DNA of 64,000 nt from Maribacter sp. (GTDB lineage Bacteria > Bacteroidota > Bacteroidia > Flavobacteriales > Flavobacteriaceae), in NCBI GenBank assembly GCA_011050675.1, contig DRFI01000023.1:124001-188000 (forward strand). The letters are read 5' to 3'. The notes beneath the pieces were generated by a model. That model made no database searches and was not told the origin of the DNA. It worked only from the letters and a program-made list of their open reading frames with translations. Numbering within the stretch: position 1 is the first letter of the stretch; every line of letters starts with the position of its first letter. Shown here piece after piece: positions 1-64,000 of this stretch. A program made the translations under genes and the position numbers.

Positions 1-921
1 CTATATATTCCTGGAGGTACGGCTCCTTTGTTTTCAACCATTTTAATGCTGGCAGTTCCAGCAAATATTGCTGGTTGTTCAGAAATTGTACTTTGCTCTC
101 CACCTGATAAAAAAGGTAAATTGAATCCTGCTATTTTATATACAGCGAATTTATGCGGAGTTACTAAAATTGTAAAAGTTGGAGGCATTCAGGCAATTGC
201 AGGAATGACATTTGGTACAGAAACAATACCACAGGTATATAAAATATTTGGCCCGGGAAATCAATATGTAACCGTTGCCAAACAAATTGCAACTAAACAT
301 GGTGTTGCTATTGACATGCCTGCTGGTCCGTCCGAGTTATTGGTTGTTGCCGATGATACTGCAAATGCTGCTTTCGTTGCATCAGATTTATTGAGTCAAG
401 CAGAGCACGGTGTTGATAGTCAGGTTATTTTGGTTTCTACTTCTAAGGAGATGATTGACGCCGTTGAAAAAGAAGTAGCTCTTCAATTAGAAGACTTGCC
501 AAGAAAAGAGATTGCCAGACAAGCTATCGCTAATAGTAAATTAATTTATGTGGCTAGCGACAAAGAGGCTATCGACTTAATTAATGAGTATGGACCAGAG
601 CATTATATTGTGTGTGTAGAAAATGAGGATTTCTATATTGATAACACTCAGAATGCAGGTTCTGTTTTCATAGGTAATTATACACCCGAAAGTGCTGGCG
701 ATTATGCCTCGGGAACCAATCATACCTTACCAACAAATGGTTATGCAAAACAGTATAGTGGCGTAAATTTAGATAGTTTTTTAAAAAGTATGACTTTTCA
801 GAAGATAAGTGAAAAAGGTATTCTTGCTATTGGTAATGCCATAGAGTTAATGGCAGAAGCAGAAGGTCTACAAGCTCATAAGAATGCGGTAACCCTTAGA
901 TTAAATAGCCTAAAAAAATAG
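1..921 (+). CDS. hisD: Histidinol dehydrogenase (5'-truncated by window edge)
   Basis: Catalyses the last two oxidations of histidine synthesis, L-histidinol to L-histidine with NAD. The reading frame is open from base 1 and begins inside the conserved YIPGGTAPLFST stretch, so roughly the first 120-130 residues and the start codon lie outside the window; 306 residues are visible. The catalytic Glu-His pair of the PEH motif is encoded at 598-603, and the GPGNQYV and PAGPSELLV motifs of the family are present. It is the first visible gene of the his operon, 43 nt ahead of the hisC ATG. The family assignment is certain; only the 5' end is unknown. Confidence 0.97.
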   Translation, partial: LYIPGGTAPLFSTILMLAVPANIAGCSEIVLCSPPDKKGKLNPAILYTANLCGVTKIVKVGGIQAIAGMTFGTETIPQVYKIFGPGNQYVTVAKQIATKHGVAIDMPAGPSELLVVADDTANAAFVASDLLSQAEHGVDSQVILVSTSKEMIDAVEKEVALQLEDLPRKEIARQAIANSKLIYVASDKEAIDLINEYGPEHYIVCVENEDFYIDNTQNAGSVFIGNYTPESAGDYASGTNHTLPTNGYAKQYSGVNLDSFLKSMTFQKISEKGILAIGNAIELMAEAEGLQAHKNAVTLRLNSLKK

Positions 922-931
922 AGTATTGTCC

Positions 932-951
932 GGTCGAGCTCAGTCGAGACC
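932..951. repeat. Palindromic GTCGAG repeat fragment between hisD and hisC
   Basis: Twenty bases with GC content well above the surroundings. They contain GTCGAG twice (933-938, 943-948) and can fold because GGTC at 932-935 pairs with GACC at 948-951. The composition (GTCGAG...CAGTCGAGACC) resembles the short CAGTCGA-type intergenic repeats that I recall as abundant in Flavobacteriia genomes; that link is from memory and not tested. It sits in the 43-nt spacer, so it is transcribed within the his mRNA. Confidence 0.5.
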
Positions 952-964
952 TAATTGTGAAGTA

Positions 965-2005
965 ATGAATTTCAATTTAGATAACATAACAAGAGAGAAC
1001 GTTAAAGGTTTAAGCCCTTATTCTTCAGCACGCGATGAATATGTTTCAGACGGGTCTACAATGATCTTTTTAGACGCAAATGAGAATCCGTTCGAAAATG
1101 GTGTAAATCGTTATCCTGACCCACAACAACGTGGTTTAAAATCCATTTTAGCTGACCAGAAGGGAATTAAAGAAGAAAATATCCTTTTAGGTAATGGTAG
1201 TGATGAAGTTTTAGATCTATTGTTCAGAGCTTTTTGTGAGCCTAAACAGGACAATGTTATCACCTTACCACCAACGTATGGAATGTACAAGGTGCTTTCT
1301 GGTATTAATATGGTCGAAAATAGGGAGGTTTTACTAACCGATGATTTTCAGCCTAATGTCATTGATATTAAGAAAGCTATTGATAATAGTACCAAACTGT
1401 TATTTATTTGTTCACCTAATAATCCTACTGGTAATAGTTTTTCAACAAAGACGATTGAAAAACTTTTGAATTCATTTAATGGTCTAGTAGTTATAGATGA
1501 GGCATATATTGATTTTTCATCTAAAGAGAGTTGGGTCTCTAAGCTTGCAGACTATCCAAATCTAATTATCACGCAGACCCTGTCTAAGGCATATGGTATG
1601 GCGGGTATACGTTTGGGCATTTGTATAGCATCGGCTGAAATTATTGCTGTAGTAAATAAAATAAAGCCACCTTACAATGTAAATCAATTAACACAAGAGA
1701 GAGCAACTGACCGTGTGTTAGATAAAGAAGCGGTTAAAAAAGAGATAAATGAAATTTTATCTGAGCGCGCAAAACTGATAGATGCATTGGAAACAGTTTC
1801 GTTTGTTGAAACAATACACCATACAGATGCAAATTTTGTTTTGGCAAAAGTAGATGATGCTACACTTAGATATAATCAATTATTGGCAAAAGGAGTTGTC
1901 GTTAGAAATCGTACCACACAACCATTGTGTGAGAATACATTACGTTTTACAGTTGGTAGTTCTGAAGAGAATAAAATACTTGCTGAGGCGTTAAAAACGA
2001 TATAA
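965..2005 (+). CDS. hisC: Histidinol-phosphate aminotransferase
   Basis: PLP-dependent class I/II aminotransferase that converts imidazole-acetol phosphate plus glutamate to histidinol phosphate. With the ATG at 965 the protein has 346 residues, normal for HisC. The frame also stays open upstream to a TTG at 926, but those 13 extra codons run through a palindromic repeat (932-951) and look non-coding, so 965 is preferred. Visible motifs are DANENPFENG near the N-terminus, SPNNPTGN, the IDEAYIDF stretch, and the PLP lysine of TLSKAYG at about residue 208. Second gene of the his operon. Confidence 0.96.
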   Translation: MNFNLDNITRENVKGLSPYSSARDEYVSDGSTMIFLDANENPFENGVNRYPDPQQRGLKSILADQKGIKEENILLGNGSDEVLDLLFRAFCEPKQDNVITLPPTYGMYKVLSGINMVENREVLLTDDFQPNVIDIKKAIDNSTKLLFICSPNNPTGNSFSTKTIEKLLNSFNGLVVIDEAYIDFSSKESWVSKLADYPNLIITQTLSKAYGMAGIRLGICIASAEIIAVVNKIKPPYNVNQLTQERATDRVLDKEAVKKEINEILSERAKLIDALETVSFVETIHHTDANFVLAKVDDATLRYNQLLAKGVVVRNRTTQPLCENTLRFTVGSSEENKILAEALKTI

Positions 2006-2022
2006 CCTTTAAACCAAAACCA

Positions 2023-2988
2023 ATGAAAACCAAGTTCATTTATTTTATTGCCTTATTCATAACTGTTGCGATTACACGTGCTCAGGATATTGAAAGACTA
2101 GAATTTATTGCCGATAGCTTAAATTTAAGCGAAGAAGAAACAGAGGCTTTAGTTAGTTTTAAAATGTATTCGGATAGTTTGGAAAATACCTTTACATACA
2201 TTTACGATAGGTCAATGCTAAATGGTGATGTTGCAAAAATAATTATTCCAGAAGGCTATAAGTTCTTAGATAGAGATCAAGCCCAACGTGTACTTTCTGA
2301 TATTTGGGGAAACCCTTATGATGACTCTGTAATGGGACTTTTATTAAAGGAAGATGAATCTCCGGTTGAAACTAGTTATGCTATTGAAATTTCTTATTCG
2401 GAGGAAGGATACATTGAAGATGATGATGCTCAAGATATGGATTATGATGATTTGTTGAGTGAAATGCAAAGTGATGTAAAGGAATCAAATCCAGAAAGGA
2501 GTAAATTAGGATATGGAACTGTAGATTTAATCGGCTGGGCTACTAAACCATATTATGACCAAGATAATAAAAAGTTATATTGGGCAAAAGAATTGTTATT
2601 TGAAGATGAAGAAACTAGTACTTTAAACTATAATATAAGAGTTCTCGGAAGAAAAGGTTTTATGAATCTTAATGTTATTGGAGACATGGATACCTTAGAG
2701 GATGTAGAGAATAACTTAGATCCAATTTTGGGCAGTGTGTCTTTTAATACAGGATATAAATATTCTGAGTTTGATCCAGATTTTGATGATGTAGCTGCTT
2801 ATGGAATAGGCGGATTAATTGCCGGTAAAATCTTGGCAAAAGCAGGATTTTTTGCACTAATTCTTAAATTTTGGAAGTTTATCGCAATTGGTGGAATAGC
2901 ATTGATTGCTGGCGTAAAAAAGATGTTTTTTGGATCAAAAGAACAGCCAGTAATTGAGGCACATAAAGATGATTCTGAAGTTTCTTAG
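2023..2988 (+). CDS. DUF2167 family membrane protein inside the his operon
   Basis: A 321-residue exported protein with a signal peptide ([20 protein letters not shown], cleavage near residue 20) and a hydrophobic C-terminal segment at about residues 257-300, rich in Gly/Ala/Ile. The central part has the DUF2167 signature: [12 protein letters not shown] followed by LYWAKEL and a conserved [10 protein letters not shown] stretch. The family is poorly characterised; members are predicted membrane proteins. It lies 17 nt after hisC and 14 nt before hisB in the same direction, so it is almost certainly co-transcribed. Nothing in it suggests a catalytic role in histidine synthesis. Confidence 0.8.
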
Positions 2989-3002
2989 AGATTAACACGT
3001 AT

Positions 3003-4151
3003 ATGGGAAAAGCAATGAAAAAAAGAGTACTATTTATAGACCGTGACGGAACTATAATTAAAGAAACAGTTGATGAACAGATAGATGCGTTTGAAAAAAT
3101 GATTTTCTATCCAAAGTCATTCACTTTTCTTGGGAAAATAGCTAAAGAACTGGATTATGAATTAGTCATGATTACCAATCAAGATGGTTTAGGTACCGAA
3201 GTTTTTCCTGAAGACACCTTTTGGCCTGTGCATAATTTTATTCTTAATTCATTTGAAAATGAAGGCGTTGTTTTTGATAAGGTATTTCTAGATCGCACTT
3301 TTCCTCATGAAAATGCAGATACAAGAAAACCAGGTACTGGGTTGTTGACAGAATATTTTTCTGATGATTATGATTTGGAAAATTCTTTTGTAATCGGTGA
3401 CCGATTAACCGATATGGAATTGGCTAAAAACTTAGGCTCTAAAGGAATTTTTATAAATGATAAAACCAATTTAGGTACTGGCGAAATTACAGTTAAACGC
3501 GACGATTTAGATAGTCATATCGCTATTGAGAGTAACGATTGGGAGAAAATCTATGAGTTTTTAAAACTTAAAGATAGAACTGCTGAAACGCACAGAAAAA
3601 CGAATGAGACCGATATTTCCATCAAATTAAATTTAGATGGTACTGGTAGGAGTGATATTAAAACCGGGTTAGCTTTCTTTGACCACATGTTAGACCAATT
3701 GGCGCGTCATGGGCAAATGGATTTAATGATAAAGGTTGATGGTGATTTAGAGGTAGATGAACACCATACTATCGAAGATACCGGTATAGCTTTAGGAGAA
3801 GTATTTCATGCTGCATTAGGTAATAAATTAGGTATCGAGCGATACGGTTTTTGTTTACCAATGGATGATTGTTTAGCACAATCTGCAATAGATTTTGGAG
3901 GCCGTAACTGGCTAGTATGGGATGCAGACTTTAAGCGTGAAATGGTAGGTGATATGCCAACTGAAATGTTTCATCATTTCTTTAAATCATTCACTGATGG
4001 CGCCAAAGCAAATCTGAACATTAAAGCAGAAGGCACCAATGAACACCACAAAATTGAAGCTATTTTTAAGGCTTTTGCCAAAAGCATAAAAATGTCTGTT
4101 AAAAGAGACGTTGAAAAAATGGTATTGCCTAGTACAAAAGGAGTTCTTTAA
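3003..4151 (+). CDS. hisB: Bifunctional histidinol-phosphatase / imidazoleglycerol-phosphate dehydratase
   Basis: A 382-residue fusion that carries out two non-adjacent steps of the pathway. Residues about 1-165 are a HAD-family histidinol phosphatase with the DxD nucleophile motif (FIDRDGT, D13 and D15) and the [10 protein letters not shown] motif. Residues about 190-382 are the dehydratase with the metal-binding motifs [28 protein letters not shown] and EHHKIEA. The start could be 3003 or the in-frame ATG at 3015; both keep the whole HAD domain. Followed by a strong hairpin before hisH. Confidence 0.96.
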
Positions 4152-4165
4152 AATAGTACCCAGCG

Positions 4166-4199
4166 GTGAGAACAAAGTAACTTATTACTTTGTTCTCAC
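4166..4199 (+). other. Intra-operon 15-bp perfect hairpin between hisB and hisH
   Basis: GTGAGAACAAAGTAA at 4166-4180 is the exact reverse complement of 4185-4199, with a 4-nt loop (CTTA). Allowing one bulged base, the stem extends outward by AGCG/CGCT to 4162-4202. No T-tract follows, so it is not a canonical intrinsic terminator. It lies between the hisB stop and the hisH ATG at 4223. A role as a transcript-stability element, processing site or partial attenuator is inference. Confidence 0.75.
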
Positions 4200-4222
4200 G
4201 CTTTGGACTTAAGTCTATTAAA

Positions 4223-4804
4223 ATGAAAATTGTAATAATAAATTACGGAGCAGGAAATATTCAAAGTATTAAGTTCGCCATTAAAAGGTTGGGTTTTGAT
4301 GCAGTTTTGACTAATGATGTTGAGGAAATTAAAAATGCCGACAAAGTTATATTCCCTGGTGTAGGGGAGGCTAGTAGCGCTATGTCAAAGTTAAGAGATA
4401 GCGGATTGGACAACCTTATTCCTAACTTAAAACAACCAGTTTTAGGTATTTGTCTAGGCATGCAGCTAATGTGTCACTCTTCTGAGGAAGGTAATACCAA
4501 AGGATTAGGAATTTTTGATGTTGATGTTATAAAATTTTCATCTAAAGTAAAGGTCCCCCAGATTGGATGGAATCAGATTACAAATTTAAAATCTACTTTG
4601 TTTAAAGGTATTGAGGAAAATGAACATATTTACTTGGTACATAGTTTCTATGCACCATTGTGTAATGAAACTATCGCAGAATGTTCATATGAAGTTGATT
4701 ACAGTGCTGCTTTACAGAAAGATAATTTTTATGGCACTCAATTTCACCCTGAAAAGAGTAGTGATGTAGGGCAGAGAATTCTAGAGAATTTTTTAAAAAT
4801 GTAA
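4223..4804 (+). CDS. hisH: Imidazole glycerol phosphate synthase, glutamine amidotransferase subunit
   Basis: Class I glutaminase subunit that feeds ammonia to HisF. Starting at the ATG at 4223 the protein has 193 residues and begins with the typical MKIVIINYGAGN. An earlier in-frame ATG at 4190 lies inside the hairpin and is rejected. The nucleophile Cys77 is in GICLGMQ, and the catalytic His175 and Glu177 are in QFHPEKS. The stop codon overlaps the next ATG by one base (TAATG), suggesting translational coupling. Confidence 0.96.
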   Translation: MKIVIINYGAGNIQSIKFAIKRLGFDAVLTNDVEEIKNADKVIFPGVGEASSAMSKLRDSGLDNLIPNLKQPVLGICLGMQLMCHSSEEGNTKGLGIFDVDVIKFSSKVKVPQIGWNQITNLKSTLFKGIEENEHIYLVHSFYAPLCNETIAECSYEVDYSAALQKDNFYGTQFHPEKSSDVGQRILENFLKM

Positions 4805-5226
4805 TGGAGCAAAATTATTTTATTTCAACTGATAAAAACCTTTTGGATGATGTTGCAATTCACCAGTTTATTGCTAACTCATATTGGGGCGATAATAGAA
4901 CACTAGAAGATGTAAAAATAACAATTGAGAACTCTTATTGTTTTGGAATATATACCCTTGAAAATGAACAAATGGGTTTTGCTAGAGTGGTTACTGATTA
5001 TATTTATTTTGGATATTTTATGGATGTGATTATCCTAGATAAATTTCAAGGTAAGGGTTATGGTAAAATTTTAATGAGAACGATGTTAGAAGATACTACC
5101 ATTAAAAAGCTTAAAACATTAGCATTAAAAACTAAAGATGCCCATTTGTTATATGAGCGTTTTGGATTTAATAGAATAGGAGATTCACCATTGTGGATGT
5201 CTGTTGATAAACAAATTTTAGATTAA
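4804..5226 (+). CDS. GNAT family N-acetyltransferase in the his operon
   Basis: A 140-residue protein with the acetyl-CoA-binding motif A of GNAT enzymes, LDKFQGKGYGKILM (Q-x-x-G-x-G), at about residues 79-92, followed by a typical C-terminal YERFGFNRIG (motif B). It belongs to the small single-domain GNATs; the substrate cannot be predicted. It starts on the last base of hisH and ends 3 nt before hisA, so it is embedded in the his operon and translated with it. A link to histidine metabolism is unproven. Confidence 0.85.
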   Translation: MEQNYFISTDKNLLDDVAIHQFIANSYWGDNRTLEDVKITIENSYCFGIYTLENEQMGFARVVTDYIYFGYFMDVIILDKFQGKGYGKILMRTMLEDTTIKKLKTLALKTKDAHLLYERFGFNRIGDSPLWMSVDKQILD

Positions 5227-5229
5227 AGA

Positions 5230-5958
5230 ATGAGAATTATTCCTGCTATAGATATCATTGATGGTAAATGTGTTCGTCTTTCAAAAGGTGATTACGATAC
5301 TAAGAAGATTTATAATGAGAACCCGTTAGAAGTAGCTAAAGAATTTGAGGCCCACGGTATTAAACATTTACACTTGGTAGATTTAGATGGAGCAAAGTCT
5401 AAACATATCGTCAACCATAAAGTTTTAGAGCAAATTGCATCGCAAACAGGTTTACAAATTGATTTTGGTGGCGGATTAAAAACTGATGACGATTTACGTA
5501 TCGCTTTTGAAAGTGGTGCAAAACAAATAACGGGAGGAAGTATCGCCGTAAAAGATTCGGATACTTTTGTTAGATGGATAGAAAAACATGGTGCTGATAA
5601 AATAATTCTTGGTGCAGATGCTATGGATGAGAAAGTAGCGGTTTCTGGATGGCAAGAAGAATCTAAAGAATTACTTATCCCTTTTATTCAGGGGTATCAA
5701 GAAAAAGGTATTAAGTATGTAATATGTACTGATATCAGTAAAGACGGTATGTTAGAAGGTCCTTCGTTTGAACTTTATTCTCGAATTTTGTCTCAGACAA
5801 ATGAGCTTAAATTAATTGCTTCCGGAGGTATTTCTACTTTTGATGAGTTACCTAAATTAGCTGAAATGGGTTGTGAAGGCACAATTATTGGTAAAGCTAT
5901 TTATGAAAATAGAATCAGTTTAAAACAATTAGAATCTTATATTTTAAGCAATGGATAA
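5230..5958 (+). CDS. hisA: ProFAR isomerase
   Basis: A 242-residue (beta/alpha)8 barrel catalysing the Amadori isomerisation of ProFAR to PRFAR. The catalytic Asp8 lies in [14 protein letters not shown], and the second catalytic Asp is in [10 protein letters not shown] in the C-terminal half. The phosphate-binding half-barrel repeats DFGGGLK and ASGGIST are visible. It begins 3 nt after the GNAT gene, and its 3' end overlaps the DinB gene by 8 nt. Confidence 0.96.
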
Positions 5959-6469
5959 AGAAGCTCGCTTGGTGGAGGAAATTGTGGAGAATGCATTGTT
6001 CAGAATGGATGAAAGTACACGCATGATTAAAAAAAGTCTTGCAGAAATTTCAGATGACGAAGTTTGGCAAAAACCTAATCCTTCATTGAATAGCATAGCT
6101 AACTTAATGCTTCATCTTTGTGGAAATATTTCACAATACGTTATTTCATCTTTAGGCGAAACCGAGGATAAAAGGAATAGGGGTGATGAGTTTTCAATAA
6201 CTGGTGGACTTACGAAAGACGAACTGTTTACTAAGCTAGAAAGCGTTGTAGATGATGCTAAAAGAGTGATTTTTGATATCACACCAAATCAATTGGTAAA
6301 AATGAGGTCTGTCCAAGGCTTTTCATTTTCAGGTGTTGGTATTATTCTTCACACTGTGGAACATTACTCATACCACACCGGGCAAATTGCTTTTTGGGTA
6401 AAGCAAGTAAAGAATAAAGATTTGGGCTTTTATGATGGAATGGATTTGAACAAAAAAAATATAGACTAG
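5951..6469 (+). CDS. DinB-like (DUF1572-type) four-helix protein in the his operon
   Basis: A 172-residue helical protein of the DinB/YfiT superfamily, which are putative metal-dependent four-helix-bundle proteins. The metal-ligand pattern is visible: a His in NLMLHLCGN near residue 56, and the C-terminal pair in [16 protein letters not shown]. Most similar in layout to the DUF1572 group. It overlaps hisA by 8 nt and shares one base with hisF. Its biochemical function and any link to histidine synthesis are unknown; it is embedded in the operon. Confidence 0.82.
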
Positions 6470-7224
6470 TGCTTGCAAAAAGAATAATACCTTGTTTAGA
6501 TATAAAAGATGGCAGAACTGTAAAAGGTGTCAACTTCGTCGATTTAAGAGATGCGGGAGATCCTGTTGAACTTGCTGAAATCTACAGTAAAGAAGGGGCA
6601 GACGAACTTGTTTTTTTAGATATATCGGCAACGGAACAGAAACGAAAAACTTTAGCAGATTTAGTTTTTCGTGTAGCAGAAAAAGTGAATATTCCATTTA
6701 CCGTAGGAGGCGGAATTTCATCTGTTGAAGATGTAGATGTTTTACTTCAAAATGGGGCAGATAAAGTTTCAATTAATTCATCTGCTGTAAAGAATCCGCA
6801 GTTAATCAATGATTTGGTCGCTAAATTTGGTTCTCAATGTATAGTTGTTGCTATTGACGCTAAACAGATAGATGGCGAATGGATTGTTCATTTGGTAGGT
6901 GGAAAAGTACCTACAGATCGTAAATTGTTCGAGTGGGCAAAAGAGGTTGAAGACCGAGGTGCTGGTGAGATCTTATTTACCTCTATGGATAATGATGGTA
7001 CCAAAGATGGTTTTGCAAATGAAGCTTTGGCAAAATTGTCTACAGAATTGAATATCCCTATAATTGCTTCTGGTGGAGCAGGTAACAAACAGCATTTTAC
7101 CGATACCTTTGTAAATGGTAAGGCAGATGCAGCTTTAGCAGCTAGTGTTTTTCACTTTAAAGAAATAGGAATTCAAGAATTGAAGGAAGAATTGAAAGAA
7201 AACGGCATTCCTGTGCGTATATAA
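6469..7224 (+). CDS. hisF: Imidazole glycerol phosphate synthase, cyclase subunit (GTG start)
   Basis: A 251-residue barrel that uses HisH-derived ammonia to convert PRFAR to IGP and AICAR. The start is a GTG at 6469 overlapping the preceding TAG by one base; the protein begins [15 protein letters not shown] as in other HisF proteins, which fixes the start. Catalytic Asp11 (CLDIKDG) and the Asp of VVAIDAK near residue 130 are both present, as are TVGGGI and IASGGAG phosphate-binding loops. Confidence 0.97.
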
Positions 7225-7269
7225 AAGGACCTGATACAAAATATAGAATTAAAATTATAAGTACACAAT

Positions 7270-7878
7270 ATGGATTACAATATACCAAACTGGGAGAAGA
7301 TGAGCGATGGATTAGTACCTGCTATCATACAAGATGCGCGTACTAAAAACGTATTGATGCTTGGCTATATGAATGCAGAGGCTTTAGAGAAAACTACAGA
7401 AACAGGTAAGGTTACATTTTTTAGTCGCTCTAAGCAGCGTTTATGGACTAAAGGGGAAGAAAGCGGAAATTTTCTAAACTTAGTTTCTATTAAGAATGAC
7501 TGTGATGATGATTCACTTTTAGTATCTGTTAACCCTGTAGGGGCTACTTGCCATACTGGCACAGATACGTGCTGGAAAGAGGATAATAATTCTAATTTCG
7601 GATTTTTATCTGAACTGGAACGTACCATAGAAGAAAGAAGAACATCTGCAGACGATAGCAAATCTTATGTCGCCTCTTTATTTAAAAAGGGTATCAATAA
7701 AATTGCACAGAAAGTAGGGGAAGAAGCCGTTGAAACGGTTATTGAAGCTATGGATAATAATGATGAATTATTTCTATATGAAAGTGCAGATTTACTTTTT
7801 CATTATTTGATGTTATTACAAGCAAAAGGATTTACGCTTAAAGATATAGAGGCAGAGTTGATGAATAGAAAGAAGTAA
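7270..7878 (+). CDS. hisI: Bifunctional phosphoribosyl-AMP cyclohydrolase / phosphoribosyl-ATP pyrophosphatase
   Basis: A 202-residue HisIE fusion catalysing steps 2 and 3 of the pathway. Residues 1 to about 105 are the cyclohydrolase, with MLGYMNAEAL, FFSRSKQRLWTKGE and the zinc-binding cysteines in NDCDDDSLL and GATCHTGTDTC. Residues about 115-202 are the MazG-like pyrophosphatase with LERTIEERR and the acidic GEEAVETVIEA motif. It is the last his gene, separated from hisF by 45 nt, and it runs convergent to the next gene. Confidence 0.96.
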   Translation: MDYNIPNWEKMSDGLVPAIIQDARTKNVLMLGYMNAEALEKTTETGKVTFFSRSKQRLWTKGEESGNFLNLVSIKNDCDDDSLLVSVNPVGATCHTGTDTCWKEDNNSNFGFLSELERTIEERRTSADDSKSYVASLFKKGINKIAQKVGEEAVETVIEAMDNNDELFLYESADLLFHYLMLLQAKGFTLKDIEAELMNRKK

Positions 7879-7893
7879 TTGCAACCTGAAATA

Positions 7894-8307
7894 TTATGGC
7901 AATAAGCTTTCCATAATAACAAAATCGACAGCACCTTTTACAAAAGTTCTATTGGTTGATACCATCCCGAACTTTGTATAGAAATCTGTTTTGTTTTGTC
8001 TGGCATTGCACCAAATTTTTGATAAGTTTTCATTCTTAGCTACACCTATTATTTCTTGAAGTAATAAGCTCCCATATCCTTTGCCTTGGTATTCTTTAAT
8101 AGTAGCAAATTTTCTGAATTGAGCTTCGGTATCGGTTATAAATAAAGAAATAACCGAGATTAATTTTTCGTTTAAGAAGAGTCCATAATGTCTGCCTTCA
8201 ATGTCATTTGGCAGTTTTACGTAGTCAATCGATTTATTTGGCCACATTACCCGATGTCTAATTGGTAATGTTTCATCGACTGTTATCTCAATTATTTTTG
8301 TGGTCAT
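7894..8307 (-). CDS. GNAT family N-acetyltransferase
   Basis: A 137-residue acetyltransferase with the acetyl-CoA motif IKEYQGKGYGSLLLQEI (Q-x-x-G-x-G) at about residues 69-85, followed by WCNARQNKTDFYTKFGM, the usual motif B region. A short N-terminal arm with LPIRHRVMWP resembles a group of Bacteroidetes GNATs predicted to acetylate small molecules. It is convergent with hisIE, with a 15-nt gap and no clear terminator between them. Substrate unknown. Confidence 0.82.
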   Translation of the reverse strand: MTTKIIEITVDETLPIRHRVMWPNKSIDYVKLPNDIEGRHYGLFLNEKLISVISLFITDTEAQFRKFATIKEYQGKGYGSLLLQEIIGVAKNENLSKIWCNARQNKTDFYTKFGMVSTNRTFVKGAVDFVIMESLLP

Positions 8308-8353
8308 AAAGAAGCAAGTATACTTGACCTCAAATGTAGGTAGCTTTTATAGT

Positions 8354-8545
8354 TTATTCAAGAACTAAAGAATCTTGAACGTTTGCTACAGATACCCATG
8401 AAAATTTTATAGGGGACCATTGGTCCTTTGGGTTGGACTTAAATGAAGTTTTATTCTTTACAAAAACTTTATTACCCTCGGTAAATACAGGTTGTGTGTC
8501 TATAACTTCTTGAGAATAAACTTTATTGAATTTCTTTTTACTCAT
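8354..8545 (-). CDS. Small hypothetical protein coupled to the upstream gene
   Basis: A 63-residue basic, polar protein with no signal peptide or membrane segment and no family I recognise. It is supported as a real gene because its ATG shares one base with the stop codon of the preceding minus-strand gene (TAATG at 8543-8547), an arrangement typical of translational coupling. No function can be assigned. Confidence 0.55.
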   Translation of the reverse strand: MSKKKFNKVYSQEVIDTQPVFTEGNKVFVKNKTSFKSNPKDQWSPIKFSWVSVANVQDSLVLE

Positions 8546-9213
8546 TATTGAACGTTTTTCTTATAACGGTTTCTGCCCATATTAAATATGCCCACCTTTA
8601 TTCCTACACCAGCAGTAAAACCATTAATACGTGTAATACGCGTAGGCGGTAGGTCTATTCTACTTGAGAAGCGATATTTTACACCAGCTTCTATTTGTAG
8701 GTATCTTGAAATATTAAAAAGTGCGTTTACACCAGGTTCTGCTACAAATACGGCATCAAAATCATCTTCAGTAAGTTCTTCTTCAAAGTTATCATCATGC
8801 CTAACCTTATTATCTATATAACCCACGGCTCCGGCTCCTAATAATAGTGGAAAACTTAAATTGACCCGATTCTTACTAAAAAAAATAGGTTCTAAATGTA
8901 AACCACCATAAACGGCAATTAAATCTTCAAATCTAGATAGGCTATTGTTGTATATATCTTGTTCGGAGTAAAGAAAATTACTGGCAAAACCAACTTCGAA
9001 TTGCTGATTGGCTACGTATGCTATTTTCAGTCCGCCCATATATGCGTTTTCTCCATCTATTTCTCCCATACCCATGTTTATACCCACGTATACACCATGT
9101 ACAACATTATTACGGTCATTAAATTCTAGGTATTCATTGGTTTCTTCTTGTCCGAAGCTATCCAAACATGATACGAGTGATAACAGGATAAGAGTGAATT
9201 TTAGTGGTTTCAT
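8545..9213 (-). CDS. Exported outer-membrane beta-barrel-like protein
   Basis: A 222-residue protein with a signal peptide ending in a Cys/Ser-rich stretch (LLSLVSCLDSFGQ). The body is made of alternating amphipathic strands with aromatic/Gly pairs (GVYVGINMGMG, GGLKIAYVANQQFEVGFASNF, IEAGVKYRFSSR, GFTAGVGIKVGIF), the look of a small outer-membrane barrel. The cysteine at residue 16 could alternatively be a lipidation site, but it lies slightly early and the following sequence fits signal peptidase I better. Upstream of, and coupled to, the 63-aa gene. Confidence 0.65.
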   Translation of the reverse strand: MKPLKFTLILLSLVSCLDSFGQEETNEYLEFNDRNNVVHGVYVGINMGMGEIDGENAYMGGLKIAYVANQQFEVGFASNFLYSEQDIYNNSLSRFEDLIAVYGGLHLEPIFFSKNRVNLSFPLLLGAGAVGYIDNKVRHDDNFEEELTEDDFDAVFVAEPGVNALFNISRYLQIEAGVKYRFSSRIDLPPTRITRINGFTAGVGIKVGIFNMGRNRYKKNVQ

Positions 9214-9347
9214 TACTGTTCGATTTTTGATTGATTACCTAATAGACAACCTAACTAACAAATAGTTGCACCAAAAACCTATATTTTTTAAATAAAACCC
9301 AAAATTTCGTTATTTGTTGTGTTGGACTATGGCTAATTACTTATGAA

Positions 9348-9662
9348 TTAGTAATTTGTAGCATCATTAGCACCCCAAGAGTCCAAACTTAGCAGAATGC
9401 TTTTAAGAGATTTACCACGCTCACTCAAAGTATATTCTACTTTTGGTGGTACAACGGGAAACACTTCTCTAATAACCAATACGTCTTTTTCTAATTCTCT
9501 TACGGTTTGGGTAAACATTTTGTTAGAAATACCAGGTATTTTCTTTTGTAGAATTCCAGATCGTAGTGGCCCTTCTAAGAGATGAAATAGGACTATTGGT
9601 TTCCATTTGGTACCAATTAAATTCATAGTATAATCTAACGGACAATATTTTTCTGAATTCAT
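9348..9662 (-). CDS. HxlR family transcriptional regulator
   Basis: A winged-helix regulator of 104 residues from the ATG at 9662; the frame stays open to an ATG at 9689 that would add 9 residues. Family hallmarks are the N-terminal Cys in EKYCPLD (a redox-sensing Cys in several HxlR members), GTKWKPIVLFHL, then ISNKMFTQTVRELEKDVLV and the wing VVPPKVEYTLSERGKSL. It diverges from the VOC gene at 9777, and such pairs usually put the neighbour under the regulator's control. That regulation is inferred from layout. Confidence 0.9.
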   Translation of the reverse strand: MNSEKYCPLDYTMNLIGTKWKPIVLFHLLEGPLRSGILQKKIPGISNKMFTQTVRELEKDVLVIREVFPVVPPKVEYTLSERGKSLKSILLSLDSWGANDATNY

Positions 9663-9701
9663 TCTATTTAAGTATCTAATAATCAGCAATTAACCCTTTT
9701 T

Positions 9702-9727
9702 GGTAACTATAGTACTTTTAGGTAAGT
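9702..9727. promoter_or_regulatory. Candidate HxlR operator between divergent genes
   Basis: The 114-bp divergent spacer carries two related 7-mers, GGTAACT at 9702-9708 and GGTAAGT at 9721-9727, 19 bp apart. They flank an ACTT-N6-AAGT partial palindrome (9714-9727) that resembles the AT-rich dyads bound by HxlR/YodB-type regulators. This is pattern-level evidence only. Confidence 0.3.
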
Positions 9728-9776
9728 TATTGCTAATAAGACAAATATAGATTTATTTTGTATTAAAATCAGAACT

Positions 9777-10289
9777 ATGAATACTAATAAAGAATACCCA
9801 AAATCATTTTCACATATAGGCATTACGGTTCCTAATATAGAGAAAGCAGTAAAATTTTACTCAGAAGTAATGGGTTGGTATGTAATCATGAAACCTTCCA
9901 AAATTAAGAAAGAGAAAGATACCGCAATCGGTCAAATGTGTATTGATGTTTTTGGTAACGACTGGGAAGAATTTGAAATAGCTCATATGTCTACTTCCGA
10001 TGGAATTGGTGTAGAATTATTCTGCTTTCCACATGGCGTAAAAGAGGCACCAGAATTTAATCCGTTTAATACAGGATTATTTCATTTTTGTATTCAGGAT
10101 CCGAATATTGAAGAATTGGTCGCTAAGATTGTATCACATGGTGGCAAGCAACGTATGCCTATTCGTTCTTACTACCCAAACGAGAAACCATACAAAATGT
10201 GTTATGTGGAAGATCCCTTCGGAATCGTTTTTGAAGTCTATACACACAGTTATGAATTAACATATTCATCTGGTGCATATACAGAATAA
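9777..10289 (+). CDS. VOC (glyoxalase/dioxygenase-fold) family protein
   Basis: A 170-residue single-domain vicinal-oxygen-chelate protein with two beta-alpha-beta-beta-beta modules. Likely metal ligands are the His in FSHIGITVPNIEKAVKFYSEV, the Glu in GVELFCFP, the His in LFHFCIQ and the Glu in GIVFEVYTHS. The sequence resembles lactoylglutathione-lyase-like members of unknown substrate. It diverges from the HxlR regulator, so induction by a reactive electrophile is a reasonable but untested idea. It ends at a bidirectional terminator shared with the GH2 gene. Confidence 0.85.
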   Translation: MNTNKEYPKSFSHIGITVPNIEKAVKFYSEVMGWYVIMKPSKIKKEKDTAIGQMCIDVFGNDWEEFEIAHMSTSDGIGVELFCFPHGVKEAPEFNPFNTGLFHFCIQDPNIEELVAKIVSHGGKQRMPIRSYYPNEKPYKMCYVEDPFGIVFEVYTHSYELTYSSGAYTE

Positions 10290-10306
10290 TTGATGTAAAA
10301 ATTAAA

Positions 10307-10342
10307 AAAGCGATTGATTACTAATTTGTAATCAATCGCTTT
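10307..10342. terminator. Bidirectional intrinsic terminator (VOC / GH2)
   Basis: AAAGCGATTGATTAC (10307-10321) pairs perfectly with 10328-10342 around a 6-nt loop, flanked by A residues on the left and T residues on the right. It lies between convergent genes and can serve both strands. Confidence 0.85.
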
Positions 10343-10367
10343 ACTATCATAATATCAATAATCTGAA

Positions 10368-12176
10368 CTATTTCTTATCCATATGAAGGTAATATTCTTG
10401 TAAAGTGTAAAAAGCTTTCTTTTTCATCCCTTGCTCAGAAATAAGTCCTTTTCTGTTGAAATCGTCTTGAATTCGACGTAATGGACGTCTAGATGAACGG
10501 AAATCCATCAAAATCCAAGGAGAAAGACCTGCCATGAAATCTATATTTTTCATCATTTCAATGTTAGATTTAAAAAGAGCTTCTTGGTATTCTTCTGTCC
10601 ATCTTTCATTTTTATCGCCGTGTTTACCATACAAAGCACCACCACCAATTTCACTCATGATCATAGGTTTGTTATAGGCACTAGCCCATTTAATACTGCT
10701 GCATGAATCTAAATCTCCGTAATACCATCCACAGTAATTATTAATACCAATAACATCAACAACTTTACCTAAGGGGTCTTCTATTAAATTCCCATCATCT
10801 CCTTTACCTTGGGTATCTAAAGCTGCAGTTATTAATCTAGAGTTATCTAAGCTACGTGCCTTTTCTGCCAAATTACTTATAAAAGACAAGCGAGGTTCGC
10901 TCTCTGGTGTTTCATTGGCCATTGACCATAATACCACAGATGCTCTATTTTTATCACGAGAAATCATTTCTGTTAATTGATTTTCCGCATTTGCATAGGT
11001 GTCTTCATTTTCAAACTGAATAGTCCAGTATACCGGTATTTCAGACCAAATTAAAAAGCCCATCTTTTCAGCTTCTTTTACCATAGCTTCACTATGTGGG
11101 TAATGCGCTAATCTTAAGAAATTACAACCTAATTCTTTTGCCCAATTTAAAAGCACTTTACACTCTTCAACAGAAATTATACGTCCTGTCTTAAACGCTG
11201 CTTCTTCGTGTATACTAATACCTTTAAGGAAAGTTTCTTTCCCATTTATAAGTATTTTAGAGCCATCTGTTGTTACCGTTCTAAAGCCAATATGATCAAC
11301 AACTTCATCTGTATTAGTCTTTATGATTACTTCATAAAGTTTCGGTGAAGCTGGTGACCATAAGCTAAGTTTAGCATTGATTAGAAAAGATGCTTTCCCA
11401 TCTTTTAATTTTGCTTTTACAGTTTTCTTAAGCTCAGGAATATTAATATTGACTTCATCTCCGTCAACGCCATTTTCTACAGCTACCCATCCTTTTATTT
11501 TACCGGTTTCTCCTTTTTCTAATTGAACATAGTAATCAGATATATGAGTTTTAGGTACCTTTATCAAGTGTACAGATCTAGTGATGCCACCATAGTTCCA
11601 CCAATCTTGGTTTACGGTAGGTACATTTTCTTTTTTACGTTTGTTATCAACTTTTACGACAACAAAGTTATTTCCATCAACAAGTTTATCGGTTACATCG
11701 AACTGAAAAGGAGTGTAGCCACCAACATGTTTGCCTATTTTTTCTCCATTTAAGTAAACAATAGCCTCATAATTTACCGCTTCGAAATATAGATAAGCTA
11801 ATTCGTTGGTAGCAGGCGTATAGTCGAAGTCCTTTTTATACCAGACAGTGCCTTCATAATAATAAAGCTTATCCATTTGTGTATTCCAATCACCTGGTAC
11901 ATCTAATTGTAAACTGGTATCGAAATCATACTCAATTAGGTCGGAAGGAGATTGCATTTTTGCATTCTTAAAATACCCTTTATCATATTCCTGTAATCTA
12001 TGGTTGTAAAATCCATTTTCTAGGGGATCTACAATCATATCCCATTTCCCATTTAACGAAGTCTTTTCTCTGGAATCTATGTTCTGAAGAAGATTGGCAT
12101 AATTGGCATCTTGTGCAATACTGTTTATGCTTAAAAAAATAAAGAGAATGAACGTTAAATTACTTATTCCTTTCAT
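10368..12176 (-). CDS. Exported glycoside hydrolase family 2 (beta-glucuronidase/galactosidase-like)
   Basis: A 602-residue enzyme with a signal peptide (cleavage after about residue 21). It shows the three GH2 parts: a jelly-roll sugar-binding domain (about 40-210, with VPGDWNTQ and YLNGEKIGKHVGGYTPF), an immunoglobulin-like domain (about 210-300) and a TIM barrel (about 300-600). The acid/base Glu is in VVLWSMANETPES and the nucleophile Glu in PMIMSEIGGGALYG; FLRLAHYPHSE is the usual barrel motif. Likely acts in the periplasm or on the surface on beta-linked uronic acid or galactose; the exact substrate is open. It is monocistronic. Confidence 0.9.
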   Translation of the reverse strand: MKGISNLTFILFIFLSINSIAQDANYANLLQNIDSREKTSLNGKWDMIVDPLENGFYNHRLQEYDKGYFKNAKMQSPSDLIEYDFDTSLQLDVPGDWNTQMDKLYYYEGTVWYKKDFDYTPATNELAYLYFEAVNYEAIVYLNGEKIGKHVGGYTPFQFDVTDKLVDGNNFVVVKVDNKRKKENVPTVNQDWWNYGGITRSVHLIKVPKTHISDYYVQLEKGETGKIKGWVAVENGVDGDEVNINIPELKKTVKAKLKDGKASFLINAKLSLWSPASPKLYEVIIKTNTDEVVDHIGFRTVTTDGSKILINGKETFLKGISIHEEAAFKTGRIISVEECKVLLNWAKELGCNFLRLAHYPHSEAMVKEAEKMGFLIWSEIPVYWTIQFENEDTYANAENQLTEMISRDKNRASVVLWSMANETPESEPRLSFISNLAEKARSLDNSRLITAALDTQGKGDDGNLIEDPLGKVVDVIGINNYCGWYYGDLDSCSSIKWASAYNKPMIMSEIGGGALYGKHGDKNERWTEEYQEALFKSNIEMMKNIDFMAGLSPWILMDFRSSRRPLRRIQDDFNRKGLISEQGMKKKAFYTLQEYYLHMDKK

Positions 12177-12261
12177 GTGGTAAACCTAGTTTTAATTTAA
12201 GTTTTCAATTTACCGTTTTATTTAAAAATGGGTACTATTATAAATGAATCTTATCCTTTTT

Positions 12262-13350
12262 TTAAATTTCTTTCAATAAAATCACTCCCTTTTTGCCTGA
12301 AATGGAAATATGCCCTTTTCCGCTTTTACCATAGGTAGCTTTTATTTCTCGTAACTTTTTACCTTTATCTTGCATTTTTGAATCTACATTCTGAAATGAT
12401 TTTGGTAAACGAACCAAACCTTCTTCCAATATAGCAGAGAAACTATGTGGAAAGTTTAAAACATTTATACTTACTTCAGAAGATTCCTGTTCAATGGTAA
12501 TCTTAGAATTTGGAAAAACAACATGATCAATCCAAAAATCTGAAATCTTCAAATTTAAATCAATGTCTTTATTTAAGTGTTGTATACGTAATTGACTAAA
12601 TTTAAGATTGCCATATAACGTTCCTATATCTTTAATTTCCGCTTCATCTTTATTAGAGTAATATTCTAAAGATTCAACTTGTTGTATATCTATTGTGCTA
12701 CCACTACTATTTAGCCTCATAGTGTTAGCATGATCTATATCTAAGCCACCATTACTTAAGTCAACATTGGCATAGTTGATATTCTTAGCTCTCAACTTGC
12801 CATATTTCATACTAATATCCGCTTTGTTCAAATTATCATTTATCCACATATCGCCATGTTGTATATCCGCTTTCAAAATACCTACCCAATCTTCTATAAA
12901 CACATCACCAAATTTATTGACGATTTCCAACTCGACCTTTTTAGGGATATAGACTTTGTAATCTATTTGAACATTGCTCCGATCAAAATCAAACGGATTG
13001 GCTTTTTCAAATAAGTTGGAGAAGAACCCTGTACTTTTTTCACCAATTTCATAATTCACAGAAATAAATTTTTCACTTTGTCTTATTATAGGTTTTATGC
13101 GACTCAATAAGTCTTTGGCATTTTCTTTTTTCTTATCGGTAACAGTAATGCTTACCGTTATGGAAACCTCTTCTTTTGCCCATCCATAAACATTAATATC
13201 ACCATATTTATTTTCTAAATGTAATTCGCCTGCATTATCGAATGAGTAGGTTTTAGTTGTCTCTTTAGACACCTTTTCCTGTGCCAAAACGGTAAAGCCT
13301 ACAACCATTGCAAAGGCGAAAAGGAACAGTTTTTTACAAAGTATATCCAT
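12262..13350 (-). CDS. Exported DUF4097-like adhesin/polymer-type protein
   Basis: About 362 residues from the ATG at 13350, which begins a clean signal peptide (MDILCKKLFLFAFAMVVGFTVLA). The body is a long run of short beta strands with repeating patterns (LHLENKYGDINVYGW, LEIVNKFGDVFIEDW, ISMKYGKLRAKNI, GGLDIDH), typical of the DUF4097/GIN beta-solenoid group. The frame continues to an ATG at 13377, giving a poorer signal peptide. It overlaps the anti-sigma-like gene by 17 nt. Such proteins often follow ECF sigma/anti-sigma pairs in Bacteroidetes; function unknown. Confidence 0.7.
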   Translation of the reverse strand: MDILCKKLFLFAFAMVVGFTVLAQEKVSKETTKTYSFDNAGELHLENKYGDINVYGWAKEEVSITVSITVTDKKKENAKDLLSRIKPIIRQSEKFISVNYEIGEKSTGFFSNLFEKANPFDFDRSNVQIDYKVYIPKKVELEIVNKFGDVFIEDWVGILKADIQHGDMWINDNLNKADISMKYGKLRAKNINYANVDLSNGGLDIDHANTMRLNSSGSTIDIQQVESLEYYSNKDEAEIKDIGTLYGNLKFSQLRIQHLNKDIDLNLKISDFWIDHVVFPNSKITIEQESSEVSINVLNFPHSFSAILEEGLVRLPKSFQNVDSKMQDKGKKLREIKATYGKSGKGHISISGKKGVILLKEI

Positions 13351-13873
13351 AATCTTCGTCTTTAATTTTAGATTCATTAAGCTGTTGCAATAGATTCTCT
13401 ATAAGTTCAATACGCTTTTTATAATTGCCTATTATCGCTTCAAGTACTAGCTTGTTATCTAAGTTGTTCTGCATTTCAATTTTTAACTGTTTGTATTCTG
13501 TATCTAGTTCTACCATAAAGGATAGAAATTCTTCCTTATCAGAATCGGATAATTGTTGGTTACTTTGTACCAATTGAACTTGATAAGACACCAAACCTTG
13601 GTAATGCATATCTATATCCTGCAATTCTTGGGAGACATAATTTGTTTCTGTGGTTACGCCACTAAAAGCAGAAATACCGATAAGACCTAAAAGGCCCATT
13701 ACTAATACTATACTAGCAGCAATACGAAGCATGGGTGATTTCCAAAGTGGAATAACCTTTGGTTGGTTACCATTTAATTCCGCTTCTATATGTGCCCACA
13801 TTTTGGTGAGGTCTGCCTTTTGGTCATCAAATACCGATTTATTTTCTCTTATGTTTTTTTCAAATTGATCCAT
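13334..13873 (-). CDS. Anti-sigma-factor-like single-pass membrane protein
   Basis: A 179-residue protein with a soluble N-terminal segment of about 45 residues (KMWAHIEAELNG), one transmembrane helix at about 50-70 (IAASIVLVMGLLGLIGISAF) and a periplasmic, Gln/Leu-rich coiled-coil tail. No zinc-finger HxxxCxxC motif is visible. It starts on the last base of the ECF sigma gene (TAATG), so coupling and an anti-sigma role are strongly suggested by position rather than by a named domain. Confidence 0.72.
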   Translation of the reverse strand: MDQFEKNIRENKSVFDDQKADLTKMWAHIEAELNGNQPKVIPLWKSPMLRIAASIVLVMGLLGLIGISAFSGVTTETNYVSQELQDIDMHYQGLVSYQVQLVQSNQQLSDSDKEEFLSFMVELDTEYKQLKIEMQNNLDNKLVLEAIIGNYKKRIELIENLLQQLNESKIKDEDYGYTL

Positions 13874-14415
13874 TATAATGTGTTTATAATTTCTACTAAT
13901 TTCTTTTTTGCTCTGTGGTATTGAGATTTTGAAGTTGATGTTGTAATGCCCAATACTTCGCTTATTTCGTTATGATCAAACCCTTCAAGTAGGTATAGGT
14001 TAATAATTTGTCTGTAGCCTTGGGGAAGTTTTTCTATTCCTGCTTTCACTTTTAAAATATCCACTGCAGCTACCTTTTCATATTCTACTTCTTCGGTTAA
14101 GTGAAACTCATGATCATTTATTGTACTAAGTGGTAACCGTTTAACTTTTAAGTGATTGATACTTTTATTAATAACAATTCGCTTTAACCATGCACCAAAT
14201 GTGCTCTCATATTTAAATTTATAAAGATTTTTGAAAGCATCTATAAAACTATCCTGCACAACATCTTCTGCATCTTCCTTACAACCTAAAAACCGCATTC
14301 CAACATTATACATGGCATCAACATAAAGCTCATACAGTTGGTACTGTGAGTTTCTGTCGCCAGACTTGCTGTTTTCAACAAGGGACTTATGTGTAAAACG
14401 TATTTCGGTTTCCAA
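13873..14415 (-). CDS. ECF sigma-70 family RNA polymerase sigma factor
   Basis: A 180-residue ECF sigma factor. Region 2 (about 20-90) has YELYVDAMYNVGMRFLGCKEDAEDVVQDSFIDAF in order, and region 4 (about 120-175) has LPQGYRQIINLYLLEGFDHNEISEVLGITTSTSKSQYHRAKKKL. It is the first gene of a three-gene minus-strand unit with the membrane anti-sigma and the beta-solenoid protein. It is divergent from the TonB receptor at 14642, which could be a target; that link is inference. Confidence 0.94.
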   Translation of the reverse strand: METEIRFTHKSLVENSKSGDRNSQYQLYELYVDAMYNVGMRFLGCKEDAEDVVQDSFIDAFKNLYKFKYESTFGAWLKRIVINKSINHLKVKRLPLSTINDHEFHLTEEVEYEKVAAVDILKVKAGIEKLPQGYRQIINLYLLEGFDHNEISEVLGITTSTSKSQYHRAKKKLVEIINTL

Positions 14416-14641
14416 TTAATTAAAGAGGTTGATTGTACTCTAAATTTGGTTTCAATAATAAAGACAGTTGAAAATATTGATGGTTGCATATTACCAACAA
14501 TTTTTAAGAAATATAGCGTTATGAAGGTACTATGATTAGTGAATATCAATGTTACCATTTTACTAAAAATTTAGAAACGTGCAACCTTTTTAAAATTTAG
14601 TTGTCAATTAGTGGCATTCATCAATCATTCAAATATATAAC

Positions 14642-17050
14642 ATGACAAGAAAAAGAAAAGAGAAAGTTCGCTTAAGGTGGTTAAGCATGATCACCATTCT
14701 AACTTTATTTCTAAGTAGTACTTTCATAATTGCTCAAGAAAGCTATACCATTAGCGGTAAGATTACAGATATAGATAATGGAGAAACGCTTTTTGGGGCG
14801 TCTGTTTTTTTAGAAGGTACTTCTATTGGTGTAGTTACCAATGAATACGGTTTTTATTCCATTAGCGCACCTAAAGGAGAATATCGTTTGCTAATTACTT
14901 ACATGGGGTATTCTGATATTAAGGAGGAGGTGAACCTTAATAAAAATCAACAATTCAACTTTGAAATTTCTGAGGTATCTACCAAATTAGAAGAAGTTGA
15001 AGTGATTGCAGAAGAATCTGAAATTGCGGTACTAAGAAAACCAGAAATGAGTGTTCTTAAAATGAATATTGAAACCGTAAAACAGATGCCAGTTGTTCTT
15101 GGTGAAGTAGATATTTTAAAGTCATTGCAGATGCTACCTGGTGTCACCAATAACGGAGAAGGCACTGGCGGTTTTCATGTACGTGGGGGAGCGGGTGATC
15201 AAAACCTTGTTTTGTTAGATGAGGCTATTATTTACAATACATCGCACATGTTCGGGTTTTTCTCTGTTTTTAATGCAGATGCCATTAAAGATGTAAAATT
15301 ATACAAAGGCGGAATTCCTGCGCGATATGGCGGTCGGGTTTCATCTGTGTTAGATGTACGACAGAAAGATGGTAACAGTAAACGATTTGCTGCTACTGGT
15401 GGTATTGGTATTATTTCTAGTCGTTTAGCTCTTGAAGGTCCTTTATTTAAGGAAAAAGGATCATTCTTAATAGCAGGACGTCGTTCTTATGCAGATTTAT
15501 TACTGAAAGCTTCTGGCAATGACAATAGTGTTAGTTTTTACGATTTAAATCTAAAAACGAACTACAAGATCAACACCAATAATAGACTATATCTTTCTGG
15601 ATATTTTGGTAGAGATGCTTTTAAACTGGGAGAAAATTTTAGCAGTAGTTATGGTAACTCGACAGCTAACCTGCGTTGGAACCATATTTTTAACGATAAG
15701 CTCTTTTCTAATCTTTCGGCAATATATAGTAAGTACGATTATGATTTGGGAATTACAACGGCGGAGTTTGATTGGGTTTCTTCTATTACCAACTACAATC
15801 TAAAATATGATCTTAAGTACTATTTCAGCGACAAGTTTAAATTGGACTTTGGAGCAAGTGGAATTTACTATGAATTTGATCCAGGAAAAATTAGTCCTAC
15901 TTCAGAAACGTCTGCGGTGAACTTGTTTACTTTAGACCCAAAGAGAGCTTTGGAAAGTGGGGTTTATGTAAATGCGGAACATAAGTTAACGGACAAACTA
16001 ACTGCGCAGTATGGGGTACGTTATAGTGCATTTACAAGACTTGGAGGTCAACCCATGGTTGAATATGAAAACGACCAACCTGTAGTTTACAATGAAGAAT
16101 TGGGTATTTATGAACGTGGTACCGAAATAGGGGAGACCGTTTATGATAAAGGTGATGTTATTAAGCAATTTGGGAATTTAGAACCTAGAGCATCTTTAGC
16201 GTATACCATAAATGACAATTCCTCGTTCAAAGCAGGCTTTTCAAGGGTAGCACAGTACATTCATTTAATATCTAACACATCGTCTGCAACTCCGTTAGAT
16301 GTTTGGGCGCCAAGCGGACAGTATATTAAACCACAATTATCTAACCAATATGCATTGGGATATTTTAGAAATTTCAAGAACAAAGCTTATTCAATGGAGG
16401 CTGAAGTCTATTTTAAAAACACCGATAATAGAATCGATTATATTGATGGGTCTGATTTAATTGGGCAGAATACAATAGAGACCGAAATATTAAATGGTGA
16501 ATCGCGAGCCTACGGATTAGAATTGTTGTTTCGTAAAAACGAAGGTGATTTCACTGGGTGGATTTCATATACACTTTCTAAATCGGAGCAAAAAAGCTCA
16601 GGTGGTAATGCAGGTGGTTTAGGCATAAATGATGGGGAATGGTATAATACTCCTTATGATAGAACCCATGATATTTCTATTTCTGGTTCGTATCGATTAA
16701 TTGATAAATGGAGCTTTGGTTCCAACCTGGTCTTTCAAACGGGTAGACCAGTTACATACCCAAATGGGCAATATGAATATGAAGGTATTTCTGTAGCTAG
16801 TTATGCCAATAGAAATTCTGATCGATTACCAGCTTACCATCGTTTAGATCTATCGGTTAATTACAAACCTAATAATAAACCAGAAGGTAAATTCAAAGGG
16901 GAGTGGGTACTGGGTCTTTATAACGCCTACAACCGTAAAAATGCGGCTTCCATATCCTTTGGTCAGAATATAGAAACAGGAGCTAATGAAGCTTCTAGAA
17001 CTGCTATTTTCGGTATTGTTCCTTCATTGACTTATAACTTTAAATTTTAA
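14642..17050 (+). CDS. TonB-dependent outer-membrane receptor with CarboxypepD_reg N-terminus
   Basis: An 802-residue receptor. After an N-terminal signal segment (about 15-35) comes a carboxypeptidase-regulatory-like beta-sandwich (YTISGKITDIDNGETLFGASV, about 36-115). Then come a plug domain (LGEVDILKSLQMLPGV, GGFHVRGGAGDQNLVLLDEA, VKLYKGGIPARYGGRVSSVLDV) and a 22-strand-type barrel ending in TYNFKF with a C-terminal Phe. The extra sandwich and its partner DUF4249 lipoprotein 3 nt downstream are a standard Bacteroidetes pair for uptake of an unknown ligand. No glycan-specific SusD is adjacent. Confidence 0.93.
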   Translation: MTRKRKEKVRLRWLSMITILTLFLSSTFIIAQESYTISGKITDIDNGETLFGASVFLEGTSIGVVTNEYGFYSISAPKGEYRLLITYMGYSDIKEEVNLNKNQQFNFEISEVSTKLEEVEVIAEESEIAVLRKPEMSVLKMNIETVKQMPVVLGEVDILKSLQMLPGVTNNGEGTGGFHVRGGAGDQNLVLLDEAIIYNTSHMFGFFSVFNADAIKDVKLYKGGIPARYGGRVSSVLDVRQKDGNSKRFAATGGIGIISSRLALEGPLFKEKGSFLIAGRRSYADLLLKASGNDNSVSFYDLNLKTNYKINTNNRLYLSGYFGRDAFKLGENFSSSYGNSTANLRWNHIFNDKLFSNLSAIYSKYDYDLGITTAEFDWVSSITNYNLKYDLKYYFSDKFKLDFGASGIYYEFDPGKISPTSETSAVNLFTLDPKRALESGVYVNAEHKLTDKLTAQYGVRYSAFTRLGGQPMVEYENDQPVVYNEELGIYERGTEIGETVYDKGDVIKQFGNLEPRASLAYTINDNSSFKAGFSRVAQYIHLISNTSSATPLDVWAPSGQYIKPQLSNQYALGYFRNFKNKAYSMEAEVYFKNTDNRIDYIDGSDLIGQNTIETEILNGESRAYGLELLFRKNEGDFTGWISYTLSKSEQKSSGGNAGGLGINDGEWYNTPYDRTHDISISGSYRLIDKWSFGSNLVFQTGRPVTYPNGQYEYEGISVASYANRNSDRLPAYHRLDLSVNYKPNNKPEGKFKGEWVLGLYNAYNRKNAASISFGQNIETGANEASRTAIFGIVPSLTYNFKF

Positions 17051-17053
17051 AAG

Positions 17054-17899
17054 ATGCGCAATTATATAAAAATCATACTATTAGGTATAATAGTTTCATT
17101 TACTTCTTGTACAGATGTTATAGATGTTGAAGTGCAACAAGCGTCTACACGTTTGGTAATTCAAGCTTCTTTAGATTGGGAAAAAGGAACCATTGGTAAT
17201 GAGCAAGCTGTAACATTAAGTACGTCGACAGAATTTTTTAATACATCGAACAATACAGCTGTTAATGGTGCATTTGTTTCGGTAACAAATACCATGAGTG
17301 GGGAGGAAATCATCTTTACAGACCAAAATAATGGAGACTATACTACAGATGAATTTGTACCTATTTTAAATGAAACGTACCAGCTTCTAGTAATTTATGA
17401 TGGAGAAACATACACTGCAGAAGAAACAATGACTGCTGTAACTGAAATTACCAGATTATACCAAGATAGGGAAGATGGTTTCGATGATGAGGAATTGGAA
17501 CTTCATGTAGAATATACCGATCCAGAAGATGAAGAGAATTATTACTTATTTAAATTTCAAAGAGAAGGTGATTTATTACCGCAGTTTGAAGTTGGAGATG
17601 ATTATTTTATAAATGGTAATCAAGTGGATGAGTGGTTTGAAATTGATGAAGATGATGATACTGAAAAAATAGATGTTTTAGTACCTGGTGATGTGGTAAC
17701 TATTGAAATGCACGGTATTTCTGAAGCATATTTTGATTACATGAATATTTTGGTTGATCAAATAGGAGGTGTCAGTATTTTTTCATCTACGCCTGTAGCC
17801 TTAAAAGGAAACTGTATTAACATTACCAATCCTGATAATTATGCACATGGTTACTTTCGGTTAACCGAAGTAAATAGAGCGAGTTATACGTTTGAGTAG
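17054..17899 (+). CDS. DUF4249 surface lipoprotein
   Basis: A 281-residue lipoprotein: signal peptide with lipobox SFTSC (Cys at about residue 19), then TDVIDVEVQQASTRLVIQASL, the typical DUF4249 opening. The middle is very acidic (DREDGFDDEELELHVEYTDPEDEEN). DUF4249 proteins almost always follow a TonB receptor of the type found upstream and are thought to sit on the outer membrane as its accessory. It ends before a rho-independent terminator. Confidence 0.88.
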   Translation: MRNYIKIILLGIIVSFTSCTDVIDVEVQQASTRLVIQASLDWEKGTIGNEQAVTLSTSTEFFNTSNNTAVNGAFVSVTNTMSGEEIIFTDQNNGDYTTDEFVPILNETYQLLVIYDGETYTAEETMTAVTEITRLYQDREDGFDDEELELHVEYTDPEDEENYYLFKFQREGDLLPQFEVGDDYFINGNQVDEWFEIDEDDDTEKIDVLVPGDVVTIEMHGISEAYFDYMNILVDQIGGVSIFSSTPVALKGNCINITNPDNYAHGYFRLTEVNRASYTFE

Positions 17900-17927
17900 C
17901 ATATTTTAATGAACTTTATTAAGAATT

Positions 17928-17953
17928 AAGCCCTAAGAAATTGGGGCTTTTTT
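17928..17953 (+). terminator. Intrinsic terminator after DUF4249 gene
   Basis: AAGCCCTAA (17928-17936), GAAA loop, TTGGGGCTT (17941-17949; one U-G pair), then a T-run. It is placed 29 nt after the lipoprotein stop and just ahead of the convergent minus-strand gene. Confidence 0.85.
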
Positions 17954-18245
17954 ATTTAGATCCAAACCATAATGCAATCGAAAAAGCAATTGCCAATACT
18001 ATCTCAACATTATTTAGTGTTCTCCTATTCTTTATAAACTTAGTTAGTATGTAGTCAATTAACAAGCCTATTAATCCAAGTAACACAAGGGTAGCTAAAG
18101 AAATAACCTCCCAACCTTCATAGAATGGTGTAGTATTCCAGGTTACTAATTCATTCCAAAAAAAATTCCAGTTTAATATCGTATAAATTAAGCAACAAGC
18201 TAAATACAGGATAAAATATATTTTTAAAACTGTCCATTTTTTCAT
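17952..18245 (-). CDS. Small multi-pass membrane protein, unknown function
   Basis: A 97-residue protein with three predicted membrane helices (about 8-28, 47-68, 78-95) and basic loops (KFIKNRRTLNN). No recognised family. It is convergent with the DUF4249 gene and just upstream of the cassette-like patch at 18.3-20.3 kb, in the same orientation as the genes there. Confidence 0.55.
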   Translation of the reverse strand: MKKWTVLKIYFILYLACCLIYTILNWNFFWNELVTWNTTPFYEGWEVISLATLVLLGLIGLLIDYILTKFIKNRRTLNNVEIVLAIAFSIALWFGSK

Positions 18246-18315
18246 TTAGTAAATACAAATTATTGCTGTGTAATGAAACACATTTAGGGAAATCATTAGA
18301 TTTCGTTGTGTAGAG

Positions 18316-19218
18316 TTATGTGTCTTGTATTATAAGTCCAACGACTTTGCTAATTGGCTCAATAAAAACATATAAAGACCCGCTGCCCCAAAATCTTAAT
18401 TTTTTATTGTATTGCGTAAAATTGTCTTCCTCAGATTTAAGATTTGACTGACTGACCTTAACTGATTCTGAAGTGTTAAACTGACAAACAAATCGCATTA
18501 AATTACCTGTTTTGGGACATTTAGGTATTTCTGGATGTTGAATCCAAAAAGGGACTCCTGATATTCCAGCGTACCAATGTTCAAAATCTAAATCCTCATC
18601 TTCATTAAGATCTTTAATTGATTTAATAGTTAAATTGGTTCGATTGAATTTATGTATTCCTGCTGTGTCCATTTTTCCAAATGGATAATTAATATTTTTG
18701 TAATTTCCAATTAATTTGGGAGATAAAGGTTCACTATAATTTAAAAAAATAAATTCACCTGTGCCTGAAAATATGGGATATGTTATGTAAAGCTCTTCAA
18801 ATGGAAGCCAAGAAAATGGTTCATCTTTTCTAGATATTTTTGCGATAATTTGAAATGGAACTTCAATTAAATTTGATTTAGGAGTTGTAAATTTTGATGT
18901 ACCATCTTCACCAATGAAACTATTTGATTCTTTCTCAGTAGGAATTAAAAAGTTGATTCGATTTCTTTTATTTTTAAAATAGCGAAAACTTTTAGCTGAA
19001 TTAGTAAGTTTAATATTGATATTGTTTAGTTGATCTACATATCTAATTTGAGTAAGATAATCATTGTCATACTTCAATTGTAAACTTGGGCTTTGAGTTT
19101 TTATTTTTGCTGAAAATTCATCTTCAAATATTCCCTGTGTATTTATCAAATTGCGAAATTCATCTTCCGAATCAAGGTTAACTGAACTTTCTGAGATATA
19201 TTGATACTTAGAATTCAT
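18316..19218 (-). CDS. Hypothetical protein with DUF1963/YwqG-like C-terminus
   Basis: A 300-residue soluble protein. The C-terminal third has the feel of the DUF1963 (YwqG) fold: GISGVPFWIQHPEIPKCPKTG, MRFVCQFNT, then a G-S-L-Y-V-F-I-E strand. The N-terminal 200 residues are not recognised. Its stop codon lies 12 nt from a CGTTGTGTAG end motif (18304-18313), and a GTTACGTATAAC motif occurs 27 nt upstream of the ATG. These are similar to the end motifs around the DUF6090 and ATPase genes, so it may be a third cassette. AT-rich codon use. Confidence 0.5.
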   Translation of the reverse strand: MNSKYQYISESSVNLDSEDEFRNLINTQGIFEDEFSAKIKTQSPSLQLKYDNDYLTQIRYVDQLNNINIKLTNSAKSFRYFKNKRNRINFLIPTEKESNSFIGEDGTSKFTTPKSNLIEVPFQIIAKISRKDEPFSWLPFEELYITYPIFSGTGEFIFLNYSEPLSPKLIGNYKNINYPFGKMDTAGIHKFNRTNLTIKSIKDLNEDEDLDFEHWYAGISGVPFWIQHPEIPKCPKTGNLMRFVCQFNTSESVKVSQSNLKSEEDNFTQYNKKLRFWGSGSLYVFIEPISKVVGLIIQDT

Positions 19219-19255
19219 TATAAAAATTGCTGGTAACCCATGAGTTATACGTAAC

Positions 19256-19322
19256 AGGTAAGTAAGAGAACTTTTCCTTTTCGCATACCCGCGAAGCTAA
19301 AGTTTATCACCTTCCCTTACCT
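19256..19322. repeat. 67-bp inverted-repeat element between two cassette-like genes
   Basis: AGGTAAG (19256-19262) and CTTACCT (19316-19322) bound a 67-bp GC-richer segment. It lies in the 245-bp gap between the DUF1963-like gene and the broken DUF6090 gene. Size and terminal dyad resemble a recombination or folded-RNA element. Homology to integron attC is a guess. Confidence 0.4.
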
Positions 19323-19367
19323 AAAAGGTACGTTTGGGTGGGCTTAGTTTTATTTTTCCTGTCCAAA

Positions 19368-19388
19368 GCTAAATACATAAGATTTAGC
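19368..19388. repeat. Hairpin GCTAAAT/ATTTAGC
   Basis: GCTAAAT (19368-19374) and ATTTAGC (19382-19388) form a 7-bp stem with a 7-nt loop. A matching CGCT(G/A)AAT hairpin occurs in the element after the ATPase-DUF4435 gene (54758-54778). In both cases AAAGGTC(T/A)GTG lies about 20-40 nt away on the same side, so the two gaps look like copies of one repeat family. Confidence 0.5.
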
Positions 19389-19451
19389 GACTCTTTAAAT
19401 ATTCACAGACCTTTATTTTTAGCCCTAAAGTCCGGATTATGTTTAGATTTT

Positions 19452-20238
19452 GTTGTGCTTTCGTTATTTTTCTAATTCCCTACCAATTAGTTTCTTTAAA
19501 TTATCTATTTTTTTGAGCATTTCTTCTAACCTTCCCATCGCTTCTTGTTGAGATAAGGATTTCCAACGATGAATTCCTTCCTAAATTAAAATCAACTCTC
19601 GTAAATTATTATCAATGTTTAAAAATTTCTTCAATTTCGGTTGTTGTTCTAGTCTTTGTGGGAGCGTCGTTGATCCTAATAAACGGCTTAAATTTTAAGT
19701 AATATTGTTCTGTCCGTCGTTTGTGTCTTCAAAACGACTTATGGTAAGATTTTGAAGTCGTCTTAGGTCCATTAATTTATTTCTTATGTTCGATGGAATT
19801 AATCCAATATCACCACTATTCTGAAGTGATTCTATTGTATTTGTGTTGAATGTTAAAGGTGTAGAGATGAATGAAAGTTTAGAAATTTGTTCATACGCTA
19901 CAAGAGGTGTTAGCTTTTCTTTATCATAAGAGCTAGTGTAATCTTCATATTCTTTTAAGTGATTGTTAAATTCATGAATGGAATTTTCAACAGATAAAAT
20001 ATCATTATTCAAGTCGTCTAATAATTGTACATAATAAACTTGTGTCTTTGTAACTAATTTTTTGTTTTCGTTCCAATTATTAATTTGCAGGGCAATCAAA
20101 ATTCCAATAACTACCAGTATTATTTCACCAATTGCATATTTTATATACTTTCCTGTTTTATTTTTATCAAAAAGGTCGTAACGTATTCTACGAAAGAATT
20201 TTATCATTGTTTAGTGGTTTGTCATAATGAAGCACAAC
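19452..20238. mobile_element. Cassette-like unit bounded by 9-bp inverted repeats (DUF6090 gene)
   Basis: GTTGTGCTT at 19452-19460 and its perfect reverse complement at 20230-20238 bracket exactly one gene, the broken DUF6090 ORF. The core GTTGTGC is shared with the ends of the ATPase-DUF4435 unit. No transposase is present, so mobility would have to be in trans. The cassette idea rests on these shared ends and on gene orientation. Confidence 0.45.
19464..20207 (-). pseudogene. DUF6090 family membrane protein, interrupted by two in-frame stops
   Basis: The intact N-terminal 170 residues have the DUF6090 start: basic FFRRIRYDLF, then KYIKYAIGEIILVVIGILIALQINNWNE with a membrane helix at about 25-45. 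Translation ends at a TAA (19695-19697). In the same frame without any shift the coding pattern continues for 37 codons (SRLLGSTTLPQRLEQQPKLKK) to a TAG (19581-19583), then 38 more codons (WKSLSQQEAMGRLEEMLKK) to a TAA (19464-19466). The full 245 coding codons match the usual family length of roughly 240-250. So this is a pseudogene by nonsense mutation, or less likely a readthrough gene. Confidence 0.82.
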
Positions 20239-20351
20239 GTACGGATATATATACAATTACACATATCCCCATTTTAAAAGTAATATAATTTAGAAGTATT
20301 ATAGAATTTACCTTTTAACATTTACAAACAACTAATTTTAAAATGTAATTG

Positions 20352-21161
20352 TTACCACCAAACCACAAAAAACTTCTCAAACGGCATATCGTTTTTCTTC
20401 ATCCACACTAATGGCGATTTTTGTTTAGCTAGTTGTAGTTCAATATCTAATAGTGCATCGGTATATGAAATCCATTCTATATTTACTTCTGGGTTTAGTG
20501 CCCATTCTTTTTTTGTTGGAATATAAAATTGGTAGTTTCTAAAAGCATCCGTTGTAAAGTTCTTTAACCGTAACCAATAGCCAACAATACAATTCTTGTT
20601 TAATGGACTTAGATGTAAAGCTTCTAAGTTGTAAGGTTTAAAGAGTTGCGCCTTAAAACAAGTTTGATGTACCAATTTAGAAGCATCTATATTTAAACTG
20701 GATAATGCAGCTGTACCAGCTTCTGAATGTAATAATGCAAATTGCTTGTTCTTTATTTTCTCCATTTTCATAAAGAATGCATCACTTTTATTGGGTCCTA
20801 TTAACTGGTGTAAAGGCTCCGATATGTCTGGATTTATGATATAAAATTTATAGGTCAATTCTACATGTATAATCTGTTTGGTAGCAGCATCCTTAAGTAT
20901 AAAATCTATTTCCCCTAAGGTTTGTTTTCCTTCTCGTATGGGTAAATTATACACCAGTACATCAAATTGAGAGGAATGCTCTAACAACTGTTTACAGATA
21001 GATTCCATCTGGTGCCCTAATCTTAAATTATCGGGTATTGGAGTAGGAGAGAAATTTACCAAATCTACCACTGGAAAATTAAACTGTTCTATTCCAAACT
21101 GTTCATTATTCCATATCGACGGAGTATTTAAAAAACTTTGAAACTGCTTAATCAATGTCAA
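20352..21161 (-). CDS. DUF1853 family protein
   Basis: A 269-residue soluble protein. The diagnostic DUF1853 features are the LGEIDFILKD...HVELTYKFYI segment at about residues 105-135, an acidic/Lys pattern reminiscent of PD-(D/E)xK nuclease-like folds, and the downstream GPNKSDAFFMKMEKIKNKQF and WLRLKNF stretches. No enzymatic activity is established for the family. Stand-alone gene next to a 341-bp spacer. Confidence 0.8.
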   Translation of the reverse strand: MTLIKQFQSFLNTPSIWNNEQFGIEQFNFPVVDLVNFSPTPIPDNLRLGHQMESICKQLLEHSSQFDVLVYNLPIREGKQTLGEIDFILKDAATKQIIHVELTYKFYIINPDISEPLHQLIGPNKSDAFFMKMEKIKNKQFALLHSEAGTAALSSLNIDASKLVHQTCFKAQLFKPYNLEALHLSPLNKNCIVGYWLRLKNFTTDAFRNYQFYIPTKKEWALNPEVNIEWISYTDALLDIELQLAKQKSPLVWMKKNDMPFEKFFVVWW

Positions 21162-21502
21162 TTTTTCGTTGATTTTATTGCTTTTGCTCGAAGTTACTTT
21201 TAATTATTTGATTTCCATTTATACAGTAACTGAGTTTAATTTACCGCCTACGTCATTGCAAGCAATATCCAGCGGCGTGCTACTTAAGTAAAAGAAGCTA
21301 CCAAAATGATTTGGACATTGAAAAGGTTCCTCTATTCATATTTCTCAAGCCTTGAAATCTGCTTGAACAGACAATTTCGCATCAATCTGTAATGGTTTAC
21401 CCGTATTTATCGACTAATAACGGCAATGCAATAGATTAAACAACAACGTTAACATTTCTTAAATAGCAGGGGCATCCAGCCTAAAAGTGTTAATTTTATA
21501 CT
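21162..21502. other. 341-bp intergenic spacer, no gene seen
   Basis: Neither strand has a convincing small ORF. The segment around 21252-21285 (ACGTCATTGCAAGC) could be a decayed copy of a GTCATTGC-type intergenic repeat, and ACAACGTT occurs near 21442, but nothing is strong enough to call. It presumably holds the promoters of the divergent DUF1853 and VWA genes. Confidence 0.4.
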
Positions 21503-22654
21503 ATGGCTATGAATGAAAGAAAAGGATTCCGCTTTGAAACTTACGAAGCACCCGAACAATCGATTTTTGACAAGCTATTTGATATTTTTCAAGAGCTTAT
21601 TACACATACATCAGGGGATTTTGACGAGGCTATAGATTGGTTACGCGAATTGGACAAGGAATATGAATTAACCACTGACGAGTATACCATAGAAGACTTT
21701 ATAGAAGATTTAAAGGCTAAAGGGTATATACGAGAAGAGTTTAAAGATGGTGGTGGTGACGGACAAGAAGGTGAAGAAGGTTCTGGTGGTGGAGATATTT
21801 CCATTACTGCAAAAATGGAACGTATTATTCGCCAGCGTGCGCTAGACCAAATATTCGGGAAGTTAAAACGTAGTGGTGCCGGTAATCATAAAACAGGTAA
21901 ATCTGGACAAGGAGATGAACATACCGGAGATTTAAGGGAATATAGATATGGAGATGGTCTAGAAAATATATCTATGACCGAGAGTCTTAAAAATGCCCAA
22001 ATTAATCATGGTATGGGTAGTTTTCAACTAAGCGAAGATGATCTTGTTGTAGAGGATACGCAGCATAAAGCGCAAATGAGTACAATTCTAATGATAGACA
22101 TTAGCCATAGTATGATTTTGTATGGCGAAGATCGTATAACACCAGCAAAGAAAGTGGCGATGGCACTAGCAGAATTAATTACGACTAGATACCCAAAGGA
22201 TACCTTAGATATTTTGGTTTTTGGTAATGATGCCTGGCCAATACCTATTAAGGACCTCCCTTATTTAAAAGTAGGACCTTACCATACCAATACCGTGGCC
22301 GGTTTACAATTAGCTATGGATATGTTGCGTAGAAAGCGAAATACCAATAAACAGATATTTATGATTACCGATGGTAAGCCAAGTTGCTTACGCATGCCAG
22401 ATGGTACGTATTATAAGAATAGTGTTGGTTTAGATGATTTTATTGTGGAGAAGTGCTATAACATGGCACGGCAGGCACGTAAGTTACATATACCAATTAC
22501 TACCTTTATGATTGCCCAAGACCCGTATTTAATGCAGTTTATTCGCCATTTTACAGAAGCGAACAAAGGCAAAGCATTTTTTACCGGATTAAAAGGGTTG
22601 GGTGAAATGATATTTGAAGATTACGAAGCGAACAGAAAAAAAAGATTGAAATAA
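21503..22654 (+). CDS. VWA-domain protein (partner of MoxR/chelatase-like ATPase)
   Basis: A 383-residue protein: acidic N-terminal helical region (1-85), Gly-rich linker (about 85-98), a middle segment with GDGLENISMTESLKNA, and a von Willebrand A domain (about 190-383) with the MIDAS motif DISHS and the later MITDGKP. It resembles the VWA subunit of bacterial Mg-chelatase-like ATPase pairs. It is followed by a small Coa1-like gene and the cognate AAA ATPase in one operon, so it probably acts as the adaptor of a cytoplasmic remodelling complex. Confidence 0.85.
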   Translation: MAMNERKGFRFETYEAPEQSIFDKLFDIFQELITHTSGDFDEAIDWLRELDKEYELTTDEYTIEDFIEDLKAKGYIREEFKDGGGDGQEGEEGSGGGDISITAKMERIIRQRALDQIFGKLKRSGAGNHKTGKSGQGDEHTGDLREYRYGDGLENISMTESLKNAQINHGMGSFQLSEDDLVVEDTQHKAQMSTILMIDISHSMILYGEDRITPAKKVAMALAELITTRYPKDTLDILVFGNDAWPIPIKDLPYLKVGPYHTNTVAGLQLAMDMLRRKRNTNKQIFMITDGKPSCLRMPDGTYYKNSVGLDDFIVEKCYNMARQARKLHIPITTFMIAQDPYLMQFIRHFTEANKGKAFFTGLKGLGEMIFEDYEANRKKRLK

Positions 22655-22663
22655 GAACGGAGA

Positions 22664-23110
22664 ATGAAATCTTATAAAAGACCATGGTATAAGTTAAAAA
22701 GGACATGGATAATACTATTCTTTTTAGTTTTTATGGGTTTATTTATTTCAACATTGCCACCAGAATTGTCTCGGAATATCAGTTATTTAACAAAGGCATA
22801 TTCCGAACCTGAAATATGCGAAGGTGCTTTATCAATTGCAAAAACAGACCCAACAGTTTTGAAATTGCTTGGTAATTTAGAACCTTTAGGTTCTTTAGAT
22901 ATGTTAAATGGTTCTGTAGGTTATTCACAAAGCGGTGATTCTGTTAGAATTACTATCGATGTTAAGGGAGATAAACACATAGAAAATATCCGTTCAAAAA
23001 TGGATGTTTTGGCTGAAAAAATAAATGATAAATGGGAATATATTTCCATAAATATTCGAATTAAGAAACCGGAAGAGTTAAAGCAAACGATTCCTATTTT
23101 AAAGAAATAA
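22664..23110 (+). CDS. Coa1/Tim21-like single-pass membrane protein
   Basis: A 148-residue protein with one N-terminal membrane helix (about 14-32, WIILFFLVFMGLFISTL). Its outer domain pattern, ALSIAKTDPTVLKLLGNLEP...GSVGYSQSGDSVRITIDVKGDKH, matches the cytochrome-oxidase-assembly-factor-1 (Coa1) family. Nine nt after the VWA gene and 14 nt before the ATPase, it splits a pair that is normally adjacent. A function in that complex or as a membrane anchor is inference. Confidence 0.65.
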   Translation: MKSYKRPWYKLKRTWIILFFLVFMGLFISTLPPELSRNISYLTKAYSEPEICEGALSIAKTDPTVLKLLGNLEPLGSLDMLNGSVGYSQSGDSVRITIDVKGDKHIENIRSKMDVLAEKINDKWEYISINIRIKKPEELKQTIPILKK

Positions 23111-23124
23111 TAGTAACAATACAT

Positions 23125-24594
23125 ATGAAATTAGACTATAAAAACATACATACACTAAGGGAGTTAAAAGCTGCCGGTTACCAAACAAAAAGTGTGAAAG
23201 ATGAGTTGCGAGACAACCTTATCGAAAAAATAAAAAAAGGAGAAGATACTTTTCCAGGTGTTTGGGGTTATGAGGATTCTGTTATTCCAGAATTGGAACG
23301 CGCCATTCTTTCTCGCCATAACATAAATTTATTAGGACTTCGTGGTCAGGCAAAAACACGTTTAGCGCATTTAATGGTGAATCTGTTAGATGAGTATATT
23401 CCGGTAGTAGAAGGTTCTGAAATCAATGACGACCCTATGAAACCTATGTCTAGATATGCCATGGAGCTTATCAAAGAAAAAGGGGACGATACTGCAATAA
23501 CTTGGATGCATAAAGAGGAACGTTTTGCTGAAAAATTAGCAACGCCAGATGTTACCGTAGCCGATTTAATTGGTGATGTAGATCCTATAAAAGCGGCTAA
23601 CCTTAAGTTATCGTACGCAGATGATAGAGTGATACATTTTGGAATGATACCACGTGCTAACCGTTGTATTTTTGTAATTAACGAATTACCAGATTTACAG
23701 GCTCGAATTCAAGTATCATTGTTCAATATTTTGGAGGAAGGTGATATTCAAATCCGTGGTTTTAAATTACGATTGCCTTTAGATATACAATTCGTATTTA
23801 CTGCAAACCCAGAAGATTATACCAATAGAGGTAGTATCGTTACTCCGCTAAAAGATAGAATTGGGTCTCAGATATTAACACATTATCCTGATGATGTTGA
23901 AACTGCGAGAAAAATTACGGAGCAAGAAGCTAAACTAGATTCTAGACAAACCGATGCAGTGTATGTACCAGACTTGGCTAAAGATTTGCTTGAGCAGATT
24001 ATATTTGAAGCTAGGGAAAGTGAATATGTAGATGCAAAAAGTGGTGTTAGTGCCCGTACAAGCATTACCGCTTTTGAAAACTTGTTAAGTACAGCAGAGC
24101 GTAGATCATTATTAAATGGTGGTGATCATACTATGGTACGATTAAGTGATTTTCTTGGTATTATACCTTCTATCACTGGTAAAATTGAGTTAGTATACGA
24201 AGGAGAGCAGGAGGGAGCCGATGGAGTGGCAGCTATTTTGATAGATGACGCTGTTAAATCGTTATTCCCAAACTACTTCCCTACAATCAATAAACTAGAA
24301 CGGAAAGATGAAGAAACCGTTTATGATGAATTGTTGCATTGGTTTTTTCAAGGTGAAGGTTTTGAATTGATGGACGATTTTACTGACGAAGAATACAAGC
24401 GTGCTTTAGATAGTATACCAGCGTTAAACCAATTAATGAAAGAACATCAACCCGATTATGAAGTAAAAGATGCTTACTTCTTAAAAGAGCTTCTTTTGTG
24501 GGGATTGGTTTCTTACAAGAAATTGAATAAACAGCGATTTACCGACGGGTTTGAATTTAAAGACCTTTATAGCAGTTTCTTAAAAGATATATAA
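23125..24594 (+). CDS. MoxR/magnesium-chelatase-like AAA ATPase
   Basis: A 489-residue AAA+ protein of the ChlI/MoxR type. Walker A is in LLGLRGQAKTRLAH (about 70-83). Walker B is CIFVINELPDL (about 185), where ELPD replaces the usual DE-x-x. Sensor 1 is in FVFTANPEDYTNRGS, and the arginine-rich lid has SGVSARTSITAFENLL. It works with the upstream VWA protein in an ATP-driven remodelling complex of unknown client. Last gene of the operon, followed by a strong terminator. Confidence 0.88.
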   Translation: MKLDYKNIHTLRELKAAGYQTKSVKDELRDNLIEKIKKGEDTFPGVWGYEDSVIPELERAILSRHNINLLGLRGQAKTRLAHLMVNLLDEYIPVVEGSEINDDPMKPMSRYAMELIKEKGDDTAITWMHKEERFAEKLATPDVTVADLIGDVDPIKAANLKLSYADDRVIHFGMIPRANRCIFVINELPDLQARIQVSLFNILEEGDIQIRGFKLRLPLDIQFVFTANPEDYTNRGSIVTPLKDRIGSQILTHYPDDVETARKITEQEAKLDSRQTDAVYVPDLAKDLLEQIIFEARESEYVDAKSGVSARTSITAFENLLSTAERRSLLNGGDHTMVRLSDFLGIIPSITGKIELVYEGEQEGADGVAAILIDDAVKSLFPNYFPTINKLERKDEETVYDELLHWFFQGEGFELMDDFTDEEYKRALDSIPALNQLMKEHQPDYEVKDAYFLKELLLWGLVSYKKLNKQRFTDGFEFKDLYSSFLKDI

Positions 24595-24600
24595 TTCTAA

Positions 24601-24634
24601 AAAAGCCCTATCCAATTTGGATGGGGCTTTTTTC
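24601..24634 (+). terminator. Intrinsic terminator after MoxR-like gene
   Basis: AAAAGCCCTATCCA (24601-24614) pairs with TGGATGGGGCTTTT (24618-24631) around a 3-nt loop (one U-G pair), followed by more T residues. It lies 6 nt after the stop and 22 nt before the convergent kinase gene. Confidence 0.88.
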
Positions 24635-24655
24635 TTCTTCATAGCAAAATTATAA

Positions 24656-26152
24656 TTACTGTAATTGATAAGCAGGTAGTTTAAAAATGAAAGAACTTCC
24701 TTCATACGGTTTACTCAAGACTACAATAGTAGTGTCATGTAAATCCATAATCTTCTTAACAATAGCTAAACCAAGTCCTAATCCTTGTTTTTTGGTGGTG
24801 CTATCCACTTGTTTATATCTATCAAAAATAAATGGTTGATCGCTTACAGGTATACCATTACCAGTGTCGGTAATATTTATTTCTATTTGTTTGCCCATTT
24901 TTATAAGGCTCAACGTTACCTTTCCTTTAGGTTCTGTATACTTTATTGCATTTTCAATTAAATTTTGTAAAGCTCTTTCAACTAATCCTATATCAGCATA
25001 AACCATGTAATTTTCTTCGGGGTTATCTAGTTTTAGCTGTATCTGCTTTTGCTCTGCTAAGATTTTGAATTTAGCAATAAGATCATGAGAAAGCTCCGTA
25101 ATTGAAAAAGGCTCTTTAATTGGCGTTACCTGTTCTGCTTCTAATTTAGAATACTCGAATAATTGATTAATTAGGCTAGATAACTTATCTATATTGTCAT
25201 GGGTAATCTGTAAGTATTCTTCTTTTTGATTTTCGGTTAGCGTGTCTTTTTTTATTTGAAGGGTTTCTATGTAGCCCTTTAAAACAGCTAACGGTGTTCT
25301 AAGATCGTGAGATACATTGGCTATTAATTCTCTACGCAGATTGTCTACAGATTTCATCTTATCCATATTCTCTACAATAGTATCTGCCATCTTATTAAAA
25401 GATAAAGCAACCACTTCTATGTCCGATTCTTCTGGATTCTCTATTCTAATATCAAGATCACCTTCTTGAAATTTACGTACGGTCTGTGTAATCAATCTAA
25501 GGTTTTTAGTCAAGAACCAAATACTTAGTATACCTATAAGTGCCGCAAATAGCATAGTTAGCACCATTGCGCCAATACTTAATTTGGTGAAATAGGAACC
25601 AAAAAGGCTATCACTAATGAGTTCTAATTGTTTACCGGCAACAATGATATAAATATACCCTTCATGACCATCTATGGTAAAAGGAGCTGCTGAGAATATG
25701 TTTTGCTTTTCTGGGTTCAATGGGTCGTCACCTAAAACAAATTCTTCTCCACCTGTGTCAATGAATTTTTCTATTGGTGCTAAAGCCACAGATTTTAAAG
25801 GTTCGTTTTCTTTATGCTTTAATACGACTGAGTAAAGTATGTCTCCCGACTTATTTAATAAGTAAACTTCAATGCCACGGTTAACGGCCATCATATCGTG
25901 CATTAAGTCACCAAAGAGTTCTTTGTTGACACTACCATCTTCTAAAAATGGAGCTGCATTTTCAAATTTCTCTTGAATTACATGACTGGCAACATCAGCA
26001 TTCATACGCTGCGTTATTGCTTGGTTATAGTTTAACGTAAGATATCCTGTTATAAAAATATATGACGCTCCCATTAAAATTATAAGGAAGGCAAAAGCTA
26101 TCCACAATTTTTTAATGAGCTTAGGTGTAAGCGTTTTTTCCTTTTTCATCAT
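24656..26152 (-). CDS. Two-component sensor histidine kinase (HAMP)
   Basis: A 498-residue membrane kinase: TM1 at about 14-34, a periplasmic sensor of about 150 residues (NRGIEVYLLNKSGDILYS; a dCache/sCache-like pattern), TM2 at about 190-215, HAMP (about 215-268), HisKA with the phospho-acceptor His in ANVSHDLRTPLAVLKGY, and HATPase_c with N box NLIENAIKYTEP, DTGNGIP and GLGLGLAIVKK. It overlaps its response regulator by 4 nt, downstream of it. The signal is unknown. Confidence 0.93.
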   Translation of the reverse strand: MMKKEKTLTPKLIKKLWIAFAFLIILMGASYIFITGYLTLNYNQAITQRMNADVASHVIQEKFENAAPFLEDGSVNKELFGDLMHDMMAVNRGIEVYLLNKSGDILYSVVLKHKENEPLKSVALAPIEKFIDTGGEEFVLGDDPLNPEKQNIFSAAPFTIDGHEGYIYIIVAGKQLELISDSLFGSYFTKLSIGAMVLTMLFAALIGILSIWFLTKNLRLITQTVRKFQEGDLDIRIENPEESDIEVVALSFNKMADTIVENMDKMKSVDNLRRELIANVSHDLRTPLAVLKGYIETLQIKKDTLTENQKEEYLQITHDNIDKLSSLINQLFEYSKLEAEQVTPIKEPFSITELSHDLIAKFKILAEQKQIQLKLDNPEENYMVYADIGLVERALQNLIENAIKYTEPKGKVTLSLIKMGKQIEINITDTGNGIPVSDQPFIFDRYKQVDSTTKKQGLGLGLAIVKKIMDLHDTTIVVLSKPYEGSSFIFKLPAYQLQ

Positions 26153-26847
26153 ACTATTATCTCTTCATTAAACTTATAACCAACACCCCAGGTTGTTAAT
26201 ATATAATTAGGATTTGCCATGTCAGATTCAATTTTAGCACGCAATCTATTGATGTGAGAGTTTACCGTATGCTCGTATCCTTCAAAATTATATCCCCAAA
26301 TAATATTAAGTAGTTCTGTTCTAGTATAATTTCTACCAGGGTTAGACGCCATTAACACCAATAGTTCAAATTCTTTAGGAGACAACTCTATTTTATAATC
26401 GCCCAGAACTACTTTTCTTTTATCTATATCAATTGATAACCCTTCAGCAAAAATGATTGAAGTACCTTCTTGCTTTTTACTAGGTTCATAGGTTCGCCTT
26501 AGCACCGCTTTAATTCTAGCTAAAAGTTCTCTTATACTAAAAGGTTTGGTCATGTAATCATCAGCACCAATCTCAAGTCCTAAAACTCTATCTATCTCTT
26601 CAGATTTTGCAGTTAGCATTATAACGGGTGTATTTTTGGTAGCTCGTAATTTTCTACAAACTTCTACACCGTCTAAACCTGGTAGAGTTAGGTCTAATAG
26701 TATAAGGTCATAATCGTTTTCAAGAGCTAATTTTAATCCTTCAACACCATCCATCGCCATTGTAGTTTCATAACTAACATCAGATAGATGCAGTTCTAGT
26801 AGCTTAATGATTTCGGGATCATCTTCAATAATAAGTATACGTTTCAT
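26149..26847 (-). CDS. OmpR/PhoB-family response regulator
   Basis: A 232-residue regulator from the ATG at 26847; an upstream TTG at 26853 is also in frame but gives no extra conserved residues. The receiver domain (1-120) has acidic residues D9/D10, phospho-acceptor D52 (LILLDLTLPG), and T and K in MLTAKSEE and YMTKPFS. The winged-helix DNA-binding domain (about 130-230) has LSPKEFELLVLMASNPGRNYTRTELL and VNSHINRLRAKIE. Its gene precedes the kinase. Divergent from the spondin-domain gene, whose upstream direct repeats may be its sites. Confidence 0.95.
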   Translation of the reverse strand: MKRILIIEDDPEIIKLLELHLSDVSYETTMAMDGVEGLKLALENDYDLILLDLTLPGLDGVEVCRKLRATKNTPVIMLTAKSEEIDRVLGLEIGADDYMTKPFSIRELLARIKAVLRRTYEPSKKQEGTSIIFAEGLSIDIDKRKVVLGDYKIELSPKEFELLVLMASNPGRNYTRTELLNIIWGYNFEGYEHTVNSHINRLRAKIESDMANPNYILTTWGVGYKFNEEIIV

Positions 26848-26961
26848 AATCAAGTACGAATAAAGAAAAAAAGTATCACAGAAGAATCACAAGGAGATAT
26901 AAATGGTGAAATACCTAGTGTAGCTACCGTTTAATAACATATTTACGATTTAAAATCTTTT

Positions 26962-27039
26962 AAACAAACCATTTTTGTCATAAAACTCTTTTGATTGAGG
27001 TACAAACTCTTTTGATTGTGATAAAAACTTGACCTTTTT
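26962..27039. promoter_or_regulatory. 21-bp-spaced direct repeats upstream of the spondin gene
   Basis: The 15-mer AAACTCTTTTGATTG occurs perfectly at 26983-26997 and 27004-27018, a 21-bp period (two helical turns). Its AAAC start also occurs at 26962 and 27025, exactly one period before and after, with degenerate tails. The array lies between the divergent response-regulator gene and the spondin gene, 64 bp from the latter's ATG. Such phased tandem sites are typical of OmpR-family binding. Which regulator binds is inference. Confidence 0.6.
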
Positions 27040-27102
27040 GTGACCCTTTTGTTATATCCATTCCGTTATTTTGAAGTAAAAGAAATTAAACATTTTACGA
27101 TT

Positions 27103-28563
27103 ATGAAAAATAAGAACTTATTATTAACCTTAAGCGGATTATTTCTTGTACTAGCTTCATCTTGCTCTGATGATGATAGTACAATAATGAATGAAGAAAT
27201 GATGCCAATGGAAGAGCCCGTATCTGCTAATTTTACGGTGACTATAGAAAATGTAACTACTCCGAAACCAATTTTTCAAACTGGGGTATTCAGTATACCA
27301 GTTGGGGGCACGGATCCTGCACCGATTTTCCCTGAAGATGCATACGAATTTATGGTTAATGCAGGACCTGTAGTATTACCTGGTGACGGTGGTACAAGAC
27401 TTTCTTTTGTTGCGATGTTTGTACAATCAAACGATTTATTTTTCGCTCCGAATGAGGAGGGTATCGCCTTATATGATGAAAATGGAACGGCCATAGGAAG
27501 TAATGGAACACCAACAGATGTTACTAATCAAGTTTTTATATGGGATTCTGGAACAGAGGTAAACGAAGAAACAGGTGGTCCGAACCAGAAACCACAACAG
27601 AGTGCTACAGCTGAAGATCAGGGTATTGATGAAAATGGTGTTGTTACTCAAATAATGAATAATATCGATTCTTTTGGAAATACAATTCCAAATACGAATG
27701 AGGTGATTAAGGTTACTGTTGAAAATGTTGGTGACGCAATGTTTAAGGTAAGAATAGAAAACGTTTCTAATAGTACGACAATAGCTACTCCTGGTCAAGG
27801 AGCGGGAAGCATGGCTCCTGTACCGGTATCTCCGGGTGTTTATAGTGTACATACCGGTACTGCTCCATTTTTTGTTGCAGGTGAAGTAGCTTCAGGAGCG
27901 GGTAGTATTGCTAGTGCAGAAGGAGTAGAAAATATTGCTGAAGATGGCTTTCCTGAAGCTTTGTTTATAGATGGCGATGCTGCTACAGGTTTAATTGTTC
28001 CATTATCTCCTGGAGCATGGGCAACACATAAAACTGGTACTCAACCTATTTATCAATTAAACGAACCTGATTTTGGCGAAGGTGTTGAAGGTATAGCTGA
28101 AGATGGAGATCCATCAACATTAGCAGCTACGTTGACAAGTAAAGCTGGTGTTTCTGATTCTGGTTCTTTTGATACTGGTGTAGGTAGTGCTAACCCAGGT
28201 GCAATTGGTCCAGGCGGAAGTTTTCAATTTTCGTTCACAGCAATAGAAGATGAAAATTTATCATTGGCTACAATGTTTGTACAAAGTAATGATTGGTTCT
28301 ATGCTTTTAACCCGAGTGGATTACCATTGTTCAATAATGGTGTAGCTCTTTCTGGTGATTTGACCGAATCGATTTTCTTATATGATGCAGGAACAGAACT
28401 TGATGAATATGCAGGGGCAGGTCTATTCCAAGTAATTAGACAACCTAGCTCAAACAGTGGTACTGTTGATGCAAATACTAATGTGAGATTGATTTCTCCA
28501 TCAGGGAACATACCTGCAAATAGTAATGTAATTAAAGTTTCTATAACGGCTAGCGCAAATTAA
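27103..28563 (+). CDS. Lipoprotein with two spondin_N-type domains
   Basis: A 486-residue lipoprotein from the ATG at 27103, with a lipobox (LASSC, Cys at about 21). An in-frame TTG at 27040 would only add residues ahead of the signal peptide. Two homologous spondin-like domains are visible. The first (about 38-240) contains FTVTIENVT, LSFVAMFVQSNDLFFAPNEEGIALYDENG and IWDSGTEV. The second (about 330-484) contains FQFSFTA, LATMFVQSNDWFYAFNPSGLPLF and LYDAGTEL. Between them are two PGVYSVHTGTAPFF / PGAWATHKTGTQPIY repeats. Probably surface exposed; role unknown. Candidate target of the adjacent two-component system. Confidence 0.78.
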   Translation: MKNKNLLLTLSGLFLVLASSCSDDDSTIMNEEMMPMEEPVSANFTVTIENVTTPKPIFQTGVFSIPVGGTDPAPIFPEDAYEFMVNAGPVVLPGDGGTRLSFVAMFVQSNDLFFAPNEEGIALYDENGTAIGSNGTPTDVTNQVFIWDSGTEVNEETGGPNQKPQQSATAEDQGIDENGVVTQIMNNIDSFGNTIPNTNEVIKVTVENVGDAMFKVRIENVSNSTTIATPGQGAGSMAPVPVSPGVYSVHTGTAPFFVAGEVASGAGSIASAEGVENIAEDGFPEALFIDGDAATGLIVPLSPGAWATHKTGTQPIYQLNEPDFGEGVEGIAEDGDPSTLAATLTSKAGVSDSGSFDTGVGSANPGAIGPGGSFQFSFTAIEDENLSLATMFVQSNDWFYAFNPSGLPLFNNGVALSGDLTESIFLYDAGTELDEYAGAGLFQVIRQPSSNSGTVDANTNVRLISPSGNIPANSNVIKVSITASAN

Positions 28564-28581
28564 TCAAGTATTAGAGTAAAT

Positions 28582-28617
28582 AAAAACCCTCAGTACTAAG
28601 GTGCTGAGGGTTTTTAT
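28582..28617 (+). terminator. Intrinsic terminator after spondin gene
   Basis: AAAAACCCTCAGTAC (28582-28596) pairs with GTGCTGAGGGTTTTT (28601-28615) around TAAG, with one G-U pair. It carries A and T tracts on both sides and so may serve both strands. Confidence 0.88.
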
Positions 28618-28635
28618 TTATAGATGAAACTCTAA

Positions 28636-29118
28636 TTATTTCCAGTGATCTACATGTTGGTTCATATCATCAAATAAATAGGTCCCTACAATTTCTTTTC
28701 TATATAGTACTGCTAATAAAGTTACTAGTAATAAAACAGCATATAATGCCATCATAAAAAAGCCTAACGGTAAAAATGTACTAGGAATAAGATGATTTTC
28801 GAAATCTGAATAGCTTGATACCGTTATAACAGTTTCTACTAATTTGTAGATATATACTAATGAAATAATATAAAGGACATATTCTAAAGTTCTCATAGGT
28901 GGGTCACTCAACTCCTTCTCACTAATTTTAAACCAAAGCACATAAAGAAATACGAAATGTACTATTGATAGTAAAGGAAAAATATAGTTGTCAATCCTAA
29001 AAAAATAAAACTTGTTGGTGTACAGACCGTAGAAACTAAAAATGTTCAATAAAAATAGTACGGCAATTGAAACAATTAATGTTAGCTTCCAAGTAAATAT
29101 TCCTTTGATAGAATTCAT
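28636..29118 (-). CDS. Four-TM membrane protein, unknown function
   Basis: A 160-residue integral membrane protein from the ATG at 29118; the frame opens at an ATG at 29151, but the later start fits the first helix better. Four hydrophobic helices at about 7-28, 37-62, 75-98 and 112-140, a basic/acidic soluble tail (DDMNQHVDHWK). Not recognised as any family. Followed in the opposite direction by the spondin terminator. Confidence 0.6.
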   Translation of the reverse strand: MNSIKGIFTWKLTLIVSIAVLFLLNIFSFYGLYTNKFYFFRIDNYIFPLLSIVHFVFLYVLWFKISEKELSDPPMRTLEYVLYIISLVYIYKLVETVITVSSYSDFENHLIPSTFLPLGFFMMALYAVLLLVTLLAVLYRKEIVGTYLFDDMNQHVDHWK

Positions 29119-29235
29119 AAAAAATAATTTATATGGCCTTAGGGAAACCATAATTTCGATTCAAGAACGGGTATGTTTTTCGATTATTTTAAACAATTCG
29201 ATGAACGGTAAAGTTTGTTGTTCAATTCATTAATT

Positions 29236-29670
29236 CTAAGATAACCACTTCTTAATAATACTATATTTCACAAACAATAACAATAAAACGCTGGTAATTA
29301 ATATGATGAGCGGATATTGCATATTTATAATCCCGATTATATCTGTGATAGAAGTAAATAAATTAAAATACAAAATTTGTATTGAGGTACATAGAACTGC
29401 AATTGTCCCAAATTTAAAAGCCAACTTATTTCTAAGTAATATTAGTATTGCCGCAATACCACCGCAGATGACATTTACCCCAAATACAATTAAAACCCAA
29501 AAAGGTCTATGGGTTTGAAAATACCTTTCATTAGCAGTAAGACTACTGAATACTTCTTTAGACATCAATAATTCGCTTACAAATGTCATAACCCCACAGA
29601 AGCTAAAAAACAAAGTAAAAACAGAAACCGCCCAAAACCACTTTGGTTGTTCGTTAGTGAAAATTGTCAT
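29236..29670 (-). CDS. Four-TM membrane protein, unknown function
   Basis: A 144-residue protein with four membrane helices (about 10-32, 52-77, 84-104, 112-138) and short loops. The layout resembles small Bacteroidetes integral membrane proteins (sugar-transporter-like DoxX/GtrA sizes), but no diagnostic motif is seen. It ends 117 nt before the next minus-strand membrane protein and starts 109 nt from the divergent truA-like gene. Confidence 0.58.
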   Translation of the reverse strand: MTIFTNEQPKWFWAVSVFTLFFSFCGVMTFVSELLMSKEVFSSLTANERYFQTHRPFWVLIVFGVNVICGGIAAILILLRNKLAFKFGTIAVLCTSIQILYFNLFTSITDIIGIINMQYPLIILITSVLLLLFVKYSIIKKWLS

Positions 29671-29766
29671 AAGTTATTAATAAGGTGGAGTTTGAGTATA
29701 TCAATTTACAAAAAAAACTTACTAAGACTAATTACGCTAAATATATGCACATGTACTTATTGTAAT

Positions 29767-29774
29767 TACTTTTG
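29767..29774 (+). promoter_or_regulatory. TAnnTTTG promoter element, possibly leaderless transcript
   Basis: TACTTTTG fits the Bacteroidetes -7 consensus TAnnTTTG. Its last base is only 5 nt before the ATG at 29780, so a start site about 5-8 nt downstream would give a leaderless or nearly leaderless mRNA. No good TTG box is seen at the usual spacing. Confidence 0.4.
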
Positions 29775-29779
29775 TATAA

Positions 29780-30565
29780 ATGAAGAAAGAGCGCTTTTGT
29801 TATTTAGTACGTTTACAATATTTGGGCTTTAGGTTTAATGGATGGCAGGTACAACCTAAGCTGCGTACAATTTCGGGTATGCTTAATAAAACGTTCACTT
29901 TTTTATATCCAGATGAACCTTTTAAGATACTAGGAGCGGGTAGAACCGATGCTAAAGTCTCATCATTAGATGGTGCTTTTGAACTTTTTGTAGAGAAGGA
30001 AATTGATGATTTGGATAATTTTATTTTAGATTTCAATAAAAATTTACCTTCAGATATACGGTTACTTTCTATAAAGCCTATTGACCAAGACTTTAATGTT
30101 ATTAAGGATAGTAAAACAAAGGAGTATCATTATTTTTTTTCCTTTGGATCTAAAAACCACCCATTTAGTGCTCCTTTCATCACTAATTACATTGATCAAT
30201 TGAATATAGAACTTATGATGGAAGGTGCGGGTTTATTTACGGGTATACACGATTTTACCGTGTATACCGCATCTTTAAAGCCGAATACAAAAACTGTTCG
30301 CAGGATTGAATCTTGTAGTATTGTTGCAAATGATATTTTGACAGCGAATTTCTTTCCTGAACATAGTTATGTTTTAAAAATTAAAGGAAGCGGATTTATG
30401 AGGTATCAAATTCGAATGATTATGGGAGTACTGGTTCAACTGGGTAAAGAGGAACTATCTCTTGAAGAAATTAAAGCATCATTACTAACAGGATCGGACC
30501 TAAAGTTAAATACCATAGCACCAGGGTCAGGATTGATGCTAAACCAACTTCACTTTAATAAATAG
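29780..30565 (+). CDS. Divergent TruA-family tRNA pseudouridine synthase
   Basis: A 261-residue pseudouridine synthase of the TruA fold. It has YLGFRFNGWQVQPKLRTISGML at the start and the catalytic Asp in GAGRTDAKVSSLDGAFEL, where canonical TruA reads GRTDAGVHA. Later motifs KEYHYFFSFGSKNHPF and GSGFMRYQIRMIMGVLVQLGKEE are present. The altered loop after RTDA suggests a paralog of TruA that may have shifted target specificity rather than the housekeeping enzyme for positions 38-40. Alone on the plus strand, followed by corA 34 nt later. Confidence 0.85.
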   Translation: MKKERFCYLVRLQYLGFRFNGWQVQPKLRTISGMLNKTFTFLYPDEPFKILGAGRTDAKVSSLDGAFELFVEKEIDDLDNFILDFNKNLPSDIRLLSIKPIDQDFNVIKDSKTKEYHYFFSFGSKNHPFSAPFITNYIDQLNIELMMEGAGLFTGIHDFTVYTASLKPNTKTVRRIESCSIVANDILTANFFPEHSYVLKIKGSGFMRYQIRMIMGVLVQLGKEELSLEEIKASLLTGSDLKLNTIAPGSGLMLNQLHFNK

Positions 30566-30599
30566 GTTTTAGATTTAATATATTTATAAAAAATTCTAC

Positions 30600-31694
30600 A
30601 TGGCTGTAAATAAGAAACTCAATTTTCCGAAGCGTAAAAAGAAAAAATCCCGCCAGCAAAATAAAATGGGCAAAGCTCCTGGAACCATTAGTTACATGGG
30701 AGATAAGGAACGTAGTGATAGTCTTATTTATAGTACTACATATAATGTCGACGGATTTGAAACCAAAGAATTCAAAGACCTAGAACTCTTTATTAAAGAA
30801 GAGCGTGCCGATAAAATATCATGGATCAATATAGTGGGGATTTCAGATGAACCCTTTATAGAGAAGTTAGGAAAGCATTTTAATTTAAACCCCCTAGTGC
30901 TTGAGGATATTGTAAACACCGAGCAGCGACCTAAGATAGATGAATACGACGATTATATATTTGCAGTATTCCGTATGCTTTATATTTCTGAGGAAGATGA
31001 AATAGTGGGCGAGCATGTAGCAATCGTTTTACATGAGAATACTGTTTTAGTTTTCCAAGAAGTTAAGGAAGATGTGTTTGATGGTTTACGCGGTCGTATT
31101 ACCGGTAAGCTTGGTCGCATTAGAAGTAGAGGAGCAGATTACCTATTCTTTGCACTATTAGATGCAATAGTAGATAATTACTTTTTAGCCATAGAAAATT
31201 TAAACAATAGAATTGAAATTTTAGAGGAAGAAGTTTATAATAATCCAGAACCTATTGTTGCAAAAAACATACAACAATTAAAAAAAGAGGTGCTTAAAAT
31301 TAGAAGGTGGGTATTCCCTGTTAAGGAATTAATAAGCAGACTAATTGATACCGATAATCCACTAATTACCAAAGACACAAAATTATTTTTACGAGATGTA
31401 CATGACCACACCGTTGAAATTAATGAGAGCTTACAGATATATAGAGAAATGTCTATGAGTTTAATGGAGATGTACATGAGTAATATGAGTAATAAAATGA
31501 ACGAGGTAATGAAGGTATTAACCATTATGGCTTCTATTTTTATTCCGTTGACATTCATAGCCGGTATCTATGGAATGAACTTTGATCACATGCCAGAACT
31601 TCACTATAAATACGGTTACCAACTGGTATGGGTGGTAATGATTGTTCTGTTTATAGGTATGATGATATATTTTAAAAAGAAGAAATGGTTGTAA
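30600..31694 (+). CDS. corA: CorA family magnesium/cobalt transporter
   Basis: A 364-residue inner-membrane channel: basic N-terminal tail, a cytoplasmic alpha/beta funnel domain (about 60-220), a long helix with EEVYNNPEPIVAKNIQQLKKEVLKIRRW, and two C-terminal TM helices (about 298-320 and 337-357). The signature YGMN follows TM1 as IAGIYGMNFDHMPE, the family's pore loop. It mediates Mg2+ (or Co2+/Ni2+) influx. Probably co-transcribed with the truA-like gene. Confidence 0.95.
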   Translation: MAVNKKLNFPKRKKKKSRQQNKMGKAPGTISYMGDKERSDSLIYSTTYNVDGFETKEFKDLELFIKEERADKISWINIVGISDEPFIEKLGKHFNLNPLVLEDIVNTEQRPKIDEYDDYIFAVFRMLYISEEDEIVGEHVAIVLHENTVLVFQEVKEDVFDGLRGRITGKLGRIRSRGADYLFFALLDAIVDNYFLAIENLNNRIEILEEEVYNNPEPIVAKNIQQLKKEVLKIRRWVFPVKELISRLIDTDNPLITKDTKLFLRDVHDHTVEINESLQIYREMSMSLMEMYMSNMSNKMNEVMKVLTIMASIFIPLTFIAGIYGMNFDHMPELHYKYGYQLVWVVMIVLFIGMMIYFKKKKWL

Positions 31695-31804
31695 CACCAT
31701 ACTATAAACTATCTAAGACTACCTGAAGTGCTCTATTCTAGAAGGAATCCCATTAAAGATAAATTTATATGGGTCACTCAAAAATTTACATTTCATATAT
31801 CTTG

Positions 31805-31830
31805 CTCATATCTAAAATGTCAGATATGAG
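31805..31830. promoter_or_regulatory. 9-bp palindrome upstream of the exported 180-aa protein
   Basis: CTCATATCT (31805-31813) is the exact reverse complement of AGATATGAG (31822-31830), with an 8-nt spacer. It lies 25 nt ahead of a promoter-like TGCTTTTG (31855-31862; one mismatch to TAnnTTTG) and 62 nt from the ATG at 31892, a natural place for an operator. Could equally be an RNA hairpin if transcription starts earlier. Confidence 0.45.
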
Positions 31831-31891
31831 TGATTTAAGAGTATGCCTTAAAACTGCTTTTGAATCTAATTGTAATTTTAAAACAATATAT

Positions 31892-32434
31892 ATGAAAATG
31901 AAATCTATTTATATGTCACTTGCCGGACTCTTTTTGGTAACGGGAAGCTTAATTGCACAAGAGGAAAATCAAGAAGTATTAGATACTAAAATATCAAAAT
32001 CTTATACGATTAATGACGGTAAGAAATTGGTAAAGAATACTGTAGAAATAACTACTCAAAGACTAAATACGGTAGAAAGCGCAAAGGAAGACGCAGGAAA
32101 AATTGATCAAGATAGGGTAGTGGATAGTATTTCAACCATTATTAAGACCGTACAAATTGATAATGATGACGATGATGAATTCGATGAGAAAATAGTATTT
32201 AGCTATGAATCTAAAACACCAGAAGATTTTGTTCTAGTTTCCAAAAATGATGAATTGGTCGTAGCAATGAATGAAGGAGAAAATCTAAAAATCGTTGAAA
32301 GTATAAGTTTAAAAAGCAAAGAAACTACGAATGATAAAACGACTTATATTTTTACCAATGAACATGGAGAAAATTTAGAATTTTTAGTTCAAGAATATAG
32401 TAGGCCTAATGAAACTGCTATGTTAAAAGAATAA
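31892..32434 (+). CDS. Exported hypothetical protein
   Basis: A 180-residue periplasmic or surface protein. The ATG at 31892 starts a good signal peptide (MKMKSIYMSLAGLFLVTGSLIAQ); the frame is open 41 codons further up, but that part looks non-coding. The mature part is polar and acidic, with many Lys/Glu/Asp/Thr residues (VQIDNDDDDEFDEK) and predicted beta strands; no family recognised. Stand-alone gene with its own terminator. Confidence 0.6.
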   Translation: MKMKSIYMSLAGLFLVTGSLIAQEENQEVLDTKISKSYTINDGKKLVKNTVEITTQRLNTVESAKEDAGKIDQDRVVDSISTIIKTVQIDNDDDDEFDEKIVFSYESKTPEDFVLVSKNDELVVAMNEGENLKIVESISLKSKETTNDKTTYIFTNEHGENLEFLVQEYSRPNETAMLKE

Positions 32435-32455
32435 TTACGCTATTATTTATAAAAT

Positions 32456-32487
32456 TAAAAAGAGCCGTAAATACGGCTCTTTTTTTA
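32456..32487. terminator. Bidirectional intrinsic terminator
   Basis: AGAGCCGTA (32461-32469) and TACGGCTCT (32472-32480) form a 9-bp perfect stem with a 2-nt core loop, extended by A4 on the left and T7 on the right. It lies between the convergent exported-protein gene and cysM. Confidence 0.88.
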
Positions 32488-32508
32488 TGCGAAATTTTTA
32501 ATTGTATC

Positions 32509-33393
32509 CTATTCGAACAAATTAGAAGAAAGGTATCGATCTCCTCTATCACAAACAATAGATACAATAACACCATGTTCTATCTCTTCTGCCAAACGTA
32601 AGGCTACCGTAGCGGCGCCACCACTACTCATGCCAGAAAAAATTCCCTCTTCCTTAGCTAACCGTCTAGCCATTGTCTTAGCTTCAATTTCACTGACTTC
32701 CATAATGCGGTCTACCTTTTTAGCATCAAATATCTTTGGCAAGTATTCTTGTGGCCATTTACGTATACCTGGTATACTTGCATTATCGCTAGGTTGTACA
32801 CCTACTATTTGCACATTGCTATTCTTTTCTTTTAAAAAGGTTGAAGTACCCATTATAGTCCCTGTAGTACCCATAGAGGATACAAAGTGGGTGATTTTCC
32901 CTTCAGTATCGTTCCATATTTCTGGACCGGTAGTTTTGTAATGAGCCTTCCAGTTATTTGGGTTTCCAAATTGGTTCATCATAATGTAACCTTCCTTTGC
33001 AACTTTGCTTTCCGCATAATCTCGTGCACCTTCAATACCTACATCTGAAGAGGTTAAAGTAACTTTTGCACCATAAGCCCTCATCGTTTGTACGCGCTCT
33101 TTAGTCGCGTTTTCTGGCATCACCAACTCAATATCAAGTCCGTAGACTCCTGCAATCATTGCTAATGCAATACCGGTATTGCCACTTGTTGCTTCTATTA
33201 ATTTATCATTAACCGTAAAATCGCCATTATCAAAACCGGTTTTAATCATATTATAGGCTGCACGATCTTTTACGCTACCACCTGGGTTATGACCTTCCAT
33301 TTTAAAATATAACGAGACATTGGGGTTTGTATTCAGAACTCTTGACTTTACCAATGGTGTATTGCCAATGAGTGATAATAATGATTTAGACAT
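32509..33393 (-). CDS. cysM: Cysteine synthase (O-acetylserine sulfhydrylase, CysM type)
   Basis: A 294-residue fold-type II PLP enzyme that makes cysteine from O-acetylserine. The PLP lysine is in PGGSVKDRAAYNM, the substrate-binding loop is EATSGNTGIALAM, and GTTGTIMGTS binds the PLP phosphate. The short length (about 290) and KERVQTMRAYGA place it in the CysM subgroup. It overlaps the serine acetyltransferase gene upstream by 8 nt, so acetylation of serine and sulfhydrylation are made from one transcript. Confidence 0.94.
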   Translation of the reverse strand: MSKSLLSLIGNTPLVKSRVLNTNPNVSLYFKMEGHNPGGSVKDRAAYNMIKTGFDNGDFTVNDKLIEATSGNTGIALAMIAGVYGLDIELVMPENATKERVQTMRAYGAKVTLTSSDVGIEGARDYAESKVAKEGYIMMNQFGNPNNWKAHYKTTGPEIWNDTEGKITHFVSSMGTTGTIMGTSTFLKEKNSNVQIVGVQPSDNASIPGIRKWPQEYLPKIFDAKKVDRIMEVSEIEAKTMARRLAKEEGIFSGMSSGGAATVALRLAEEIEHGVIVSIVCDRGDRYLSSNLFE

Positions 33394-34177
33394 GGGGTAA
33401 TGTTTTTATTTTAATTTCTGGGGTATGAAAAACAGTAGAATGGGGTGGAACCGTTGATGTTATCCAAGCATTTCCACCAATGACGCTATTTGCTCCAATT
33501 ATGGTATCTCCTCCTAAAATGGTCGCATTAGCGTATATAGTTACGTTATTTTCAATTGTTGGATGACGTTTAGTCTTTTGTAATTTTTTAGCAACAAACA
33601 GACCGCCCAAAGTAACACCTTGGTAAATTTTAACATCATTTTTTATAATGGCTGTTTCACCAATAACAACTCCTGTACCATGATCAATATGAAAAGATTT
33701 ACCTATCTGTGCACCAGGGTTAATATCAACTCCTGTTTGTCGATGTGCATACTCTGTCATTAAACGTGGTACCAGCGGAAATCCCGTCTTATAAAGTTCA
33801 TGTGCCAATCTATATACAGATATTGCATAGAAACCAGGATAAGCCATATAAACCTCTTCAATAGATAATGAGGCAGGATCACAATTTACAGTTGCCTCTG
33901 CATCAAGATTTAAACTCTCAAGAACTAAAGGCAATTTCTCCACATAATTTTCCCATATTTTCTTACATGGCTTTTCACTTTCCCAGCAAGCCATATCTAC
34001 AAGCTCATCAAACTGATGTTCTAGTTTTTCAAGACTTTCGGCTACAGGGGTTTCAATATCAAACAGCATGTAAAAAAGAAGGTCGGTAAATTTCTCCGTA
34101 TTCCTTTTTAAACGAAATCTAAGATTAGGCTGTTTCTTATGGGTATTAATTTTTTCGATAATCGATCGATGGTCCAT
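33386..34177 (-). CDS. Serine O-acetyltransferase (EpsC/CysE type)
   Basis: A 263-residue left-handed beta-helix acetyltransferase (ATG at 34177; another at 34183 adds two residues). It has a helical N-terminal domain (1-120). The hexapeptide-repeat domain shows INPGAQIGKSFHIDHGTGVVIGETAIIKNDVKIYQG, with the catalytic His of HIDHGTG and the downstream KRHPTIENNVTIYANATILGG. Produces O-acetylserine for the downstream cysM, with which it overlaps. Promoter likely at 34196-34203. Confidence 0.92.
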   Translation of the reverse strand: MDHRSIIEKINTHKKQPNLRFRLKRNTEKFTDLLFYMLFDIETPVAESLEKLEHQFDELVDMACWESEKPCKKIWENYVEKLPLVLESLNLDAEATVNCDPASLSIEEVYMAYPGFYAISVYRLAHELYKTGFPLVPRLMTEYAHRQTGVDINPGAQIGKSFHIDHGTGVVIGETAIIKNDVKIYQGVTLGGLFVAKKLQKTKRHPTIENNVTIYANATILGGDTIIGANSVIGGNAWITSTVPPHSTVFHTPEIKIKTLPHV

Positions 34178-34195
34178 TTGCATTCATTAGTTCAT

Positions 34196-34203
34196 CAAAA
34201 TTA
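34196..34203 (-). promoter_or_regulatory. Minus-strand TAnnTTTG promoter element for the cys pair
   Basis: On the minus strand this reads TAATTTTG, a full match to the TAnnTTTG -7 consensus, ending 13 nt before the ATG at 34183. It would give a leader of only a few to about 12 nt. No clear TTG box is seen upstream. Confidence 0.45.
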
Positions 34204-34271
34204 ACCAAATAACTAAAAGTAGTTCTCATGTTATGGTTAACTTTAGCTTAAAATAACAAGAGTTAGGTCGT

Positions 34272-34952
34272 ATGTTAGAATCGAATATTACAAAAAGTAC
34301 ACTTCAATTTTTAAATACATTAAAGAAAAACAATAATAGAGATTGGTTTGCAGAACATAAATCGGATTTTAAGGTAGAAGAAGTAAAGGTAAAAAGCTTT
34401 TTTAACCACATTCTTGAATTACTAAGTACCCATGATGAAATTGAAAAATTAAAAGTATTTAGAATTTATAGAGATGTTCGTTTTTCTAAAAATAAGACAC
34501 CGTATAAGCATAACTTTTCAGCATCTTTTTCTAGAGCAGGACAACATAGACGTGGTGGCTACTATTTACAAATAGAACCTGGTAATAGTTTCATTGCAAC
34601 AGGATTTTGGAATCCTGAAAAAAATGACTTGTTACGTATAAGAAAAGAATGGGAGATAGATACTAGCGACCTTGTCTCTATCATAGATAATGACAAGTTC
34701 AAAAAAGTTTGGGGACCTTTGGTTGGCGATGAACTAAAAACAGCTCCAAAAGGTTTTGACAAGGAAGACCCTAACATTGAATTCATTCGTAAAAAGCAAT
34801 TTATTTTTGTAAAAAACTTTACGGATAAAGAAGTTTTGTCAGATGATTTTGCAAAACATGTAAATGACTGTTTTGTGACGATTCGCCCTTATTTTGATTT
34901 AATGAGTAATATACTTACCACTAATTTAAATGGAGAGTCGTTATTAGACTAA
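34272..34952 (+). CDS. DUF2461 (TIGR02453) family protein
   Basis: A 226-residue soluble protein with the family signature: FLNTLKKNNNRDWFAEHKSDF near the N-terminus, IYRDVRFSKNKTPYKHNFSASFSRAG (about 74-99), GGYYLQIEPGNSFIATGFW, and a C-terminal RPYFDLM. No biochemical function is established for the family. Divergent from the cys genes; its last 9 nt overlap the convergent gene below. Confidence 0.9.
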   Translation: MLESNITKSTLQFLNTLKKNNNRDWFAEHKSDFKVEEVKVKSFFNHILELLSTHDEIEKLKVFRIYRDVRFSKNKTPYKHNFSASFSRAGQHRRGGYYLQIEPGNSFIATGFWNPEKNDLLRIRKEWEIDTSDLVSIIDNDKFKKVWGPLVGDELKTAPKGFDKEDPNIEFIRKKQFIFVKNFTDKEVLSDDFAKHVNDCFVTIRPYFDLMSNILTTNLNGESLLD

Positions 34953-35348
34953 CTCGTACTTATCAAAATATTGAATTTGATCTTCTATTCTTTTTATAAC
35001 CATATTCATCATACGCTTATTTAGCGCTGAAGAATTTTGAATATAAATTTCATACTCCTCAACAGTAAGTTGACCTATGATCATACCCTTCAAAGAGTTT
35101 CTTAGTTTAACGTCTTTTTGAATGGCTTTGGTAATATAATCCATACGTTTTTCAAGCGTTAGCTCGTAAAATGTATTCTTCATTTTTTTAATGTAATTCC
35201 TAAAAGAGACTAGTAATAAGTCGTTTTGTAGTTTTATAATTGGTCTTAAAGTTTGATTCTGAAATCGTTCAGCATCACTCATTTCAGGCATTATTTTGGC
35301 AGAGGCAATTAAAGGGCGTATCGATAGCAATTTCTGTGTTCTGTCCAT
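34944..35348 (-). CDS. Hypothetical helical protein
   Basis: A 134-residue, all-helical, charged protein (DRTQKLLSIRPLIASAKIMPEMSDAERFQNQTLRPIIKLQND) without signal peptide or TM segment; I do not recognise the family. It ends by overlapping the DUF2461 gene by 9 nt tail to tail. Long Lys/Glu/Met stretches suggest a helical-bundle cytoplasmic protein. Confidence 0.65.
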   Translation of the reverse strand: MDRTQKLLSIRPLIASAKIMPEMSDAERFQNQTLRPIIKLQNDLLLVSFRNYIKKMKNTFYELTLEKRMDYITKAIQKDVKLRNSLKGMIIGQLTVEEYEIYIQNSSALNKRMMNMVIKRIEDQIQYFDKYELV

Positions 35349-35564
35349 TATGTTTTGATTTTACTTAAAGGTACGTATTAGATAAAACTCATATGTTAAG
35401 CCGTTGATAAGTTTTAAACCTATTATAAACAATAAAGCTAGTGTCAAAAAAAGACCTATTAAATTAAGGGTATAATAATTCTGTCAAGGGACAATTATTA
35501 ATATATAAGTTATTAATTGTTCCACTGTTGCAATTGGTAATTCGTTCTACTAACTGAGTCTAAA

Positions 35565-35596
35565 TTGTATTTTTCTTTATTTACAGCCTAACTTTG
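35565..35596 (+). promoter_or_regulatory. TTG-N21-TAACTTTG promoter for the thioesterase gene
   Basis: A TTG at 35565-35567 and TAACTTTG at 35589-35596 match the Bacteroidetes -33/-7 consensus with 21-nt spacing. The predicted start site, about 35602, lies 20 nt before the ATG at 35624, which supports that ATG over the in-frame TTG at 35594 that falls inside the -7 box. Confidence 0.6.
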
Positions 35597-35623
35597 CAAA
35601 GTAAATTTTCAAAAAATAAGACT

Positions 35624-36025
35624 ATGAGATTTCATACTAGAAAATTAGTAAAGCCTGGTGACCTAAACTCTAACGGTACTTTATTTGGAGGTCAGTTACT
35701 AGCATGGATAGATGAGGAAGCTGCGCTTTACGCCATTATTCAATTAGAAAATGGAAAAATTGTAACCAAATATATGTCCGAAATTAATTTCATGAGCGCT
35801 GCCGTTAAAGGAGACGTTATTGAAATTGGTATTGAAGTAGTAAAATTTGGTAAAACATCGTTAACCTTAAACTGTGAGGTTCGTAATAAAATGAACCACG
35901 AAACAATTGTTACTGTAGACAATATTATAATGGTCAACCTTGGTGAAAACGGAAAGCCTAAGCCACATGGTAAAACTAAAATTGAGTTCGTAAAAGATCG
36001 TTTGGCAGCAATGGGTGAAGATTAA
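35624..36025 (+). CDS. Acyl-CoA thioesterase (hotdog fold)
   Basis: A 133-residue single hotdog-domain protein of the YciA/acyl-CoA hydrolase type. The signature is RKLVKPGDLNSNGTLFGGQLLAWIDEEAALYA, with the catalytic Asp/Glu region GGQLLAWIDE, followed by INFMSAAVKGDVIEIGIEVVKFGKTSLTL. It hydrolyses acyl-CoA; chain length cannot be judged. The promoter at 35565-35596 fixes the start. It ends 4 nt into the convergent dipeptidase gene. Confidence 0.9.
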   Translation: MRFHTRKLVKPGDLNSNGTLFGGQLLAWIDEEAALYAIIQLENGKIVTKYMSEINFMSAAVKGDVIEIGIEVVKFGKTSLTLNCEVRNKMNHETIVTVDNIIMVNLGENGKPKPHGKTKIEFVKDRLAAMGED

Positions 36026-37311
36026 CTTTCACCCATTTCTTTAGCTACGGCTTGTACCTTATCAAGTACTCTCATAAGGTTACCGCCCCATAGTTTTGCT
36101 ATTTCTTCTTCAGTATAACCACGTTCTACAAGTTCTAACGTTACATTGAAAGTTTCAGAAGCATCGTTCCAACCTTCTATACCACCACCACCATCAAAAT
36201 CTGAACTGATACCAACATAGTCTACACCTATTAGTTTTACCATATAATCTATGTGGTTAACAAAATCGGCTACATTAACTGCTTCTGGTGCATCTGTTTT
36301 ATTTACTGCCAATTCCTTACCTATTTTAAGAACCTTTGGATAGTTTTCCATAAAAGTTTCTTTATCAGAATCTGATAAACTAGAAATCTGAGAACGCTCG
36401 TACCAAGCAATACTTAAAGAATCCGCTACTTGCTGATAAATAGATTTCATGTAAGCTGCTCTTGCTTCATGTTTTTCTGTATTCAAATAAGAGCTAAACG
36501 CAACAGTTTGTACGACTCCGCCATTTTCTTTCATCATCATTAATTGCTCATCATCTAGGTTTCTACTATGACCACATAAAGCTCTTGCCGAAGAATGAGA
36601 TGCTATAATAGGCGCTTTTGATAATGATATCATTTGTTTCATAGCTTCTTTAGATGGGTGAGAAACATCAATCATAATCCCCAATCTATTCATTTCTATT
36701 ACAGCTTCTTTTCCTAAATCACTTAATCCATTATGTAACCATGTATCATCGGCTTCACCGGTATTGGAATCTGAAAATTGGCTATGACCATTATGTGCCA
36801 ATGAAATATAGCGTGCACCTAAATTGTAATAGTTTTCAAACTCTCCCATATCCGTTCCAATAGGGTAGGCGTTTTCTACACCGATCATAGCAGCTTTTTT
36901 ACCAGAGCCTACAATTCGTTTTACATCATTGGATGTTAAGGCTAATTCTATTTGGTCTGGAGCAATTTCTTCACAAAGCTTATGTATTGCCTCAAATTTT
37001 TGCATTGCATTCTCCTTAGCTTTTGCATAGCCTTCATCTGTAAGGGTATCTTGCCCGGTGTATACTATTAACCAAGAAACGTCTAAACCACCTTCTTTCA
37101 TCTTAGGTATGTTAACCTGAGTGTCTAGTTTCTGCGAGTAATTGATACTGTCGGTAAAGTTCTTGATATTAATGTCATTATGGGTGTCGATCGTAATAAC
37201 ATCTTCATGTATTCGCTGTGCTTTTTCAAGCGTAGTTTCTACAATTTTTTCTTTTTTTTCTGCACAAGAAATTGCGGTTATAAAACACATAAAATAGATA
37301 AGCTGCTTCAT
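36022..37311 (-). CDS. Membrane dipeptidase (M19 family) lipoprotein
   Basis: A 429-residue zinc dipeptidase with an N-terminal lipobox (ITAISC, Cys at about 16). Binuclear metal ligands: DTHND at about 41-45 for the first His/Asp, the bridging Glu in MIGVENAYPIG, then His residues in MIDVSHPSKEAM and ASHSSARALCGH, and the Asp in GISSDFDGGGG. The family hydrolyses dipeptides (renal-dipeptidase type) and acts at the cell envelope here. The gene stands alone on the minus strand. Confidence 0.92.
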   Translation of the reverse strand: MKQLIYFMCFITAISCAEKKEKIVETTLEKAQRIHEDVITIDTHNDINIKNFTDSINYSQKLDTQVNIPKMKEGGLDVSWLIVYTGQDTLTDEGYAKAKENAMQKFEAIHKLCEEIAPDQIELALTSNDVKRIVGSGKKAAMIGVENAYPIGTDMGEFENYYNLGARYISLAHNGHSQFSDSNTGEADDTWLHNGLSDLGKEAVIEMNRLGIMIDVSHPSKEAMKQMISLSKAPIIASHSSARALCGHSRNLDDEQLMMMKENGGVVQTVAFSSYLNTEKHEARAAYMKSIYQQVADSLSIAWYERSQISSLSDSDKETFMENYPKVLKIGKELAVNKTDAPEAVNVADFVNHIDYMVKLIGVDYVGISSDFDGGGGIEGWNDASETFNVTLELVERGYTEEEIAKLWGGNLMRVLDKVQAVAKEMGES

Positions 37312-37453
37312 AGAGTAAGTTTAGACCTCCAATTTAGGGGTATTCACAACAAATAACCACTCTTAGAGAACATTTTATTGTTCACACAGAGGTTATGGTG
37401 CATTTTTAGATAATTATAAATAATAAGCCCTTTAAACTAAAGAATACCTATTT

Positions 37454-39214
37454 ATGCCTATTTCAAAAACTAAGGATTTACTTGGTCAATTATCTCAACT
37501 AGAAAGAACTGTAAGTGAATTCTCTTTCGAGGAATTAAATACCGACGAAGCTAAGGTGTTAAAAAACTCTTTTAACACGTTTAGATCTAGTTTAGAAAAT
37601 CATATTTATGATTCTAAAGAAGAGCACCCTCTTCCACAGAAAAAGGAATTTGATGCTGGGAATAGACAAGATATTTCTCAAAAACAATTCATAGCTCATA
37701 TAAGCCACGAAATAAGAACGCCTCTAAACAGTATTATTGGTTATGCAAATCTTCTGAACGATGAAAGATTAACTCAGGGACAGCATAAAAAAGTAGATGC
37801 TATAAAATTTGCATCTAATACGCTGTTAAAACTAATTAATGAGGTTCTGGAATATTCTAAAATATCTTCAGGAAATACCAATTTTGAGACTGTAGATTTT
37901 AATCTGCATAGTTTACTTAAAGACGTTATGTTTTTATGTGAAACGCTAGTCTTGGATAGAAAAATAGAATTACTAATAGATATTGATGAAAGTGTACCTA
38001 AAATAGTAAAAGGAGACCCATCTAAACTTTCTCAAGTTCTTTTAAATCTGTTAGGTAATTCAGTGAAATTTGTTGAAAAAGGTTTTATAAAACTTGAAGT
38101 TTTTTCTAAGGAAACTTCAAATGGTAATTGTATGCTGCAGTTCTCTGTTGCCGATACTGGTATTGGTATTTCATCAGAAAAGGTAAATACAATATTCGAT
38201 CAATATACTCAGGCAGAAGATGATACTTCTAGCAAATATGGTGGTACCGGTTTAGGTTTAACCATTACAAAAGAAATTATCGAGAAACTCAAAGGTGAGA
38301 TAGAAATTGAAAGCGAACTTAATAAAGGTACTAAGGTAACTTTTAGATTGCCTTACCCTTATGGAAGTTCTTCTGATATTATTGATGAATCTGTAAAGAA
38401 TAATAAAAATTTAAAGAACGGGAAATTATTAGCTGGTACCGAGATTATGGTGTTTGAAGACAATCAAATGAATCAGCTTTTAATAGTTGAGCAATTGACC
38501 AAATGGGGATGTAAAGTACACACCGACATTACACTTGATAAAGGATTGGAAATTTTAACTACCAATAACATAGACCTTATTCTAATGGATTTGAAAATGC
38601 CGAATTTAAACGGATTTGAGGTTTCTAAAGTCATTAGAGGTAACGACAATTCGAAAGTAAATTCAATTCCTATTGTTGCTTTTAGTGCAGATTTCACCGA
38701 AAGGGACAGCAAAGAATGTAAAGAAATAGGGATTAACGATTTTCTCCTTAAACCATACACCTTAGAAGATTTAATGTCGACCATAGTAAAGAATAAGAGA
38801 AAGAAAGTTGAACCTTCAGAGTTTACTTCAATACTGCAGAAACCAATGATAGAGCCAAAAGAAACCACGGTAGTTGACCTTACAAGTCTTTTAAAAGATT
38901 GTTTTGGAGAGATTGATATGTTGAATGAGCTTATTAAGTTATTTAAACTTAATGCCATTGAGTTCATTGGTAATGTAAAAGTCCATTTACAGACCGAGGA
39001 TTTGAAACAGATAGCATTATCTGCCCATAAACTAAAGGCTGGGTTTGCAATGATCAAAGCTGACGGCATGCGCAATTTAATTGTTGAGCTAGAATCTAGC
39101 TGCAAAACAGAAAAGCCTAACAAAGTAAGAGAGTTATACGAAGCTTTTTTAAATGATTATCCATTGTTGGAAAAAAACCTAACCGATGAGTTAAAATTAT
39201 TGAACAAGAAATAA
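37454..39214 (+). CDS. Hybrid sensor histidine kinase with receiver and Hpt domains
   Basis: A 586-residue soluble hybrid kinase with no membrane segment. Order: short N-terminal coiled coil (1-75); HisKA with His in FIAHISHEIRTPLNSIIGY (about 85); HATPase_c (QVLLNLLGNSVKFVEKG, DTGIGISSEK, YGGTGLGLTITK); a receiver domain with VFEDNQMNQLLIVEQL and phospho-acceptor Asp in LILMDLKMPNLNG (about 378); and a C-terminal Hpt domain with His in ALSAHKLKAGFAMIKADGM. It starts a six-gene cluster; the single-domain regulator 1 nt downstream is its likely partner. Confidence 0.93.
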   Translation: MPISKTKDLLGQLSQLERTVSEFSFEELNTDEAKVLKNSFNTFRSSLENHIYDSKEEHPLPQKKEFDAGNRQDISQKQFIAHISHEIRTPLNSIIGYANLLNDERLTQGQHKKVDAIKFASNTLLKLINEVLEYSKISSGNTNFETVDFNLHSLLKDVMFLCETLVLDRKIELLIDIDESVPKIVKGDPSKLSQVLLNLLGNSVKFVEKGFIKLEVFSKETSNGNCMLQFSVADTGIGISSEKVNTIFDQYTQAEDDTSSKYGGTGLGLTITKEIIEKLKGEIEIESELNKGTKVTFRLPYPYGSSSDIIDESVKNNKNLKNGKLLAGTEIMVFEDNQMNQLLIVEQLTKWGCKVHTDITLDKGLEILTTNNIDLILMDLKMPNLNGFEVSKVIRGNDNSKVNSIPIVAFSADFTERDSKECKEIGINDFLLKPYTLEDLMSTIVKNKRKKVEPSEFTSILQKPMIEPKETTVVDLTSLLKDCFGEIDMLNELIKLFKLNAIEFIGNVKVHLQTEDLKQIALSAHKLKAGFAMIKADGMRNLIVELESSCKTEKPNKVRELYEAFLNDYPLLEKNLTDELKLLNKK

Positions 39215-39215
39215 T

Positions 39216-39581
39216 ATGGGTAAACGTGTATTATTAGCGGATGACGACCAACTTTTGGCTTCCTTATTAAACTTTAGGTTAAAGAAAGGTGGGTACTCTG
39301 TACATCATTCTGTTAATGGTAAAGAAGTAAAAGAGTATTTAAAAAATGAAATGCCAGACATTATTGTCAGTGATATTATGATGCCATATTTTTCTGGTAT
39401 TGAGCTCATTGACTTTGTGCGAAACGAACTAAAATCAAAAACGCCTATCATAATTATTTCATCTGCAGGTAATGAACAGAATGTTCTTACAGCTTTTGAG
39501 TTAGGTGCAAATGATTTCATTACTAAACCGGTAAGTCCAACAGAATTATTAGTACGCATAGCAAGAGAGATAAATAAGTAA
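39216..39581 (+). CDS. Single-domain response regulator
   Basis: A 121-residue stand-alone receiver: acidic pocket DDD (about 9-11), phospho-acceptor D53 in IIVSDIMMPYFSG, the conserved Ser/Ala segment IIIISSAGNE, and Lys in DFITKPVSPTELL. No output domain, so it should act by protein contact. One nt after the hybrid kinase and directly ahead of the HEAT-repeat membrane protein and GT2 synthase, whose activity it may control. Confidence 0.93.
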   Translation: MGKRVLLADDDQLLASLLNFRLKKGGYSVHHSVNGKEVKEYLKNEMPDIIVSDIMMPYFSGIELIDFVRNELKSKTPIIIISSAGNEQNVLTAFELGANDFITKPVSPTELLVRIAREINK

Positions 39582-39593
39582 CCAAAAAACCAT

Positions 39594-41945
39594 TTGTTGA
39601 TTCCCCCAAAACAAATTAAAATATCGTTAATAACAGCACCAGAATTCAATTTAGAATATCTGTGGTGGCTTACTATATTGTTTTTTGTCTTGTCTGTTAT
39701 TTATTTTTTTGGAGTTTTTCTGATTAGGAACAGAATTACTTCTAAGAACAGTCGTACAAAAGATAAAAAAATCCAATTCTCCCCTATGATCAATGAATTC
39801 CTATTCTTTGAAGATTCAAATACTAAGGAGGAAAAAATGAACTACTTAAACCTTAAAATCCAAATAAGGGAATTAATTAAAAACGATTTCGATAGAAATG
39901 TTCTTACCGAGGTGTTGCTAGATTTACGAAAAGATTTATCTGGGCAATCGCAAACCGTATTAATCGATTTATATAAAGATTTAGGATTGCATAATGATGC
40001 TTATGAAAAATTAAGCAGCAGAAAATGGCAAGTTGTATCTAGTGGTATATTAGAGTTAACTACTATGGAAGTTGATGAATCTTATGGTTTAATCATAAAA
40101 TTCATTAACCATAGACAAAGTACTATTCGCAAGCAAGCAGAAATAGCAGTAGTTAATTTGAAAGAAGAAGGAATTAAATATTTCCTCGATAATACAAAAT
40201 ATAAAATTGCAGAATGGCAACAATTGAAGTTGTTAGACGTGCTAAGGCACAAACCTAATTTTAATGCTCCTCAATTTGGACTTTGGTTAACTGCAACGAA
40301 TACACATGTGGTATTGTTTTCATTGAGATTGATAAAATATTACAATCAAAACGAAGCAGAACAATCTATTATCACCCTTCTAAAACATAAGAATCGCGAT
40401 ATACAGGCAGAAGCTATTGAATGTATTAAAGACTTTCATTTCGTAAGTGCCTTGCCTACATTAAAACTAGTGTATCCAAAAGCTAGTCATGATATTAAAA
40501 TAGCCATTTTAGATGCTATTGGAGAAGTAGGTTCTGAAAATGAAGTATCCTTTTTAGAATTCTTGAAATCTACAGAACGTCATTTTAACATCAAAGGAAA
40601 GGTAAATAGTACGTTGAATAAAATTAATCCGGAAAGTGTACTGCCAACAAAGAACATCTCGACTGCAGAATTTTATGAATCTGAAATTGAAATAGAAGAA
40701 ACACTTTCTACTAATAACGAAATTAAAAAAGAGGTAGAGCTTTCAATAACTGAACCTGTTTTGGATATTACAATGGAATTAAACAATGAACCAGAACTCT
40801 CAGAAGAGAATATCGAATTGGAATCAGTAGCTATAAATAGCTTACCAAATGAAGAAACGGAAGGCGAAATTGTAAATGAAACTAGTACTGATAAAATTGA
40901 AGATGAAGTTGAGTTGGATATAGAAGTTGCTAGTGATAGTGTCGAACAACTTGACATAGATTTAACTTTCTTAACACATGTCAATGATAAAAATGAACAG
41001 GCAAATAATGACGTAGAAGTTGTAGAGGATGAAGAAGTTAAAAAAGTAGAGCTAGCTGAATTAGTTGAGGAGCTAGAAAATGAATTAACCTTTAATTTTC
41101 TGCCATTCGTGATTGAAGAGGTTGCTTATAAAGAGGAGATTTCAGCTTTTGTAGAAGAGGATTTTGAACCATTATTTGTGTTGGATGATGGTTTTATTGA
41201 TGAACAAGAAGAAGTAGCATCTTTAACCCTGGGTGAAAGAACAACAAATGAATTTGAAGATATCGACTGGTCTACAGTTACTGCAGAAGCCATAACCGAT
41301 AATTATTGCGAGCCTTCTAGTATAGATGAGCCATTAGTTTCTTTTGAGAGTGATGGAATTTCATTCTCTGCTAATTTTATGCCTCAAGAAGAGTTAGACG
41401 CTATGGTAATTCTAGAAAATATTGCGGAATTGGGAGATTGCCGTGAGCTAGATGTGTTACAGAATATTGCAGATAAAAATAGCTCTGCCCTTGTAAAAGA
41501 ACGTGCTAATGAATTAATTCAAAAATTCTTATATCAATCCCCGAGACCTACGGAATTATTTTCAGCAGATAACAACCTTTCTGAAAGTGTATTTACAGAA
41601 ATATATAATCTGGCAGATGAAGAAACGAAACTTATGCTTTTAAGTGAAATTAAAAGTGTTGGTGACGAAAAAGAAATACACTTACTTGAAAGTGTTATTA
41701 AAACGGAATCAAAATTTCTAGCAAAAGCAGCTACTGAAGCGTTAGAAAATATTAAATCTCAACTATCACTAGTAACTGAGTTTATTCCTAAAGAAATAGA
41801 TAATGATTCTATTTTTGATGTTGATTTTGAAATAGAACTTAGCGAGTCAATTAAGAGGAATATAGCATCGAATAATAGCGGTTCTACCTTATTCGATCAA
41901 TTGTGCTCTATGTCCAACTCTTTATACAAAAAGAAAAATGGATAG
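39594..41945 (+). CDS. HEAT-repeat membrane-anchored protein with acidic linker (TTG start)
   Basis: A 783-residue protein. The start is a TTG at 39594 (or 39597): the upstream stop at 39579-39581 is in the same frame and no ATG lies before the N-terminal TM helix (about 20-45, YLWWLTILFFVLSVIYFFGVFLI). Residues about 80-340 are HEAT-like helical repeats (EVSFLEFLKSTERHFNIKGKV; HDIKIAILDAIGEVGSENEV). Residues about 350-590 are a highly acidic, low-complexity linker, followed by two more HEAT-like repeats (LENIAELGDCRELDVLQNIADKN; LLSEIKSVGDEKEIHLLESVIKTES). Likely a scaffold near the GT2 enzyme. Confidence 0.75.
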   Translation: MLIPPKQIKISLITAPEFNLEYLWWLTILFFVLSVIYFFGVFLIRNRITSKNSRTKDKKIQFSPMINEFLFFEDSNTKEEKMNYLNLKIQIRELIKNDFDRNVLTEVLLDLRKDLSGQSQTVLIDLYKDLGLHNDAYEKLSSRKWQVVSSGILELTTMEVDESYGLIIKFINHRQSTIRKQAEIAVVNLKEEGIKYFLDNTKYKIAEWQQLKLLDVLRHKPNFNAPQFGLWLTATNTHVVLFSLRLIKYYNQNEAEQSIITLLKHKNRDIQAEAIECIKDFHFVSALPTLKLVYPKASHDIKIAILDAIGEVGSENEVSFLEFLKSTERHFNIKGKVNSTLNKINPESVLPTKNISTAEFYESEIEIEETLSTNNEIKKEVELSITEPVLDITMELNNEPELSEENIELESVAINSLPNEETEGEIVNETSTDKIEDEVELDIEVASDSVEQLDIDLTFLTHVNDKNEQANNDVEVVEDEEVKKVELAELVEELENELTFNFLPFVIEEVAYKEEISAFVEEDFEPLFVLDDGFIDEQEEVASLTLGERTTNEFEDIDWSTVTAEAITDNYCEPSSIDEPLVSFESDGISFSANFMPQEELDAMVILENIAELGDCRELDVLQNIADKNSSALVKERANELIQKFLYQSPRPTELFSADNNLSESVFTEIYNLADEETKLMLLSEIKSVGDEKEIHLLESVIKTESKFLAKAATEALENIKSQLSLVTEFIPKEIDNDSIFDVDFEIELSESIKRNIASNNSGSTLFDQLCSMSNSLYKKKNG

Positions 41946-43368
41946 TGAGTTATTTGGAGTAGTATTGGAATACATCAATTTTGTATTCTTTGTATTTACG
42001 TTAGTTCTGTTTGTAATGTTTTCTGCAATGGCGTATTTCTCTACTCGAAATTCTCTTCATTATAGAAATAAGAACAGTTTTACAGATATTTCCAAGATAA
42101 TGGCTTCACCGTTGGCTCCAACTATTACCATTATTGCGCCAGCTTATAACGAAGGGTTAACCATTGTTGAAAACATAAGGTCCTTATTATCATTACAATA
42201 TGTAAACTACGATGTAATGGTAGTGAACGATGGTAGTAAAGACGATACGCTGCAAAAATTAATAGATTCATACGACCTAGAGAAAATTGATGTTGAGATG
42301 GACCCAGACTGGAAATCTAAAACAGTTCGGGGCATTTACAAATCAAAAAATAGAGCTTTTGAAAAACTAACCGTGGTTGATAAAATGAACGGTGGTAAGT
42401 CTGATGCTTTAAATGCAGGTGTTTCTTTATCTACCAGTAAATATGTTGGTTGTATAGATGTTGATTGCCTATTACAGCCCGATGCATTATTACATGTAGT
42501 GAAGTCTTTCTTTCAACGTTCCAAAAAACGGGTAATTGCGGTTGGTGGAGTTATACGGGTTGCAAATTCTTGCATAATACAAGGCGGACAGTTAGAAGAA
42601 ATTAGATTGCCTACCAATTGGTTGGCCAGATTTCAACTTTTAGAATATACCAGATCCTTCATTTTAGGTAGAATGGCTTGGGGTAGAATAGACAGTTTGT
42701 TAATTATTTCTGGGGCATTCGGTTTTTTTGAGCGTGAAATTGCCTTGGCCGTTGGTGGTTATGATACGGATACGGTTGGTGAGGATATGGAAATCGTTTT
42801 TAAAATGCGTAGGTATATGCATGACAGAAAAGAACCATATACTATAGAATATATACCTGATCCGCTATGCTGGACAGAAGTACCTGAAGACCTTAATATA
42901 CTTGTAAATCAACGGGATCGTTGGGCACGTGGAAATCTAGAAACATTGTTTAAGCATAAAGACATGCTGTTCAATTCAAAATATGGGAGGTTAGGTTTGT
43001 TAAGTTATCCATACTGGTTTTTCTATGAATGGCTTTCTCCGTTATTGGAGTTTTTCGGCTTTTTCACCATCCTACTTTTTGCCTATTTAGGTATTCTTAA
43101 TTGGGAATTCTTTTTAATGATTACGTTAGCCATATTCCTGTTTTCGATCATGATTTCTTTCTATGCTATTTTGTGGGATGTGTATTCATATAATCAATAC
43201 CGGAAAACAAAAGACATTTTAATATTAATGGGCTTAGCTATTTTAGAGCCTTTCATTTTTCACCCAATCGTAGTATATGCTGCAGTTAGGGGTAACTATA
43301 AAAAATTATTCAAAATAAAATCTGGTTGGGGATCCCAAGTTAGAAAAGGTTTTGCAAAAGCAACTTAA
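41938..43368 (+). CDS. Family 2 processive-type glycosyltransferase (membrane)
   Basis: A 476-residue membrane glycosyltransferase. TM1 at about 10-32. The catalytic GT-A domain (about 60-330) has APAYNEGLTI, VVNDGSKDDT, CIDVDCLLQPD (DxD), VGEDMEIVFKMRR and the QRDRWARGN motif (Q-x-x-R-W) of processive synthases such as PgaC, IcaA and BcsA. C-terminal TM helices at about 360-385, 390-415 and 425-450. It overlaps the HEAT gene by 8 nt. It probably makes a secreted beta-linked polysaccharide; the product is not inferable. Confidence 0.92.
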   Translation: MDSELFGVVLEYINFVFFVFTLVLFVMFSAMAYFSTRNSLHYRNKNSFTDISKIMASPLAPTITIIAPAYNEGLTIVENIRSLLSLQYVNYDVMVVNDGSKDDTLQKLIDSYDLEKIDVEMDPDWKSKTVRGIYKSKNRAFEKLTVVDKMNGGKSDALNAGVSLSTSKYVGCIDVDCLLQPDALLHVVKSFFQRSKKRVIAVGGVIRVANSCIIQGGQLEEIRLPTNWLARFQLLEYTRSFILGRMAWGRIDSLLIISGAFGFFEREIALAVGGYDTDTVGEDMEIVFKMRRYMHDRKEPYTIEYIPDPLCWTEVPEDLNILVNQRDRWARGNLETLFKHKDMLFNSKYGRLGLLSYPYWFFYEWLSPLLEFFGFFTILLFAYLGILNWEFFLMITLAIFLFSIMISFYAILWDVYSYNQYRKTKDILILMGLAILEPFIFHPIVVYAAVRGNYKKLFKIKSGWGSQVRKGFAKAT

Positions 43369-43372
43369 GATA

Positions 43373-45754
43373 ATGAACACAAGTAGTATAGATAGATATT
43401 CTTTAAAGCAGTATACACGGCTTATGATGTCCTTTTTTGGATGTTTGCTGGTATTGACGCTTTTTCAATATGGTATGCTGTACTATAAAGGAGTTTTAGA
43501 TTCTATTTTCTCTACTAGTTTATTAAAAGCAATAGTACACCAAATTGGGTTTACAGCTTTAATGGGTATTATTTTGGTTTTTCCGTTCAACTTTTGGGAA
43601 AATCTACGCTCCAAATATGGCTTCAATCTTGTATTTGTACTGCTAAGTATAATTTTAATTATCGAAGCAATGCTAACTGCATACTACTGCACGACATTGG
43701 TACCGTTAGGTTCAGATTTATTGGGGTATAGCTATGCTGACATGAAAATTACCATAGCCAATTCTGGTGGATACATAATTTCATTGTATTTGCTAATTGC
43801 CTCGACTATATTAATTGGTCTATTTTTAGGACTGTACAGAATCACTTCTAAATTCTATAACAGAATTAGTAAAATGTACCCGTTTACAATTGTATTGTTT
43901 AGTTTATTCGTTGCCTCATTATTTACAGATGGTAAACCAATTAACCAAAACAAAGTACAATACCTGGCAGTAAACCTTTACAATTCTTCTACCGAAGACA
44001 ACTCTTATACTTCAACAGAAGAATATCCATTGGTAGAAAGTGCAAATATTGAAAATGTACTTGGAGAATATTTCGAACTAAAAGAAGAGAAACCTAATAT
44101 CGTTTTTATAATGGTTGAAGGTCTAGGCAGGGATTTTGTTGGTGAAGGTGCTGAATATGGCGGATTCACCCCTTATTTAGACTCATTGACTACTAAGTCC
44201 TTATACTGGGAGAATTTTTTAAGTAATACCGGTAGAACCTTTGGTGTATTGCCTTCTTTATTGGGGTCATTGCCATTTGGTAAAAGTGGTTTCATGGAAT
44301 TAGAGGAATATCCAAATAAATTGACGCTGTTCAGTGTTCTTAAAAATAACGGGTATCATACTTCATTTTATCAAGGAACGAATAGCTCTTTTGATAAGGT
44401 CGATAGATTCTTAAAAAGTGAGAATGTTGATTTTGTTTTAGACAAATCAGGATTCGGAAATAAGTACCAACAGCAAGCAGAAGATGCCGCAGGTTCTTCA
44501 TGGGGTTTTCCAGATTTAGAATTATTTAAAAAAAGTATCAGCTTAGAAAGAGGTGAAAACCAGCCAAGGCTGGAGGTCTATATGACCATTAGTACACACG
44601 AACCTTTTATTCCGCCAAGTCAAGATGTATATGAAGGCAAAGTAAAAAACATACTATCAAAAGGAGGTTTCGATTCTAGAGTTGAAAAAGTCATTGAAAA
44701 GAACGATAATGTCTTTGCCACCTTGTTATACACTGACAGTTCTATAAAATGGTTTATGGAATCGTATAAGTCACAACCAAATTATGAGAATACAATTTTC
44801 ATTATTACCGGTGACCATAGATTAATTCCAATTCCACAGCGTAATAACATCAGTCGTTTTCATGTGCCTTTAATTATGTACAGCCCAATGCTAAAATCTA
44901 CACGAAAGATGAGTTCTGTTTCTTCTCATTTCGATGTTACTCCGTCTATTTTGGCACTATTAAATGGCTCTTATGAATTAAAAATGCCCAAGAAAGTTGC
45001 TTGGATGGGTGGTGCCATAGATATGCAAACTGCTTTTAGATCCACAAAGAACATTCCCTTAATGAGAAATAAGAACGAATTGAAGGAATACATAAGTGGT
45101 GAAAAACTGTATACGGATGGCGATATTATGCAATTGGATGAAAATATGGATATCAGTTCCGCTTTTGGTGGTGGTGCGATTGAATCTACATTAGAACGCT
45201 TTAAGTCCGTAAACCATTACGTAACCACAGAGAATAAGATAATTCCTGATAGTTTGGCAATTTTCACCATTCAGAAAGAAAAATTTACCGATAGTGAAAC
45301 GGTTTGGTTGAACAGTGTTTACGATGGCAAAGATTCTGATAAAGGTTATTTTAAGGCGAGGGATTTAGCATGGAATAAAAAATGGGACAAAGCGTTATTA
45401 CTATGTCGATACAACCTTTCTGGAGCACCTAGTCATATAGATACTAAAATATTAATGGGTAGGGTGAATTCATGGAAAGGAAACCATGAAAAGGCTGCGG
45501 AGATATTACAAGAATGCATTTCTATAAATCCGAATTACATAGATTCTTATGCTGCATTATTTGATGTTTATTATTGGTCAGATAAGTTGAAAGAGGGTTT
45601 AGAGTTAATAGACAAGGTTCAAGCTAATAGTTCTAGTGCCAATGAAATTGCAGATAAAATTTCAAGGGCACGTACAATTGCAAGAAATGCCGGAATTAAA
45701 GTTCACCAACCAGAAAAGAAAGAACCTGCAAATACAATAGCGTCTGTTAAATAA
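43373..45754 (+). CDS. LTA-synthase-like phosphotransferase (sulfatase fold) with TPR tail
   Basis: A 793-residue integral membrane enzyme (ATG at 43373; an in-frame TTG at 43352 is less likely). Five N-terminal TM helices (about 15-210) precede an extracytoplasmic alkaline-phosphatase-superfamily domain (about 240-550). The nucleophile region is FLSNTGRTFGVLPSLLGSLP, and the metal-binding motifs are PNIVFIMVEGLG, ITGDHR and YTDSSIKWF. This pattern matches LtaS/MdoB proteins, which transfer phosphoglycerol or phosphoethanolamine. A C-terminal TPR-like region (about 660-780) follows. It sits 5 nt after the GT2 gene and shares one base with the barrel gene. Confidence 0.88.
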   Translation: MNTSSIDRYSLKQYTRLMMSFFGCLLVLTLFQYGMLYYKGVLDSIFSTSLLKAIVHQIGFTALMGIILVFPFNFWENLRSKYGFNLVFVLLSIILIIEAMLTAYYCTTLVPLGSDLLGYSYADMKITIANSGGYIISLYLLIASTILIGLFLGLYRITSKFYNRISKMYPFTIVLFSLFVASLFTDGKPINQNKVQYLAVNLYNSSTEDNSYTSTEEYPLVESANIENVLGEYFELKEEKPNIVFIMVEGLGRDFVGEGAEYGGFTPYLDSLTTKSLYWENFLSNTGRTFGVLPSLLGSLPFGKSGFMELEEYPNKLTLFSVLKNNGYHTSFYQGTNSSFDKVDRFLKSENVDFVLDKSGFGNKYQQQAEDAAGSSWGFPDLELFKKSISLERGENQPRLEVYMTISTHEPFIPPSQDVYEGKVKNILSKGGFDSRVEKVIEKNDNVFATLLYTDSSIKWFMESYKSQPNYENTIFIITGDHRLIPIPQRNNISRFHVPLIMYSPMLKSTRKMSSVSSHFDVTPSILALLNGSYELKMPKKVAWMGGAIDMQTAFRSTKNIPLMRNKNELKEYISGEKLYTDGDIMQLDENMDISSAFGGGAIESTLERFKSVNHYVTTENKIIPDSLAIFTIQKEKFTDSETVWLNSVYDGKDSDKGYFKARDLAWNKKWDKALLLCRYNLSGAPSHIDTKILMGRVNSWKGNHEKAAEILQECISINPNYIDSYAALFDVYYWSDKLKEGLELIDKVQANSSSANEIADKISRARTIARNAGIKVHQPEKKEPANTIASVK

Positions 45755-47061
45755 TGAGTAATAAATACTTACATATCATCCTTTTGGTTCTATTAGCCGG
45801 TATTTATCGCGGTGCAGGACAGGATACCGCTGATAATTTTGACACGGCATATGCACTGGCTTATGAAGGCAAAACGAATACTGCGCATAATATGCTGTAT
45901 TTATTAGTTAATAAGCCCGTTACAGATGTGGATACTTCATTACTATGGGCGAGTACGCTAAGCTGGCGAGGCAATTACGATTTAGCACGCTCATCGTTTA
46001 ATACTATTTTATCCACTACTAAGAATAATAGAAAAGCATGGATCTCTGCAATTAAAAATGAGCTTTATGCTAAAAACTATCCTACTGCATTGGGTCTGTC
46101 CAACAAAGCATTGGTACATATAGAAAATGACCAAGAAATAATTAGACTTCAAGCAATAGCTTCTGACGGAGTTAATGGTTTATCGTATGCTAAAAATGGC
46201 TGGTATAATGTAGATAGTGCGGTAAAAACAAAATTTGTAGTAGCTAAAAAACAGAAACCAACAGTAGCAAAGGACATTGAAGAGAAGAACGTAGAATTAG
46301 TAAGAAAAACACCGGTTACAGAAGAGAAGCTAAAGAATTCTGTAATGGTAAATAGTTCTGTTACTTTCTATGACCAACGTTTTGATCCCATAACTACATC
46401 AAGTATTGCTTTTAAAAGACAGACACCTTACGGTTCTATTATTCCAAGAATAAACAATAGTAATAGAGTAGGTAAAAACGGAATTCAATTAGATATTGAT
46501 TTGTATCCCAAAATTGCAAAAGGTTTTTATGCTTATGTCAACTACGGCTATTCCGAATCAGATTTGTATCCTAATCATAAAGTTGGTGGAGATATTTATT
46601 ACAACCATAAAAGCGGTTTTGAATTTTCTGGTGGTGGTAGGCTAATAAATTTTGCAACTAGAGATGTGAAGTCCATTACCAACTCAGTCGGGTATTATAA
46701 GGGTAATTACTATTTTTCTTTACGGTCATACATCACTCCGGCTGCCGATAACCTAACCAATGTTTCTGGAAATCTATTGGTGCGTAAGTATTTAAAGGAT
46801 GCAGAAAATTATATGGGTATTAATGCGGGAGTAGGTTTTTCTCCTGAGTTAAGACAATTTACTTCTGGTGATCAATTACTGGCAGAAACGCTATTATATA
46901 TAGAATCGCAACGTTTAAGTTTTGAATATCAATTTACCAGTAAAAATAACCTTAGCTCTTACAGAACCAATGTCGGAGTATTACGCCAAGAGCAATCTTT
47001 TGATCCTGGTAGTTATTTTTACTCTATCTCTGCAGGATTAACTTACGAGTTTAATTTTTAG
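45754..47061 (+). CDS. YaiO-like outer-membrane beta-barrel protein with TPR N-terminus
   Basis: A 435-residue exported protein. A signal peptide (LHIILLVLLAGIYRGAGQ) leads to TPR-like helices (about 25-140, WASTLSWRGNYDLARSSFNTIL) and then a barrel domain (about 200-435) of alternating strands such as GYSESDLYPNHKVGGDIYYNHKSGFEFSGGGRLINF, ending in LTYEFNF with a C-terminal Phe. This arrangement matches YaiO-family barrels, which occur in exopolysaccharide export systems. It shares one base with the upstream phosphotransferase gene and is the last gene of the cluster. Confidence 0.82.
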   Translation: MSNKYLHIILLVLLAGIYRGAGQDTADNFDTAYALAYEGKTNTAHNMLYLLVNKPVTDVDTSLLWASTLSWRGNYDLARSSFNTILSTTKNNRKAWISAIKNELYAKNYPTALGLSNKALVHIENDQEIIRLQAIASDGVNGLSYAKNGWYNVDSAVKTKFVVAKKQKPTVAKDIEEKNVELVRKTPVTEEKLKNSVMVNSSVTFYDQRFDPITTSSIAFKRQTPYGSIIPRINNSNRVGKNGIQLDIDLYPKIAKGFYAYVNYGYSESDLYPNHKVGGDIYYNHKSGFEFSGGGRLINFATRDVKSITNSVGYYKGNYYFSLRSYITPAADNLTNVSGNLLVRKYLKDAENYMGINAGVGFSPELRQFTSGDQLLAETLLYIESQRLSFEYQFTSKNNLSSYRTNVGVLRQEQSFDPGSYFYSISAGLTYEFNF

Positions 47062-48343
47062 ACTTCATAGCAGGTATCCACTTATCGGCGTACATACCAT
47101 ATACCAAGCCTAACTCATTATCATACACATATTGTTCGTCTTTACCAGTGTCAAAATTCACATTAAAAACGTACACTTTAATTCCGGCGTCTCTTAATTG
47201 TAGCATCAATTTCTTCTGACTTGCGATTATCCTTCTTGAAACCGCAACATGCTTAACATTATTTACTTTTAAGAAGTTCACCTTATCACCTTTAATACTC
47301 AATAAAGGTTCTTGAGAAATCATGGTGTTTATTCCATGTTCAGATGCTTTTTCTACAGCCATAACACTAAATAGTTCCATTATTAGACGGTCCTTATCTA
47401 TAAAGGCATCAGCGAATGCAATAGGGTCATTTACTTTATCGGTAATTAAAGTAGCATCTGGGTGATTCTTAAACCAGGTATTAATACCATCCATATCTAA
47501 GGTTGTGTAATCACCATAAATTTTCTGTTTCATGAATTGCGAATGGGTAGGAGGTAAGGTACCTGTATAATCGGTAAAACGTGCCCACATATTCCAATCA
47601 TGGGCAGCTACTAATTTCCCGTCAGATGTTTCAATAATATCGAGCTCAAAAATTCGAAATCCCTTTTTATAATTTTGATCTAAGGCATGTTTCGAGTTTG
47701 TAGATTTTACACCATTAACCTCACCACCTGCATGTGCAATGTATCTATCGCTACTAGGTTCAAATTCATATACCTCTTTTGGAAAGAATATTTCTTTGCT
47801 TCCCAATTGCGCATTTACCTGAATGGTTTCTGTAATAGAATTGTCATTTACTTGCTCAGAGATAACTCCGCTTATATTATGCATTACATAAGCTTGCCTT
47901 CCTTTTAAGGTGCTTAACTGAATAAGTCCTAATGCGCTGATTTGTTTTTCAAATCCCGTTAATTGTGCTGCGGCGGAATCATGGGCCAATATGGCAAACG
48001 TAGCTTTTGATTCTATCATTTTTTCCATAATATCTAAAAGACCTTGCACATCTTCTTTACTACCGTAAGTATCAAAAGTTTTAAATTCAAAATTGTTATC
48101 CGCTTGAAAATGAACAATGGTGAGACCACGCTCTATGGCTTCTGATTGCGAGGCATAACTAAAGGTGCTTCGTTCATGTGTATTAAAGCTATGACTATTA
48201 AGTACCACATCTTCGTATACCACACTTTCATTAGAAGAACCCAAAGTAGTTGAAGTAGCTGCTTCTAATTGATTTCCTAATAATAAGGAAACGAATAGCA
48301 AACAGATTTTGAAGTTTATAGCACTAATGGGGGGTTTCATCAT
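47051..48343 (-). CDS. Exported glycerophosphodiester phosphodiesterase (GDPD) with unique N-terminal domain
   Basis: A 430-residue protein from ATG 48343 (48340 also possible); the frame opens at 48382, but the later start gives a normal signal peptide (FKICLLFVSLLLGNQLEA). Residues about 60-195 form a domain I do not recognise. The C-terminal GDPD barrel (about 205-430) has the catalytic IAHAGG, FELDIIETSDGKLVAAHDWN (Glu/Asp metal ligands and catalytic His) and VFNVN near the end. It hydrolyses glycerophosphodiesters in the envelope. It overlaps the barrel gene tail-to-tail by 11 bp and could act on the same polymer. Confidence 0.85.
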   Translation of the reverse strand: MMKPPISAINFKICLLFVSLLLGNQLEAATSTTLGSSNESVVYEDVVLNSHSFNTHERSTFSYASQSEAIERGLTIVHFQADNNFEFKTFDTYGSKEDVQGLLDIMEKMIESKATFAILAHDSAAAQLTGFEKQISALGLIQLSTLKGRQAYVMHNISGVISEQVNDNSITETIQVNAQLGSKEIFFPKEVYEFEPSSDRYIAHAGGEVNGVKSTNSKHALDQNYKKGFRIFELDIIETSDGKLVAAHDWNMWARFTDYTGTLPPTHSQFMKQKIYGDYTTLDMDGINTWFKNHPDATLITDKVNDPIAFADAFIDKDRLIMELFSVMAVEKASEHGINTMISQEPLLSIKGDKVNFLKVNNVKHVAVSRRIIASQKKLMLQLRDAGIKVYVFNVNFDTGKDEQYVYDNELGLVYGMYADKWIPAMKSKN

Positions 48344-48382
48344 TATAATTGATTTTTTGAACACTCGTTTACCGTACAGCAT

Positions 48383-48800
48383 ATGTTATACCATTAAGGT
48401 TATAAAGAAAACGAAATTAAAAGTTTGGTATTGTGGTAAGTTAAATAATTGTATTAGGCTAATATAGAGCAAATTATAGCTCTTAAAATTAGAAATTCTT
48501 AACTTAAAATTAAACTATATCTCATTTTATTAAATGTTCTTACATCAACAAACCCTTAAATCTAGCTGTTTTATTTCTAAGAACTCGGTGAAATACCAAT
48601 AAAGAGGATGAACTGCACATCTTAAAAGCCTTGTAATATATAGGTTTCAATGATTTTAGATGGTAAACAACACTTTTTAGTAGGTTTTACAACATATTTA
48701 AATTGGTTCACCACAATTTGTTGTCACACCCTTAACATCAGTATATATTTACTTCCAAGATATGTATACCCAAATTAAGATTAACTTTTAAACCTACAAT
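48383..48800. other. Long AT-rich leader/spacer ahead of the micropeptide pair
   Basis: About 418 bp with no convincing ORF on either strand. The plus-strand segment TTTG (48717-48720), 23 nt ahead of TATATTTA (48744-48751), fits a -33/-7 promoter with one mismatch and would start transcription near 48758, upstream of the two small ORFs. The rest is AT-rich with no repeat recognised. Confidence 0.4.
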
Positions 48801-48899
48801 ATGCTTTACGACACCTACGGTGAAGAATACCTTGTGTTTCTTCAAGATTTAAATGAAATTCTTAGTATCAACGAATTAGCTGAGTTGGACTATATGTAA
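48801..48899 (+). CDS. Micropeptide A (32 aa), paralog of the next ORF
   Basis: An ATG-started ORF of 32 codons. Its middle, EYLVFLQDLNEILSI, shares the pattern Y-x-x-F-x-Q-D-L-N-x-I-L with the following ORF. The shared codons differ mostly at third positions (CAA/CAG, TTA/CTT, CTT/CTA), which is what protein-level conservation would leave. It precedes a second ORF and a strong terminator in the same direction, forming a compact transcript. Function unknown. Confidence 0.55.
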   Translation: MLYDTYGEEYLVFLQDLNEILSINELAELDYM

Positions 48900-48934
48900 A
48901 TGTAAACCAAACCAAACACCAAAAACAATATCCC

Positions 48935-49036
48935 ATGGCACATCAAAATCAAGATTTCTCATCTTATCAAAACTTTATCCAGGATCTTAATAGTATTCTA
49001 GTAAACTTTAATATCAACAAATTGACCCATTCGTAA
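48935..49036 (+). CDS. Micropeptide B (33 aa), paralog of the previous ORF
   Basis: An ATG-started ORF of 33 codons, 35 nt after micropeptide A. Its core SYQNFIQDLNSILVN aligns with A without gaps (Y, F, Q, D, L, N, I and L shared). The N- and C-termini differ. It ends 16 nt before a strong intrinsic terminator, so A and B look like a two-gene operon. A regulatory or toxin-like role, or surface signalling peptides, are all conceivable; none is supported. Confidence 0.55.
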   Translation: MAHQNQDFSSYQNFIQDLNSILVNFNINKLTHS

Positions 49037-49052
49037 TGTTCTAAACATTAGG

Positions 49053-49094
49053 AAAAGAGAAAGCGCCCGTTTTTACGGGCGCTTTCTCTTTTTT
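49053..49094. terminator. Strong 18-bp bidirectional intrinsic terminator
   Basis: 49053-49070 (AAAAGAGAAAGCGCCCGT) pairs perfectly with 49075-49092 around a TTTT loop, with A-rich and T-rich flanks. It ends the micropeptide operon on the plus strand and the sigma gene on the minus strand. Confidence 0.93.
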
Positions 49095-49109
49095 AAACAA
49101 TTGTTATGT

Positions 49110-49973
49110 CTAGCCTAAATAGGTCTTAAGTAACTTACTTCTAGAGGCATGACGTAATTTACGTATAGCCTTTTCACGTATTTGTCTAACACGCTCTCTA
49201 GTTAAATCGAACGTTTGTCCAATTTCTGCTAAAGTCATTGACTGTTGGTCACCAATACCATAATATAATTTAACTACATCTGCCTCTCTTGGAGATAATG
49301 TATCTAAAGCTCTATTAATTTCTGTATTTAATGACTGTTGTAATAAAACATTGTCTGGTCTTGGAGATTCACCTGAACGTAATACGTCATATAGGTTAGA
49401 ATCTTCGCCTTCACGTAAAGGTGCATCCATAGATACGTGTCTACCTGAATTCTTAAGTGATTGTTTCACTTCAGAAACCGTCATTTCTAATTCTTTTGCA
49501 ATTTCTTCAGGAGAAGGTGGGCGCTCATGTGCCTGTTCTAAATAAGAAAATGTCTTTTTGATTTTATTTATTGAACCAATTTTGTTCAACGGTAAACGAA
49601 CTACTCTAGATTGTTCTGCTAAAGCTTGTAATATAGATTGTCTGATCCACCAAACGGCATAGGATATAAACTTAAATCCTCTAGTTTCATCAAATCTTTT
49701 TGCTGCTTTAACTAATCCTAAATTTCCTTCATTAATTAAATCGGGTAATTTAAGACCTTGATTCTGATATTGTTTTGCAACGGAAACCACAAATCTTAAG
49801 TTGGCTGTAGTTAACTTTTCCAATGCTGCTTGACTACCTTCACGAATCTTCTGTGCTAATTCTACCTCTTCATTCGCAGTAATCAAATCAATTTTACTGA
49901 TATCTTGCAAGTATTTATCCAGTGATTTTGACTCACGATTCGTTACCTGCTTGATAATCTTTAGTTGCCTCAT
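49110..49973 (-). CDS. rpoD: Primary sigma factor, Bacteroidetes type
   Basis: A 287-residue sigma-70 lacking the long region 1.1, as in Bacteroidetes housekeeping sigma factors. Region 1.2 has [15 protein letters not shown]; region 2 has [58 protein letters not shown]; region 3 has RVVRLPLNK...; region 4 has [45 protein letters not shown]. It recognises TTG/TAnnTTTG promoters. A minus-strand TAAACTTG at 50001-50008 may be its own -7 box. Highly conserved; certain. Confidence 0.96.
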
Positions 49974-50145
49974 ATGTGTGTATGGAATTTAGAAGTTGTA
50001 CAAGTTTACAGTATACCGCTTTTTATCGTAATATCCTAATGTATTCCACTAATGTTGTACAGCAATTATACCCTTTAACAAAGCTTTAAGCATTTAGGAC
50101 GTTATATTTCGATAGCTTATTTTTGAACTTAGACTGTTATTTAAT

Positions 50146-50655
50146 ATGAGTAAAAGAGCCCTAAAAACATATATCTCCAAACTTCCTAAAAAAGCATTGG
50201 AAGAACAAATAGTGGAGCTTTACGAAAAATTCCCAATCGTAAAAACATATTACGATTTTGCGTTTAACCCCAAGGAAGATAAATTGGTGCAAGATGCGAA
50301 GGCCAAAATATCTAACGAATACTTTCCTTTAAAACGAAGAAGACCCAAAGCAAGACGTTCTGTTGCTCAGAAATTCTTGAAACATTTTATAAAACTGGGT
50401 GTAGACCCTCATCTTGTAGCAGATGTTATGTGTTATAATCTAGAAATTGCACAGACCTTTTCTATGGAGAAAAATGTGGCAGACTCCTTTTACCGAAGCA
50501 TGCTAAACTCATTTAACGAAGTCATACAGTACACCACTGTACAAGGAGTTTTTCCTGAGTTTAGAGAACGCATCTTAAAAATATATACAGAAACACAAAA
50601 TCAAAAATGGCTTTTAGAAGATGAATTCTCAAAGGCGTTGGATATTATAGATTAG
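50146..50655 (+). CDS. DUF6155 family protein
   Basis: A 169-residue cytoplasmic helical protein with the DUF6155 features: KTYISKLPKKALEEQIVELYEKFPIVKTYYDFAFNP, then YFPLKRRRPKARRSVAQKFLKHFIKLGVDPHLVADVMCYNLEIAQTFS. The basic middle (RRRPKARRS) could bind nucleic acid, but nothing is established. Four nt before the dehydrogenase gene on the same strand, so probably co-transcribed. Confidence 0.8.
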   Translation: MSKRALKTYISKLPKKALEEQIVELYEKFPIVKTYYDFAFNPKEDKLVQDAKAKISNEYFPLKRRRPKARRSVAQKFLKHFIKLGVDPHLVADVMCYNLEIAQTFSMEKNVADSFYRSMLNSFNEVIQYTTVQGVFPEFRERILKIYTETQNQKWLLEDEFSKALDIID

Positions 50656-50658
50656 CAT

Positions 50659-51588
50659 ATGGCAATAGTTATTATAAGACAAGATTCTAAAATTGAATTG
50701 TGGAAGAACGCTTTACAAAAAGCGGATAGTTCTTTAAAAGTGTACAGCTATTTAGAAGACCACCCTAAAGATGACATTACTATGGCGGTCATCTGGAAAC
50801 ATCCGGCTGGTTCGCTTGCTGAGTATCCGAATCTAAAATGTATTGCCTCTGCTGGTGCAGGGGTAGATTATATATTCGAAGATGATACCCGTCCAAAAAA
50901 CATTCCTATCACCCGTATCGTTGATCCTTTTTTGGCCGGCGATATGTCCGAACATGTGCTTGCTGTAATCTTTGCACATCTAAAGAATTTAAACGCTTAC
51001 AAATTAGACCAGGTTGCCAATGTTTGGGAACCCAAAGATTATCTACGCATTAAAGATGTTACTGTTGGTATTTTAGGTCTTGGGGAACTAGGTGCGCTTA
51101 CTGCAACGGACCTTACCAAATATGGTTTCAATGTGCAAGGGTGGAGTAGGAGCGAAAAAAATATTGACGGTGTAAAAACTTTTTCTGGTACAGATCAACG
51201 GCAAAGCTTTCTAGCTTCTACAGATGTTCTGGTATGCTTGTTACCATTGACACCTGCTACCGAGGGTATTTTAAATACATCGTTAATGTCTCAACTTCCT
51301 AAGAACGCTTATGTGATAAACGTTGCCCGTGGCGGACATTTAGTGGATCAAGATTTGTTGGAGTTATTGGATTCCGGACACTTATCTGGTGCTTGTTTAG
51401 ATGTCTACCATACCGAGCCTTTACCTATAACACATCCTTTTTGGAATCATAAGAAAGTACACATGACACCCCATTATGCAAGCGTTTCTGATACCAATTC
51501 GGTAATGCCGCAAATTGTAGATAACTATAAAAGGCTAATTTCTGGTAAGAATTTACTTCATATGGTAGATTCTGACAAGGGATATTAA
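50659..51588 (+). CDS. Glyoxylate/hydroxypyruvate reductase A-like 2-hydroxyacid dehydrogenase
   Basis: A 309-residue D-isomer-specific 2-hydroxyacid dehydrogenase. The NAD(P)-binding motif GILGLGELGALTATDL (G-x-G-x-x-G) sits at about 139-154, with WSRSEK following. The catalytic Arg is in NVARGGHLVDQDLL, the Glu in DVYHTEPLP and the His in HMTPHYASV. The short length and ILRQDSKIELW-like N-terminus fit GhrA. It reduces glyoxylate or hydroxypyruvate; the actual substrate is open. Confidence 0.9.
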   Translation: MAIVIIRQDSKIELWKNALQKADSSLKVYSYLEDHPKDDITMAVIWKHPAGSLAEYPNLKCIASAGAGVDYIFEDDTRPKNIPITRIVDPFLAGDMSEHVLAVIFAHLKNLNAYKLDQVANVWEPKDYLRIKDVTVGILGLGELGALTATDLTKYGFNVQGWSRSEKNIDGVKTFSGTDQRQSFLASTDVLVCLLPLTPATEGILNTSLMSQLPKNAYVINVARGGHLVDQDLLELLDSGHLSGACLDVYHTEPLPITHPFWNHKKVHMTPHYASVSDTNSVMPQIVDNYKRLISGKNLLHMVDSDKGY

Positions 51589-51684
51589 TATTGTGTTTTT
51601 AAAGTTTTTTATTTCCTAGACCCATAAAAATCACATAATTTTATAAGGTTTTTGCATTATTAATCTAATTAAGCCTACCACCTT

Positions 51685-53196
51685 TTGAAATTACAGAAAG
51701 AGACCGTTGAGAAAACCTTATATGATTATCAAGAGGAAGATCTACATGCTATTTTTAAGTATCTAGAGGAGAATGGAGATAATTCTAACTTATTATACCA
51801 ATTGCCTACCGGTGGTGGTAAAACAGTGGTATTCTCTGAAATTGCCAAGCGTTATATCGCAAAGACCAATAAGAAGGTTATTGTACTTACCCACCGTATA
51901 GAACTAAGTCAGCAGACTTCTAAAATGCTAAATGGTTTTGGGGTTAAGAACAAGATTATAAACAGCGAAGTAAAAGAATGGCAAGACCAAGACGAGTTCA
52001 TGTGTTTTGTAGCCATGGTAGAAACGCTGAACAACCGACTACAAGAAGAGAAGATTGAAATTAATAATATAGGCCTTGTCATTATCGATGAGGCGCATTA
52101 TAACTCTTTTCGTAAGCTATTTAAGTTTTTTGAAAACTCCGTTATTCTTGGGGTTACCGCAACACCGTTAAGTTCAAATATTAAGCTTCCCATGAAAGAC
52201 AACTATAAAAAGTTGATTGTGGGCGAGTCTATAGATTCTTTGATCCAAAAGAAGTTTTTGGCTAAGGCGAACATGTATAATTACGATGTAAGTCTACAAA
52301 CCCTTAAACTGGGAATTAGTGGAGATTATACCGTAAAATCATCCGATGAATTATACGGTAACCATAGTATGCTGAACAAGCTGGTCGCTGCCTATAATGA
52401 AGTAGGAAAAGGAACCAAGACGCTGATATTTAATAACGGAATAAACACCTCTAGGTACGTATGTGAAACGTTTAAGAAGGCTGGCTACAATATTCGCCAT
52501 CTAGACAATAAGAACAATGCAGGGGAACGTAAAGAGATCTTAAAATGGTTTAAAGAAACGCCCGACGCTATATTAACATCGGTAAGTATTTTAACTACTG
52601 GTTTTGATGAGCCTAGTGTAGAAACCATTATTCTAAACCGTGCTACACGCTCGCTTACCTTATATTTTCAAATGATCGGTCGTGGGTCTAGATACTTACC
52701 ACACAAAGAGGAATTCAATGTTATTGATATGGGGAACAATGTTGCCCGTTTTGGTCTGTGGAATGCAGGTATCGATTGGCAAGAGATTTTCCATTTTCCA
52801 GATTTCTATTTGGAAAACATAAAGAATGATGAGGAGATAGAACGTGAATTCGTATATGAAATGCCGGCAGATTTACGAGCTGAGTTTGCGAATTCTACCG
52901 ATATCGATTTTGATATTAAAGCGGAATATAAAAAGAGCTTTGCAAACGGAGAGAAATCTAAACTGGTACTTGAAAAAAGTATTGACCAGCACGCAAAAAT
53001 TTGTGTAGAGAATTCCGAAGATGTGTTTGATGCCCGTATTCTAGCCAAAAAACTAAAAGAGGAAATTAAATACCGTGTCCGTCAATATTCCTATTGTATT
53101 ATGAATAATACAAAGAACTACAAAGAATGGTTAGAAGAGGATTATGAGCGAAAATTACGTTCTAAAATATCCAAGATGTTCGCTGCAAAAATGTAA
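51685..53196 (+). CDS. DEAH-box superfamily 2 helicase (TTG start)
   Basis: A 503-residue helicase. The start must be the TTG at 51685: an in-frame TAA at 51670 precedes it, no ATG lies between, and LYDYQEEDLHAIF (Q-like motif) directly follows. Motif I is QLPTGGGKT (about 39-47), motif II IIDEAHYNSF, motif III GVTATPLSS, motif VI QMIGRGSRYLP. The C-terminal 120 residues are charged and unrecognised. Similar to SSL2/UvrB-like repair helicases. Stand-alone gene. Confidence 0.88.
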   Translation: MKLQKETVEKTLYDYQEEDLHAIFKYLEENGDNSNLLYQLPTGGGKTVVFSEIAKRYIAKTNKKVIVLTHRIELSQQTSKMLNGFGVKNKIINSEVKEWQDQDEFMCFVAMVETLNNRLQEEKIEINNIGLVIIDEAHYNSFRKLFKFFENSVILGVTATPLSSNIKLPMKDNYKKLIVGESIDSLIQKKFLAKANMYNYDVSLQTLKLGISGDYTVKSSDELYGNHSMLNKLVAAYNEVGKGTKTLIFNNGINTSRYVCETFKKAGYNIRHLDNKNNAGERKEILKWFKETPDAILTSVSILTTGFDEPSVETIILNRATRSLTLYFQMIGRGSRYLPHKEEFNVIDMGNNVARFGLWNAGIDWQEIFHFPDFYLENIKNDEEIEREFVYEMPADLRAEFANSTDIDFDIKAEYKKSFANGEKSKLVLEKSIDQHAKICVENSEDVFDARILAKKLKEEIKYRVRQYSYCIMNNTKNYKEWLEEDYERKLRSKISKMFAAKM

Positions 53197-53233
53197 TTCT
53201 TAAGGTGATGAGTTTTTGGTTTTTAGAATACTA

Positions 53234-53292
53234 CCCTGAGTCCATTCGAAAGGACTGGAACTCAAAAATCTTCATCAATCCTCAGGGTGACA
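53234..53292. repeat. CCCTGAG...CTCAGGG inverted-repeat element
   Basis: CCCTGAG (53234-53240) and CTCAGGG (53281-53287) flank a 40-nt core that contains a nested AGTCC/GGACT hairpin (53239-53256). The outer sequence resembles the CCTGAG/GGGTGACAG repeats common in Flavobacteriia intergenic regions. GC-richer than the surroundings. Its copies elsewhere were not searched. Confidence 0.55.
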
Positions 53293-53340
53293 GCAGTACT
53301 GAAAACTGTCAACTGATACAGCGAACCGTAAACTAAATAC

Positions 53341-53371
53341 TTGCTATCCGTCCAACGATTCATTTACTTTG
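53341..53371 (+). promoter_or_regulatory. Likely promoter of the GT4 gene
   Basis: TTG (53341-53343), 20 nt, then TTACTTTG (53364-53371), one mismatch from the TAnnTTTG consensus. The expected start site is near 53378, upstream of the open N-terminal coding region that lacks a standard start codon. A 10-bp direct repeat CTAATTCCTA (53381-53390 and 53395-53404) follows. Confidence 0.45.
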
Positions 53372-53397
53372 CACTTACATCTAATTCCTAACACCTA

Positions 53398-54639
53398 ATT
53401 CCTATCAAAACCCAAACCCTTCTCGTAATTGCACTTGTATGGCCAGAACCTGCTTCCACGGCTGCGGGAGTTCGAATGATGCAATTATTAGAAGTATTTA
53501 AAAAGCAAGGCTATTCCATAACTATTACTTCTGCCGCGTCTAAGTCGGAGTATTCTGCAGATGTTGAACTTTTAGGATACAACTCTCAGGATATAAAAAT
53601 GAACGATGCTTCGTTTGATGTTTTTGTAAAAGATTTGAATCCTGATGTGGTGTTATTTGATCGATTTTTGACCGAAGAACAATTCGGGTGGCGTGTGGCT
53701 GAAAACTGCCCAAATGCATTACGAATTTTAGATACCGAAGATTTACACAGCCTACGTCATGTGCGGGAACAGTGTTTTAAAAAGGATGTTCCGTTTACTA
53801 CAGATTCATGGTTGGCAGATGATAAGACCAAACGAGAAATTGCGAGTATTTACCGTTGTGATCTTTCTTTAATTATCTCTAGCTACGAATTAGAATTATT
53901 GACCGATGTTATTAAAATAGATGAAAGTCTACTTTTGTTACTTCCTTTTATGGTCGATGAAATTACCAATGAAACCAAATGGAATTCTTTTAATGAGCGT
54001 ACCGATTTCATATTCATAGGTGGTGGAAAACATGCGCCAAATATAGATGCGGTTAAATGCTTGAAAACTACTATTTGGCCATTAGTTCATAAACAATTGC
54101 CCGAAGCCAAATTACATGTGTATGGTGCTTACTTGCCACAGCAAATTTTAGAAATGCATAACCCTGCAACTGGTTTTCTAGTACACGGCAGGGCAGTAGC
54201 TGTTGATGATGTTATGAGTACCGCTAAAGTATGCTTGGCTCCTTTACGTTTTGGTGCCGGCATTAAAGGGAAATTGATTTCTGCCATGCAAAATGGTACA
54301 CCTAGTGTTACCACAACTATTGGTGCAGAAGGCATGGCCGGCATTTTGGACTGGAACGGTTATATAGAAAATGATCACACCGCTTTTGTTGCTGCAGCGG
54401 TACGATTATATACTGTGAAAGACACCTGGCAGCAATCACAAAACCAAGGAAAAACTTTGATCAATACGCTGTACGCTAAAACAAGTTTAGAACGTGTATT
54501 TTTAGAGAAAGTTACACAACTTCAAAAAGACCTGACCCATCATAGAACACAAAACTTCACCGGAGCTTTATTACAGCACCAAACAATGACAGCTACTAAG
54601 TTTATGAGTAAATGGATTGAGGAGAAGAATAGGGGGTAA
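53398..54639 (+). CDS. Glycosyltransferase family 4-like protein, non-ATG start
   Basis: A family-4-type (GT-B) glycosyltransferase. The first ATG (53476) would remove conserved N-terminal sequence: in frame just upstream is KTQTLLVIALVWPEPASTAAG, a typical GT4 opening. The frame is open only back to a TAA at 53389, and no ATG/GTG/TTG occurs, so ATT at 53398 (413 residues) or ATC at 53404 must be used unless the start codon was lost. Later motifs are FIFIGGGKHAPNIDA (donor-domain start), LAPLRFGAGIKGKLISAMQNGTPSVTT and TIGAEGMAG (the nucleotide-sugar site). Substrate unknown. Confidence 0.78.
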   Translation: MPIKTQTLLVIALVWPEPASTAAGVRMMQLLEVFKKQGYSITITSAASKSEYSADVELLGYNSQDIKMNDASFDVFVKDLNPDVVLFDRFLTEEQFGWRVAENCPNALRILDTEDLHSLRHVREQCFKKDVPFTTDSWLADDKTKREIASIYRCDLSLIISSYELELLTDVIKIDESLLLLLPFMVDEITNETKWNSFNERTDFIFIGGGKHAPNIDAVKCLKTTIWPLVHKQLPEAKLHVYGAYLPQQILEMHNPATGFLVHGRAVAVDDVMSTAKVCLAPLRFGAGIKGKLISAMQNGTPSVTTTIGAEGMAGILDWNGYIENDHTAFVAAAVRLYTVKDTWQQSQNQGKTLINTLYAKTSLERVFLEKVTQLQKDLTHHRTQNFTGALLQHQTMTATKFMSKWIEEKNRG

Positions 54640-54663
54640 GCTAAAGGGTTTCGTTATCGTTTA

Positions 54664-54837
54664 GTATAAGAAACGTAGGGCAGGTGATAAGCACTTTAGT
54701 TTCGATTTATTACTTAGCTAAATATAAATATTTTGTTTTTATCTTTTGTTCCATAAACGCTGAATTTTATATTTAGCGGACTTTATAATAAACACTGACC
54801 TTTCGGTTAAATCACACACGCCCTATGTTTTTTATAC
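54664..54837. repeat. 174-bp folded repeat with inner hairpin, after the ATPase-DUF4435 gene
   Basis: GTATAAGAAACGTAGGGC (54664-54681) and GCCCTATGTTTTTTATAC (54820-54837) are 16/18 complementary, the two mismatches being G-T. An inner CGCTGAAT/ATTTAGCG stem (54758-54765, 54771-54778) lies within. The layout (terminal arms plus internal hairpin near a GTTGTGCG end) recalls a recombination site or structured RNA. It lies just outside the gene's 3' end motif. I recall similar GGGCG...CGCCCTATG elements in Flavobacteriia but did not check. Confidence 0.65.
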
Positions 54838-54840
54838 ACT

Positions 54841-56487
54841 GTTGTGCGTAGTTATTTTATATCAAATTTGTCAGTTTAATCAATAATGTTCGATAAAAGG
54901 ATTTAATATTTGGGTCATCAATAATTAATTTTCTTACTGCACTTTCATATGTGTCTGTATTGAGTTCTAACCCTCCAACAATTCCATTAATAACGGGTGT
55001 TTCTCTTATTGGATACCTAGAAATAAGTCCATTTATATTTTGGCTTTGAATAAGGTCATTAAAAATTGTTTCCTCTTTTTCAAATTCCTCATTTAAGTCC
55101 ATATTCAAGACAAACTGTTCTTTGTTTAATATGTTTTGATGTCTTGGAAGATTTGACATTACTGAGTTTCTAACTTTTTTCTCACAAAGTCGTGAGCAAA
55201 GTCTATCTTTATGTAAAGTGATATTCTCTATAATTTTCGAAGTTGAATTTGTATATAATTCATCTTTACTCTTACCTGAGATATCCGCAAATCTTTCCGC
55301 AATTTTTTCTATTATTTCTGTTCTGTAATAAAGAGATTCAACTGAATAAGATTCAAGAGCAACAACTCCTTTATCTATAAGTGTTTGTAGCTGTTCAGCT
55401 GTACGGTCATCAGCGTCTATTAAACCGAAAACACTTATCCAATGTAATTTATCTGTTCCTCTCACACCTTCAACTGCTCTTTCCACATCTTTACAACTAC
55501 CTTTCGGAATAACACTTAATTCTGGGAAAATTAGCTGATAAATTTGTTTGTCTAAGCTGGTTGATTCTCCTTCCACAAATAGTATTTTCCTTTTTGCGCC
55601 TAAAATTGACTGTTTAATTTCATTTGGTATTTCATCTGTTTCGGTGATTAAATCAGCTTCCCAGTCTTTTATGTTTTTGTTGTTCCAAGTACAGTCTCTA
55701 ATTAATAGAACACTAGATTCATTATGGTCTATTGGTAAAAATATATCGTGCGTAGAGATAACAAATACACAATCTTTCCTTTTATTAAATAATGAAGTTA
55801 GTAAAGGGGAAATGATAGACCTATGTAAATGTCTTTCGGGCTCATCTAAAATTATTAATTGATTTGGTTCTGTTGTTAGAATATCTGAACATATTAATAA
55901 AGCATTTCTTTCTCCGTCTGATAATTCTGCTATACTGTATAACTCACTACCATTTTTTGAAGCAAAAAGCTGTTCATCTTTTTCAAGAGATATAACAATA
56001 GGAATATTTGATAAAGCTAATAATTCATTAATCCCTTGAATAGGTGCTTGTTTATTTGATAGTTCTTTTGCTAAGTCAATATTATCTTGGTCGACTTCGT
56101 TAGCGATTTTTCTAGCTCTTATATTTTCCGAATTGATTAAATCAAAAATTGATAAAGATGCTCTCATTGATGAAGAATTGTCTTTCCATCGTGAATCAAT
56201 TAACGAATCCCAGTATTTGATGTTAGAATCGTTTTCTTTCTTTTGAGAAGCTGTAATATTCATTGCATTATCAGTAAACCAAGTTTGCCTATGAGCTAAA
56301 ATTCTCTTTGCGTGATTTTGATTTTGAGTAAATAGATTGTGCATAAGAGTTGATTTTCCAACTCCATTTGCTCCTAAAACGAAAAGTGCATTTCCTTCTG
56401 TAAGGTTAATGTCTAAAACTCCATTATTTGAAGTTTGAAAGCTAAATTTATATTTTGATTCTATCATTTTTTTTAATTACGCACAAC
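54841..56487. mobile_element. Cassette-like unit bounded by 10-bp inverted repeats (ATPase-DUF4435)
   Basis: GTTGTGCGTA (54841-54850) and its perfect reverse complement TACGCACAAC (56478-56487) sit 6 nt and 10 nt outside the single ORF they bracket. The same GTTGTGC core brackets the DUF6090 pseudogene. No transposase or integrase is present. The unit ends next to a large folded repeat at 54664-54837. Confidence 0.55.
54857..56467 (-). CDS. ABC-type ATPase fused to DUF4435 (TOPRIM-like); PARIS/OLD-like defence protein
   Basis: A 536-residue protein. Residues 1-250 form an ABC/OLD-type ATPase head with Walker A GANGVGKST (32-40), signature LSDGE (182-186), Walker B LIILDEPERH (204-213) and the H-loop STHD (238-241). 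Residues about 290-440 form a DUF4435/TOPRIM-like domain with the acidic residues of FVEGE (Glu299) and IDADDR (Asp351, Asp353). This domain order matches fused AriA-AriB (PARIS) and resembles OLD nucleases, both phage-defence ATPases. The ATPase head is shorter than in classical AriA. It stands alone in a cassette-like unit. Confidence 0.75.
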   Translation of the reverse strand: MIESKYKFSFQTSNNGVLDINLTEGNALFVLGANGVGKSTLMHNLFTQNQNHAKRILAHRQTWFTDNAMNITASQKKENDSNIKYWDSLIDSRWKDNSSSMRASLSIFDLINSENIRARKIANEVDQDNIDLAKELSNKQAPIQGINELLALSNIPIVISLEKDEQLFASKNGSELYSIAELSDGERNALLICSDILTTEPNQLIILDEPERHLHRSIISPLLTSLFNKRKDCVFVISTHDIFLPIDHNESSVLLIRDCTWNNKNIKDWEADLITETDEIPNEIKQSILGAKRKILFVEGESTSLDKQIYQLIFPELSVIPKGSCKDVERAVEGVRGTDKLHWISVFGLIDADDRTAEQLQTLIDKGVVALESYSVESLYYRTEIIEKIAERFADISGKSKDELYTNSTSKIIENITLHKDRLCSRLCEKKVRNSVMSNLPRHQNILNKEQFVLNMDLNEEFEKEETIFNDLIQSQNINGLISRYPIRETPVINGIVGGLELNTDTYESAVRKLIIDDPNIKSFYRTLLIKLTNLI

Positions 56488-56611
56488 GTTGAGCTAAGAG
56501 AAGTTTCAATTCCTTTTAGCGGATGATAACGAAGTTCGCTTTTTGTAAAATTGTACGCAAACACTTACAATCAGAGTTGTAAGAAGTTATTAACGAATGA
56601 GTTAATACTAA
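56488..56611. other. Structured intergenic flank upstream of the ATPase unit
   Basis: About 124 bp without an ORF. It contains a CTTACAA/TTGTAAG 7-bp hairpin (56564-56570, 56577-56583) and GCTAA...TTAGC (from 56492). It directly abuts the TACGCACAAC end of the ATPase unit and may be the 3' structured repeat of a lost or neighbouring unit. Confidence 0.4.
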
Positions 56612-57625
56612 TTAGACAGTTTTCTGTACTTTCCAGTCGTTTTTTAAATACGCAAGCGCATCTTCCAAAGCCTTTTTAGAAGGTTTAGGGTTAAAGCCTA
56701 ATTCTTCTCTAGACTTACGAATATCATAGTCTTGTTTTAAACCATAAAACATATCTAAGTAATGTCGTTGCAACAAGGGTTCTTTACCGGTTAGCTTACT
56801 GCTAAACTCCATTAACCCAGCTACACCATACAAAAGCCATTTGGGTACTTTTTTTGGCATTTTTAACATTAATTCTGGGTATAGATCTGCTGCGATTTTT
56901 ACACTCTCTTGTAAGGTAGTATGTGTTTCGTTCGCTAAAATATAGCGCTCGCCATCCCTGCCTTTTGTCATGGCATTGAACATGCCTAAAGCAACATCTT
57001 TTACATCGACCCAATTTAAGGTAACACTAGTATCTACAGGTATTTCCCCATTTAATACTTGTAGTACCAAATTGTTAGAATAACTGAGTTTAAACGCTAT
57101 AGCACCAACCATTGCAGATGGTAAAACCAGTACCGTTCTAATACCATATTTTTTACCTAATGCTATGGCTAGTTTATCTGAATCATTCTTAGAATTGAAA
57201 TACCAGTTTCTTCGATCTTTATTATAGCCATTAGCTACATTGGCGGGTAGCTTGGTGTAATCTAAACTAGCTACAGAACTAACGTATACCATATTTTGTA
57301 CGCCACATTCTTTAGCGACATCAAAAACGTTTTGGGTTCCTTGTAGGTTGTTATCATAAATTTCAGTTTTAGGGTCTTTCGCCCACATACTAAAATTTGC
57401 CGCTACTGCGTATACATTGGTGACCCCTTTAAATGCCTTTTTTAAGGAGGCTTTATCAGTTATATCTGCCTGTACAATCTCACAGTCCAACCCTTTAAAA
57501 GGTGCTGTATTATTTAGGTTTCTAACGGTTGTTCTAACCTTTTGATTATTGGCAAGTAATAATCGTATTAAGTTGTTTCCTAAATGTCCCGTACCACCTG
57601 TTACTAATGAAATCTCGTTGCTCAT
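56612..57625 (-). CDS. NAD(P)-dependent SDR family protein (extended, 3-beta-HSD/DFR-like)
   Basis: A 337-residue extended short-chain dehydrogenase. The nucleotide-binding motif VTGGTGHLGNNLIRLLL (G-x-x-G-x-x-G) starts at about residue 8. VYVSSVASLD precedes the active-site region, and the Y-x-x-x-K pair appears in WYFNSKNDSDKLA (shifted variant). PSAMVGA and NWVDVKDVALGMFNA follow, resembling dihydroflavonol/3-beta-HSD-type enzymes. It probably acts on a small ketone, alcohol or sugar. It lies 63 nt downstream of the Crp/Fnr gene, which may control it. Confidence 0.9.
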   Translation of the reverse strand: MSNEISLVTGGTGHLGNNLIRLLLANNQKVRTTVRNLNNTAPFKGLDCEIVQADITDKASLKKAFKGVTNVYAVAANFSMWAKDPKTEIYDNNLQGTQNVFDVAKECGVQNMVYVSSVASLDYTKLPANVANGYNKDRRNWYFNSKNDSDKLAIALGKKYGIRTVLVLPSAMVGAIAFKLSYSNNLVLQVLNGEIPVDTSVTLNWVDVKDVALGMFNAMTKGRDGERYILANETHTTLQESVKIAADLYPELMLKMPKKVPKWLLYGVAGLMEFSSKLTGKEPLLQRHYLDMFYGLKQDYDIRKSREELGFNPKPSKKALEDALAYLKNDWKVQKTV

Positions 57626-57688
57626 ACTATTTTTGAATTTTGCTTACGCAAATTTCCGTGACTTTTAATTGGTAAGAAATAACATTTG

Positions 57689-58258
57689 TTAGAAAGCGAT
57701 TTGTTTTCTAATACGACTTAGCGATTGCGGTTCCATACCTAAAAATGAAGCGATATTATCTATAGATACATTTAAAGCCAATGTTGGGTACTGATGTACA
57801 AATTTTAGATACCGCTCTTTTGCAGTTAAAATCTGAAAGTCTTTAACACGTTCTAGTTTACAATTTAAGTGCTCATTGGTGACTTCTTTCACAAATATTG
57901 CCCAGAAATTGGTTTCCTTTTGTAATAGATCAAAGTCCGGCTTTGCTATTTTAACAAGACTGGCAGCGGTAACAGTTTCGTAATAATCCATTGACGGAGT
58001 GCCCGTCATAAAACTCTCTAGTGATGTGAAGAAATCTTGCTCCGCCACGAGATGCTGAACTACTATTTTTCCGTCAATATTCTGATATCCCTTAACAATA
58101 CCGGTATCTAAGAAATAAATATACCGTTCTACTTTTCCTGCCTCTAAGAGAATGGTTTGCGCAGGAACTTCTTCCGACACGAAATACTTCTTGAGTAGAT
58201 CAATATCATTTTGCGATATGGTAGCTCTTGACTGTATGTAGTTGATTAGATTTTCCAT
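57689..58258 (-). CDS. Crp/Fnr family transcriptional regulator
   Basis: A 189-residue regulator: cNMP-binding jelly roll (about 20-110, with ILLEAGKVERYIYFLDTGIVKGY) followed by a dimer helix and a C-terminal HTH at about 150-185 (SIDNIASFLGMEPQSLSRIRKQ). No cysteine cluster, so not a classical Fnr oxygen sensor. The family in Bacteroidetes often controls nearby enzymes. Immediately upstream of the SDR gene, in the same direction. Confidence 0.9.
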   Translation of the reverse strand: MENLINYIQSRATISQNDIDLLKKYFVSEEVPAQTILLEAGKVERYIYFLDTGIVKGYQNIDGKIVVQHLVAEQDFFTSLESFMTGTPSMDYYETVTAASLVKIAKPDFDLLQKETNFWAIFVKEVTNEHLNCKLERVKDFQILTAKERYLKFVHQYPTLALNVSIDNIASFLGMEPQSLSRIRKQIAF

Positions 58259-58300
58259 TGATGAATTGTTAATAGAGAGAATGATTATCCAAAGTACAAG

Positions 58301-59125
58301 TTAATACTTTACCGTACAGTTAAAACCAACACCAATAGTACCTGCTTTTTCCCATTCTGCCTGGCTAGTAGGTCTAATGATCATAGCATGACCGAACAAT
58401 GACGCTGAAAAATTAATATCATCATCCTCATTTGGAGTTTCAATTAATTCGATAGTGATGTAAATATCGTCTTCAACAAGTATTCTGTATGGCTCTAAGT
58501 TTAAAGAGAAATCACCTTTTTCTACATCAATAGGAAAAATAATATTTTCATTCACTATTTTCTTATCCGGCAGTCCGTTTTTAATACTGTAAATATTCAA
58601 TCGATACTTTAAGCTTGTATTGGTGTTTTTTATAATGTGCGTATTAAAGCTCTTTAGAAATGTTGGCTTATGCTTGATATTAATTTTTGTTCCTAACTCG
58701 TTACCCAATTCAATTACACTAAACCCAAGGTTAAGAGATTTTGATTTGGTTTTATTACCTAGTACCTTTTCTTTTAATTCTCTGGCGGTAATGGTTACTT
58801 CGGCTAGTTCTGTAACATCCGCAGTTAACGCAAGTACAGTATTTGCTTCTAATGTTTTGATAAAATCGGTTGCTACCAATGAGATTGTTTTATAACCTAT
58901 GGATGATACTCTAATGGTATCGTTCATAAAATCGTCTTGTACCTCAAATTCGAATTTACCTGCTTCATTTGATACGGTACCTAGACTCTGTTTTAGGATT
59001 CCAATATTTACATAGGGGATGGTTTCATTGGTTTCACTGTCCACAATAGAACCTGAAACTACTTTTTGCGAGAACAAAGAGCATGTAAAAAGTACTATGA
59101 TACTAGAAAAAATAGATTTTATCAT
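58301..59125 (-). CDS. Exported protein with CarboxypepD_reg domain
   Basis: A 274-residue exported protein (ATG 59125; another at 59149 lies before a worse signal peptide). Signal peptide IFSSIIVLFTCSLFSQ, then a carboxypeptidase-regulatory-like beta-sandwich (about 20-105: VVSGSIVDSETNETIPYVNIGI, GTVSNEAGKFEFEV, ISSIGYKTISL) as found at the front of TonB receptors, here without a barrel. The remaining C-terminal region is beta-rich and unrecognised. Presumably periplasmic or surface. Confidence 0.75.
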   Translation of the reverse strand: MIKSIFSSIIVLFTCSLFSQKVVSGSIVDSETNETIPYVNIGILKQSLGTVSNEAGKFEFEVQDDFMNDTIRVSSIGYKTISLVATDFIKTLEANTVLALTADVTELAEVTITARELKEKVLGNKTKSKSLNLGFSVIELGNELGTKINIKHKPTFLKSFNTHIIKNTNTSLKYRLNIYSIKNGLPDKKIVNENIIFPIDVEKGDFSLNLEPYRILVEDDIYITIELIETPNEDDDINFSASLFGHAMIIRPTSQAEWEKAGTIGVGFNCTVKY

Positions 59126-59258
59126 TTTAATTTTTATTGTATTAAACAAAGAGCTAAAGGAAGATTAATTACTTCGTTTAGCTCTCGTTTATAAGAAATT
59201 TTAAGGAGTAGTTTAGTAGGGGAGCATATGCTCCGTTATTGATTGTAGCAGTAACTGA

Positions 59259-59690
59259 CTATTTCATTGCCTTTTGATAATCGAGAATGAATTTCTTCAT
59301 CATATTTTTAAGTTCGGCTTTGTCATTCTTACTCATTTTAATCACATTAAGCCAGGCTGAACCAACGGTGGAATTTGTAGTTGAAAAACGCTTCTTTACC
59401 AGATAACTCTTTTCATTTGGAAAAAATGTCAATCCTTTTTTTCCAACTTTTATATTCTCCGCATCAATTTTAGTAACGTCAAATGTTAATTCGATCACAT
59501 GTTGTGGTCCGTTATAGAAATAAATATTTCCTTGAGTAGCATTTATTTTAGCGTAGTAGTTTCTATTGCCTTCACTATGTTCTTCTATAAAACCATTAAT
59601 AGTCTCTACTTGCTCTTGTAATTCTTGAGCGATACTTGTTTGAGCACATGCTATGATGAAAAGGAAAGTAATGGTTAGTTTTTTAAACAT
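59259..59690 (-). CDS. Exported hypothetical protein
   Basis: A 143-residue protein with a signal peptide (LTITFLFIIACAQTSIAQ) and a small mature domain with predicted strands (KINATQGNIYFYNGPQHVIELTFDV; FSTTNSTVGSAWLNVIKM). No family recognised. It ends 134 nt before the CarboxypepD_reg gene, in the same direction. Confidence 0.6.
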   Translation of the reverse strand: MFKKLTITFLFIIACAQTSIAQELQEQVETINGFIEEHSEGNRNYYAKINATQGNIYFYNGPQHVIELTFDVTKIDAENIKVGKKGLTFFPNEKSYLVKKRFSTTNSTVGSAWLNVIKMSKNDKAELKNMMKKFILDYQKAMK

Positions 59691-59825
59691 AATAAGTATT
59701 ATAAATTGGTTCGTATTAAACTAAATAACAATGATTTGTCTTTAGTGTCTAATAACGAATTTCGTTATTAAAAAAAATGTACCCAAGTATTTTCTTACAT
59801 CATTTATAAGAACCTATTAATTTAA

Positions 59826-60638
59826 TTAAAGCCCAAAATGATTAATTGGACCGTTGCCATGACCTAAAATTTTATGCTGACCTGAAGCTATTGCTTGGTT
59901 AACATAGTTACAGCCTTTTTTAATAGCACTGTCCATAGATTCGCCCAAACTTAAAAAAGCGGCAATGCTTGAAGATAGGCTACAACCCGTACCATGAGTA
60001 TTATTAGTATCTATTCTTGGGTTGGTAATAACACTTACTTCTCCCGTTTCAAAAACATAAAAAACATCGGTCATAGTGTTCGTGGTATCATTGGCATGTC
60101 CGCCTTTTAGTAGCACAGAAGTTTGAAACTGTTGGCCAATTTTCTTTGCCATAACGTTCATGTTATCACTTGTAATTTTCTGACCGATCAACAATTCTGC
60201 TTCAGGGATATTCGGGGTTATTAAACCAACCTTTGGCAGAAAGTTCTTTAAACATTCAATGGCATCATCGGTTATTAATTTATGACCAGATGTGGTTACC
60301 ATAACAGGGTCTAGAACTATATTTTTTAGTCCGTATTCACTTAGCTTTTCTTGTACCACTTTTATGACTTCACAAGAATGCAGCATACCAATTTTAACCG
60401 CTCCAAACTTAATATCGCTTAGTACGGCATCTAATTGCTTTTCTATATGTGAAATGGGGATTGCATGAATATCGGTAACGCCTTTTGTATTCTGTGCCGT
60501 AGTTGCCGTAATTACTGTAGCAGCATAGGCACCACAGGCACTAATACTTTTAATATCTGCTTGTACACCAGCACAACCACCAGAATCGCTACCGGCAATG
60601 GACAATACACTATTGTAAGGTGTTTTTATATCTTCCAT
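59826..60638 (-). CDS. thiD: Hydroxymethylpyrimidine/phosphomethylpyrimidine kinase
   Basis: A 270-residue ribokinase-family kinase that phosphorylates HMP to HMP-P and HMP-PP for thiamine synthesis. Motifs: SIAGSDSGGCAGVQADIKSISACGAYAATVITA near the N-terminus, VLDPVMVTTSGH, ITPNIPEAELL and the C-terminal anion hole TNNTHGTGCSLSSSIAAFL with catalytic Asp/Gly-Cys region. Last gene of a four-gene thiamine salvage operon, overlapping tenA by 13 nt. Confidence 0.95.
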   Translation of the reverse strand: MEDIKTPYNSVLSIAGSDSGGCAGVQADIKSISACGAYAATVITATTAQNTKGVTDIHAIPISHIEKQLDAVLSDIKFGAVKIGMLHSCEVIKVVQEKLSEYGLKNIVLDPVMVTTSGHKLITDDAIECLKNFLPKVGLITPNIPEAELLIGQKITSDNMNVMAKKIGQQFQTSVLLKGGHANDTTNTMTDVFYVFETGEVSVITNPRIDTNNTHGTGCSLSSSIAAFLSLGESMDSAIKKGCNYVNQAIASGQHKILGHGNGPINHFGL

Positions 60639-61279
60639 GCTTCTTTATTATAGGCACTGTCCCAGAACATCCATTCTAATTTCGACGCCTTTACGAACGC
60701 TTCTTCCATTTTTTGCAATACATCATCAGACGCATTTGCAGCATATGTATTGGTGATCGCAATAGCTTGATTAACCGAAGCTGCAAACTCCTCGCCACCA
60801 TAAGTTTCTATCCAACTTTGATAGGTATTATCTTCCTTATTGGTCTGGTTTGCCTGTATGTAATCTCCAATCTCTTTGTAAATGGTAAAGCAAGGTAGTA
60901 CAGCTGCCAATGCCTCTTCTAACGAATGATTAGCAACGATACGGCTCAAGTAACTTGTATAGAGTTCGCAAGTAGGTGAGGGCTCGTGCGCTAACTGATT
61001 ATCTTTTAGAAAAATTTGATGCAGTGCATTCTCTACATTTATAATCCCTGTAGCCGAATCTAGAAAAAACTGCGTGTCATCTACATGCTCGCATTTAATA
61101 CCGACAGTTGCCAATACCTTTTTATATTCTGCCAGATACATTGCATCTTGATTGATATAAAACTGAAAAACATCGGAAGGGAGCGTACCGCTCATCAATT
61201 CCATAATAAAGGGTTGTTCTTTTATGGCTTCCAGAATATAATCCGTTTTTTTTCGTGTTAGTTGGTACCAGTCTTGCAT
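60626..61279 (-). CDS. tenA: TenA-type thiaminase II / aminopyrimidine aminohydrolase
   Basis: A 217-residue helical TenA-family protein. The catalytic Cys is in AAVLPCFTIYKEIGDYI (about 128-144); FYINQDAMYLAEYKKVLATVG and the C-terminal ASKLEWMFWDSAY match the family. It hydrolyses aminopyrimidine breakdown products of thiamine to HMP (salvage). It lies between thiE and thiD, overlapping both (22 and 13 nt). Confidence 0.93.
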   Translation of the reverse strand: MQDWYQLTRKKTDYILEAIKEQPFIMELMSGTLPSDVFQFYINQDAMYLAEYKKVLATVGIKCEHVDDTQFFLDSATGIINVENALHQIFLKDNQLAHEPSPTCELYTSYLSRIVANHSLEEALAAVLPCFTIYKEIGDYIQANQTNKEDNTYQSWIETYGGEEFAASVNQAIAITNTYAANASDDVLQKMEEAFVKASKLEWMFWDSAYNKEAWKI

Positions 61280-61899
61280 AGTATATTTTTAAGTTCTCTT
61301 GTTGCTTCTTCAGGATTATCTGTCTTAGAAATTGCCGATACTATGGCGATTCCGTCCGCTCCATTATCCATTAAATCTCGTGTGTTATTTTTGTCTATTC
61401 CGCCAATACAAACAATTGGTTTTGCATACAATTCTCGTATTTTTTTCAATCCCGAAATACCTATTGGTTTTGCTAAATCGGTGGTCTTCGTATTTGTAGA
61501 AAAAATAGGGGAGATGCCAATATAATCTGCCTGCTGTGCATCGTTTGCAACAGCTTGTTCTGTAGTACTAACCGAAAGTCCGATAATCTTATCATCACCC
61601 AATAATGTTCTGGCAATCGCATAAGGCATATCTGTCTGTCCAATATGAACTCCGTCTGCATCTATAGCCAAAGCAATATCCAATCGGTCATTAATTAGCA
61701 ATGGTACGTTGTATTTCTCACAGATTTCTTTACAGCGCACTGCACGCTGGTAAAAAGTCTGTGTATCGCAAGTTTTCTCCCGTAACTGAATAATGGTTGC
61801 TCCGCCTTTTAAGCTGGCTTCCAGAATACTAAAAAAGCTATTATCATCTTTTATGCTGTCATCGGTAACATACATTAAAGCGTAGTCTACTTTAGGCAT
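61258..61899 (-). CDS. thiE: Thiamine-phosphate synthase
   Basis: A 213-residue TIM-barrel enzyme joining HMP-PP and HET-P. Motifs: GGATIIQLREKTCDTQTFYQRA, LLINDRLDIALAIDADGVHIGQTDMP, IGLSVSTTEQAV, YIGISPIFSTNTKTTDLAKPIG and CIGGIDKNNTRDLMDNGADGIAIVSAI. It overlaps thiM by 8 nt and tenA by 22 nt. Certain. Confidence 0.95.
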   Translation of the reverse strand: MPKVDYALMYVTDDSIKDDNSFFSILEASLKGGATIIQLREKTCDTQTFYQRAVRCKEICEKYNVPLLINDRLDIALAIDADGVHIGQTDMPYAIARTLLGDDKIIGLSVSTTEQAVANDAQQADYIGISPIFSTNTKTTDLAKPIGISGLKKIRELYAKPIVCIGGIDKNNTRDLMDNGADGIAIVSAISKTDNPEEATRELKNILCKTGTN

Positions 61900-62683
61900 T
61901 TGTTTTTACTTTAGCTTCTAAAACCTCTGGAGTAATTGCATATAAACTATCAATAAAGTTCATTTGAAAACTACCAGGACCCGTAGACTTTTCATTTGCT
62001 AAATCTCCTGCTACGCCCATTATAGCCATAGCAGTTGTTGCTGCCAAATGAGTATTTTCTTCAACAGCCATACATGCGCCAACCATAGCGGTTGCCGTAC
62101 AGCCCATACCTGTGATTTTTGCCATCATAGGGTTGCCATTTTCTATTTTACTAACGGTATCTCCTGTTATGATGTAATCGGTTTCACCACTAATAACTAC
62201 CGTGTTATTGAATTTCTTAGCCAAAAGTGTAGCGCCTTCAATAGCATCTTGAGTGTCCATTGTACTATCTACTCCTTTGGTTGAATTGGTCAATTTAGCC
62301 AATGCCATAATCTCAGAAGCATTACCACGAATTACATTGGGCGTGGCAGCTTTCATAATCATTTGGGCAACTTCTATTCTATAAGCAGATGCACCAACAC
62401 CAACTGGGTCAAATACAAATGGTGTATTGGTTTTCTTTGCTTTCTCGGCTGCCATGAGCATACTTTCTACCCATTTTTCGCTTAACGTCCCCATATTAAT
62501 GACAAGGGAAGAAGAGATGGTTACAATATCTTCAACTTCTTCGATAGCATGTGCCATTACTGGCGATGCCCCAACAGCTAACAATGCATTTGCAGTGTTG
62601 TTCATTACCACGTAATTGGTAATATTATGTACTAACGGACTCTTTGTTCTTATTTGTTGTAAGACGGAGGCGAAACTGCTCAT
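61892..62683 (-). CDS. thiM: Hydroxyethylthiazole kinase
   Basis: A 263-residue kinase phosphorylating thiazole alcohol (HET) for salvage. Motifs: SPLVHNITNYVVMNNTANALLAVGASPVMAHA near the N-terminus, PFVFDPVGVGASAYR, NVIRGNASEIMALA and the catalytic GMGCTATAMVGACMAV with anion hole. First gene of the thiM-thiE-tenA-thiD operon. The leader (62684-62780) has no CTGAGA motif, so a TPP riboswitch is not seen. Confidence 0.95.
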   Translation of the reverse strand: MSSFASVLQQIRTKSPLVHNITNYVVMNNTANALLAVGASPVMAHAIEEVEDIVTISSSLVINMGTLSEKWVESMLMAAEKAKKTNTPFVFDPVGVGASAYRIEVAQMIMKAATPNVIRGNASEIMALAKLTNSTKGVDSTMDTQDAIEGATLLAKKFNNTVVISGETDYIITGDTVSKIENGNPMMAKITGMGCTATAMVGACMAVEENTHLAATTAMAIMGVAGDLANEKSTGPGSFQMNFIDSLYAITPEVLEAKVKTNA

Positions 62684-62894
62684 TTATATTTTTGATTATA
62701 TGATGGATAATTCATTTTAAACTGAATCAACTAAGTTCGATAATTTCAAAAAAATAGAAAACAATATCGTGTTACCATTGTGATAAGTTATTAACGGTAT
62801 GTAATAAATTCAAGTAAAATAAAGCCATTGATATTCCGTTAGTTTATTTAAGAATGGGTCACATAATTTCGGACTACTTAGAATAGCTTTTAGT
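62684..62894. other. Divergent spacer between thiM and a lipoprotein gene, no gene seen
   Basis: 211 bp, AT-rich. No small ORF of interest and no TPP riboswitch. TAGCTTTT (62884-62891), one mismatch from TAnnTTTG, precedes the plus-strand ATG at 62895 by only 3 nt, too close to be its -7 box unless the mRNA is leaderless. Confidence 0.4.
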
Positions 62895-63917
62895 ATGAAA
62901 AATATAGGAAAGAGTGTTTGTTTCATTTTAATGATAATCGCAATGGCGTGTTCATCTAGTGATGATGCCTCTATAACACCACCAATTGAAGCTATCCCTG
63001 AAGAGATAGCACCTGTAGAAACCTTAGATTTTGTAAATGCAGAGTTTGTTGCAGATATTCCTGTAGCCCAATTTAATACGAGCTTTGTATATGATAATAA
63101 AATTTATGCTACAGCTGAAGATGAAACCTATGTTTTCGATTTTGGATTAAAAACTTGGAGTCTATTAGCCACAGATATAGATACCCCAAAGACAGCTTTT
63201 GATATCGGTTTAAATTTTATACGTGATGGAAAATGGTATCGATTAATTAGAAAAGGACTTTTTGTATTTGATTTTGAATTAAATGATTGGGAGGTCATTA
63301 AATCATTTCCTTTATCAGATTTAATATATTCTATACAAGGGTATTACGTAGAAGCTGAAAATGCTGTGTATGTCTTAGACCAAATAAACCGAGCGGAAAT
63401 CATCTACAAGTATGATCTTTTAACTAATGAATTAATAGAACACTCAACTTTTGATAATAACGCTGGTTGGTATCCAATATCTGAAAATGCATTTATAATA
63501 AACGATACACGGTATGTAGCTCATTTGAATGATTGGGAGGATATGAAAATATCTAAATTCAATGAAGATTACACGGTTTTTGAAACCATAAATGTATTAG
63601 AAACCGAAAACTATTTAGACGAAGGTGTTGCTTGCCAATTTGGTGATTATATCATTTTTGGATTAGGAGGAGTCCCCACAGGTGATGCTAATGGAAATAT
63701 TACAAGAGACCCTTCAACGTTGAATTTTCATTACTATAATACTACTACGGACACTTTTGGTACTATGAACACTCCTTTTTACGAAAGCTGCAGAGATGCT
63801 CAATTGGTAACGTATAACAATGAGTATTATCTGATTGGCGGACTTACTATTACAAACAACCGAACCGGATTTAGAAGTACTATTGAGAAGCTACAATTTG
63901 AAACTATAGCTCCTTAA
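62895..63917 (+). CDS. Lipoprotein with Kelch-like repeats
   Basis: A 340-residue lipoprotein with a lipobox (IAMAC, Cys at about 19) followed by an SSSDDAS linker. The mature domain has about five short repeats of the form NKIYATAEDETYVFDFGLKTWSLL, GKWYRLIRKGLFVFDFELNDWEVI and NNEYYLIGGLT. They place aromatic-W/F positions as in Kelch-type beta-propellers, though the Gly-Gly pairs are weak. Surface or periplasmic; function unknown. Gene stands alone. Confidence 0.65.
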   Translation: MKNIGKSVCFILMIIAMACSSSDDASITPPIEAIPEEIAPVETLDFVNAEFVADIPVAQFNTSFVYDNKIYATAEDETYVFDFGLKTWSLLATDIDTPKTAFDIGLNFIRDGKWYRLIRKGLFVFDFELNDWEVIKSFPLSDLIYSIQGYYVEAENAVYVLDQINRAEIIYKYDLLTNELIEHSTFDNNAGWYPISENAFIINDTRYVAHLNDWEDMKISKFNEDYTVFETINVLETENYLDEGVACQFGDYIIFGLGGVPTGDANGNITRDPSTLNFHYYNTTTDTFGTMNTPFYESCRDAQLVTYNNEYYLIGGLTITNNRTGFRSTIEKLQFETIAP

Positions 63918-63943
63918 ATCAATAGTACATTATAATACAATTA

Positions 63944-63961
63944 GCTTCAGTTTTGAAGCTG
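63944..63961 (+). terminator. Weak hairpin after the Kelch-like gene
   Basis: AGCTTCA (63944-63950) and TGAAGCT (63955-63961) form a 7-bp stem with a GTTT loop. The following GAATTAATCATTTTTAG carries a short T-run 12 nt later, so it is at best a weak terminator. Confidence 0.4.
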
Positions 63962-64000
63962 AATTAATCATTTTTAGTAAAATAGCCTTCGTTAGACACG

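Follow-up and report, generated by a model that had tools for sequence, protein, structure and literature searches.

We report that the window (the whole 64,000-nucleotide stretch of DNA analysed) probably encodes a fused PARIS effector-sensor, ariAB, within a single integron-like gene cassette. We regard the main lines of this reading as jointly likely, on computational observations of the protein family, its residues and folds, the cassette ends, the one-way arrays and a variable chromosomal slot. The new part is the packaging of ariAB in such a cassette and not the fusion, because Rousset et al. already describe single-gene PARIS: the names ariA and ariB are theirs, they report the genes, separate or fused into one, in 5.2% of genomes, and for the fused form they made an AAA_21+DUF4435 profile (PMC9122126), so that the merged version mentioned in the preliminary description is indeed in print. 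PARIS is likewise described as occasionally a single polypeptide in PMC12409363. The features are as follows.

54857..56467, minus strand: ariAB-type fusion gene (ORF, PADLOC, Pfam, structure models, fold matches)
56475..56487, minus strand: core site (CS) 5' of the gene, GTTGTGCGTAATT, 7 nt from the ATG
54841..54853, minus strand: inverse core site (ICS) 3' of the gene, AACTACGCACAAC, the CS complement except for one A.C mismatch
54659..54853, minus strand: attC-like element, the ICS followed by an L-type stem, GTATAAAAAACATAGGGC / GCCCTACGTTTCTTATAC, round a long loop
54659..56486, minus strand: putative whole cassette, from the junction between AAC and GATAACG (glycosyltransferase side) to that between G and TTGTGC
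56488..56533, minus strand: host-side half of the insertion frame, TTCGTTATCATCCGCTAAAAGGAATTGAAACTTCTCTTAGCTCAAC, common to relatives with other genes
54650..54658, plus strand: other half of the frame, TTCGTTATC, adjoining the 3' end of the glycosyltransferase gene
53476..54639, plus strand: glycosyltransferase gene forming the slot's conserved left edge (E <= 1e-40 in 35/36 genus genomes, own included; synteny)

The preliminary description had treated positions 54841-56487 as a self-contained unit. These limits are wider than the ORF and coincide with the exact outer edges of a 13-nt inverted pair, so the unit is a real sequence feature. The pair follows the rule GTT-N7-A-NN in front of the gene and NN-C-N7'-AAC behind it, which amounts to ten base pairs, one A.C mismatch and two further pairs, and it is the only pair of its kind in the 64-kb window, where the cassette is solitary, with no array beside it. 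The element has an attC architecture, with paired R boxes carrying AAC/GTT and paired L boxes; its L stem scores 15.0 against a shuffle mean of 6.0, and 0/200 shuffles are as good. The canonical integron core site has the consensus GTTRRRY, from which the window's GTTGTGC departs. DNA similarity between the window and Flavobacterium sp. ACAM 123 is confined to 54823-56489 and ends just outside the inverted pair.

The limits of the whole cassette, including the end of the attC-like element at 54659, were set from a frame shared by the window and two relatives, G003 and G026, rather than from the CS of a following cassette. The frame comparison covered these three loci, which have in common TTCGTTATCATCCGCTAAAA(G/A)G/AGAATT...TTAGCTC(A/C)AC preceding the cassette and GATAACGAAAC following it; the framed genes differ (536, 280 and 174 aa for the window, G003 and G026), as do the inner pairs. 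A common frame with different genes inside is the trace that cassettes inserting into one secondary site would be expected to leave. Strict pairs occur in the slot of 4/33 relatives (G003, G015, G016, G026). A single fixed motif sequence for the cassette ends was tried and rejected, having no copy in the slot relatives; the rule emerged once N7 was left free. A lone pair is not proof, and the case for the window combines the pair at both ends of the ORF with ends of the same kind in relatives and the L stem; on this combination, ariAB in the window is in all likelihood an integron-like gene cassette.

Arrays of such cassettes accompany tyrosine recombinases. Contig C30 of the window's own genome carries a 376-aa tyrosine recombinase with six cassettes next to it on the same strand. 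This enzyme matches NF040815, 'site-specific tyrosine recombinase/integron integrase', with 224.5 bits (cut-off 220), and reaches 203 bits against TIGR02249, below the cut-off of 265, the match covering only model positions 7-180 and 241-314. Its relatives at E <= 1e-50 are present in 28/36 genus genomes, own included; none at that level was found in G003, whose slot contains a cassette, or in G004. In Flavobacterium sp. ACAM 123, a 235-aa recombinase without the N-terminal part shares a 19-kb contig with ariAB, which is the fourth detected cassette from it; two of these four cassettes have opposite-strand ORFs only. In Rufibacter the recombinase directly precedes two cassettes and ariAB is on a different contig, and in Lutibacter it shares a contig with the ariAB array, separated by about 4.7 kb from the closest cassette detected. 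Eleven recombinase-adjacent regions from eight genomes, downstream of 11 of the 43 matches listed, each held between 1 and 10 pairs, 54 in all over 199,500 bp, against 0 in 180,000 bp of nine control regions from seven of those eight genomes, and 54/54 pairs were on the recombinase strand.

The end of the window's own contig carries two more cassettes (G000:C23:142-1397, L173), which may belong to a second array truncated there, and the same contig encodes a 439-aa tyrosine recombinase of another type (C23, 3719-5038). Separately, small genes upstream of the array recombinase in the own genome (L160:7584-7982) and in Rufibacter (L169:14667-15044) have, by eye, a similar paired-cysteine start; L160:7584-7982 had no NCBIfam match.

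These loci could also be read as ordinary integron remnants (CALIN) whose IntI was lost or missed. The attC-like architecture, with AAC/GTT triplets and R and L stems, would fit, as would the canonical GTTGGGC or GTTAGGC cores at some related loci and the place of Bacteroidota among the phyla listed with integrons (PMC8618304). We nevertheless consider this reading unlikely: no TIGR02249 match above the cut-off was found in the own genome or in 8/8 host genomes of related loci, and N7 is mostly not RRRY. Moreover, the best recombinase matches omit TIGR02249 positions ~181-240; an extra domain is a mark of IntI (PMC9668308), and it would fall in this skipped stretch. More likely than not, an enzyme of the C30 type moves the ariAB cassette.

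The gene itself is an ORF of 536 aa with an ATG start and no internal stops, in which an ABC ATPase (~1-285) is followed by a DUF4435/Toprim part (~288-536). The motifs read in the preliminary description are all present at the residues it gave: Walker A, GANGVGKST, at 32-40, then LSDGE (182-186), ILDEPERH (206-213) and STHD (238-241) in the ATPase, and VEGE (298-301, with Glu299) and IDADDR (350-355, with Asp351 and Asp353) in the Toprim part. Pfam assigns DUF4435 (E 9.6e-12, 295-492) and AAA_21 (E 6.3e-11, 76-246), both above the Pfam cut-offs, and the PADLOC search that had been proposed returned AriAB PDLC02982 as a full-length match (residues 1-533, E 1.8e-63, 213 bits), the next matches being AriA (5.7e-14) and a longer AriAB model (2.1e-12). 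Residues K38, S183, E209, H240, E299, G300, D351, D353 and E377 are invariant in 39/39 full-length proteins, namely those of the window and 38 loci, with L041 and L055 excluded beforehand for broken or short ORFs. These two are decayed copies, since that of L041 (Cryomorpha) is split into several ORFs (294 aa and others) and that of L055 (Colwellia) is reduced to a 176-aa piece. The window's protein is the only DUF4435 match found in its own genome.

We compared structure models with AriA, AriB and OLD, as the preliminary description had suggested. The ATPase core fits the AriA fold (model 4-262 against chain 3-444), which bears out the reduced ATPase head proposed there, and the C-terminal half folds as Toprim, apparently nearest to AriB, where a missing TOPRIM fold had been named as the refuting case. 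AriB chains are the top-ranked fold matches of the C-terminal model, with rmsd 6.4-6.9; they came from the second aligner only, Foldseek giving no match to this model at E <= 0.001. The C-terminal sequence profile found no AriB chain in the PDB, nor did searches with two two-gene AriB proteins, and in a whole-family profile search of the PDB generic ABC proteins ranked above AriA. Because the PDB sequence searches gave no AriB chain, E. coli AriB residue numbers could not be mapped, and the proposed equivalence of Glu299 with AriB E26 is by motif only. Overall, the protein is very probably of the PARIS type.

A competing assignment makes the protein a DNA nuclease of the class 1 OLD or Gabija kind, also a fused ATPase-Toprim protein, which would cut phage DNA and not tRNA. 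The domain order is identical, OLD C-terminal regions take ranks 3-6 and GajA ranks 7 and 9-12 among the fold matches of the C-terminal model, and PADLOC gives a weak GajA match (E 7.7e-7). We judge it improbable, however, because AriB comes first in the fold ranking with 207-209 aligned residues against 126-159 for OLD and GajA (ranks 3-12), the full-length AriAB profile is far ahead, and DUF4435 is the effector family of PARIS (PMC9122126). Of the earlier label 'PARIS/OLD-like', the PARIS part thus stood, whereas likeness to OLD seemed the weaker of the two in both PADLOC and fold ranking.

Beyond the window, ariAB lies between such paired ends in L017, L020, L021, L024 and L026 (at least 12/14; at most 1/100 shuffles), and the ends at L025 are weaker (10/14; 13/100 shuffles). 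The other 34 of 40 ariAB loci remain below 12/14, L041 and L055 being judged at fragment ends. Since 7/12 other Bacteroidota loci and 28/28 non-Bacteroidota loci miss 12/14, some members of the family lie outside such cassettes. As a separate observation, ariAB in L033 (Brasilonema, a cyanobacterium) is flanked by GTTAGGC / GCCTAAC, which look canonical by eye.

An ORF-blind scan of all loci found 67 pairs in 1,355,352 bp, against 1 in one shuffled copy; some of the 67 are double-counted, since L026 overlaps L164/L165 and L017 overlaps L167, and the pairs standing alone in L025, L168 and L170 are probably fortuitous. The same holds for a few hits of 11/13 obtained when the rule was first derived. 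Pairs of at most 3.5 kb numbered 9 in 971,934 bp of the own genome (about a fifth of it), 51 in 310,050 bp of other Bacteroidota (10 counted twice), 0 in 392,139 bp of non-Bacteroidota and 4 in 461,799 bp of slot relatives. In the class controls, the other classes gave 1621 pairs together in the own set (largest 22, target 9) and 644 in the slot relatives (largest 24, target 4), so pair numbers do not single out the rule in these two sets; clustering does. Of the nine pairs in the own set, six form a row next to the recombinase, two adjoin each other where a contig ends, and one is that of ariAB. For other Bacteroidota, the most frequent class besides the target likewise counts 51, these being the same repeats on the opposite strand.

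Properties other than the pair itself point the same way. Same-strand ORFs fill at least 0.7 of the cassette in 41 of the 48 pairs listed, and at least one of the 7 exceptions is a cross-pair of neighbours. The L stem, which was not used for detection, has a mean score of 11.3 against 5.7 in shuffles and is supported in 21/23 sites (at most 5/200 shuffles as good); it fails in L103 (191/200) and is weak in one L024 site (10/200). For the window, L099 and L103 the GATAACG junction was used in place of the next core. Single-strand folding reached z <= -3 in only 3/15 sites. In Lutibacter, eight of ten spacers between successive cassettes measure 116-121 nt, and the other two are longer, pair-free gaps. 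Among 47 cassette-borne proteins other than ariAB, one matched bSEFIR (E 3.6e-73); because 12 defence models match one member each, at least 35 of the 47 match no defence model.

The inverted pair might instead belong to a transposon or MITE as its terminal repeat, or form an RNA hairpin or terminator, and mark no cassette end. This would account for short inverted ends round one gene in a slot used repeatedly, gene 3' ends do have hairpin-forming sequences, and lone pairs arise by chance. But N7 differs from cassette to cassette, so the inverted pair is not a shared terminal repeat, and with the eight regular Lutibacter spacers, the single strand of all pairs near recombinases and the same-strand ORFs filling most cassettes, we hold this alternative to be very unlikely.

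The integron-like cassette of the window lies in a chromosomal slot whose content varies. A RadD-like helicase is found immediately upstream of the glycosyltransferase in 31/33 relatives fetched, and a gene of ~730-750 aa between the two in 22/33; this gene is absent in the window (53197-53475). Downstream of the glycosyltransferase, content differs among relatives (49 proteins tallied from the first 13 loci; 19 different proteins scanned singly, 2 of them from the other 20 loci). The slot holds a complete Wadjet JetABCD in G022, a C5 methyltransferase with an EcoO109I-type nuclease in G008, a C5 methyltransferase in G028 and a GmrSD-type gene in G004, and G018 has a set of CBASS cyclase, E1-E2 and SAVED two genes away from the glycosyltransferase. 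Some slots have no recognised defence gene, such as those of G001 (FUSC-family gene) and G015 (FMN oxidoreductase). By its flanking proteins (95-96% identical) G004 is the closest relative; its glycosyltransferase and epimerase genes stand 4.3 kb apart, with other genes in between. The locus comparison suggested at the outset revealed a variable slot with Wadjet, CBASS or restriction genes in some relatives.

Extra copies of about the last 200 bases of the glycosyltransferase gene were seen between cargo genes in G004 and G026 (L095:6830-7048; L103:8836-9059 and 10571-10943), as if the site and the gene tail had been duplicated with a cassette. A partnership of ariAB with the RadD-like helicase (51685-53196) was weighed and rejected, as the helicase is core and stands beside the glycosyltransferase in 31/33 relatives fetched, all without ariAB. 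A search of 40 ariAB loci for a conserved neighbour gave a largest common cluster of 3 loci; with neighbour families common to at most 3/40 loci, the full-length AriAB match and the AriB-like C-terminal fold, the proposal of a compact single-gene PARIS-like protein with no separate partner is upheld. Rfam gave no match on 53000-58000 up to E 1, and a sigma-70 promoter scan stayed at background level (12 found; shuffle mean 9.8).

The gene is accessory: a full-length relative occurs in 0/35 other genomes of the genus, contrary to the fixed housekeeping position that the preliminary description had named as refuting. Among 60 relatives, 13 match at E <= 0.001, own included, the others of these 13 being partial matches, mostly to the ATPase, at E 4.2e-5 or weaker, and in a phylum sample of 395 genomes the own genome alone matches at E <= 1e-60. 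Of 8000 candidates scored in a protein search, 2714 reached E <= 0.001; among the 120 matches listed, the window's own included, identity is 63-100% over at least 95% of the query. The GTDB contig scan gave 40 ariAB loci, by record title in Bacteroidota, Proteobacteria, Cyanobacteria, Chloroflexota, Acidobacteria, Planctomycetes, Verrucomicrobia, Myxococcota and one Clostridium. Plasmid relatives number 51 records, 42 with at least 80% coverage, and 16/20 among the plasmid matches listed are E. coli or Salmonella plasmids of 5.3-6.5 kb. The small mobilizable E. coli plasmid NZ_CP030330.1 (L213, 6395 bp) has a fused ATPase-DUF4435 gene, 32% identical, alongside a ToxN/AbiQ toxin gene; Salmonella plasmids of similar size also have the fused gene. 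Phage relatives amount to 2 records of one phage, with partial matches, and IMG/VR to 4 contigs. That the protein is a housekeeping or otherwise non-defensive ATPase-nuclease, as identity of at least 63% among the 120 relatives listed might suggest, is hardly credible in view of its patchy occurrence, the plasmid-borne relatives and the Wadjet, CBASS and restriction genes in the slot of some relatives.

In two-gene PARIS, an AriA hexamer carries three AriB, triggers bind AriA, and AriB is held by AriA and then released to nick tRNA-Lys, the mutant E26A being inactive (PMC12409363). From this system and the observations above we infer the trigger, the tRNA target, the growth arrest, the identity of the recombinase and the movement of the cassette as follows. 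Judged solely by family membership, ariAB would likely defend by abortive tRNA cleavage. If the fusion works like two-gene PARIS, its N-terminal ABC ATPase would form a ring or dimer that keeps the Toprim inactive; the ATPase would then be bound by a protein of the phage, be it an anti-restriction protein of the Ocr type or some other trigger; and the Toprim domains would pair and nick host tRNA, stopping growth of the infected cell. Because both parts are one chain, AriB cannot be released in the fusion, so activation would have to be movement or in-place pairing of the tethered Toprim. In a circular form of the cassette, CS and ICS would come together as the R box, making an attC-like hairpin that encloses the L stem. 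The likely enzyme would be the Xer/integron-like tyrosine recombinase that heads arrays in the genus, and the ariAB cassette may have come out of an array, or bypassed one, before inserting at a secondary site where the glycosyltransferase gene has its 3' end.

Two 2025 Science papers reportedly describe defence genes in integron cassettes. We found no description of such cassette arrays in Bacteroidota among the papers listed on integrons or cassettes with defence or Bacteroidota, judged by titles and abstract openings and with few subscription journals covered, and an earlier account may exist. In the accessible part of the IntegronFinder 2.0 paper, the only complete integron in Bacteroidetes proper is that of Salinibacter ruber, and earlier knowledge consisted of Bacteroidetes integrases without sites (PMC9024848); Bacteroidota are merely named among phyla with integrons in the text available of PMC8618304 and PMC9668308. 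Our evidence leans towards a cassette capture of the Bacteroidota's own, parallel to integrons, in which Xer/integron-like recombinases without the IntI segment would head one-way, mostly single-gene cassette arrays, the ends would be recognised by shape (10 bp of free sequence, a fixed A.C mismatch and the L stem), and one-gene PARIS would be spread, also into a secondary, defence-holding slot. If true, a large gene-capture system, whose arrays a simple complementarity rule sufficed to find, would have been overlooked in Bacteroidota, given the recombinase relatives across most genomes of one genus, and it would provide a travel route among them for a one-gene, partner-free PARIS. We speculate that the fusion is a convenient form that fits one cassette. 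A question of mechanism is thereby opened to test: how a tethered AriB is switched on, as against the held-and-freed AriB of two-gene PARIS.

Compared with known systems, the protein is closest to the described fused PARIS (AAA_21 + DUF4435; PMC9122126, PDLC02982), with the same domain order and length, a full-length profile match and an accessory position; the window's copy differs in riding an integron-like cassette in Bacteroidota, which the available part of that report does not mention for the fusion. With two-gene PARIS of E. coli (PDB 8ux9, 8v46; PMC12409363) it has in common an AriA-like ATPase core and an AriB-like C-terminal fold, and the EG, DxD and YS(I/V)E motifs are common to it and the two-gene AriB of L133 and L135; unlike that system, it is one chain, with an ATPase part of ~285 residues against a 464-residue AriA chain. 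Class 1 OLD nucleases and GajA of Gabija likewise place an ATPase before a Toprim in a single chain, but their fold scores against the C-terminal model are lower and their alignments shorter.

On the side of the arrays, the 'integron-like' subgroup of tyrosine recombinases (PMC8138268) consists of IntI relatives with an incompletely conserved IntI insertion, similar to the array enzymes; the accessible text of that source makes no link to Bacteroidota cassette arrays. Integrons and sedentary chromosomal integrons likewise have mostly single-gene cassettes in one orientation, with a recombinase heading the array, and the attC-like R and L stems with AAC/GTT of integrons are also found in these cassettes. 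In contrast to integrons, the recombinases described here are without the IntI-specific segment, three of them starting their match 109-212 residues in; the recombinase gene is oriented along the array; and the core N7 is largely free, the pairing consisting of 10 bp and a fixed A.C mismatch.
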